33,128 nt of DNA, taken from contig CAKZJB010000025.1 of assembly GCA_936940865.1 (NCBI GenBank), positions 1-33,128 on the forward strand, read 5' to 3'. Under the pieces are notes generated by a model. That model made no database searches. It was not told the DNA's origin and saw only the letters and a program-made list of their open reading frames with translations. The translations under genes and the position numbers were made by a program. The stretch comes from an uncultured Asticcacaulis sp. Lineage in GTDB: Bacteria > Pseudomonadota > Alphaproteobacteria > Caulobacterales > Caulobacteraceae. Every line of letters begins with the position of its first letter. The first letter of the stretch is position 1. This document shows positions 1-33,128 of the stretch, one piece after another.

Positions 1-1341
1 CACGCCCGCCAGCGCCGTGGCCGCCGCCGCCAGCCCCAGGGCCAGGCCCGGCGCGGCCGACTGCGACACCAGGCCGAACAGAACCGACGCGCAGATCGCG
101 CCGAAGGTCTGGCCGGTCAGGCGCGCCGTGCCCTGCATGGCGCCGGCCGCGCCGCTGCGCGCTTTGGGCGCCGACAACAGCAGGATGCGGTTGTTGGGGG
201 TCTGGAACAGGCCGAAGCCCGCGCCGGCGGCGATAGTGCCGATGACAAAGGTCGTGCCATCCCCTGGGCCCAGCGCAACGACCGCGAGGCCGATGGCCAG
301 CAGCGCTCCGCCGGCCGCGCACAGCCACGCCGTCGGCACGCGGTTGGCCAGCCGCCCCGATATCGGCGCCATGATCACAACGGCGGCCGGCCACGGCATC
401 ATGTACAGCCCCGCCTCCGTCGGCGTCATGTGCAGGTCCTGCTGCAGGTAAAAAGGCAGGGCGACATAGCTCATCATCTGGCCGGTAAAGCAGCAGACCG
501 AGGCGATGACGGCCACACTGAACGCCTTGTTGCGGAACAGGTCCACCGGCACCAGCGGCGCCGCGCTGCGCCGCTCAAGCCGCAGCAAAAGGGCAAGGCA
601 AACGGCCGCGGCGGCCATCAGGGCGGCGCCGGTCAGCGGCGCCCTGGCCAGCCGGTCCGCGCCACAGAAGAAGAGGATGAACATCAGGGTGTTGACCGCG
701 ACCGCACCGGCGTCGAGGCGGCGCGCCGAACCCTTTGGGTGCGGCAGCAGGCCGCCGCTCAGCAGGACTATGGCCCCGATCGGCAGGTTGACGGCGAACA
801 GCCACGGCCATGGCGCGACCGACAGGATGGCGCCGGCGATCCCCGGCCCCGCCGCCGACGAAATGGCGATGGTCATGGCGTTGATGCCGATGATGGTGCC
901 GAGCAGCCGCTGCGGCACGGCGAAGCGCAGGGTCATGGTGGCCAGCGCCATGATGGCGCCGCCGCCCAGCCCCTGCACGAACCGGGCACAGACCAGCATG
1001 GGCAGGCTGGCGGCCATGGCGCAGGCCCCCGAGGCCAGGATGAAAACGGCGACGCCGGCCAGGAAGACCCGGCGCGGTCCGAACTTTTCGCCCAGCGCCC
1101 CGCACGGCAGCAGGGCCACCAGAACGGCCAGCTGATAGCTCGACACCACCCAGACCGTGTCCGACGCACTGGCCCGGAAGGTCCGCGCGATCGAGGGTAA
1201 CGCGATGTTGGCGATCGCCCCGTCGAGGACGACCAGGACAAGGGCGATCAGCAGAACGCCGACGGCGAGATCGCGCTGCGGCCTGGGCAGGCCATCGGAC
1301 GTATCGGGGACAATGGAAGGCGACGGTGCGTTCATGGGCAT
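1..1341 (-). CDS. MFS drug-efflux transporter, DHA2-like (C-terminus outside window)
   Basis: A continuous minus-strand frame runs from ATG at 1341 off the left edge (447 codons, no stop). It encodes a very hydrophobic protein. The first helix carries an LDGAIANIALPSI-like segment, close to the LDxTIVNVALP signature of the DHA2 (14-helix, H+-coupled) drug-exporter family. Further on are FVQGLGGGAIMALATM and a QGTARLTGQTFGAI segment typical of these exporters. It would export small toxic compounds across the inner membrane; the substrate cannot be told. AAGGA lies 4 nt before the ATG at 1341, and a second in-frame ATG at 1335 is equally possible. It is divergent from a LysR regulator 103 bp away, a common arrangement for regulated efflux pumps, so control by that regulator is likely but inferred. 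Overlapping ORFs on both strands here are shadows. Confidence 0.88.
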   Translation of the reverse strand, partial: MPMNAPSPSIVPDTSDGLPRPQRDLAVGVLLIALVLVVLDGAIANIALPSIARTFRASASDTVWVVSSYQLAVLVALLPCGALGEKFGPRRVFLAGVAVFILASGACAMAASLPMLVCARFVQGLGGGAIMALATMTLRFAVPQRLLGTIIGINAMTIAISSAAGPGIAGAILSVAPWPWLFAVNLPIGAIVLLSGGLLPHPKGSARRLDAGAVAVNTLMFILFFCGADRLARAPLTGAALMAAAAVCLALLLRLERRSAAPLVPVDLFRNKAFSVAVIASVCCFTGQMMSYVALPFYLQQDLHMTPTEAGLYMMPWPAAVVIMAPISGRLANRVPTAWLCAAGGALLAIGLAVVALGPGDGTTFVIGTIAAGAGFGLFQTPNNRILLLSAPKARSGAAGAMQGTARLTGQTFGAICASVLFGLVSQSAAPGLALGLAAAATALAGV

Positions 1342-1378
1342 GATCCTTGGTTGCCCTCCATATATTCCAACGGATGAA

Positions 1379-1393
1379 TTGCACCAGACGCAA
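1379..1393. promoter_or_regulatory. candidate LysR operator (TTGC-N7-GCAA)
   Basis: The divergent gap between the MFS gene and lysR holds a perfect interrupted palindrome, TTGC-N7-GCAA, which contains the T-N11-A core expected of LysR-type binding sites. It lies about 50 bp upstream of lysR. Assignment to this regulator is inference from position. Confidence 0.45.
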
Positions 1394-1411
1394 CAAACTC
1401 AAGAAAGCTTT

Positions 1412-1422
1412 GCGTTCAACGC
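1412..1422. promoter_or_regulatory. second palindrome in the MFS/lysR gap
   Basis: GCGTT-C-AACGC is a perfect 11-bp palindrome 22 bp before the lysR start and 19 bp from the first palindrome. It could be the activation half of a two-site LysR arrangement. The function is unproven. Confidence 0.3.
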
Positions 1423-1444
1423 CATAGGTGCCTACACTCCGCGC

Positions 1445-2359
1445 ATGAGCGATCCCGACTTCAACCTGCTGCCGGCGCTGGATGTCCTGCTGGCCGAACG
1501 CAGCGTGACCGCCGCTGCCCGGACCCTGCGGCTCAGCCCGTCCGCCATGAGCCGGACGCTGGCGCGGCTGCGCACGCTGATCGGCGATCCCCTGCTGGTG
1601 CCCGCCGGACGGACCATGGTCCTGACGCCGCATGCCGAGGCCATTGCGGGCGATGTGCGCAAGGCGGCGGCGGACGTGCTGGGCGTGCTGCGGCCCGCGC
1701 CGGGCATCGACGTCCACAATCTGAAGCGCGTCTTTTCGATCCGCGTCAACGAGGCCTTCGTCCTGACCCACGGCGCCCGGCTGCATGCTGCGGTGGCCGC
1801 CGCCGCGCCCGGCGTCCGCCTGCGCTTCGCGCCCAAGCCGGATAAGGATATCCGCAGCCTGCGCGACGGGCAGATCGACATGGATATCGGCGTCGTGCCG
1901 GGCGATGCCGGCGAGCTTCGCGCCCAGACCCTGTATCGCGACCGCTTCGTCGGCGTCGTGCGGACGGGCCATCCGATCCTCAGCGAAGGCGTCACGCCGG
2001 AGCGGTACGGCGGTTTCGGCCACGTTTCGGACTGGGGCCATGTCGTGGCGTCGCGCCAGGGCCATTTCACCGGGCCGGTCGACGAAGCGCTGGACGCGCT
2101 GGGCATCGTCCGCGACGTCAAGGTGATCGTGCCGAGCTTCCCGGCCGTCGTGGCCATGGTTGCGGCGTCGGACCTGATCGGGCTGGTGCCGCGGTCCTTT
2201 GCCGCCGCGGCCTCCGGCATCGCCATCTTCCCCCTGCCGGTGGCGACGCCCGAGATCGTGATTTCACAGATATGGCACCCGCGTGTCGACGCCGACCCGG
2301 CGCACCGCTGGCTGCGCGGCGTCATCCACGACGCCTTCCGGACCTTGGCCAGGGATTAG
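1445..2359 (+). CDS. LysR-family transcriptional regulator
   Basis: A 304-aa protein, the normal LysR length. The N-terminal winged HTH spans roughly residues 5-65 (FNLLPALDVLLAERSVTAAA, then SPSAMSRTLARLR and GDPLLVPAGR). The remainder is the periplasmic-binding-protein-like effector domain, with DIDIGVVPGD, RTGHPIL and MVAASDLIGLVPRS segments typical of the family. The start at ATG 1445 was chosen because the HTH follows directly; upstream in-frame codons run back into the divergent promoter region. It probably regulates the divergent MFS exporter and itself. Its stop codon overlaps the stop of the convergent protease gene by 4 bp (TTAG, 2356-2359), leaving no terminator between them. The effector is unknown. 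Confidence 0.92.
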   Translation: MSDPDFNLLPALDVLLAERSVTAAARTLRLSPSAMSRTLARLRTLIGDPLLVPAGRTMVLTPHAEAIAGDVRKAAADVLGVLRPAPGIDVHNLKRVFSIRVNEAFVLTHGARLHAAVAAAAPGVRLRFAPKPDKDIRSLRDGQIDMDIGVVPGDAGELRAQTLYRDRFVGVVRTGHPILSEGVTPERYGGFGHVSDWGHVVASRQGHFTGPVDEALDALGIVRDVKVIVPSFPAVVAMVAASDLIGLVPRSFAAAASGIAIFPLPVATPEIVISQIWHPRVDADPAHRWLRGVIHDAFRTLARD

Positions 2360-3351
2360 CCGACCATGATCCTGGGCCGGGCCGCGTCGGGCTGGGCGCC
2401 GGCAAGCTCGAAGCGGATTTCCTTGCGGCGATAATCGATGGCCACGCTGGCGAACTGTCGCATATAGTCCATGCCGACCAGCACGGCCGGCTTGTTCCGC
2501 AGGCCCCAGTCGTCGAAATTCGGCGCATCCGAGATGACGATGTCGCCGTCATTGAACATCAGGTCCTCGATGCGGATCTGCTTGATCGGCACCAGCCGTC
2601 CGACCGCCTCCCCGCCCGTCACGCCCGTCAGGGTAACCGGCGCAAGCTCGGGATGGGTATCGGGCTTCAGCGCCGCCTGAAGGGCGCGGTTGCCGATCGA
2701 CAGCTCGGCGCCCGTATCGATGAAGGCCGTGGCGTGGACGCCGTCGACGACGCATTGGTTGGACCTGAGGCGCCCGGCCTTGCCCGGGGCGCGGATGACG
2801 ACGATCTGGGAGTCGGCGGGAACCGGGCCGAAGATGCTTTTCGAGCGTTCGATGCGCAGTTCCTGGTGGCGGAAGTCGAAGGTGACGCGGGTCCCGTTGA
2901 TCACGTCCAGGCCCAGGAAACCGTCAGCCTTGAGCAAGACACGCGGCAGGACCGGCATGACCATGTCCTGCTTGGAAAAGGTGCCGTAGTCGAGCTGTTT
3001 CACCGCCACCAGATCGGTCATGAGGTCGCGGATGACCCCCTGGACGTTGGCGCGCCCGACCGTCTGCAGCCCCAGTTCGTTGACGAGCGTATCGGACACG
3101 ACCGAACGCTCGGCCCCTGTGTCGACGATGAAGCGGTAGGGGCGGCCGTTGACCTTGACCTCGGCGGCCAGCAGGGTCGAATCGCTGCGCGTCCTGACGC
3201 TGGTGGTCTCGGTCGCCTGCTCGGAGGACGATGAGGAAGAGGACTGGGCGTCCTGCGCCCGCGCCGCCAGCGGCCCGAGCGCCGCCAGGGCTGCGGCCAG
3301 AGTCAGAAAATCGCGGCGAGACCCCTCGCGCGCCTGCGGCGTATCCGCCAT
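2356..3351 (-). CDS. Tat-exported retropepsin-like aspartyl protease with two domains
   Basis: A 331-aa protein with a twin-arginine signal (SRRDFLTLAAALAALG, residues 11-26) ending near AARA. A short run of seven serines follows. Two tandem retropepsin-like domains come next, each with its own catalytic Asp motif: IVDTGAERSVV in the first and FIDTGAELSIG in the second. Retroviral-type proteases dimerise to build an active site from two such loops; here one chain supplies both, so it may act as a single-chain pseudo-dimer. GGGAGGGG-type Shine-Dalgarno sequence sits about 5 nt before the ATG. It likely acts in the periplasm, with an unknown substrate. It is encoded downstream of the ArsR gene on the same strand (127-bp gap) and convergent with lysR. 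Confidence 0.85.
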   Translation of the reverse strand: MADTPQAREGSRRDFLTLAAALAALGPLAARAQDAQSSSSSSSEQATETTSVRTRSDSTLLAAEVKVNGRPYRFIVDTGAERSVVSDTLVNELGLQTVGRANVQGVIRDLMTDLVAVKQLDYGTFSKQDMVMPVLPRVLLKADGFLGLDVINGTRVTFDFRHQELRIERSKSIFGPVPADSQIVVIRAPGKAGRLRSNQCVVDGVHATAFIDTGAELSIGNRALQAALKPDTHPELAPVTLTGVTGGEAVGRLVPIKQIRIEDLMFNDGDIVISDAPNFDDWGLRNKPAVLVGMDYMRQFASVAIDYRRKEIRFELAGAQPDAARPRIMVG

Positions 3352-3478
3352 GAACCCCTCCCATATTATGGTTTTTCCGGCAGCCTATCCGCATACTCGG
3401 GTTTCGACAACACGGTTATCATGCGGCGGCGGCGCCAAAAAAGTGGCAGCATGTCGGGCGGGCCAATTGATACGGCCT

Positions 3479-3799
3479 TCAATTACCGTTCCTGTCTTCG
3501 GCCTTGCCCGCGCTTTCGGCGCGCAGGGGACCGCGGACCGGGCAAACCTCCTGCAGGTAGCCGTCGAGCGTATTGACGATGTGCTCCGGCACGATGCTGT
3601 AATGGACGAACTTGCCCTTCTTGACGCTGGTGATCAGGCCGGCGTTTTCCAGGATGCCCAGGTGCTTGGACAGGGAAGGCTTGGTCATGTCGAAGCGTTC
3701 GGCGATCTCACCCGCCGTCATCGACGTCTTGGACAGATAGGCCAGGATTTTCAACCGGGGCTCCGACGCCAGGGCTTCGAACGTCTTGACCACGCGCAT
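3479..3799 (-). CDS. ArsR-family winged-helix repressor
   Basis: A 106-aa protein with the compact ArsR/SmtB fold: VVKTFEALASEPRLKILAYL, then a recognition helix region TKPSLSKHLGILENAGLI and a wing KKGKFVHYSI. The ATG at 3799 is preferred because GGGGAG lies 5 nt upstream; a GTG two codons earlier is in frame. There is a single cysteine (EVCP near residue 87) and no CxC metal site in the recognition helix, so a classical metal-sensing role is unlikely. It is divergent from a fatty-acid desaturase, and the gap contains an inverted repeat overlapping both promoters. It therefore probably represses itself and the desaturase, perhaps responding to a lipid or redox signal. That last point is inference. 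Confidence 0.9.
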   Translation of the reverse strand: MRVVKTFEALASEPRLKILAYLSKTSMTAGEIAERFDMTKPSLSKHLGILENAGLITSVKKGKFVHYSIVPEHIVNTLDGYLQEVCPVRGPLRAESAGKAEDRNGN

Positions 3800-3815
3800 G
3801 GGCACTCCCCGGCCA

Positions 3816-3885
3816 ACATTTAGTCATTTAGCGTATTGACTAAATGTATTCACCGTCATAACGATTAGCTTGTTAGCTAAATGTA
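3816..3885. promoter_or_regulatory. ArsR operator and divergent promoter region
   Basis: A perfect 11-bp inverted repeat, ACATTTAGTCA (3816-3826) and TGACTAAATGT (3837-3847), is separated by 10 bp, placing the arms two helical turns apart. A third half-site, AGCTAAATGTA (3875-3885), overlaps a TTAGCTAA palindrome at 3873-3880. The right arm overlaps a plausible sigma-70 -35 for the desaturase (TTGACT 3836-3841, 17-nt spacer, TAACGA 3859-3864). A bound dimer would block that promoter and the divergent arsR promoter. Confidence 0.75.
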
Positions 3886-3935
3886 GGCATGATCGGACCG
3901 CCGGTCAAGCCCATGCAAGGCTATGGGAGGCGGAT

Positions 3936-4874
3936 ATGGGGAAGGATTTCGAGAATATCGCGCGCATCGGTGGCGGGGACGCCGATGCCGTCAGGGGAAG
4001 GGTCGTCTGGTCTCCGGTCCGGTCGCTCTTTCTGATCGCCATGTATGCCGGCACGGTGACCGGAGCGGTGCTCTACCTGCGCATCGACACCGTCCTGCTG
4101 TTTGTGGTCAAGACGGTCGCGGTCCTGCTGCTCGGCCATTCGGTCGGCATGCACAGGCGCCTGATCCACAAGAGCTTCGCCTGTCCGCTGTGGCTTGAGC
4201 GGTTCCTGGTCTATATGGGTACGCTCACGGGGCTGGGCGGGCCGTTCGCCATGATCCGCACCCATGATTTTCGCGACTGGGCGCAGCGCCAGCCGCTTTG
4301 CCACGACTACTTCGCCCATCGCCGCCCGCCGCTTGTCGATGCGGCCTGGCAGATGCATTGCGAACTGCGCCTTGCGCGTCCGCCGCGTCTCGACATCGAG
4401 CCGGAGGTTGCCCGCGACCCTTTCTACCGCCTGATCGACCGGCACTGGATCGCCGCGCACGGACCGTGGGTCGCGGTCTTCTTCATGATCGGCGGCTGGG
4501 CCTGGGTGTTATGGGGCGTTTGCGCCCAGATAGCCGTGACGGTCACCGGCCATTGGCTGATCGGCCATCTGGCGCATTCGGACCGCGCCCGGGACTGGCA
4601 GGTGCGCGGCGCCGGCGTCCAGGGCCGCAATGTCGACTTCGCCGGCCTGATCACCATGGGCGAAAGCTGGCACAACAACCATCACGCCTTTCCGGGGTCG
4701 GCACGCATCGGCCTCTACCAGGGCCAGTCCGATCCGGGCTACTGGTTCGTAAGAAGGCTTGAGGCCCTGGGGCTGGCCTGGGACGTCTGCCTGCCGCAAG
4801 ACCTGCCGCACCGCCCCAATCTGTATTGGGTGGGCGGCAAGGCGCCCCCGCTGCGCCCGGCGCGCCGGTTCTGA
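3936..4874 (+). CDS. membrane fatty-acid (acyl-CoA/acyl-lipid) desaturase
   Basis: A 312-aa integral membrane di-iron enzyme that would introduce a double bond into fatty-acyl chains at the inner membrane. Histidine-box residues are visible: H68 and H73 (GHSVGMHRRLIH, HX4H); a second cluster at RTHDFRDWAQR and CHDYFAHRR; and H246-NN-H249-H250 (ESWHNNHHAFPGS), the terminal HXXHH box. Hydrophobic segments lie around residues 28-66, 88-105 and 165-195. Start ATG 3936 has GGGAGG 5 nt upstream; earlier in-frame codons lie inside the operator region. The second box departs from the canonical HXXHH, as in a bacterial subfamily with the RTHDxRDWAQR signature. It is divergent from and probably repressed by the ArsR protein. 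Confidence 0.87.
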   Translation: MGKDFENIARIGGGDADAVRGRVVWSPVRSLFLIAMYAGTVTGAVLYLRIDTVLLFVVKTVAVLLLGHSVGMHRRLIHKSFACPLWLERFLVYMGTLTGLGGPFAMIRTHDFRDWAQRQPLCHDYFAHRRPPLVDAAWQMHCELRLARPPRLDIEPEVARDPFYRLIDRHWIAAHGPWVAVFFMIGGWAWVLWGVCAQIAVTVTGHWLIGHLAHSDRARDWQVRGAGVQGRNVDFAGLITMGESWHNNHHAFPGSARIGLYQGQSDPGYWFVRRLEALGLAWDVCLPQDLPHRPNLYWVGGKAPPLRPARRF

Positions 4875-4914
4875 CACCAAGGGTCATTCCCGGTGGCTGT
4901 CGGTATAATGCCGG

Positions 4915-5334
4915 TCAGGTGTCCGCCAGTATCTGGACCAGGTCCACGATACGCTGGCGCTGACGGGGCGACCGAACCCGCATGAAGACAGAGGCCAGTT
5001 CGGCGCCTTCGGCCGTCGACATGAAACCGGCCTCCGCCTCGCCGTCAAACCCCTGACACAGATAGCCGACAGTCACGTCCAGTACCCGCGCCATGTCGTA
5101 CAGGCGCGATGCCGAAATGCGGGTCGCGCCGCGCTCGTACTTCTGGACCTGCTGGAAGGTGATGTCGACGGCCCTGGCCAGCGTGTCCTGGCTCATGCCC
5201 AGCTGGCGGCGGCGCATACGGACGCGGGAACCGACATGGAGGTCGAAAGGATGCGGCGCCCTGTCGTCTGCGAAGACAACCGGCGGTACGTTACCAGCTT
5301 CCATCGCATTCCCGTCCGTTCCTGCTGCCTGCAT
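4915..5334 (-). CDS. XRE-family HTH transcriptional regulator
   Basis: A 139-aa protein with a Cro/C1-type HTH at about residues 32-85 (GSRVRMRRRQLGMSQDTLA, then ITFQQVQKYERGATRISASRL). A short C-terminal region of unknown fold follows (GFMSTAEGAELASVF... RQRIVDLVQIL). This architecture is very common in Alphaproteobacteria. The ATG at 5334 is chosen because GGAGGG (complement of 5341-5346) stands 6 nt upstream; a longer start 12 codons earlier has no such site. The gene converges on the desaturase with 40 bp between stops. The target is unknown. Confidence 0.85.
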   Translation of the reverse strand: MQAAGTDGNAMEAGNVPPVVFADDRAPHPFDLHVGSRVRMRRRQLGMSQDTLARAVDITFQQVQKYERGATRISASRLYDMARVLDVTVGYLCQGFDGEAEAGFMSTAEGAELASVFMRVRSPRQRQRIVDLVQILADT

Positions 5335-5410
5335 ATCATTCCCTCCAACAAGGTCACGACCGCGTTTCATGGGGCGATCGAAACATTCCCAAAGGCCTAT
5401 TGGACGGATG

Positions 5411-5432
5411 AAAAAATCCCTTCAAGTGGGAT
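5411..5432 (-). terminator. weak intrinsic terminator for the nucleosidase operon
   Basis: Read on the minus strand: ATCCC, a 7-nt loop, GGGAT, then a run of six T. The stem is only 5 bp, but the position, about 105 nt beyond the nucleosidase stop and before the XRE gene, fits. Confidence 0.45.
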
Positions 5433-5536
5433 AACGAAAGATGATTTATTTATTCTGGGGGTCTGTGGCGGCCTTGCATCAGTGCCCAATCTGGTGCCTT
5501 TCAACGCAATACCAGACACGGCAAGCGTGTAATCCG

Positions 5537-6367
5537 TTACGCCGGCAAAGCCCTTGCAAAACCGGCGAGAACGCGGGTCGAATTCTCTGCGGCCAGCCGC
5601 ATGAAGGTCGTCATCTCGTTCGAATCGCTCCCGGCGCCGGCCAGGTCCGACACGCTGCGGAACGCCAGGAACGGGACGGTATTGGCGAAGGCGACATGGG
5701 CCACCGCCGCGCTTTCCATGTCGGCGATCCGGGCCCCGAACGCGGAGGCCAGATAGTCGCGATAGGCGGCGTTGTCGACGAAGGCCGGCCCCGACACCGC
5801 GCTGCCGCCGGCGTGGACCCGAGGGACATGATGCAGATACTGACCGTCGGCGGTATGATCGCGCAGGTCGACGCCTTCCATCCCGGCGGCGATGGCGAAC
5901 AGGCCCGGATCGGTCTCGAACCATAGCCGGGGCGCCGGCTTCGTCGCGGCGTTGCCGGTCACGATCCGGTTGGGCAGCATCATGCCGAATCCGGGCAGGT
6001 CCGCCTTCCAGCTCAGCCAGCCGGGCGCAACGAAATCCCCCTCCCTTTCCCGCCCCATGATGACTTCCAGGGATTGCGCCCAGCGTTGCGGGATCACGAC
6101 GTCGCCGATATTGAGCGCCGGATCGACGCTGCCGGCTATGCCCGACATCAAAAGGCAGTCCGGCGCATAGCGGTCGATCATCAGCTGCGCCGTCATGGCG
6201 GCGTTGACCATGCTCATGCCGCACATCATGATGACGGCGTCGCGGCCTTCGAAACGGCCGGTTACCGCTGGAATTCCGTTCAGGGTCAGCGTTTTTACAT
6301 CCGTAATAACGTCGTGCAAGGCCGCCCATTCGGGCTCGAAGGCCGACAGGATGCCGATCAGCGCCAT
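5537..6367 (-). CDS. 5'-methylthioadenosine/S-adenosylhomocysteine nucleosidase-like (phosphorylase superfamily)
   Basis: A 276-aa protein of the PNP/UDP phosphorylase superfamily. It begins MALIGILSAFEPEW and carries CGMSMVNAAMTAQ, LLMSGIAGSVDPALNIGDVVIP, ADMESAAVAHVA and FRSVSDLAG. The Met-Glu of the ADMESAA segment (ribose contact) and the Asp of SVSD (purine protonation) are hallmark residues. MTAN enzymes cleave adenine from methylthioadenosine and S-adenosylhomocysteine. It is longer than classic MTAN (about 230 aa), with extra sequence around residues 100-165, so a different nucleoside substrate is possible. It starts 1 nt after the stop of the upstream amidotransferase gene (TGA-T-ATG), with AAGGCGG inside that gene's end, so translation is coupled. 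Confidence 0.85.
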   Translation of the reverse strand: MALIGILSAFEPEWAALHDVITDVKTLTLNGIPAVTGRFEGRDAVIMMCGMSMVNAAMTAQLMIDRYAPDCLLMSGIAGSVDPALNIGDVVIPQRWAQSLEVIMGREREGDFVAPGWLSWKADLPGFGMMLPNRIVTGNAATKPAPRLWFETDPGLFAIAAGMEGVDLRDHTADGQYLHHVPRVHAGGSAVSGPAFVDNAAYRDYLASAFGARIADMESAAVAHVAFANTVPFLAFRSVSDLAGAGSDSNEMTTFMRLAAENSTRVLAGFARALPA

Positions 6368-6368
6368 A

Positions 6369-7160
6369 TCAGGCCGCCTTGTGTTGGGGATCGAAACGCC
6401 TGGCCAGGTCGCCGTCGCGGAAGATCAGCGTCGTACCGGGCTTAACGTCGGTCCAGACCTCGTCGCGCGTCAGGGGCCGCGTCGCCACGATCACCACCTT
6501 GTCGCCGGGCGAGGTTTCCTTGGCGAAATCGACCTCCAGGTCCTCGTCGATCAGGCGGGCGCGGCCGAAAGGCGCGGCGCGGCGGATAAAGCACAGACGT
6601 TTGGAACAACTGGTATAGAGCGACCGGCCGTCGCCCAGCAGGGCATTGAACACGCCAAGCGTCCGCAAATGCGCGAAGGCGTCGGCGATCGCGCGGTCGA
6701 GCACCGCTTCGGACGGGCGCTTCGCGAAACGCGCCCGCAGCCCGTCCATCAGCCAGCAGAAGGCGTGTTCGCTGTCGGTCGTGCCGATCGGCGTGTGGAA
6801 CCGCAGCGGCAAGCCCTTCACGCCCTTAAGCTGGCCATTGTGGGCGAAGCTCCAGTTGCGCCCCCACAGCTCGCGCTGGAACGGATGGGTGTTCTCCAGC
6901 GCGATGCGGCCGCGATTGGCCTTGCGCACATGGGCGATGACCAGGCGGCTCTTGATCGGATAGGCCTTGAGGAATTTCGCCAGCTCCGAATGGGCGCTGG
7001 GACTGGGATCGTGCAGCGTGCGGCAGCCGTTCTGCTCGTAGAAGCTGATCCCCCAACCGTCCGTGTGCTTTCCTGTCACGCCGCCGCGGCTCGACAGGGC
7101 CGAGAAGCTGAAACGGATATCGGTTGGCACATTGGCGCTCATCGCCAGGAGTTCGCACAT
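6369..7160 (-). CDS. class II glutamine amidotransferase, YafJ-like
   Basis: A 263-aa N-terminal-nucleophile (Ntn) amidotransferase domain protein. It starts MCELLAMS, so Cys2 becomes the N-terminal nucleophile after Met removal. Family motifs follow in order: HTDGWGISFYE, VIAHVRKANRG, NTHPFQRELWG and WSFAHNGQLKG. Such domains release ammonia from glutamine or, in relatives like EgtC, hydrolyse gamma-glutamyl amides. There is no fused synthetase domain, so the acceptor is unknown. GGAGGG lies about 10 nt before the ATG. It is the first gene of a two-gene operon with the nucleosidase-like gene. Confidence 0.9.
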   Translation of the reverse strand: MCELLAMSANVPTDIRFSFSALSSRGGVTGKHTDGWGISFYEQNGCRTLHDPSPSAHSELAKFLKAYPIKSRLVIAHVRKANRGRIALENTHPFQRELWGRNWSFAHNGQLKGVKGLPLRFHTPIGTTDSEHAFCWLMDGLRARFAKRPSEAVLDRAIADAFAHLRTLGVFNALLGDGRSLYTSCSKRLCFIRRAAPFGRARLIDEDLEVDFAKETSPGDKVVIVATRPLTRDEVWTDVKPGTTLIFRDGDLARRFDPQHKAA

Positions 7161-7239
7161 GGATTCAGACCCTCCGGCCTACTCCTTCCGATGTGCGCCC
7201 CCCAGCGTCAAGTCAGTATTCCTGTGCCGTCGTACGGAA

Positions 7240-7473
7240 CAGACCTTCATTGATATCGACATCGCCGGGCTGGCTCATGGCGAAGGCGACGGAGCGGGCA
7301 TGGCCCTTCTGCCGCAGACGCGCGTGCAGGCCTACGTCGATGACGGGCGGCTGGTGCGCGTGCTCGAAGACGGGTGCGAGTCCTTTTCCGGCTATCACCG
7401 CTGCTATCCCAGGCGCCGTCAGACTTCGGCGGCCTTCGCCTTGGTGGTCGATGCCTTGCGGTGGCGGGGTTAG
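7240..7473 (+). pseudogene. remnant of a LysR regulator C-terminus
   Basis: About 78 codons encode a segment closely resembling the end of the LysR effector domain: DGAGMALLPQTRVQAYVDDG, then RLVRVLEDG, GYHRCYPRRRQTSAAF and VVDALRW before TAG. In intact relatives this corresponds to the 'AGxGIALLPxxLVxxxLxxGRLVxVL ... YPxRRxxSxxxRxxxDxL' end. No HTH or first half of the effector domain lies upstream; the preceding sequence is the divergent amidotransferase promoter and coding region. I read it as a 5'-deleted pseudogene. In-frame codons upstream can lengthen the ORF but carry no homology I recognise. Confidence 0.7.
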
Positions 7474-7498
7474 GCAAACAGGGCGCGGAGCCGACAGG

Positions 7499-7645
7499 TC
7501 AGTTCGCCGACGCCTTCTCCGGCACAACGGGCGCGACGGGCGGCTTCGGATCGGCCGGCGGCTTCAGCGCGTCGCCGTACCAGACGAGGTGCGCGGGTTT
7601 GAGGGGCATGTAGCTATCGTGCACTGACTGACGCTGGAGGGGCAT
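7499..7645 (-). CDS. small proline-rich protein of unknown function (48 aa)
   Basis: ATG at 7645 opens a 48-codon frame ending TGA at 7499-7501. AAGGA precedes it by about 9 nt. Third positions are almost all G or C, as in neighbouring real genes. The product has a polar N-terminus, an HLVWYGDALKPP segment, and a Pro/Val/Ala-rich tail ending in EKASAN. There is no signal peptide or membrane helix. I do not recognise a family. It lies between the lysR remnant and the GH74 upstream region. Confidence 0.55.
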   Translation of the reverse strand: MPLQRQSVHDSYMPLKPAHLVWYGDALKPPADPKPPVAPVVPEKASAN

Positions 7646-7747
7646 CGTCGTGATCCTTTTTTGGTAATGTGGCGTTAAGGATCATGCCACTTCGGCCCCC
7701 GAAAATCGATACCGCCATTCCATCGTTTGCATGGCCTGGGCCATCAC

Positions 7748-7770
7748 ATGTTCGTGCAGTGCGCGAACAT
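7748..7770. promoter_or_regulatory. inverted repeat upstream of GH74
   Basis: ATGTTCGTGC-AGT-GCGCGAACAT: 10-bp arms with one mismatch and a 3-bp spacer. It resembles a dimeric repressor operator. It lies about 290 bp before the GH74 start and 100 bp before the small minus-strand gene, so it may serve either. Confidence 0.4.
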
Positions 7771-7778
7771 CATAACGC

Positions 7779-7790
7779 GACACCGGTGTC
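7779..7790. promoter_or_regulatory. candidate LacI-type operator GACACCGGTGTC
   Basis: A perfect 12-bp palindrome with the central CG step typical of LacI/GalR-family operators, 9 bp from the preceding inverted repeat. Its position upstream of a xyloglucanase-type gene suits sugar-dependent control. The half-site differs from the GH3/GH16 sites in this window, so a different LacI-family protein would be expected. Confidence 0.45.
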
Positions 7791-8056
7791 TATCGCGCAA
7801 AAGTCATATAATCCCATAAATAAAAGGCGTTTGCGGCGGATCGAACGGCTGGATTTTGCGCATGGCCCCCCAGCCCCGAAGACGCTCCGACAACCGGATA
7901 TGGTCCCCGGGGGCGGAACGCGCGTCTCCGGGACATGCGATGTATTTTCGCCTCATAAGTAAAACTTTTTATTGCTGAAATCGTTTTCTCATATTGTGGA
8001 CCCGTAACCGCCCGTGTAGCCATTTGGAATAACAACAACGCACCGGGGATTTCATC

Positions 8057-10240
8057 ATGCGTAAATGGCTGGTTCTGGGCGTCGCCCTGACGGCGCTGAT
8101 GGCGCCGCTCGCGCCCGCCCTGGCCGCCGAGCCGCAGCCATACAGTTTCGGGACCGTGCCCTTCGGCGCCGGCGGCTTCGTCGACGGTTTCGTCTATCAT
8201 CCGAAGCAGAAGGACATCCTGTACGCCCGCACCGATGTCGGCGGCATGTATCGCTTCGACTATGCCAACAAGCGCTGGATTCCCCTGCTCGACCATCTCG
8301 GCCACGACGATTCCGACCTGATGGGCGTGCTGGCCATAGCCGTCGACCCCAACCGTCCGAACACCGTCTATGCCGCCTGCGGCCTCTATCTCGGCGAGTG
8401 GGCGCGCAAGGGCGCCATCCTGCGCTCGGACGACCAGGGCCGGACCTGGCAAAAGACCGACCTGCCGATCCATATCGGCGGCAATGCCGACGGCCGCGGC
8501 GCTGGCGAGCGCCTGGCGGTCGACCCGCACGATGGCAATGTCGTCCTTTTCGGCTCAAACCAGGACGGCCTGTGGAAGAGCAGCGACGGGGGCAGGACAT
8601 TTGCCAGATCCGCCTCCCCCGCCCAATCCCTGAGCCTGGTGGCATTCGATCCCGCCGGCAACGGCACGGTCTATGCGGGCTCTGCCGAGGGCAAGGGCGG
8701 CCTGTTCGTAAGCACCGACAACGGCGCCGCGTTCAAACCCGTCGACGGCACGCCGCAGCAGGTACCGCAGCGCCTGGCCTTCGCCCCGGACGGTACGGTC
8801 TATGTTACCTTCGCGTCGAGCGGCAACAGCTACCCGGCCAATCCCAGCAACGCGGTGGCCGGCGGCGTGTGGAAGCGCGATCCGTCGACCGGAAAATGGA
8901 GCAATATCAGCCCCGTCCGCCCGGAAGGCGGCCAGGCCTTCGGCTATTCCGGCCTCGATGTCGGCCCCGACGGCATGGTGGTGACCGCCACGCTCGACCG
9001 CTGGTATCCGGGCGACGACGTCTTTGCCTCGAAGGACAAGGGCGCGCACTGGGTGGCGATGTCGGGCGTCTCGCGTCACGATCCGTCGCACTATCCGTGG
9101 CTGGTCAACTACCTCAAGGGCGAGGACAGGATGGGCCACTGGATAGCCGACCTGAAGATCAATCCCCTGAACGGCAATGAAATGATCTACGGCACCGGCT
9201 TCGGCCTGTGGATGACGGGAAACCTCAACGCCCTGGGGAGCAGCCAGGCGGTGATGTTCGACTTCGCCGTCGACAATTTCGAGGAAGGCGCCACGCTCCA
9301 GCTGGTCTCGCCCACCGGCGGTGCGACGCTTCTGGCGGCCATGGGCGACATTGGCGGCGGCGCCTGGGACGACATCACAAAAACACCGGACGCGGGGCTG
9401 TTCCGTCCCAACACCGAAAACAATTCCAGCGTCGACTACGCCGCCCTCAATCCGGGCTTCGTGGCCCGGGTCACGGCCAACGACGCCACGCACGGCTTCT
9501 ATTCCGAGGATTCCGGCGCCAGCTGGACGGCGTTCGCATCGTCTGCCTACAAGGCCCCCGCACAGGGAGCTCCGTGGCGCGGACCGGGCGTCGTCGCCGT
9601 TTCGGCCAAGGGCAGCTCTATGTTGTGGGCGCCGGACAAGGACGTCGGCTATTATTCGGCCGACAAGGGCAAGACCTGGACGGCGTCGGCCGGCTGGCCC
9701 GCCGCCGGTGACGTCAGCCTGACCCCCATATCCGACAAGGCGATCGACGGCGTTTATTACGTGCTCGACCGCGCGGGCTCACAGGTCCTGATCAGCATCG
9801 ACGGCGGCAAGAGCTTCAAGCCCATCGTCCAGGGCCTGCCCAAGCTGGAAGGCTGGCAGAACGCACAGTTGACCGTGGTTCCCGGCCGCATCCGCGACCT
9901 GTGGCTGGCGGCGCCCTATGGCCTGCTGCATTCGCGCGACGCCGGCACGCCGATGAAGGCGGTGACCTCGGTCGATACGGCATGGCTGGTCGGCTTTGGC
10001 GCGCCGGCAAAGCAGGGCGATTACCCGGCCGTCTATTTGTGGGGCAAGATCAAGGTGGCGGGCCGTCTGCAGGAAGGCCTGTGGCGCTCGGACGACGAAG
10101 GCAAGAGCTGGACGCGCATCAATGACGACGCTCATCAGTTCGGCGGCTTCCAGGCGATCACCGGCGACATGCTGGAATACGGCACGATTTACCTGGCCCC
10201 GCACGGCCGCGGGGTCATGGTGGGCAAGCCACAGCCGTAA
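8057..10240 (+). CDS. GH74-family endo-xyloglucanase/xyloglucan hydrolase
   Basis: A 727-aa secreted protein with a signal peptide (about residues 1-24, ending ALAA). The mature part has the double seven-bladed propeller pattern of GH74, with repeated sialidase/BNR-like SDDxGxTW elements (RSDDQGRTWQKT, KSSDGGRTF, ASKDKGAHW, SADKGKTWT, RSDDEGKSWTR). Family signatures are YARTDVGGMYRFD (Asp60) and MGDIGGGAWDD (Asp431), matching the two catalytic aspartates, and WIADLKINPLN...YGTGFGLW. GH74 enzymes cut the beta-1,4-glucan backbone of xyloglucan. There is no CBM or dockerin. A GGGG run stands about 9 nt before the ATG. It is followed on the same strand by a YcxB-like gene 64 bp away. Confidence 0.9.
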   Translation: MRKWLVLGVALTALMAPLAPALAAEPQPYSFGTVPFGAGGFVDGFVYHPKQKDILYARTDVGGMYRFDYANKRWIPLLDHLGHDDSDLMGVLAIAVDPNRPNTVYAACGLYLGEWARKGAILRSDDQGRTWQKTDLPIHIGGNADGRGAGERLAVDPHDGNVVLFGSNQDGLWKSSDGGRTFARSASPAQSLSLVAFDPAGNGTVYAGSAEGKGGLFVSTDNGAAFKPVDGTPQQVPQRLAFAPDGTVYVTFASSGNSYPANPSNAVAGGVWKRDPSTGKWSNISPVRPEGGQAFGYSGLDVGPDGMVVTATLDRWYPGDDVFASKDKGAHWVAMSGVSRHDPSHYPWLVNYLKGEDRMGHWIADLKINPLNGNEMIYGTGFGLWMTGNLNALGSSQAVMFDFAVDNFEEGATLQLVSPTGGATLLAAMGDIGGGAWDDITKTPDAGLFRPNTENNSSVDYAALNPGFVARVTANDATHGFYSEDSGASWTAFASSAYKAPAQGAPWRGPGVVAVSAKGSSMLWAPDKDVGYYSADKGKTWTASAGWPAAGDVSLTPISDKAIDGVYYVLDRAGSQVLISIDGGKSFKPIVQGLPKLEGWQNAQLTVVPGRIRDLWLAAPYGLLHSRDAGTPMKAVTSVDTAWLVGFGAPAKQGDYPAVYLWGKIKVAGRLQEGLWRSDDEGKSWTRINDDAHQFGGFQAITGDMLEYGTIYLAPHGRGVMVGKPQP

Positions 10241-10304
10241 TCGCATCAACCCGGCGTAAAGGAAGCGGCGTTAAGACTCAGGCAACCGGATCGCGGGGGG
10301 CATT

Positions 10305-11390
10305 ATGACGCAATCAACTTTCGAGACCCGCAGCCATTCGCTGACCTATGGCGACTATGCGGCCTACGCCTTCCATACCTTTTATCGCAACCTCCTGACG
10401 GTAAAAGCCGGGCTGTTCCATCTGGTGATAACCGTACTTCTGATCCTGTCGTTCGGCCTGCCGCCCCTGATCCGCGGAGACGTCGCCGGCGCCCTGCCGG
10501 GCACCCTTGGCTATCCGGCGTTCGTTCTGATCGCCGGCCCCTGCCTGTTTGGGGCGCGAATCCTGTGGGCAGCCAGGACCATCCCGGCGATGCGCGCGGC
10601 GAGGACCGTCATCTTTTCGCCGGACGCGCTGACGATCAATCGCAACGGCCTGGATGTAACCTTGGGGTGGGGGACTTTTCGCACAGTCTTCGAAACGCCC
10701 AAGGCCATCTACCTCATGCGAACGTCGGAAGCGCACATCGTTCCAAAGTCGACCTTTGCCTCTGCCGATACCGGCAAGCTGGCCGCCGCCCACGCCCGCC
10801 ATCATGTTAAATACGCGACCGACAAGTCGACCAAGGTCTTCTACGACACCCCCGTCCCCGCACCGCCGACGGCGGACGAACAGGTCTCGCCGCCCTTCGA
10901 GTTGAACTTCAGACTGTTCGCCGAGATATTCCTCCGCAACCGTTACCACAGCCTGGGCGCCCTGCTTGGCCAACTGTCGGCGGCCGTCGCGATGTCGCTC
11001 TTCTATGCCTGGATTTACCGCATCGAACTTATGGAAGGCCAATATACCACCTTCCTGTTGTCGAGCCTGGGCTTTACCGCGCTGATTTTCATAGCGCCGG
11101 TTCTGGCGCTTCCCCTGTCATGGAAGCTGTCTCAAAAAGTCCCGACCGTCATGGGGCAACGCCGGGTCGCCATCACCCCCACCTATGTCCGCACCTTCGG
11201 CGAAGGCTATGATACCAGGTTCGCCTGGCGGGACTTACGACGTGTCGTGCGTACGCGCAAAGGCCTGGCCTGCTACACCATGCCACGCGGCGTTACCCTT
11301 GTGCCCGCCTCGGCCTTCGCGAGCCAGGCCGAGGCCGACGCCTTTTTCGACCAGGCCAAGGCCTGGGCGGACGCGGCGCGCGCCAAATGA
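10305..11390 (+). CDS. duplicated YcxB-like membrane protein
   Basis: A 361-aa protein made of two similar halves. Each starts with a polar segment and FxxF(H/A)xxxRN, then two hydrophobic helices (about residues 37-55 and 70-88; then about 217-235 and 247-270). Each ends in a soluble domain: FSPDALTINRNGLDVTLGWGTF in the first and ITPTYVRTFGEGYDTRFAWRDL in the second. This is the YcxB-like layout, where a small PH-like beta domain follows two helices, here duplicated in one chain. The function of this family is not known. GGGGGG lies 4 nt before ATG. It ends at a bidirectional terminator shared with GH3. Confidence 0.7.
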   Translation: MTQSTFETRSHSLTYGDYAAYAFHTFYRNLLTVKAGLFHLVITVLLILSFGLPPLIRGDVAGALPGTLGYPAFVLIAGPCLFGARILWAARTIPAMRAARTVIFSPDALTINRNGLDVTLGWGTFRTVFETPKAIYLMRTSEAHIVPKSTFASADTGKLAAAHARHHVKYATDKSTKVFYDTPVPAPPTADEQVSPPFELNFRLFAEIFLRNRYHSLGALLGQLSAAVAMSLFYAWIYRIELMEGQYTTFLLSSLGFTALIFIAPVLALPLSWKLSQKVPTVMGQRRVAITPTYVRTFGEGYDTRFAWRDLRRVVRTRKGLACYTMPRGVTLVPASAFASQAEADAFFDQAKAWADAARAK

Positions 11391-11391
11391 A

Positions 11392-11419
11392 AAAGGCGGG
11401 CCGCTGCCGGCCCGCCTTT
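11392..11419. terminator. bidirectional intrinsic terminator (YcxB-like / GH3)
   Basis: Perfect 12-bp arms, AAAGGCGGGCCG and CGGCCCGCCTTT, flank a CTGC loop, with A and T runs at the outer ends. It sits between the convergent stops at 11390 and 11448. Confidence 0.92.
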
Positions 11420-11447
11420 CCTGATATCCGAAAATTCCGGAAGCCGC

Positions 11448-14078
11448 CTATTTCGGCAGGGTGACCTTGCCCGTGATCCTGAGGGTCGCCGAAGCGACCC
11501 TGGCATAGGCCGGCTGGCCGCCGCCGAGGCTGATCGTGTAGCTGCCCGGCACCACGGCGCGTACGCCCTTGTCGTCGACCTGAGACAGGGCGCGGGCATC
11601 GAGCGTAAAGCTGACCGGCCTGGTTTCGCCGGCCTTGAGGTGCACGCGCGAAAAGCCGGCCAGCGCGTATTTCGCCGCGTCGCCCGGCTTGGTGACGTAA
11701 AGCTCGACGACCTCGTCGCTGTCGCGCTTGCCGGTATTGCTGACATTCACGCTCGCCTTCACACTCTTGCCGGCGGCAAGCGTCGAGGCCGACAGCCTGG
11801 CCTTCGAATAGGCAAACGTCGTATAGCTGAGGCCATAGCCGAAGGGATAAAGCACGTCGCCGTTGAAGAAACGGTAGGTGCGGCCCTTCATCGAATAGTC
11901 GGTAAAGGCCGGCAGCTGATCCACCGAACGGTAGAAGGTGACGGGCAGACGGCCCGCCGGGCTGAAATCGCCGGCCAGGGCCTCGGCGACCGCCTGGCCG
12001 CCCTGGCCGCCCGGATACCAGGTTTCCAGAATGGCCGGGATAGTCTTGTCGGCCCAGTTGACGGCGACAGCCGAGCCGTTCATCAGCACCAGCACAACCG
12101 GCTTGCCCACGGCCTGGACGCGTTCGAGAAGCTGTTCCTGCGCGGCCGGCAGGTCCAGGCTGGTGCGGTCGCCGCCGGCGAAACCGGCGGCCTCGACCTT
12201 CATTTCCTCGCCTTCGATGCGCGCCGACAGGCCGCCGACGAAGATCACGACATCGGCCTGTTTCGCGGCCTCGACGGCGTCCTGGCCGTCCTCGCCCGGC
12301 ACGCTCCACACCAGCTTCTGCTGGCCGGTCTGGCCGCGCTGGAAAGCTTCGACGCGGATGGGATAGGCCTTGCCCGCTTCCAGCGTGATCTTGCCCGACG
12401 ACAGCGAAGGCGCGTCGCCGACGCCCCATTCGTCGACGACCTCGGTATCGCCGACCCAGATGCGGTAGCCGTTTTCCGAGGCGAAGCGGAAGCGGTATTC
12501 GCCCGACTTCGGCGCGGTGATGTAGCCGGTCCAGCGCGCCGATCCGTCCTTGTCCCCGCCGCTCCACGACACGTTCGCGTTGCTCTCGACGGCGGTTTTC
12601 GCCGCCGTGCCCGACGGATCGTGCGTGGTGAAATATTCGGCGTTGAGGCCGGGCGTCTTGCCGGCGGCGTCGGTGCTCAACACGCTGTCCGGCACCGGCG
12701 GCTGGGCGGGACCGACCAGCCCCGTGCCTTCGGCGTATATAATTCTGGAATTCGGGAACTTCGCACGAATGCCGTCGAGCACGGTCACGGGCCTGGAGGG
12801 CTTGCCGTAATAGTTGCCGACCAGGGTATCGAGGCTGTCGGCATTGGGACCGACGACCGCGATGGTCTGGGGCGCCTTGAGCGGCAGCAGATCATTCTGG
12901 TTTTTCAGCAGCACGATCGACTGGCGCGCCATCTCGATGGCTACCGCGTGATGTTCGGGCGTGTCGTAGTCCCTGGCGGTGATCTTCGGGAAGACCTGCG
13001 AGGGCGGGTCGAACAGCCCCAGGCGGATGCGCGCCACGAACAGACGGGTCAGCGCCTGGTCGACGGTGGCCTGCGGCAACAGGCCTGACTTGACCGCGGC
13101 GACGATATGCTCGGGCTCGGTCGTCATGTTGTTGCGGTAGTCGCCGCAGATCACGTCCATGCCGGCCTTGAAGGCCACGGCGACGCCCTCGTCGGCAGTC
13201 TTGGTATAGTGCAGGCTGTCGTCGCGATAGACATTGGCCGCCGCGCCGCAGTCCGACACGACATAGCCCTTGAAGCCCCAGGCCTTGCGCAGGTGGCTGT
13301 CCATCAGCTCCGTCGAGGCGCAGGCCGGCACGCCATAGAGCGCGTTATAGGCGCACATGACGGAATCGACCCTGGCCTCGGTCACCGTGGCGCGGAAGGC
13401 GGGAAGATAGGTGTCTTCCAGGTCGTGGGCCGTCGGGCGCATGTCCTGCTGGTGACGCGTCGATTCCGGACCGGAGTGCACGGCGAAGTGCTTGGACGTC
13501 GCGATGGTCTTGAAATACCTGGGATCGCTGCCTTGCAGGCCTTCGATATAGGCGACGCCGATACGGCCGGTCAGGTACGGATCCTCGCCGTAGGTCTCCT
13601 GGCCCCGGCCCCAGCGCGGATCGCGGAAGATGTTGATATTGGGCGACCACACGGTCAGGCCGCGATAGAAGCCCGAGCCGCCGTCGGGATAGCGGCGCTC
13701 GACGAACTTGGCGCGGAACTCGGTGGAGACGACATCGCCCGTCTGCTTCATCAGCGCCGGATTCCACGACGCCGCCATGCCGATGGCCTGCGGAAAGACG
13801 GTAGCGATGCCGGCGCGCGCGACGCCGTGCAGGCCCTCGTTCCACCAGTTGTATTCGGGCACGCCCAGGCGCGGAATAGCCGGCGCCGCGTTGCCGAGCT
13901 GCAGCGCCTTTTCTTCCAGTGTCATATGCGACACCAGGTCGGCGGCGCGCGCTTCGGGGGAAAGCCTGGTATTGAGCCAGACAGGGGCCTTCGACGCCAC
14001 CGGGGTCTTGGCAAAGGCCTGCGGCGTCGTGGCAAGCGCCAGGGCCAGCACGCTTACAAAAGCGAGGGATCGGGTCAT
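11448..14078 (-). CDS. GH3 beta-glucosidase/beta-xylosidase with PA14 insert
   Basis: An 876-aa exported enzyme (signal peptide about residues 1-23, ending AFA). The N-terminal (alpha/beta)8 domain has WWNEGLHGVAR, SPNINIFRDPRWGRGQETYGEDP and TSKHFAVHSGPE. The catalytic nucleophile motif is GYVVSDCGAA with Asp276. A PA14 domain (about residues 476-595: LNAEYFTTHDPSG...WTGYITAPKSGEYRFRF...GYRIWVGDTEVVDEW) interrupts the second alpha/beta domain, and a fibronectin-III-like domain closes the chain (about 780-860). GH3 enzymes remove single sugars from the non-reducing end; PA14 inserts often shape the pocket for short chains. The WNEGLHG/GEDP type occurs in both beta-glucosidases and beta-xylosidases, so the substrate is open. 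It is divergent from the carboxylesterase. Confidence 0.93.
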   Translation of the reverse strand: MTRSLAFVSVLALALATTPQAFAKTPVASKAPVWLNTRLSPEARAADLVSHMTLEEKALQLGNAAPAIPRLGVPEYNWWNEGLHGVARAGIATVFPQAIGMAASWNPALMKQTGDVVSTEFRAKFVERRYPDGGSGFYRGLTVWSPNINIFRDPRWGRGQETYGEDPYLTGRIGVAYIEGLQGSDPRYFKTIATSKHFAVHSGPESTRHQQDMRPTAHDLEDTYLPAFRATVTEARVDSVMCAYNALYGVPACASTELMDSHLRKAWGFKGYVVSDCGAAANVYRDDSLHYTKTADEGVAVAFKAGMDVICGDYRNNMTTEPEHIVAAVKSGLLPQATVDQALTRLFVARIRLGLFDPPSQVFPKITARDYDTPEHHAVAIEMARQSIVLLKNQNDLLPLKAPQTIAVVGPNADSLDTLVGNYYGKPSRPVTVLDGIRAKFPNSRIIYAEGTGLVGPAQPPVPDSVLSTDAAGKTPGLNAEYFTTHDPSGTAAKTAVESNANVSWSGGDKDGSARWTGYITAPKSGEYRFRFASENGYRIWVGDTEVVDEWGVGDAPSLSSGKITLEAGKAYPIRVEAFQRGQTGQQKLVWSVPGEDGQDAVEAAKQADVVIFVGGLSARIEGEEMKVEAAGFAGGDRTSLDLPAAQEQLLERVQAVGKPVVLVLMNGSAVAVNWADKTIPAILETWYPGGQGGQAVAEALAGDFSPAGRLPVTFYRSVDQLPAFTDYSMKGRTYRFFNGDVLYPFGYGLSYTTFAYSKARLSASTLAAGKSVKASVNVSNTGKRDSDEVVELYVTKPGDAAKYALAGFSRVHLKAGETRPVSFTLDARALSQVDDKGVRAVVPGSYTISLGGGQPAYARVASATLRITGKVTLPK

Positions 14079-14115
14079 CGTCGGTTTCCTTCCTGATGGC
14101 GTTTGACGCCTTTTA

Positions 14116-14129
14116 TGTTAGCGCTACCA
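14116..14129. promoter_or_regulatory. LacI-type operator TGTTAGCGCTACCA
   Basis: A 14-bp near-palindrome (one mismatch) centred on GCGC, 37 bp upstream of the GH3 start in the GH3/esterase divergent gap. It matches the TGGTA-N-CG-N-TACCA pattern of Caulobacterales LacI-family sugar repressors. Confidence 0.72.
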
Positions 14130-14163
14130 ATTGCCCTGGCGAGCGTCAAGCGAAATCGATTAC

Positions 14164-14177
14164 TGGTACCGTTACCA
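14164..14177. promoter_or_regulatory. second LacI-type operator TGGTACCGTTACCA
   Basis: A 14-bp near-palindrome (one mismatch) with the same outer TGGTA/TACCA arms and central CG as the first site, 48 bp away centre to centre. It lies 63 bp before the esterase start. The pair may support looping or may control each divergent gene separately. Confidence 0.72.
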
Positions 14178-14240
14178 TTTTATCTTGCCAGCCCGGCAAT
14201 TCGGTGTAGCCTGCGCCCAAAATCAAATGAGGGAAACGCC

Positions 14241-15899
14241 ATGCCGACCAATATGAACCGCCGGGCCGCGCTTGGCGTCGCGCTTGCCTCTACCGCCCTG
14301 CCCTTGCTGGGCGGTCTTGCGCGCGCCGAAACCTTGCCGCTGACGACGGTTCCCGGCGCGCCCTTTGCCGAGGTCGAAGCCGCCCACGGAAAGATACGCG
14401 GCGGCACGGCGCGCGGCGCGCTTGCCTTCAAGGGCGTTCCCTATGGCGGCAGCCTGTCGGGTGCGAACCGCTTCCGGCGGCCTGCGCCCGTGCGGCCGTG
14501 GACCGGTGTGTTCGACGCCACGCAACTTGGCCCGCCGTCTATCCAGCGCCCGGGCGGCACCTATGGCGACCATGAGCCCGCCCATGGCGAGGACTGCCTG
14601 GTGCTCAATGTCTGGACGCCGGCCGCCGACGGCAAAAAGCGTCCCGTCATGGTCTATCTGCACGGCGGCGGCTTCGTCAGCGGTTCAGGCGGATCGCCGA
14701 CGCAGGACGGGGGACGCCTGGCGGCGGTGTACGACGTCGTCGTCGTGGCGTGCAATCACCGGCTCGGGCTGCTGGGCTATCTCTTCCTCGGCGACTATGG
14801 CGACCAATACGCCGCCAATGCCGGCATGCTCGACATCGTGCAGTCGCTGCGCTGGGTGAAGGACAATATCGCGGCCTTCGGCGGCGATCCGGACAATGTC
14901 ACCGTGCTCGGCGAATCCGGCGGCGGCGGCAAGGTCGGCACCCTGCTGGCCATGCCCGAAGCGCAGGGACTGTTCCACAAAGCCGGAATCGAAAGCGGCG
15001 CCTGGACGCGGCGCATGACGCGCGAGCGGGCGTCGGAAACCGCGCGGCGGCTGCTCAAGGCGCTCGATATCCGCGATCCGGCAAAGCTTGCCGACGTGCC
15101 GGTGCAGACCCTGCTCGACTGGCAGGTCCGGGGCGAAGATGGCCAGGCGCCGCTGGCCGATCCCGATGCGACCGGCGGACGCATGACCTGGGCCGGTTAC
15201 GGCGAGGAACAGGTCGGCCATTTCGGTCCCGTGGTCGACGGCCAGATCCTGCCGCGCCATCCCTTCGAACCCGACGTCACGCCGCTGGCGGCCCATATCC
15301 CGCTGCTTATCGCGCACAACAATGCGGAAAGCGCCTTTGGCTTTCGCGATAAACCGGAAATATTCGACCTTACCGAAGACGCCATGCGCGCCCGGCTCAG
15401 CACCGAATTCGGCGGCAAGGCCGAAGCGCTCATTTCGGCCTACCGCGCGTCAAGGCCCGGCGCCACGCCCAGCCAGCTCTATATCGCCATCACCACCGCG
15501 CGGCAGTTCGGCAACGACACGGTCACCGTCGCCAGCCGCAAGTCCATGCAGCCCGCGCCGGTCTGGTTCTATCGCTGGGACTATAACGCCAACGTGCCGG
15601 TCAAGGGCTCGACGACCGGCGCCGTCACGGGTCCCGGCCATGCCAGTGACATCGCGCCGACCTTCTATAACTGGGACGAACACGGCCTGCACGGCGACGG
15701 CCCGGGAGTGGAAGCCGCATCGCGGAACCTGAGCTCGATCTGGACCCGCTTCGCCAGGACGGGCGTGCCATCCTGCCCGGGCGTTACGGACTGGCCGCCC
15801 TACGACACCCGGACGCGCCCGGTTTTGCTGGTCGATACGGCCTGCCGCGTGGTCAACGATCCGGACGGTGCGGCGCGGAAGGTCTGGGGCATCGGGTAA
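14241..15899 (+). CDS. carboxylesterase type B (exported)
   Basis: A 552-aa alpha/beta-hydrolase of the type B carboxylesterase family. Features: GENxxxPPVRP-like start of the fold (FRRPAPVRPW), HGEDCLVLNVWTP, MVYLHGGGFVSGSGG (oxyanion hole), and GESGGGGKVG with nucleophile Ser226. Glu363 (HNNAESAFGF) and His467 (GPGHASDI) complete the triad. The nucleophile elbow is GESGGG rather than the usual GESAGG. The N-terminus has NRRAALGVALAST, a plausible Tat signal. GAGGGA precedes ATG 14241 by 6 nt. With GH3 on the other side of shared LacI-type sites, a role in removing acyl groups from plant polysaccharide is likely but inferred. Confidence 0.88.
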   Translation: MPTNMNRRAALGVALASTALPLLGGLARAETLPLTTVPGAPFAEVEAAHGKIRGGTARGALAFKGVPYGGSLSGANRFRRPAPVRPWTGVFDATQLGPPSIQRPGGTYGDHEPAHGEDCLVLNVWTPAADGKKRPVMVYLHGGGFVSGSGGSPTQDGGRLAAVYDVVVVACNHRLGLLGYLFLGDYGDQYAANAGMLDIVQSLRWVKDNIAAFGGDPDNVTVLGESGGGGKVGTLLAMPEAQGLFHKAGIESGAWTRRMTRERASETARRLLKALDIRDPAKLADVPVQTLLDWQVRGEDGQAPLADPDATGGRMTWAGYGEEQVGHFGPVVDGQILPRHPFEPDVTPLAAHIPLLIAHNNAESAFGFRDKPEIFDLTEDAMRARLSTEFGGKAEALISAYRASRPGATPSQLYIAITTARQFGNDTVTVASRKSMQPAPVWFYRWDYNANVPVKGSTTGAVTGPGHASDIAPTFYNWDEHGLHGDGPGVEAASRNLSSIWTRFARTGVPSCPGVTDWPPYDTRTRPVLLVDTACRVVNDPDGAARKVWGIG

Positions 15900-15910
15900 G
15901 ACACGGGCCG

Positions 15911-16456
15911 TCAGGCGGCTCCGGCGGTCCTGACCGCGACCCGGCCCGGCAGTTCCAGCCGCGGCGAGGCGCGTTCCATAAGGGTTTTTCCCGCGAATTT
16001 CAGCGTCGCCAGCGCCGTCAGGCCGCCGCTTTTCAGATGGCTGACCGCGCCCTTTTCGATGCCCAGCACCACACTGTCGATCTTCAGGACAAGGTCGAGC
16101 GTGAACGGCAGGTCGACGTGCGGCAGGCCGTGGACCATCAGCTTGACCGACGGCGTGTGGCTGGACTTGATCTGGTGCGGCATCAAGGGCACGGCGGCCG
16201 ACGCGGCATGGTCGTCGCGCGTGGTTTCCAGCGCCGTCTTCACGCTGTCGACCGTGATCCAGGCCTGGCCCAGCAGCGCCCCGATATCGAGCTTCAGGGC
16301 GTCGCCCAGCGCATTATGAAGCGCGTCGCCCAGGCGCGACGACTTCAGCACGCCGGCGCCCAGCCCGCCCAGGCCGTCGAGCACGGGCCCCATGTCGAAG
16401 CTGGACCGGCTGTCGACACCGACCAGCGAGGCGAGATCAAGGGCGGGGTCGGTCAT
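15911..16456 (-). CDS. unknown cytosolic protein, second gene of a coupled pair
   Basis: A 181-aa protein with no signal peptide or obvious membrane helix. The N-terminal half is rich in Gly/Leu/Asp (VLDGLGGLGAGVLKSS, LGDALHNALGDALKLDIG), probably amphipathic helices. The C-terminal half has alternating hydrophobic residues (SVKLMVHGLPHVDLPFTLDL, LKIDSVVLGIEKG, LATLKFAGKTLM), suggesting beta strands. I do not recognise a family. Its ATG overlaps the upstream gene's TGA (ATGA, 16453-16456), so the two are translated together. It converges on the carboxylesterase, 11 bp between stops. Confidence 0.75.
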   Translation of the reverse strand: MTDPALDLASLVGVDSRSSFDMGPVLDGLGGLGAGVLKSSRLGDALHNALGDALKLDIGALLGQAWITVDSVKTALETTRDDHAASAAVPLMPHQIKSSHTPSVKLMVHGLPHVDLPFTLDLVLKIDSVVLGIEKGAVSHLKSGGLTALATLKFAGKTLMERASPRLELPGRVAVRTAGAA

Positions 16457-17235
16457 GCGGCGTCTCCGGAAACGTCGGTGTCGAAGGTCAGGGTGACCTT
16501 GGCGCGGCCGGGGCTGACGATAAAACCGATGGCCGGCGGCGCCGAACTGTCGAATTCCGGCTTTTCCACGCGGCTGCCGCCCATCCGGCCCTCGGCGCGG
16601 ATACGGGGGCGGTGAAATGTCTTCAGCGCATGCCCGGCCTTGGCGGCCAAGCCCGTATGCACCGCCGCCCAGCCGGCCGCCGCCAGGACCCCGGCGCCGC
16701 CCAGCACGCCCGCAAGCGGAAGGATGGGGCTTTGGCGCGGCGCGGGCGCGGGCGCGGGCGCGACCATTGCCACCGGGGCGGTGGATGCCTGGGGTGCCGA
16801 AGCGGATTGCACGGCGGCGCTTGCCGCTGCCACCACCGGCGGAGCCCCCGGGATGACCTGCGGCTTTCGAGTGGACGGACGCGCAGTCGCCGGAGCGGCC
16901 GGGGCCTGTGTCTTCCGGCGGAAAAGCGACGCCAGGTCGAAGGTCCTGGAGCCCTGCACCTTGATCTCCGGCGCCTTGCCGACGGGCAGCGGCAGCCGCG
17001 CCCCGGCGGAGGCGCCGACCGTGACCTTGGTGGTCAGCGGCTTGTGCGGGTCGATGCGGGCATCGTCGTGCTTGTGGCCGTCATGCACCTGCCGCGACAC
17101 TTCCGCGGCATCGCCGGCCCGCACGCCGACCCGGGCATCGGTGTCGGCGTGCGCCGGAAAGGACATCGCAAGCCCAAGGCCTGCCAGGATAAGGACCGCG
17201 CGAAAAAGCGGCGATCCCTGCGGGGCGAATCTCAT
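16453..17235 (-). CDS. unknown envelope protein with His-rich N-terminus and Ala/Pro linker
   Basis: A 260-aa protein. A signal peptide (about residues 1-30, FPAHA) is followed by a His/Asp-rich stretch, VHDGHKHDDARIDPHKP, that could bind metal. A long Ala/Pro-rich low-complexity linker (about 108-170) comes next, then a hydrophobic segment (ILPLAGVLGGAGVLAAAGWAA, about 173-193) that looks like a membrane helix. A basic patch and a C-terminal beta-like stretch (PPAIGFIVSPGRAKVTLTFD) close the chain. I cannot assign a family. It is the first gene of an ATGA-coupled pair. Upstream is the large TPR gene on the same strand, 64 bp away. Confidence 0.72.
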   Translation of the reverse strand: MRFAPQGSPLFRAVLILAGLGLAMSFPAHADTDARVGVRAGDAAEVSRQVHDGHKHDDARIDPHKPLTTKVTVGASAGARLPLPVGKAPEIKVQGSRTFDLASLFRRKTQAPAAPATARPSTRKPQVIPGAPPVVAAASAAVQSASAPQASTAPVAMVAPAPAPAPRQSPILPLAGVLGGAGVLAAAGWAAVHTGLAAKAGHALKTFHRPRIRAEGRMGGSRVEKPEFDSSAPPAIGFIVSPGRAKVTLTFDTDVSGDAA

Positions 17236-17299
17236 CCGGGAACCCTATCAGGGCCGCCGGATTTGAAAAGCCCCAACGCCGGCGGGTTGAGCGCCGCCG

Positions 17300-20200
17300 T
17301 CACGGTTTCAGGCCGTAGCCGGCGTACTGCGCGTCGATCCAGCTGGCCGCCTTGCGCGCCGCCGCCAGGTCGGCCTGGCCGCCCGCCTTGTCGCCCTTGC
17401 GCAGCTTGACCAGGCCCCGGCCGTACAACGAGCTTGCGAGGTCGGGAACCTGCGCCAGGGCCGCGTCGTAGTCCGCCAGCGCCTCGTCGAGCTTGCCCAT
17501 GCGGAACTTCACCAGGGCGCGGCTGTCGAGATAGCCCGCCGCTTTCGGCGACATCTTCAGCGCGGTTTCGCAGTCGGCAAGCGCCACGTCGAGCTGGACG
17601 TTGCGCGTCGCCCGCTCCCAGCAGGTGTTGTTGAAGTCCACGGCCTTGTCCGGATTGGCCTGTTTCATGGCGTCGTAGTCCGCCAGCCCCTTGTCCACCT
17701 GGCCCCGGGCGAAATAGAGCCGCGCGCGGAAGATGTGCGTGTCCTCGCTCCTGGGCGCCAGGGCCACCGCGGCGTCGGCGTCTTCCATGGCCTTGGCATA
17801 GTCCTTGTCGCTCATCCGGAAGCCCGCACGCACCAGCAACGGAAAATAGGCCTTGGGGTCCAGTTTGATCGCCGCGTCGATATCGCCGAGCGCCGCTGCG
17901 CGGTCGCTCGGCGGACGGTCCTCAGCCCGCCTGGCGTAGGCATAGACGTACGGCTTGAGCGCGATGACCTTATCCCACTCCGCCACGGCCTGCGCCTTCG
18001 ACGCCGCGCACTTTTCAGCGTCGAGCTTCCAGCAGCTTTCGTAAATTCCGGCCAGACGCGCGTGAAGGTCGGCATCGTCGGGATTGGCGGCGATCGCCTT
18101 GCGCAACAGGTCCGTGGCCTCGTCGACCTTGTTCTCGTACAGGGCAAGCGATATCAGCGCATTGGTGGTTTCGGAGGAATCCGGATCGAGATCCTTCGCC
18201 GCCTCGATATCCTGGCGCCCCAGATCGATCTTGCCCATCATCAGATAGGTCATTCCGCGGTTGATCAGGGCGTAGGTATCGTTGGGGTATATGGCCAGGG
18301 CCTTGCCGAAGGCCTCGATGGCGTCATCGGAGCGGTTCTGCGCACGCCGGACCATGGCCAGGCCGTTAAACGCGATCCACTGGCCAGGGTCGGTCTTGAC
18401 CGCCAGCTCGTAATCGGCGGCCGCAGCGGCCGTATTGTTGCGCGTCAGGAATATCCAGCCGCGCCCCTCCAGCGCCGCGACGTTGGCCGGATCGAGCCGC
18501 AGCGCCTTGTTGAAGGCGGCCAGGGCTTCATCCGGCTTGTTGTCGCGCGACGCCTGCTGGCCGTCGGCGGCATAGTCCGCCGCCGTCTTGGGGGCGTCGG
18601 CCGCGGCGGTGTCGCCCTTGGCCTTGTCGGGATCGGCCTTGTGATAGCTTTTCGGCGCCACCACCACGACGTCCTTCTTCCACAGCCTGGTCAGTTCGGG
18701 CGATGCCGCCACGGCGTCCTTGTAGCTGATCTCGGGCACCAGCGAGCGACGGTACGAATCGAGCGTCACCCGGTTGTCCTTGAGAACGGCCTCGCGATGG
18801 AAGAGCGACCCGCCCAGCGTCGTGTCGACATTGCCGCCTTCGAGCGTGAAGCCCTTGGCGTCCCTGGGCAGCACGATTTCCTCGCGCGTGCGGACGTAGT
18901 AGGGGAAGTTGATCATGACCGGGGCGTCCCGGTGCGGGCCGCTGTCGCGCTTTTCGCCTTCGCTCCACCCCATGCCGACAAGATCGGTGGTGTAGCGCCA
19001 GGTCTTGCCGTCGTCACTGGCATCCCAGCCCATATTGGCCGTGCCGTCCATGACCATCCGTTCCTCGCCGGTGGCCGGATCGAAGGTGGCGGACACCTTG
19101 CGCGGCGTCATCCAGCTGAATTCCTGGGCCCAGTATCCCTTGAGCACCTTTTCCTGGTCGGCCTGGGTCTGGGCGCGCAGGGCCTGGTCGAGCTGCACCG
19201 CGACGTCGCCGCGCACGATCTTTTCGATGTGTACGCCGGCCGGCACGTCGAGGCCGGCGGAAGCATCCAGCCGGATGGTGGTATCCTCGCCCGGCTTGTC
19301 CAGCGGCGTCATCGCAATGGCTTCAAGCGCCGCGCCGCCGGTCCGGACCGGCAGGCCCCAGCGCAAGGCCGGCGGGCGGACGCTGTCGAGGTCGCGGTCG
19401 CCCATGCGCGTGCCGTCCAGCCAGTAGACCTTGCCGGCGATTTCGGCGCGGACGATGACGTGGTCGAACTGCTCCATCGCGGGCAGGCGCTGGTCCAGCC
19501 CGTCGCCGCCGCTGCTGTTGACCAGGGCGGCCTCCGCCTTGATGCCGAGCGCGTTGAGCAGGGCGACCAGCAGGACCGACTTGCCCTTGCAGTCGCCGAA
19601 CCGGCGCTGCCAGGTGGTGTCGGCGTCGGCGGGCGTATAGCCGCCGAGATTCATGCCGAGGAAGACATACCGCACCTGGTTCTCGACCAGGTGCAGGGCC
19701 ATGGCGGCCTGCGCCTTCTTGTCGGACGTGGTCTTCCTGATGGTCTCGATCTCGGCGTTGAGCGGCGAATCCGGCGCGATCGCCGCCGCCTTGGCGTAGA
19801 GCGGCGCCAGGACCGAAGATATCTCCTGCCAGGAGGCGAACTGCGAGAATTCCACCAGGCCGAACTGGTTGAAGCGCGCCGGCGCGTCGTCCTGGGTCTC
19901 GGCCTTGACGACGTGGCTGCGCTGCATCTCGTAGCTTTCGCCGGTCGCCGTCTTCGTCACCTTGCCGGTAAGGTCCTCGCTCTGGCGCCAGTGCACCGGC
20001 CTGGCTGCGTCCCAGACGGCGCGCACCGACTGTTGGCCGGTGGGCCCCGTCGACAGGCTTTGCACGACAAGCTCGCCGCGGCCGGCCCATACCGGGTCCC
20101 TGCGCTGCACCGACAGCGAGAAGACCAGGGTGTCACCGGGCTGCAGCCCCTCGGGCTGGAGCACGCCGGTGAGATAGCCGTCGAGCATGGCGAGGTCGAG

Positions 20201-20617
20201 ATTCTGCTCGCGGCGAAGGACGGTGAAGCTCTGGCCGTTGGCCAGCACGTCGATGACCTTGTCGCCGCGCAGTATCTGCACCTTGTGCACGGTCGCGACG
20301 TCGGTCTCCGGGTTCCAGGTGATATAGGACTGCGCCCCCTGCAGGCCCGCCGGGGTCTGGATATGATAGGCGATCTCGGAATGGTAGGTCGTGGTGCCGT
20401 CGGCCGCGAAATTGACCTGGAGGTCCTGCAACAGCAGTTGGGCGGGCGCCCCGGCATAGGCGTCGTCGGGCTTGGGGATGCTGACGGGCTTTACCCAGGC
20501 CTCCGCCGGCGCGTAGACGATCTTGTCCGCCGCCATCGCCGGAAAGGCCGCCATTGCCAGAACGACCATCAGCCCGGTGCCCGCGGCCACCCGGCGCTTG
20601 TTAAACGCTCTTGTCAT
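17300..20617 (-). CDS. DUF3857 / transglutaminase-like / TPR exported protein
   Basis: A 1105-aa protein. ATG 20617 is preferred: GGGGG lies just upstream, and a clean signal peptide follows (MTRAFNKRRVAAGTG... FPAMA). The N-terminal DUF3857 beta domain covers about residues 50-250. The transglutaminase-like core has RFGDCKGKSVLL with Cys343, FDHVIV with His386 and YWLDGT with Asp401, so a complete Cys-His-Asp triad is present. The C-terminal third (from about 670) is tetratricopeptide repeats (ALAAFNKALRLDPANVAALE, AIEAFGKALAIYPNDTYALI and others). Such proteins are widespread in periplasms of Proteobacteria and Bacteroidetes; their reaction is not established. It probably acts in the periplasm as a thiol hydrolase or peptide-modifying enzyme on a TPR scaffold. 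Confidence 0.88.
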   Translation of the reverse strand: MTRAFNKRRVAAGTGLMVVLAMAAFPAMAADKIVYAPAEAWVKPVSIPKPDDAYAGAPAQLLLQDLQVNFAADGTTTYHSEIAYHIQTPAGLQGAQSYITWNPETDVATVHKVQILRGDKVIDVLANGQSFTVLRREQNLDLAMLDGYLTGVLQPEGLQPGDTLVFSLSVQRRDPVWAGRGELVVQSLSTGPTGQQSVRAVWDAARPVHWRQSEDLTGKVTKTATGESYEMQRSHVVKAETQDDAPARFNQFGLVEFSQFASWQEISSVLAPLYAKAAAIAPDSPLNAEIETIRKTTSDKKAQAAMALHLVENQVRYVFLGMNLGGYTPADADTTWQRRFGDCKGKSVLLVALLNALGIKAEAALVNSSGGDGLDQRLPAMEQFDHVIVRAEIAGKVYWLDGTRMGDRDLDSVRPPALRWGLPVRTGGAALEAIAMTPLDKPGEDTTIRLDASAGLDVPAGVHIEKIVRGDVAVQLDQALRAQTQADQEKVLKGYWAQEFSWMTPRKVSATFDPATGEERMVMDGTANMGWDASDDGKTWRYTTDLVGMGWSEGEKRDSGPHRDAPVMINFPYYVRTREEIVLPRDAKGFTLEGGNVDTTLGGSLFHREAVLKDNRVTLDSYRRSLVPEISYKDAVAASPELTRLWKKDVVVVAPKSYHKADPDKAKGDTAAADAPKTAADYAADGQQASRDNKPDEALAAFNKALRLDPANVAALEGRGWIFLTRNNTAAAAADYELAVKTDPGQWIAFNGLAMVRRAQNRSDDAIEAFGKALAIYPNDTYALINRGMTYLMMGKIDLGRQDIEAAKDLDPDSSETTNALISLALYENKVDEATDLLRKAIAANPDDADLHARLAGIYESCWKLDAEKCAASKAQAVAEWDKVIALKPYVYAYARRAEDRPPSDRAAALGDIDAAIKLDPKAYFPLLVRAGFRMSDKDYAKAMEDADAAVALAPRSEDTHIFRARLYFARGQVDKGLADYDAMKQANPDKAVDFNNTCWERATRNVQLDVALADCETALKMSPKAAGYLDSRALVKFRMGKLDEALADYDAALAQVPDLASSLYGRGLVKLRKGDKAGGQADLAAARKAASWIDAQYAGYGLKP

Positions 20618-20714
20618 GAATACCCCCATACGCCGGACCACTTCCCGCGTCCGCGACCGGAAATCTACAGATCGCCGCGCATGACAGCAAGGGGTTGTAA
20701 AATAAAGATGAAGA

Positions 20715-21443
20715 CTATCCGTCCGCGGCGTGCGTCTCGATATAGCGCGCCAGGGTCAAAAGGTCGCCGACGGGCGCGTCGGACACGGCAAAGCAGGTCA
20801 GTTTGCCGCGCTGCCAGCCGACGACATGATAGTCCTGTGCGCGGATCACATGCGGCACCACCAGCGGCGACTGTTCGGTGCGGCCATTGCCCGAAATCGC
20901 GTAGAAATCGACCGTATGGCCGTTGCACATATAGGTCAGGGCCGAGGCCTTCCGCCGCGCCACGCGGTCGGTGCGCGCGCTGACGAGCCGGCAGCCGCCG
21001 GCAACCTCCAGCACAGGCGGCGCGAAGTCGAGACGGGCCTTCAACCACGGCTTTACGTTTCCGCCGGACGCCGCGACGGTATCCGGCGCCGCTCCCCGCA
21101 AGGCGCGCTGGTGCCCGGCGACGACATCATCGACCGGCGATACCGGCCGGAACAGCAGCATGGCCGCCATAAGCGACGCCGCCATAAGCCCCCCGCCGCT
21201 CCATATCGCCGTCCTTCGCGCCCGGTCCGCCGCCACCCGGCGGCGGATGCCGTCCGCAAGGCCTTGCGGCGCAACCCGCCCCCAGTCGACGCGCTTCACC
21301 GCCGCCTTCAGCTCGCGGATGCGGGCAAGGTCGGCCCGGCAGGCGGCGCAGGTTTCAAGATGCGCCTCGACGGCGCGGGCTTCGCCGCCATCGAGTTCGC
21401 CGTCGGCATAGGCGTGCAGCCGCAGGGCAAATTCGTCGCTCAT
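20715..21443 (-). CDS. zinc-finger anti-sigma factor
   Basis: A 242-aa membrane protein. The cytoplasmic N-terminus (LHAYADGELDGGEARAVEAH) leads to the ZAS motif His28-x3-Cys32-x2-Cys35 (HLETCAAC). One transmembrane helix follows (about residues 80-98, GGGLMAASLMAAMLLF). The periplasmic C-terminal domain contains three further cysteines (GGCRLV, YMCNGH, LTCFAV), which might sense redox or copper state; this is inference. Its start overlaps the sigma gene's stop by ATGA (21440-21443), giving coupled, balanced synthesis of sigma and anti-sigma. Confidence 0.9.
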   Translation of the reverse strand: MSDEFALRLHAYADGELDGGEARAVEAHLETCAACRADLARIRELKAAVKRVDWGRVAPQGLADGIRRRVAADRARRTAIWSGGGLMAASLMAAMLLFRPVSPVDDVVAGHQRALRGAAPDTVAASGGNVKPWLKARLDFAPPVLEVAGGCRLVSARTDRVARRKASALTYMCNGHTVDFYAISGNGRTEQSPLVVPHVIRAQDYHVVGWQRGKLTCFAVSDAPVGDLLTLARYIETHAADG

Positions 21444-21976
21444 GGCTGCACCTCCACCAGGCGGGCGCGCAGCATGTCGCGGCCGCGTGCCAGCCGCGAC
21501 ATCACCGTGCCGACGGGCACGCCCAGCACCTCGGCAATCGTCTTGTACGGCATGTCCTCGATATCCTTGAGCATGATGACTTCGCGGAAGACCGCCGGCA
21601 GGCCGAGCAGCGCCTCACGCAGGCGCCGGGCCATCTCGCCGGCGATCAGGGTCGTTTCGGGGCTGTCCTCGTCGCGCAAATGCACCGCATCCTCCGGCGT
21701 CCAGGCCGTTTCATCGTCGACATCGACCGTCACGAGAGTCCGTCGCAGCCCGTCATAGGCGCTGCGCCGCACGATGGTGAACAGCCAGGCCCGCGCATTG
21801 CCGGCGGTGTAGCGGCCCCAGGCGGCATGGGCTTTCAGTACGGCGTCCTGCACCACGTCCTCGGCCGTGGCCGGGTCGCGCACCAGCCACAGGGCAAGCC
21901 GGTAGGCGCCGTCGAGATGCGGCAGCACCTGACGTTCGAACTCGCTCTGTGAGGGCCGCAGCGTGAAAAGCTTCAT
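21440..21976 (-). CDS. ECF sigma factor
   Basis: A 178-aa sigma-70-family protein with only regions 2 and 4. Region 2: YRLALWLVRDPATAEDVVQD and ARAWLFTIVRRSAYD. Region 4: LLGLPAVFREVIMLKDIEDM and an HTH, YKTIAEVLGVPVGTVMSRLA. It directs RNA polymerase to its regulon when the adjacent anti-sigma factor releases it. ATG 21976 was chosen over a 42-codon upstream extension, which runs through the promoter; the ribosome site is weak (GGAT), fitting a nearly leaderless mRNA. It is divergent from the metallophosphoesterase/cupredoxin genes, its likely targets. Confidence 0.93.
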   Translation of the reverse strand: MKLFTLRPSQSEFERQVLPHLDGAYRLALWLVRDPATAEDVVQDAVLKAHAAWGRYTAGNARAWLFTIVRRSAYDGLRRTLVTVDVDDETAWTPEDAVHLRDEDSPETTLIAGEMARRLREALLGLPAVFREVIMLKDIEDMPYKTIAEVLGVPVGTVMSRLARGRDMLRARLVEVQP

Positions 21977-21995
21977 GTCATCCGTTGAGATGTGT

Positions 21996-22021
21996 AACGG
22001 GCCGCCGCTCTGTTTATTCCC
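21996..22021 (-). promoter_or_regulatory. candidate ECF promoter of the sigma/anti-sigma operon
   Basis: On the minus strand, GGGAATAA (complement of 22014-22021) is followed after 14 nt by CGTT (complement of 21996-21999), 20 bp before the sigma start. The GGAAT/CGTT pairing resembles ECF-type promoters (compare GGAAC-N16/17-CGTT). It matches the divergent promoter below and implies autoregulation. Confidence 0.6.
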
Positions 22022-22053
22022 CTTTGCCGCAAAAAAATATTGCGATGATTTTT

Positions 22054-22080
22054 GGGAATAAGCCGCACGTCCCGGCCGTT
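22054..22080 (+). promoter_or_regulatory. candidate ECF promoter of the metallophosphoesterase/cupredoxin operon
   Basis: GGGAATAA (22054-22061), a 15-nt spacer and CGTT (22077-22080), 33 bp before the ATG at 22114. These are the same two elements as in the opposing sigma-gene promoter, with a spacer differing by one base. Confidence 0.6.
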
Positions 22081-22113
22081 TCCGGTGCGATCCCCCGCAC
22101 AAAGGAGACGGAG

Positions 22114-23052
22114 ATGGACAATGACAACGACGCCGCGCCCTCGCGCCGGCACCTGCTGAAATGCTCGGCCTGGGCCGGCACCGGGGTGGCCTGGGCCATG
22201 CTGGGCGGCGTGCCGCGCGCCTTCGCGCTTGACGGGCCCGCCAGGGCGCCCGACGAACTGAAGCTCTTGTTCGTGCAGTTGAGCGACAGCCATATCGGCT
22301 TCAACAAGGCCGCCAACCCCGAACCGGTCAAGACATTGAATGAGGCCAAGGCGAAGATCCGCGCCTTGCCGAAGACGCCGCAACTGATCCTGCACACGGG
22401 CGACATCACGCACCTGTCGCGGCCGGACGAGTTCGACACGGCGGCGCAGATCCTGGGCGACCTGCCGGCGCCCGTGCGCTACGTGCCGGGCGAGCACGAT
22501 ATCCTCGACGAGGGGGCGGGCAAGGCCTATCTCGACCGCTACGGCAAGGGCACCAAGGGCAATGGCTGGTACAGTTTCGACATGGCCGGCGTGCACTTCA
22601 TCGCCCTGGTCAATGTCTTCGACTTCAAGCCCGGCCAGGAAGCCAGCCTTGGCGCCGACCAGCTCGCCTGGCTCAAGGACGATCTGCGCGCCGTGTCACA
22701 CTCGACGCCCGTCGTCGTCTATACGCATATTCCGCTGTGGGACATCTATGCGCCCTGGGGCTGGGGCACCAGCGATTCCGAAGTCACCGTCGCCATGCTG
22801 CGCCCCTACGGCTCGGTGACCGTGCTCAACGGCCATATCCACCAGATCCAGCAGAAGGTCGAAGGCAACATCACCTTCCACACGGCGCGCGGCACCGCCT
22901 ATCCGCAGCCCGCGCCGGGCGCCGCCGACAGCCCCGGTCCGCTGGTCGTGCCGCCAGAGCAGCTTCGCTCATACCTCGGCGTGTCGGACATCAGCGTCCG
23001 GCGCGGCCGACACCCGCTCGCCATCCACGACGCCACCCTTTCCGAAATGTGA
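22114..23052 (+). CDS. Tat-exported metallophosphoesterase (calcineurin-like)
   Basis: A 312-aa protein. Its Tat signal is nearly canonical (SRRHLLK, residues 10-16, followed by a hydrophobic stretch). The metal-site motifs are in order: SDSH (Asp58, His60), GDITH (Asp97), GEHD (126-129), THIP (His205) and NGHIH (His241, His243). The third motif is normally GNHD, in which the Asn bridges metal and phosphate; here it is Glu127. The fold hydrolyses phosphomonoesters or diesters; the substrate is unknown. AAGGAG is 6 nt before the ATG. It is 7 bp upstream of a cupredoxin gene, so one operon. A probable ECF promoter ties it to the divergent sigma factor. Confidence 0.9.
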   Translation: MDNDNDAAPSRRHLLKCSAWAGTGVAWAMLGGVPRAFALDGPARAPDELKLLFVQLSDSHIGFNKAANPEPVKTLNEAKAKIRALPKTPQLILHTGDITHLSRPDEFDTAAQILGDLPAPVRYVPGEHDILDEGAGKAYLDRYGKGTKGNGWYSFDMAGVHFIALVNVFDFKPGQEASLGADQLAWLKDDLRAVSHSTPVVVYTHIPLWDIYAPWGWGTSDSEVTVAMLRPYGSVTVLNGHIHQIQQKVEGNITFHTARGTAYPQPAPGAADSPGPLVVPPEQLRSYLGVSDISVRRGRHPLAIHDATLSEM

Positions 23053-23059
23053 GCCCATC

Positions 23060-23398
23060 ATGTTGAAATCGCTTATGTTCGCCGCGGGCCTGGCCGCGGC
23101 CGCCGCCCCTGTCGCCGCCGCCCCGGCCGGCCATACGGTCACTGTCGACATCAAAAACTTCATGTTCATGCCGATGACGGTGACCATCGCCGAGGGCGAA
23201 ACGGTGACCTGGACCAACCGCGACCAGATCCCGCACACGGTCGCCGAAAAGAACAAGCTGTTCCGCTCGGCGGCGCTCGATACGGGCGACACCTACAGCC
23301 ACACCTTCGACAAGGCCGGCACCTACGACTATTTCTGCACGCTGCATCCGCAGATGTTCGCACATGTCGTGGTGACCCCGGCGGCGAAGAAGAAATAG
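23060..23398 (+). CDS. cupredoxin (plastocyanin/amicyanin-like, type 1 copper)
   Basis: A 112-aa periplasmic protein with a signal peptide (about residues 1-21). The mature beta-sandwich carries all type-1 copper ligands: His59 (QIPHTV), Cys93, His96 and Met99 (YFCTLHPQM). The pattern (F-x-F-x-P-x-x-x-x-x-x-x-G-x-x-V-x-W-x-N) matches amicyanin/plastocyanin-type small blue copper proteins. It would carry single electrons or bind copper in the periplasm. Cotranscription with the metallophosphoesterase under an ECF sigma suggests a copper or oxidative-stress role (inference). It ends in a strong terminator. Confidence 0.92.
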   Translation: MLKSLMFAAGLAAAAAPVAAAPAGHTVTVDIKNFMFMPMTVTIAEGETVTWTNRDQIPHTVAEKNKLFRSAALDTGDTYSHTFDKAGTYDYFCTLHPQMFAHVVVTPAAKKK

Positions 23399-23427
23399 GT
23401 TATCCGCCGCGCCCGTCCGGCGAGACA

Positions 23428-23457
23428 AAAAGCCCGCCGGACGACCGGCGGGCTTTT
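23428..23457. terminator. bidirectional intrinsic terminator (cupredoxin / TonB receptor)
   Basis: Perfect 13-bp arms, AAAAGCCCGCCGG and CCGGCGGGCTTTT, surround an ACGA loop, with A and T runs outside, between the convergent stops at 23398 and 23469. Confidence 0.94.
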
Positions 23458-23468
23458 ACTTATCGGTC

Positions 23469-25724
23469 CTACATTCCACCGCCCGGGCCGCCCGGACGGG
23501 GGCCGTCGCCGCCGGGACCGCCCCAGCGGCCCTGACCGGGGCCTTGCGGCTGCGTCGCCGGCGCCTGGCCGCCCAGCGTATAGCTGAGACCGATGAAGAA
23601 GGCCTGCGCCTTGATGTGACGGATCTGCTCGCTGTGCAGGGTGGGGGTGTCGGTCACCACCTTCATCTGCGCCATGCGGAACGGATCGTTGACGTTCATG
23701 ACCAGCGCCAGCTTCGGGCTGAAGGTGTGCTTGTACGAGATATTGGCCATGGAGAACGGGGCGCGATAGCCCTGGCCGGTCAGCTGCTTGCCCGACGAGA
23801 AGGCGAAACCCTGGAAGGTATCGGCTGTCGTCGCCTTGTAGACCAGGCCGACGCGGCCCGACAGGGTCGTCGCCGACTGCGTGCCGCCAAGGCCCGGCGT
23901 ATTGATCTCGGTATAGGCCAGATTGCCGTTGGTCGTGACCATCAGCTTCTTCGACAGCGGCGTATTGAGGTTGAACTCGAGCCCGCCCGACTGGCTTTCG
24001 CCGTAGTTGCGCTTGGTCGTCAGCAGCACGTCCGGCGTCAAATAGTAGGAATAGCTGGTGATCGTGTGGGTATTCTTGGCGTAGTAGACGCGCGCCAGCC
24101 CGCTGATGAAGCCCTTGTTGTACTCATAGCCCAGCTGGAACTGGTCCGTTTCCTGCGGCTTGAGGTTCGGATTGCCGGCATTGACGTTCTGCGGGTCGAC
24201 ATAGGTCTGGAACGGGTTCAGGTCCTGCGGCGCCGGACGCTGCAAGCGGTGCGAATAGCTGAAGCGGATCTTCGACGTCTCGGACAGGGTGTAGGTCGCG
24301 AAGAAACTGGGCGACAGCTTGGTATAGTTGATATGGCCGGTCGTGCCCGCCGAAACCAGATCGGTCTTGAGGTCCAGCGTTTCGGAGCGCACGCCGCCCA
24401 GCACCGTCCACTTGTCGCCCAGCTGTTCCTGATAGGTGACATAGACCGCCGTGTTGGTCTGCTGGTAGGCAAAGTCGCTGGTCAGGTTTGCGGCATTGGC
24501 CCCCGTCGCGTTGCTGATCGATTCGCTGTCGTCATAGGTGATCTGGGTGCCCGCCGACAGCTGGCCATTGGCGCCGACATTGCGCGCGTAATCGACGCTG
24601 AGCACGGCATTCTTCTGGTCGGTCGACTGGTGCTGGGTCCCGTCCACCGTGACCATGGTCGGAACCGTCGTGTTGGCCGAATTGGAATCGCCGTCGGACC
24701 GGCTGATGCGCAGGTCGGTCTTCAGCGTCTCGCCCGGCTTGTCGCCCGTATGGTTCCAGTTGAAGTCCAGCATCGCGTCTTCGTGCGGGCCTTCGCCTGT
24801 GGCGTGCTGGGCATAGGCCTGGTTGACGCTGCCCGTCGTGACATAGTCGATATCGCCTTCCGACTTGCGGTTGCGGTTGGCGTAGTTGCCCTGGACGCTG
24901 TAGGTGTCGGCGTCGGAGGCAGCATATTCAACGCCGAAATTGCCCGAAACGGCGTTCATCTTCATGTCGCCCTTGCCCGACGTCGTCGTCGTGCGCGTCG
25001 CATTGCCGTTCGCGTCGAACGCCTGCTGGACCGAGGCAAGACTGGCGTCGAAGATGTCGTGGCGGACATTCAGACCGCCGCTCCACGTCGTCTTGCCCTT
25101 GCGGTACGAGCCGCTGAAGGCGCCGTTGTAGCGGCCGCCGCTGCCGATATTGGCGTTGATGACGCCCGATCCGCCGGGCTTGCGGTTCTTCTTCATCACC
25201 AGGTTGATGATGCCGCCCGAACCTTCGGAGCTGTACTGCGCGCCGGGGTTGGTCATGACCTCGACCGACTGGATGTCGCTGGACGACATGGCCTGCAGCG
25301 CGGCGGCGCGGTTGTCGCCCGACAGCATGACCGAGGGCTTGCCGTCGACATAGATCCTGACGTTGGAATTGCCGCGCAGGGTGACGTTGCCGTCATTGTC
25401 GACATTGACCGACGGCACCTTGTTGAGCGCGTCGGCGGCGGTGCCGCTGGTCGAGTCGATGTTCTTGGTGTTGTCGTAGGTCTCGCGGTCGATCTTCGTC
25501 GTCGATTTCTGCCCCTGGACGACGACGACGCCCGGCTGGGCCTTGTCGTCCGTCTTGTCCGTCTGGGACGCCCCGCCGGAGGCGGTCTGCGTGGCCTGGG
25601 TCTGCGCCGTCTGCGCATGAGCGCCCGCGCTCAGCAGGCCAAGGAGAAGTGCGGCGGGCAAAGCGGCGCCGAGAGCGAGGCGGCGGCGGTTCGAAGCCGC
25701 GCGCCCGGCCGAAGAGGCAGTCAT
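23469..25724 (-). CDS. TonB-dependent outer-membrane receptor
   Basis: A 751-aa protein. The signal peptide ends AHAQ (about residue 37). A Gln/Thr-rich stretch and a TonB-box-like PGVVVVQG precede the plug domain (ADALNKVPSVNVDNDGNVTLRG, YVDGKPSVML, IQSVEVMTNPGAQYSSEGSGGIINLVMK). The rest is a beta barrel of the outer-membrane beta-barrel_3-like kind, with aromatic-rich strands up to FFIGLSYTLGG. A Gly/Pro-rich tail of about 25 residues (GRWGGPGGDGPRPGGPGG) follows the last strand, so the chain does not end in the usual C-terminal aromatic residue. It imports a bulky ligand powered by TonB-ExbBD. Substrate unknown; hydrolase genes nearby make oligosaccharides plausible. AAGGGA precedes ATG 25724 by about 8 nt. 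Confidence 0.9.
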   Translation of the reverse strand: MTASSAGRAASNRRRLALGAALPAALLLGLLSAGAHAQTAQTQATQTASGGASQTDKTDDKAQPGVVVVQGQKSTTKIDRETYDNTKNIDSTSGTAADALNKVPSVNVDNDGNVTLRGNSNVRIYVDGKPSVMLSGDNRAAALQAMSSSDIQSVEVMTNPGAQYSSEGSGGIINLVMKKNRKPGGSGVINANIGSGGRYNGAFSGSYRKGKTTWSGGLNVRHDIFDASLASVQQAFDANGNATRTTTTSGKGDMKMNAVSGNFGVEYAASDADTYSVQGNYANRNRKSEGDIDYVTTGSVNQAYAQHATGEGPHEDAMLDFNWNHTGDKPGETLKTDLRISRSDGDSNSANTTVPTMVTVDGTQHQSTDQKNAVLSVDYARNVGANGQLSAGTQITYDDSESISNATGANAANLTSDFAYQQTNTAVYVTYQEQLGDKWTVLGGVRSETLDLKTDLVSAGTTGHINYTKLSPSFFATYTLSETSKIRFSYSHRLQRPAPQDLNPFQTYVDPQNVNAGNPNLKPQETDQFQLGYEYNKGFISGLARVYYAKNTHTITSYSYYLTPDVLLTTKRNYGESQSGGLEFNLNTPLSKKLMVTTNGNLAYTEINTPGLGGTQSATTLSGRVGLVYKATTADTFQGFAFSSGKQLTGQGYRAPFSMANISYKHTFSPKLALVMNVNDPFRMAQMKVVTDTPTLHSEQIRHIKAQAFFIGLSYTLGGQAPATQPQGPGQGRWGGPGGDGPRPGGPGGGM

Positions 25725-26052
25725 GATATAAATCCCTTACCAGTCGGGCGCGTGCGCGTCTGCGACACCGGTTTACCCGCCCGCGCTAAATCAGATTACC
25801 CGGCGCCATTGTCAACGGCCCGGGCGATTACCTTTTTGTAACGCACAAATTTCCGGCGATCCGTCGTGGGAAAGACGCGAAAAGAAAAAGGAAATCATAA
25901 TCTTGAGCGCAGCGTGGCTTCGCTGCAACAGCCCCGGAAATCCGTGTTTCATCCATGACACCGGGGCTTCGCGGTTCCCGTCTCTCACGGAATGCGCCCA
26001 CAAGGCAGGCCTTGCCGCGCCATTTTCGGACGCGGCACTTATCCCCGGCGCG
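25725..26052. other. gap between TonB receptor and flagellin
   Basis: 328 bp with no supported gene; a 63-codon minus-strand ORF here is GC-atypical and lacks a ribosome site. It holds the TonB receptor promoter region and two hairpins: GCAGCG-TGGCTT-CGCTGC (25909-25926), which on the minus strand is followed after about 15 nt by a T-rich stretch and may terminate flagellin transcripts, and AGCCCCGG...CCGGGGCT (25930-25968). Confidence 0.5.
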
Positions 26053-27198
26053 TTACGCGCGGAACAGGCCGAGCAGCATTTTCGGGCTCTGGTTGGCGAT
26101 ATTCAGCGCCGTCGCGGCCAGCGACACCCGCGTCTGCTTCGCCTGCCAGCCGGCCGACTCCTTTGCCATGTCCGCGTCGACCAGCCGGCCGTCGGCCGCG
26201 TCGAGCGCATCGCTGAGCTTGCTGTTCTGGTCGAGCAGGGTGTCGATCGAGTCCTGGCGGCTGCCGTAATACGCTCCGGCCGTTTCCGCGATTCTAAGCG
26301 CGGCGTCGACCGCCGGCAGGACCTGGTCTGGCGTCAGGCTCGACAGGTTGTCGAGGCTCAGCCCCTGCGCCGTCATGTCGGTGGCGTGGACGTTCATCAC
26401 CTGGCCGCCCGTATAGGCCGCCACCTGGGTTTCCTGGGCGTCGGGCGTAAAGGTCAGCCACGGAATGTAAAAGCCGTTCGGCGAGCCGGTACCGCTGGCC
26501 GTGATGCCGTAGGTGACGGTGCGGCTGGAACCGGAGTCGTCGTAGTGGTGGGTAATGCTCTGGTTGTTCGTGTACGGCGTGCCCCAGGTCTGACTGGAGG
26601 TGTAGGACGTGCCGTCGCCCCAGTCGATATTGATGCTGGCCGAGGTGACGTTCTGCAGGTCGATCGGAAAGTCGAAGGTGCCGGCCGCCGTGCCGGTGTT
26701 GTAGGTCACGTAGGTCGTGCCGTTATGGATGAAGCCGGCATAGGGCCGGTTCCAGAAGGTCGGCACCACGGGCGGCGGGTTGAGCAGGTTGATCTTGTTG
26801 AACGAGGCCGTCCTGGCAGCGCCGTCGATCTGCTTGACCAGGGCCGTCATGTCGTTGCGGATCGCCGCCTGCGCCTGGGACGACAGGCTGTCGTCCATCA
26901 GGCCGGCCGCCTTTTCGCGCAACTGGGTCAGCAGGTCGGTGATGCCCGACAGGGCGCCCTGCGTCACGTCGAGCAGCGATTTCGCCCGCAGCTGGTTCTG
27001 GCGCAGGACCGACTGCTCGGCCAGCTGCGATTTGATGTGCCGGGAAATGGCGAAGGCCGCGCCGTCGTCCTTTGCCGTGTCGACCTTGCGGCCGGTCGAC
27101 AGCCGCTGTTCGGATACCGACAACGCCGATTGCGCCGCAGCCAGGGACTGCAGCGCGGACGATGCCGATATGGTGTCTATTCCCAGCGACGGACTCAC
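26053..27198 (-). CDS. flagellin with PKD-like domain in the variable region
   Basis: A 381-aa flagellin. The N-terminal D0/D1 helices (ASSALQSLAAAQSALSVSEQ, LSTGRKVDTAKDDGAAFAIS) and C-terminal D1/D0 (KLSDALDAADGRLVDADMAK, TALNIANQSPKMLLGLFRA) are canonical. Between them, roughly residues 145-265, lies a beta-rich insert with INIDWGDGTSYT...SITHHYDDSGSSRTVTYGI, the WGDGT...HxYxxxGxxxVT signature of PKD/Ig-like domains. I prefer the GTG start at 27198, which has AGAAGG 5 nt upstream, over a TTG at 27213. It would be exported by the flagellar type III system and polymerise into the filament. No other flagellar genes lie in the window. Confidence 0.87.
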   Translation of the reverse strand: MSPSLGIDTISASSALQSLAAAQSALSVSEQRLSTGRKVDTAKDDGAAFAISRHIKSQLAEQSVLRQNQLRAKSLLDVTQGALSGITDLLTQLREKAAGLMDDSLSSQAQAAIRNDMTALVKQIDGAARTASFNKINLLNPPPVVPTFWNRPYAGFIHNGTTYVTYNTGTAAGTFDFPIDLQNVTSASINIDWGDGTSYTSSQTWGTPYTNNQSITHHYDDSGSSRTVTYGITASGTGSPNGFYIPWLTFTPDAQETQVAAYTGGQVMNVHATDMTAQGLSLDNLSSLTPDQVLPAVDAALRIAETAGAYYGSRQDSIDTLLDQNSKLSDALDAADGRLVDADMAKESAGWQAKQTRVSLAATALNIANQSPKMLLGLFRA

Positions 27199-27626
27199 AT
27201 TCGCCTTCTGCAATGTGATTTCGTGTCAATTCTGACATATCGGACTTAAGGCTTGATGAAACCTGTTCGTGGGTCCCCGGCGGGCGGCCATGGGTCGCGA
27301 GCCGTGCCGGTCACCCCAGAGCCGACGCTGGGCTTGCCCCCCCTGACGATGATCGTCGGTGTCGCCCTTGCCAACGTCGATCGCCGCTGGTCGTACGCCA
27401 GGGTGACAATTTCCGGATTTTTTTAATTCCCGCCCCGGCGAAGACGGTCATGATTAATGAACGCCTCCCTTTTCCCTGCAAAAGTTCCCATACGAAAGAT
27501 GACCGCACCATCAGGTATTATGTAACTATAGATTAACCACGCTTCATGACGGAATCTTTATTGGTTTCGCTTAAAAACTTTGTCGAGTTTAGCGTTTTTG
27601 TTCCCCTCCAGCTGAATGGTCCTCCG
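27199..27626. other. gap between flagellin and Flp pilin
   Basis: 428 bp. ORFs here lack coding bias. It must hold the divergent promoters of both genes. I see a 13-bp palindrome GACGAT-G-ATCGTC (27345-27357) and a GATTAACCA sequence near 27533 resembling half a CtrA site (TTAA-N7-TTAA), upstream of the pilin. Both are weak. Confidence 0.4.
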
Positions 27627-27791
27627 ATGAAGCAGTTCCTTACCCAGTTTTCCCATGACGAATCCGGCGCCACCGCCATCGAATACGGCCTGATCGCCGC
27701 CCTTATCGCCGTTGTGCTGATCGGCATCCTGACCACGCTCGGCGGCAACCTGTCCGGCACCTTCAACAAGGTCGCCTCGCAGGTCGGCTAA
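27627..27791 (+). CDS. Flp/Fap-type (type IVb) pilin
   Basis: A 54-aa prepilin: a short leader (MKQFLTQFSHDESG), then ATAIEYGLIAALIAVVLIGI. The G/ATAIEYGLIA prepilin-peptidase site with Glu5 and the single hydrophobic helix are diagnostic of Flp pilins assembled by the Tad system. ATG 27627 gives the family's usual length; upstream in-frame sequence is not pilin-like. The ribosome site is poor. It is followed by a terminator, so it is a single-gene unit; no tad/cpa assembly genes are in the window. In Caulobacter the equivalent, PilA, forms polar pili. Confidence 0.92.
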   Translation: MKQFLTQFSHDESGATAIEYGLIAALIAVVLIGILTTLGGNLSGTFNKVASQVG

Positions 27792-27836
27792 CCGCACCGA
27801 AAAGCGGCCGCGAACGACGTTTCGCACCCCGAAAGC

Positions 27837-27876
27837 AAAAGGGCTGCGCCCGGCATCCGGCCGGCGCGGCCTTTTT
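27837..27876 (+). terminator. intrinsic terminator after the Flp pilin
   Basis: AAAAGGGCTGCGCC and GGCGCGGCCTTTTT form a GC-rich stem with one G-U-type mismatch around a 12-nt loop, ending in five T, about 46 bp after the pilin stop. Confidence 0.8.
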
Positions 27877-27956
27877 CATGTCCGGAAGCCGCTCTGTTTA
27901 TTCTCCCATTTTTATTATATAGCTCGGTGCGATTCAGCTCAGGGGCGGAGGAAGAC

Positions 27957-28964
27957 ATGGCCAAGGATATTTCCAGGCGGACCGTCGTGGCGGGGCTGGC
28001 CGCCACGGGCCTTGTTCCCGCCGCGGCCCTGGCCGCCGCCCGCGGAACGCTCAGCAACCCGAAGGCTTCGGCGCGGGCCCGGTCGCTTTACGCTTATCTC
28101 AACGCTGTCTGGGGCAGGCACACGCTCACCGGCCAGCAGGAGTCGATGTGGGGCCATGGCACCCGCTACGAGCTCGACTACATCCAGGACCTGACCGGCA
28201 AGCAGCCCGCCGTGCTCGGCCTCGACTATATCGATCCTCCGCAGCGCTCGGGCGTCAACGAACGCGCCGCCGCCTGGTATGCCGGCGGCGGCATTCCGAC
28301 GATCTGCTGGCACTGGGGCAATCCGCTGGTCGGGCCGGGCTACGACAATTCCAAGATTTACTTCAACGCCTATGCGGCCCTGCAGGACGGGACGAAGGAA
28401 AACAAGGCGCTGATGAGCGACCTTGAGGACATCGCCTACTATCTCGGCCGGCTGCGCGACGCCGATGTGCCGGTGCTGTGGCGGCCTTTCCACGAATTCA
28501 CCGGCGACTGGTTCTGGTGGGGCAAGTGCGGCCCAAGGGTGTTCAAGGCGTTGTGGGTGAAGATGTACGACTACTTCACGCACGAAAAAGGCCTCGACAA
28601 CCTGATCTGGGTGCTGGGCTATACCAAGGACGCCAGCCCGGACTGGTTCCCGGGCCTGGCCTATGTCGACATCATCGGCGCCGATAACTACGTGCACGAC
28701 CGCGGCCCCATGAAGGACATGTACGACCGCGTCCACGCCATTACCGGCGATACCCTGCCGATCACGATGCACGAGTGCGGACCGATCCCCGATCCCGGCC
28801 GGCTCCAGGCGTCGGGCGCGCACTGGCTATGGTTCCTGGTGTGGCACACCGACTTCATCCGCGACGGCAAGACCAATCCCGCCGACTGGATCAAGGCCGT
28901 CTACGCCTCGGACTGGTACCTGACGCGCGACGAACTGCCGGATCTCAAGACCTATCCGGCCTGA
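27957..28964 (+). CDS. GH26 family endo-beta-mannanase-type glycoside hydrolase
   Basis: A 335-aa enzyme with a Tat-like signal (SRRTVVAGLAATGLV, residues 6-20). The GH26 barrel shows WGRHTLTGQQES, GGGIPTICWHWGNP and WRPFHEFTGDWFWWG (acid/base Glu180). It also has VDIIGADNYV and ITMHECGPIP (nucleophile Glu273). GH26 enzymes mostly cut beta-1,4-mannan; a few cut beta-1,3-xylan or lichenan, so mannanase is likely but not certain. GGAGGAAG lies a few bases before ATG 27957. It is convergent with the first GH16 gene. Confidence 0.92.
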   Translation: MAKDISRRTVVAGLAATGLVPAAALAAARGTLSNPKASARARSLYAYLNAVWGRHTLTGQQESMWGHGTRYELDYIQDLTGKQPAVLGLDYIDPPQRSGVNERAAAWYAGGGIPTICWHWGNPLVGPGYDNSKIYFNAYAALQDGTKENKALMSDLEDIAYYLGRLRDADVPVLWRPFHEFTGDWFWWGKCGPRVFKALWVKMYDYFTHEKGLDNLIWVLGYTKDASPDWFPGLAYVDIIGADNYVHDRGPMKDMYDRVHAITGDTLPITMHECGPIPDPGRLQASGAHWLWFLVWHTDFIRDGKTNPADWIKAVYASDWYLTRDELPDLKTYPA

Positions 28965-29003
28965 ACGGCGCCCGGCAACGGCGCGGCGGTGCGATACGAT
29001 CGT

Positions 29004-29040
29004 CGCCGGGAAAAAGGGACATGGCGCGCCGGGAAAAAAA
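29004..29040. repeat. short direct repeat between GH26 and GH16
   Basis: CGCCGGGAAAAA occurs at 29004-29015 and 29027-29038, in the 89-bp gap between convergent stops. Read on the minus strand, each copy places a T run before a GC block. The T7 copy lies 9 nt past a small hairpin (29050-29064) overlapping the GH16 stop, so it may help terminate that transcript. Confidence 0.35.
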
Positions 29041-29053
29041 GCACGGCGAAGCG

Positions 29054-30127
29054 TCAGATACGCTGCCACACCCGAACATAGTCGACCCATAAATCGATCG
29101 GCCCGACGGCGCTGGACAATTCATCCGGCAGCAGGGCGTTGCTGACCAGCATGTACATCGGCACGTCGAATTCCGGCAGGGTCGGGATGCGCTTCAGCTC
29201 GATGCGATCGAAATAGATGATGATCCATTTCGACGTGATTTCCACGCCGTAGGTGTGCCAGTTGCCGTCCTTCATCGCGTCGAGGCCGTTGTAGCAGCTG
29301 GTCCACCATTCGCTGAGCAGGTCGCTGGCAGTCAGCGTCTTGCCGGTGGCGGGGCGCAGGTGGACGGCCGAGTGGTGGCCGCGCGAGTCGTTGCCCGCAT
29401 AGTATTCGATGACGTCGAGTTCGGCGCGCACCTTGGTGGTGTCGGTATAGTTGGCCTTGCTGTACATCCAGAAGGCCGGCCAGGCGCCCTTGGTGCCGGC
29501 CGCCGGCATCTTGGCGCGGATTTCGAAATAGCCGCGCTGCTGCGAAAAACCCGCCCCCGAGAAGTCGCAGCTCTGCATGTGCCCGGTCTGCCACTTCCCA
29601 TTCACCTGCTCGCAGCGGATGCGCAGCTTGCCGTCGACGATGGCGAACGGGCTGACGGGGTCGAGCGGGCTGGCGAAGTGCGCCGAGCCATAGTCGGCAT
29701 GGACCGGCGCGTACCAGGGCCCGCCGGCGCCGGTGACCGTGATCTTGCTGAGGTCGCTGGCCGAGGCAAAGGTCGAATCGAAGGTCTGGACAAGGCCCGT
29801 CGTGTCCAGGGCCGGACCGACGCCCTTGGTCCAGGTGGCGGTCGGCACATAGCCGGTCGTCGGGGTGCCGGACGTCGCGGCGCCGGAGCTCGATGTACTG
29901 GATGAACTGGACGAGCTTGATGAACTGGAAGAACTCGACGCGCTCGATGACGCCGTCGCGGCCCCCGTTGCCGTGATGCCGGCCGTGGTGCCGGTCGATA
30001 CCGAAGTGCTGCCGGCGCCCGATCCGCCGGTGCCGCCGCAGGCGCTGACGAAGGGGATGGTGAGCGACGCGCCGGCCAGGCCGAGGAAACGGCGGCGCGA
30101 CGACACGGAATCGAAACTCTTACGCAT
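29054..30127 (-). CDS. GH16 family beta-glucanase, Tat lipoprotein with poly-Ser linker
   Basis: A 357-aa protein. ATG 30127 gives a twin-arginine signal (SSRRRFLGLAGASL) leading to a lipobox VSAC with Cys30, so it is probably a Tat-exported lipoprotein. Ser/Thr/Gly-rich linker sequence (about 31-95) includes an unbroken run of 14 serines. The GH16 jelly-roll domain follows, with GYFEIRAKMPAAGTKGAWPAFWM and the catalytic ELDVIEYY: nucleophile Glu236, Asp238 and acid/base Glu241. GH16 members cut beta-1,3-, beta-1,3/1,4-glucans or galactans; the exact substrate is unclear. No convincing Shine-Dalgarno is seen at either possible start. Its divergent partner is a second GH16. Confidence 0.88.
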   Translation of the reverse strand: MRKSFDSVSSRRRFLGLAGASLTIPFVSACGGTGGSGAGSTSVSTGTTAGITATGAATASSSASSSSSSSSSSSSSSTSSSGAATSGTPTTGYVPTATWTKGVGPALDTTGLVQTFDSTFASASDLSKITVTGAGGPWYAPVHADYGSAHFASPLDPVSPFAIVDGKLRIRCEQVNGKWQTGHMQSCDFSGAGFSQQRGYFEIRAKMPAAGTKGAWPAFWMYSKANYTDTTKVRAELDVIEYYAGNDSRGHHSAVHLRPATGKTLTASDLLSEWWTSCYNGLDAMKDGNWHTYGVEITSKWIIIYFDRIELKRIPTLPEFDVPMYMLVSNALLPDELSSAVGPIDLWVDYVRVWQRI

Positions 30128-30557
30128 ACGGGGCCAAACTCGCTTGAGAGCGGACAACAGGGATCCGTGGCGCGCCAGAGGCCTGGCGCGGCCGGGGTGG
30201 AACAGGATGTCGAAAGTCCCCTGCCCGCGAAAATCTGCGGTACCGGGAGTGGCGGAACTCCCGAACGCCGGTTTGGAGCCCGGCAGACGGTGTCAGTGCC
30301 TTGTGCGCCGCTTGTCCGGGCGCCTTCTCTTGCCCCTGAGACTACACGTCCGGAATAAAATACCGCTTAAAAATCCTGGCTAATGAACCCTTAATTTCGC
30401 CCCGGGCACGAATAGCCCGGAAATGGCGGACGCCCCAGGCCCAGGCGAGCAGACATGACAACCGCATGGTAACGCTTCCATTCGGGGCGCATTTCGGCTT
30501 TATTCAAGACCGCCTACAGTCGAAAGACGGCGAAACGCCTCAATGGGGAGTGAAACC
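30128..30557. other. structured divergent gap between the two GH16 genes
   Basis: 430 bp with no supported gene. Three hairpins with perfect arms are present: CGCGCCAG-AGGC-CTGGCGCG (30171-30190), CGGGAGT-GGCGGA-ACTCCCG (30244-30263) and CCGGGC-ACGAATA-GCCCGG (30402-30420). The first two lie upstream of the minus-strand GH16 and may be in its leader. A LacI-type site lies at 30467-30480. Confidence 0.5.
30467..30480. promoter_or_regulatory. candidate LacI-type operator TGGTAACGCTTCCA
   Basis: A 14-bp imperfect palindrome with TGG/CCA ends and central CG, 77 bp upstream of the plus-strand GH16. It resembles the two sites upstream of GH3 and the esterase but has more mismatches between its arms. 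Confidence 0.5.
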
Positions 30558-31685
30558 ATGACATATTCGTCGCGCGGCCTTACGATCGGCGCATTGCTGG
30601 CCATGGCGCTTGGCCTGGCCGCCTGCGGCGGGGGCGGCGCTTCCGGCGCGCCGTCGTCGCCGCAGTCGGCCGCGCCGTCCATCACCTCGACGGCGGCGCT
30701 CAACAGCGCGGTCGTCGTCAAGCTGGCTTCGGCCGACGCGGGCGCCGTCATCTACTACACCACCGATGGCACGACCCCGACCACCGCGTCCCAGGTCTAT
30801 CAGGCGCCGTTCCTGGTGGCGTCGAACCTGACCGTCAAGGCCATGGCGGTAACGCCCGGCGCCACGTCCAGCACCGTGCAGTCGCAGAGCTTTTCGGCCG
30901 GCATCGCCTCCAACACGCTCGTCTGGGCGGACGAGTTCAGCAATACGACCGGCGCCGCCATCGCGCCCGACAGCAACACCTGGGGCTACGACACCGGCAA
31001 TACCGGCTTCGGCAACCATGAGCTTGAAAATTACTGCGCCTGGGGCGCGACGGCCGGCGGCTGCGATACGAACAATCCCAACGCCTATGTCGGCACCGAT
31101 GGCATTCTGCACGTGGTGGCGCGACGGCCGTCCTCCGGCGTCTACACCTCGGCGCGTCTGAAGTCGCAGGGCAAGTTCAGCTTCCAGTACGGCCGGCTGG
31201 AAGTCCGCGCCCGCGTGCCGGAAGCGCAAGGCCTGTGGCCCGCGGTCTGGACGCTCGGCAACTCGATCGCCACGGCGGGCTGGCCGGCCTCGGGCGAGCA
31301 GGACATTCTTGAGCGCGTCAATGCCGCCCAGACACCGGACGTCAATACAGGCTCGATCCACGGCACAGGCTTTACCGGCAGCAATCTCGGCACGATCTAT
31401 CACTTCCCGACGGGAACGACCGCGTCCGACTGGCATGTCTATGGCATGATCTGGAAGCCGGGCTCGGTCGCCTACTATGTCGACAATCCCGCCACGCCGT
31501 ACGTCACTTACAAGACCTCGGACATCGCCGGCCTGGCCGGATCAGTCTGGCCGTTCGACAACGGCCAGGCGAACTTCCTGATCGTCAACCTGGCGATCGG
31601 CGGCGACTGGCCGGGCGCGCCGGACGGCACCACGCCCTTCCCGTCGCAGATGGATGTCGACTATATCCGGCTGTATACCAACTAG
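30558..31685 (+). CDS. GH16 family beta-glucanase lipoprotein with chitobiase-C-like domain
   Basis: A 375-aa protein. The signal ends in lipobox LAAC followed by GGGG, so it is an Sec-type lipoprotein. Residues about 40-115 look like a chitobiase/hexosaminidase C-terminal (CHB_HEX_C) Ig-like module (AGAVIYYTTDGTTPTTASQ, LTVKAMAVTPG). The GH16 catalytic domain follows (about 120-375) with FGNHELENYC, YGRLEVRARVPEAQGLWPAVW and GEQDILERVN: nucleophile Glu247, Asp249 and acid/base Glu252. The usual residue between Glu and Asp is Ile/Leu; here it is Gln. Laminarinase-like specificity is likely. ATG 30558 is chosen over 30543 because GGGGAG stands 7 nt before it. Confidence 0.9.
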   Translation: MTYSSRGLTIGALLAMALGLAACGGGGASGAPSSPQSAAPSITSTAALNSAVVVKLASADAGAVIYYTTDGTTPTTASQVYQAPFLVASNLTVKAMAVTPGATSSTVQSQSFSAGIASNTLVWADEFSNTTGAAIAPDSNTWGYDTGNTGFGNHELENYCAWGATAGGCDTNNPNAYVGTDGILHVVARRPSSGVYTSARLKSQGKFSFQYGRLEVRARVPEAQGLWPAVWTLGNSIATAGWPASGEQDILERVNAAQTPDVNTGSIHGTGFTGSNLGTIYHFPTGTTASDWHVYGMIWKPGSVAYYVDNPATPYVTYKTSDIAGLAGSVWPFDNGQANFLIVNLAIGGDWPGAPDGTTPFPSQMDVDYIRLYTN

Positions 31686-31722
31686 ACAGCCCGTCGCGCC
31701 TGTGCGAGCGTCCGCCTGAATA

Positions 31723-31836
31723 CCCCTCCGCCGCTTCGCGGTTCCCCTTCCCATCTGGCGATGGGGAGGAGACGGCTTTCCATATCCCTTCTCCCTGCGC
31801 GGAGCGTGGGGAGCGGGACCGCGAAGCGGTGGAGGG
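31723..31836. repeat. palindromic intergenic repeat element
   Basis: Two roughly 30-bp ends (31723-31752 and 31807-31836) form an inverted repeat matching at 26 of 30 positions, both containing CCGCGAAGCGG in one orientation. The interior holds a smaller hairpin, CCCATC-TGGC-GATGGG. The CCCTCC-ACCGCTTCGCGGT type of sequence is familiar as a dispersed palindromic repeat in Alphaproteobacteria. No second copy is present in this window. Confidence 0.7.
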
Positions 31837-31855
31837 GGCCAACGACAGGCCGACC

Positions 31856-32719
31856 ATGCTCCGATTTTCACTTAGATTTGGCATTACCTTCCTCGCCCTG
31901 GTGGCCGGCGCCGCCCATGCCGGCTGCGACAATCCACCGGCCGATGCGGACCTGATGCGGACGGTCGCCATGTCGGACGTCGTCGCCGAAGGCTCCATCG
32001 CCCTATCGCCCGACCAGCTGGCGGCGCTCCACGGCAAGGACGCCTGGACGGACCTGCCCTTTGCCGTGGCGCGCATGCTGAAGGGCCCCGCCGCCGACAC
32101 GGTCAATATCCGCTTCTATCCGATGACGGAGCAGGCCCCGACCCTGTCCGACGTGGAACTGGCCGCCGGTCATCGCGTGATCGTCTATCTGCACCGCCTG
32201 AGCGTGGCCGGCCCGGAAGGCCTCTACTTCGCCGCGGGGGAAGACTCGCTGAAACCCGCGCCGGAAGCGCTGGTCACCGGCGCCGAGATCGCCCGCCAGG
32301 ACGCGGTCCTGAAGGCATGGAAGACCGACAGCGGCCTGCCGCACTTCGCCGAGGTCAAGGCCCTGCTCGACCGGCTGACCGCCATCGCGCACGACGACAA
32401 GGATGCCGCCGACAAGCAGCAGGCCGTCTTCGCCGAACTGGAGGCCCTGGGTGCCGGCGCCGTGCCTGCCATGATCGCGCAGATGGACGACCGCCGCCCC
32501 CTGGCCTTCGCGCAGATGAGCCTGCGCAATCCGCCAGGCGCCGCCGAGGCCGTGCGTTACTACCGCCCCGGGACCGTGGTCGAGGCGCTCGACGCCGTGC
32601 TCAACCAGATTACCGGCGAATTCGGCACCATCTATAACGGCGGCTCCGACGCGGAACGCGACAGCGCGGTCGCTGCCTGGCGGGTCTATGCGCATGATCG
32701 GGCGTGCGGGGCGGCGTGA
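31856..32719 (+). CDS. secreted protein of unknown function
   Basis: A 287-aa protein starting at ATG 31856. An upstream in-frame GTG (31829) lies in the palindromic repeat and is rejected. The signal peptide is clear (MLRFSLRFGITFLALVAGAAHA). The mature protein begins GCDNPPADADL and has a beta-rich N-terminal half (VVAEGSIALSP, TVNIRFYPMT, GHRVIVYLHRL) and a helical C-terminal half (LLDRLTAIAHDDKDAADKQQ, FAELEALGAGAVPAMIAQ). The latter has a faint HEAT-like look, but I cannot assign a family. No enzyme motif is visible. Confidence 0.78.
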   Translation: MLRFSLRFGITFLALVAGAAHAGCDNPPADADLMRTVAMSDVVAEGSIALSPDQLAALHGKDAWTDLPFAVARMLKGPAADTVNIRFYPMTEQAPTLSDVELAAGHRVIVYLHRLSVAGPEGLYFAAGEDSLKPAPEALVTGAEIARQDAVLKAWKTDSGLPHFAEVKALLDRLTAIAHDDKDAADKQQAVFAELEALGAGAVPAMIAQMDDRRPLAFAQMSLRNPPGAAEAVRYYRPGTVVEALDAVLNQITGEFGTIYNGGSDAERDSAVAAWRVYAHDRACGAA

Positions 32720-32733
32720 TCGCGATGCACGAT

Positions 32734-32762
32734 AAAAAAAGCCAGTCCTGAAAGGACTGGCT
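32734..32762 (-). terminator. intrinsic terminator for minus-strand transcription
   Basis: On the minus strand: AGCCAGTCC, a 5-nt loop, GGACTGGCT, then seven T. The stem is perfect. The plus side has no T run, so it stops transcripts coming from the right, where no minus-strand gene is recognisable. Confidence 0.8.
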
Positions 32763-32984
32763 CAAGACACTCAAGGGTGAACGAGCGCGACCATAACAGG
32801 GTTTTTGTAGCCGGGCCTTGTGGTGGATCGTCGCGGGAATGGCCTGGGGACGGCGTTATCGAGGGGAGACGTTTTGACATTTGATAACCTGTCCCTGAAA
32901 TTCCAGCCGTTAGGCTCTCAAGACTGACAAGGACAAGAAACTTCTGCTATATGCGCCGCAACCGGTGTTAGCAAAGGGCACGGC

Positions 32985-33116
32985 ATGCAGTTCTGGGGCG
33001 ATCCACTTCGTATATACTATTTCTTTGTCATGGCAGAGGAACAATATGATGAAGTGACACCATTCCAGGGCTTTGAACCGCCCCGGGTTTGCCGGAGGCT
33101 CGTTGGTTTAAGTTAG
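32985..33116 (+). pseudogene. ORF start probably interrupted by an insertion element
   Basis: ATG 32985 with AAAGGG about 7 nt upstream opens MQFWGDPLRIYYFFVMAEEQ and about 10 further residues. It then enters the presumed IS end and stops at TAG 33114-33116. Codons are unlike the neighbours (ATA, CTT, CGT, ACA, TAT), suggesting acquired DNA. Too little remains to name a family. Confidence 0.4.
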
Positions 33117-33128
33117 GCTGCCATTTCG
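33074..33128. mobile_element. possible terminal end of an IS3-family-like insertion sequence
   Basis: From 33074 the sequence reads TGAACCGCCCCGGGTTTGCC, followed by GGAGGCT. I recall this type of GC-rich start from terminal repeats of IS3-family elements in Proteobacteria. No transposase or target duplication is visible because the window ends here. Confidence 0.4.

Follow-up and report, generated by a model that had tools for sequence, protein, structure and literature searches.

A probable autoregulated ECF sigma unit pairs a metallophosphoesterase-fold protein of altered metal-site motif with a periplasmic electron carrier

Among the closest described counterparts of the locus analyzed here is the RpoE1/RpoE4 system of Sinorhizobium meliloti, in which ECF26 sigma factors control a sulfite dehydrogenase, a cytochrome c and a pseudoazurin (sorT-sorU-azu2; PMC6180224, PMC3511301). 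In the accessible portions of these papers, activation by sulfite within ECF26 is confined to RpoE1 and RpoE4 (PMC6180224, PMC3511301), and the promoters are given as GGAATA/GT for the ECF26 consensus and GGGAATAAATCC...GTGTCTT for RpoE1 (PMC6180224). BcrS/AbcS of Brucella melitensis and EcfF/OsrA of Bradyrhizobium japonicum are likewise ECF/anti-sigma pairs and control oxidant-defence genes; the accessible text of those reports mentions no metallophosphoesterase-fold protein (MPE) for either pair, and it places EcfF, unlike the sigma factor studied here, in ECF group 16 with GTAAC-type promoters (PMC8315932, PMC3420878).

The locus lies in a 33,128-nt stretch of DNA (the window) from an uncultured Asticcacaulis sp. 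As far as the available accounts of the RpoE1/RpoE4 system extend, our unit resembles it in a near-identical promoter sequence, a single-pass anti-sigma factor with a periplasmic domain, an output consisting of a periplasmic enzyme and its blue copper carrier, and a cytochrome b-like gene among the targets. It differs in that the enzyme is MPE-fold here and a sulfite dehydrogenase there, and none of the unit's four genes encodes a molybdenum sulfite dehydrogenase. We think it probable that this is an autoregulated ECF sigma unit that produces a Tat-exported, redox-coupled MPE-fold enzyme together with a one-electron carrier; sequence comparison supports the predicted promoters, the pairing of enzyme and carrier, and the joint inheritance of all four genes. 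The features are as follows.

20715 to 21443, minus strand: anti-sigma factor, 242 aa (Pfam PF13490, E 2.7e-12; 14-sequence alignment)
21440 to 21976, minus strand: ECF sigma factor, 178 aa (Pfam Sigma70_r2 and r4_2)
21996 to 22021, minus strand: predicted sigma/anti-sigma promoter, GGGAATAA-N14-CGTT (motif and relatives' GGAATAA)
22054 to 22080, plus strand: predicted MPE/cupredoxin promoter, GGGAATAA-N15-CGTT (motif and relatives' GGAATAA)
22114 to 23052, plus strand: MPE, 312 aa (Pfam PF00149, alignments, AlphaFold model, Foldseek)
23060 to 23398, plus strand: type 1 cupredoxin, amicyanin-like, 112 aa, with signal peptide (Pfam PF00127, E 3.1e-12; alignment)
23429 to 23456, plus strand: probable intrinsic terminator, hairpin and T-run, AAAGCCCGCCGG-ACGA-CCGGCGGGCTTT (read directly from the sequence)

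The anti-sigma gene, at 20715-21443, lies mostly beyond the interval 21440-23457 quoted in the original prediction. The sigma gene and the anti-sigma start overlap by 4 nt, and the best NCBIfam match of the sigma factor, PRK12533, falls under the cut-off.

The divergent gap carries two mirrored boxes. The sigma-side box, GGGAATAAACAGAGCGGCGGCCCGTT, runs from 22021 to 21996 on the minus strand with a 14-nt spacer and ends 19 nt 5′ of the sigma ATG (21976), while the MPE-side box, GGGAATAAGCCGCACGTCCCGGCCGTT, runs from 22054 to 22080 on the plus strand with a 15-nt spacer and ends 33 nt 5′ of the MPE ATG (22114). This confirms the original prediction of a mirrored motif with spacers of 14 and 15 nt at promoter distance on both sides: GGGAATAA-N{14,15}-CGTT has two matches in the window and none in 100 dinucleotide shuffles (mean 0.00, largest 0). 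A scan of the whole genome (5.07 Mb) for GGGAATAA-N{12,18}-CGTT yields a single additional match, on contig C19 (reversed control, 0). The loosened form GGGAATAA-N{12,17}-GT shows no genome-wide excess (12 matches vs. 10 in the control). Of its nine sites outside the divergent gap, a crude six-frame scan places seven within ORFs and two before ORFs: the C19 site, 126 nt ahead of a GTG-initiated ORF of 166 codons, and a site on contig C52, with a short 12-nt spacer, 69 nt ahead of a 327-codon ORF. We reject a wide regulon in this genome on these counts.

Comparison with relatives strongly supports the earlier proposal that one sigma factor would serve both operons. Among the 80 best-matching loci, a Pseudomonas- and Bradyrhizobium-rich set whose counts are not independent (L102 duplicates G005, and L116 duplicates G100), GGAATAA occurs no more than 250 nt upstream of 68/77 genes heading MPE operons, 24/26 genes heading sigma operons and 0/46 internal sigma genes. 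The corresponding fractions in 21 evenly drawn loci are 15/20, 13/14 and 0/6. The −10 box is more variable (GTC, GTT, GATC, GTA). The first pattern, GGAATA-N14-18-GT, recovers 51/77 MPE heads and 23/26 sigma heads in the best 80 loci; a wider −10 box, G[TA][TC], defined after the misses of that pattern were known, recovers 70/77 and 24/26 with 1/46 internal genes when two contig-edge heads are set aside, whereas it matches ahead of 4/402 background ORFs and in 1.3% of shuffles. This wider form performs worse (12/20 MPE and 7/14 sigma heads) than GT (14/20 and 13/14) when applied to the evenly drawn loci.

Orthologous divergent gaps also contain the motif, with both mirrored promoters retained in 17/18 relatives of the window's clade. 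Where the MPE genes follow sigma and anti-sigma on one strand, they have their own motif in 4/4 cases in the family set and 1/2 in the contig set, and an MPE-cupredoxin pair on a separate contig (G009) still carries it. The mirrored boxes might instead be a chance palindrome or a regulator's binding site, since two opposite sites 32 nt apart could resemble an operator. However, in other gene layouts the box is single, stands at operon heads and is hardly ever found before internal genes, and it fits the published ECF26 consensus (PMC6180224), so that we regard this explanation as barely credible. The motif precedes both the sigma factor's own operon and its putative target and is conserved in orthologues, the pattern of an autoregulated ECF unit as judged from sequence.

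Both the promoters and the anti-sigma factor show ECF26-type features. The boxes have the −35 GGAATA and −10 GT, with the −10 varying in some lineages, and the anti-sigma factor consists of a cytoplasmic zf-HC2 zinc finger, one membrane segment (approximately residues 78–98, read by eye) and a periplasmic domain. RpoE6 of pSymA, which was identified via published promoter strings and is the sole ECF26 sigma factor in our tree, falls outside the unit's sigma clade (100/99), on a long branch beside other ECFs (support 83/49). The zinc-finger cysteines are present in 70/87 anti-sigma factors, and the periplasmic domain is conserved as VKPW ... GGR ... AVSD in a 14-sequence alignment. As previously noted, three cysteines follow the membrane segment (C151, C173 and C217), and they could form a redox switch through which the anti-sigma factor senses oxidant. 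These residues are almost confined to this one protein, being found in 1, 1 and 2 of 87 homologues; the cysteine sensor hinted at earlier is rejected on this evidence, and we hold such a switch to be highly improbable.

The unit is widespread and little-studied. All four genes occur together in 71 of the best 80 loci, and the unit is present in Pseudomonadota (including Pseudomonas of the fluorescens group), Acidobacteriota and Gemmatimonadota. Among 149 genomes of the family, sigma orthologues (at least 95 bits) are present in 14, the MPE in 15 and both in 14. Incomplete loci include one without any partner in its 13 kb (L136), one without a carrier (L155) and one without sigma and anti-sigma genes within the 3.9 kb examined (L202). 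Comparison supports the four-gene unit of the original prediction, and a closed regulon is consistent with this genome; some relatives, however, have the motif upstream of a cytochrome c or cytochrome b561 gene as well. Horizontal gain is a more likely origin than local descent, because the window's MPE and sigma factor group with Pseudomonas and two alphaproteobacterial metagenome-assembled genomes and not with the other copies in their own family, and because the unit is absent from all same-genus genomes drawn (0/22); a local origin was rejected on the same grounds. The GC content of the unit shows no departure. Our literature search, which mostly covered papers available without subscription, found none describing the unit.

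The MPE carries a twin-arginine signal (RRHLLKC), a Pfam PF00149 match (E 1.3e-12, 49 bits vs. a gathering score of 21.5) and the metal-site motifs DSH, HTGD, PGEHD, H205 and GHIH. The usual motif of this fold is GNH[D/E]. Here, PGEHD stands in its place in 80/80 loci and in 61 aligned rows, and GEHD in 21/21 evenly drawn loci. This is a new observation, in which alignment puts a Glu at the position of the usual metal-binding Asn while the other metal-site residues are retained. Foldseek searches with AlphaFold models of moderate confidence (mean pLDDT 68.0, then 76.9) place the metallophosphodiesterases GpdQ (3d03, E 1.8e-12) and Rv0805 (2hy1, E 5.5e-9) as the best folds, with TM scores of approximately 0.45–0.5 by query length. 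The family shares the D-x-H, GD and GHxH motifs with both proteins but differs from GpdQ, whose GNHD aligns to its GEHD. To our knowledge neither GpdQ nor Rv0805 is paired with an electron carrier, and we know of no oxidoreductase built on this fold. A SoxB-like thiosulfohydrolase reading was rejected, with Foldseek E-values of only 2e-3 to 7e-3.

The partner of the MPE is nearly always an electron carrier, be it a copper protein (type 1 or CuA-like) or a cytochrome c. The window's cupredoxin has type 1 ligands conserved in the alignment (H59, C93, H96 and M99), its nearest solved relatives are amicyanins (E 3e-16), and it resembles type 1 cupredoxins of the amicyanin and pseudoazurin kind in copper ligands and size. 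Amicyanin, however, has a dehydrogenase as its partner, whereas here the partner is an MPE-fold protein. CuA-type carriers occur in L152–L154, cytochrome c replaces the cupredoxin in G019 and in Bacteroidota locus L103, and 6/80 loci, among them L129 of Gemmatimonadota with an MPE-cupredoxin fusion, encode the carrier and the MPE as one protein. The earlier hint of phosphate-ester stress is doubtful, because the metal-site motif is altered and the partner is usually an electron carrier.

The same regulation could nevertheless drive an ordinary hydrolase of phosphodiester or thiosulfate type, with the cupredoxin as a separate stress protein such as a copper sink or a donor to a different enzyme. 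The Pfam Metallophos assignment, the phosphodiesterase structural neighbors and the intact remainder of the metal site favor this account, but it must accommodate a Glu that is universal in the loci examined and the gene fusions, and a sink leaves the CuA-type and cytochrome c substitutes unexplained; we rate it possible but somewhat doubtful. It is very unlikely that the cupredoxin instead loads the MPE with copper or some other metal. Adjacency and fusion would suit such metallation, and a Glu at this site might adjust which metal is bound, but the cupredoxin has a full amicyanin-like ligand set and can be replaced by copper-free cytochrome c.

Under the redox-coupled reading that we prefer, the zinc-finger anti-sigma factor would hold the sigma factor at the membrane until its conserved periplasmic domain sensed an envelope signal, by analogy with RpoE1/RpoE4 perhaps sulfite, an oxidant or some comparable small reactive compound. 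Released sigma would then transcribe both operons, its own and that of the MPE and cupredoxin, from the back-to-back GGGAATAA/CGTT promoters, yielding the exported Glu-variant enzyme and its small periplasmic carrier (here type 1 copper), to which the MPE reaction may give electrons or from which it may take them. More tentatively, and at less than an even chance, the PGEHD family as a whole may be a redox enzyme on the MPE fold, whose Glu-liganded dimetal site would oxidize or reduce some small periplasmic oxoanion or oxidant. It would exchange electrons with a carrier of its own, either a copper protein (type 1 or CuA-like) or a cytochrome c, and would be expressed on demand through its own ECF sigma factor, in at least three phyla.

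The annotated plasmid records examined label these MPE genes "metallophosphoesterase", a label that steers experimenters toward reactions of phosphates. Both the invariant alteration of the metal site and the carrier, almost always present yet exchangeable and sometimes fused, point away from such chemistry and hint that this "phosphoesterase" may be a redox enzyme. Small in size, self-regulated as judged from its predicted promoters and found in fluorescens-group Pseudomonas, the unit is experimentally approachable. If the redox reading is true, a classic hydrolase fold would have been turned to redox work.

Sequence comparison places the unit among the autoregulated ECF/anti-sigma kind, and its four genes are as follows:

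20715–21443, minus strand: anti-sigma factor; zf-HC2 (Pfam)
21440–21976, minus strand: sigma factor; Sigma70 regions 2 and 4 (Pfam)
22114–23052, plus strand: exported metallophosphoesterase-fold protein (MPE); Metallophos (Pfam), N-terminal twin-arginine signal read by eye
23060–23398, plus strand: cupredoxin, last gene of the unit; Copper-bind/Cupredoxin_1 (Pfam)

The original prediction, that one sigma factor drives both operons from mirror-image promoters, covered the sigma, MPE and cupredoxin genes; the anti-sigma gene lies almost wholly just beyond that stretch. The mirrored motif is indeed present in the divergent gap at promoter distance both ways, as GGGAATAA-N14-CGTT toward the sigma gene and GGGAATAA-N15-CGTT toward the MPE gene (0 in 100 shuffles of the window). 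Genome-wide, GGGAATAA-N{12,18}-CGTT has one additional match beyond the gap, and a looser −10 box gave no excess across the whole genome (12 matches vs. 10 in the control). Two sites lie 5′ of other ORFs: GGGAATAA-N16-CGTT, 126 nt from a 166-codon GTG ORF (C19:19692; locus L001, 1501–1528), and GGGAATAA-N12-GT, its spacer short for this promoter type, 69 nt from a 327-codon ORF that starts with paired CxxC motifs (C52:15274; locus L161, 1501–1522). A hairpin and T-run follow the cupredoxin gene, and this probable terminator adjoins a TonB-dependent receptor gene (23469–25724, minus strand; OMP_b-brl_3 barrel, Gly/Pro-rich tail). A gene at 17300–20641 (minus strand) encodes a 1113-aa protein that combines DUF3857 and a long TPR array and weakly matches the transglutaminase core.

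Sigma orthologues (≥95 bits; the next ECFs drop to 68 bits) occur in 14/149 family genomes, and the MPE occurs in 15/149, including all 14; the sole genome with the MPE and without a sigma orthologue (G110) is 85% complete and fragmented. Both are absent from all 22 other same-genus genomes drawn. With the own genome counted, the sigma factor was found at 1e-22 in 3/299 of the order sample and the MPE at 1e-40 in 12/337 and 13/299 of the evenly drawn class and phylum samples, respectively. The latter two yielded 21 distinct other loci of ~3.9 kb each, within which sigma and anti-sigma factors were each found in 20/21. Cupredoxin profiles matched in 19/21 (weakly, at 20–30 bits, in L152, L154 and L208), and a cupredoxin or CuA-type carrier is present in 20/21 when the CuA-like protein of L153 is counted and weak L208 included. 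A named-collection set comprised the best 80 loci of at least 583 confirmed relatives: 71 have all four genes, one lacks only the anti-sigma gene, four have MPE and cupredoxin, and four have the MPE alone. Arrangements differ among relatives, being divergent, MPE first or sigma first.

Control of both operons by one sigma factor agrees with the promoter box, which precedes MPE and sigma genes at operon heads (first genes of operons) and not internal sigma genes. Among the best 80 loci, GGAATAA lies within 250 nt 5′ of 68/77 MPE heads and 24/26 sigma heads, and of 0/46 internal sigma genes. The initial pattern, GGAATA-N14-18-GT, matched 51/77, 23/26 and 1/46, respectively. Its −10 box was broadened to G[TA][TC] only after the misses were inspected, giving 70/77, 24/26 and 1/46, with matches at 4/402 background ORFs and in 1.3% of mononucleotide shuffles. 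In the 21 evenly drawn loci, a check set not used for setting the pattern, GGAATAA precedes 15/20 MPE heads, 13/14 sigma heads and 0/6 internal sigma genes; here the GT box (14/20 MPE and 13/14 sigma heads) outperformed the broadened box (12/20 and 7/14) because several −10 boxes are GTA. Within the family, the broadened box was found at 9/10 MPE heads and 7/11 sigma heads, and MPE genes downstream of sigma and anti-sigma genes on the same strand have their own motif in 4/4 cases. Of the four sigma heads missed, one has its motif at −265, another follows a cytochrome gene, a third has GTA as its −10 box and the last is close to a contig edge. As far as this comparison shows, the regulatory reading was right. 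PMC6180224 gives GGAATA/GT as the promoter consensus of ECF26, the sigma group that includes RpoE1, and the promoters of the unit differ little from the RpoE1 promoter given there. The unit appears ECF26-like by promoter and anti-sigma layout, a likeness rather than a membership proved by a tree.

The companion suggestion, that three periplasmic cysteines of the anti-sigma factor act in sensing, was wrong: they are present in just 1, 1 and 2 of 87 anti-sigma factors. Both zinc-finger cysteines are conserved in 70/87. The periplasmic domain has a conserved core (VKPW, GGR, GY...W...AVSD) and may itself be the sensor.

The clade nearest the window comprises 18 loci (L064–L080 and L090; 16 Pseudomonas and two alphaproteobacterial MAGs), with the motif on the MPE side in 18/18 and on the sigma side in 17/18; L067 has a variant differing by one base. 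Since both sides keep the motif across this clade, the mirror-image arrangement is, on comparative grounds, an inherited feature. The window copies fall with Pseudomonas and two alphaproteobacterial MAGs in 19-row clades of both the MPE tree (support 100/99) and the sigma tree (100/89), separate from the remaining family copies, a placement to be read with caution given their long branches (0.57 and 1.29). Together with 0/22 positive same-genus genomes, this placement makes it likely that the whole unit was gained by transfer.

Across the 14 unit-carrying family genomes, GGGAATAAA-N{12,16}-GTC has 28 matches (vs. 3 for the reversed control), of which 15, counted by hand, are operon heads of the unit and 13 lie elsewhere. 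The motif precedes a cytochrome c gene in genome G125 (L187; Pfam), a cytochrome b561 gene adjoining the unit in G005 (L176; Pfam) and a b561-like ORF recognized by eye in G070 (L170); these three genes may encode further components of the electron chain. One match in G009 points away from the sigma gene, and the remaining non-head matches are within ORFs or beside genes without visible link to the unit. Cytochrome b561-like ORFs occur in 7/94 fetched stretches, two of them from one genome. Near the unit in G070, a motif-like site (L182, 1501–1526; G070:C213:4080) lies 134 nt 5′ of the gene for a 333-aa protein of unknown function.

Relatives show several proteins in the electron-carrier slot. 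The cupredoxin of the unit keeps its type 1 copper ligands across the alignment, and L152–L154 have CuA-like proteins (Pfam COX2 and Cupredoxin_1) with a C-x3-C-x3-H-x2-M motif that we take to be CuA. The slot holds a cytochrome c in G019 (recognized from its CSGCH motif, with no Pfam match) and a CytoC_RC-like protein in Bacteroidota locus L103. MPE and cupredoxin are fused in a single ORF in 6 of the best 80 loci of at least 583 relatives (five Gemmatimonadota, one Acidobacteriota MAG). The pairing also occurs on both actinobacterial plasmids inspected, on one of which it adjoins a molybdopterin oxidoreductase, a sigma factor and a Rieske protein. On Mycobacteroides abscessus plasmid 1 (L196, 1–4903), typed mobilizable, molybdopterin oxidoreductase, epimerase, sigma factor, Rieske protein, cupredoxin and MPE genes are consecutive. 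No annotated carrier lies beside the MPE on the Burkholderia plasmid inspected, and none was found within the ~3.9-kb stretch of L155 or the 13 kb of L136.

Invariant residues of the MPE (61 rows) include D58, H60, D97, P125-G126-E127-H128-D129, H205, H241 and H243; PGEHD is present in 80/80 of the best loci of at least 583 relatives, and GEHD in 21/21 evenly drawn loci. HMMER aligned E127 to the Asn in PGNHD of GpdQ, which we take to be a metal ligand and whose counterpart in Rv0805 is presumably N97. These two known metallophosphodiesterases were the top Foldseek matches of both predicted MPE models. The first model scored 0.56 against GpdQ and 0.52 against the best Rv0805 chain, and the second scored 0.50 and 0.46, respectively (TM-score by query length). 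By pattern, C17 follows the twin arginines (RRxxLxC, window 22129–22164) in 90/95 rows; four of the other five are misstarted or cut, and L103 is a genuine variant. A lipobox cysteine does not usually lie at this position, and C17 is also odd for a cleaved signal peptide. Our literature search found no description of this output module, MPE plus carrier, of an ECF unit, and the chemistry of the unit appears more interesting than the original prediction proposed.
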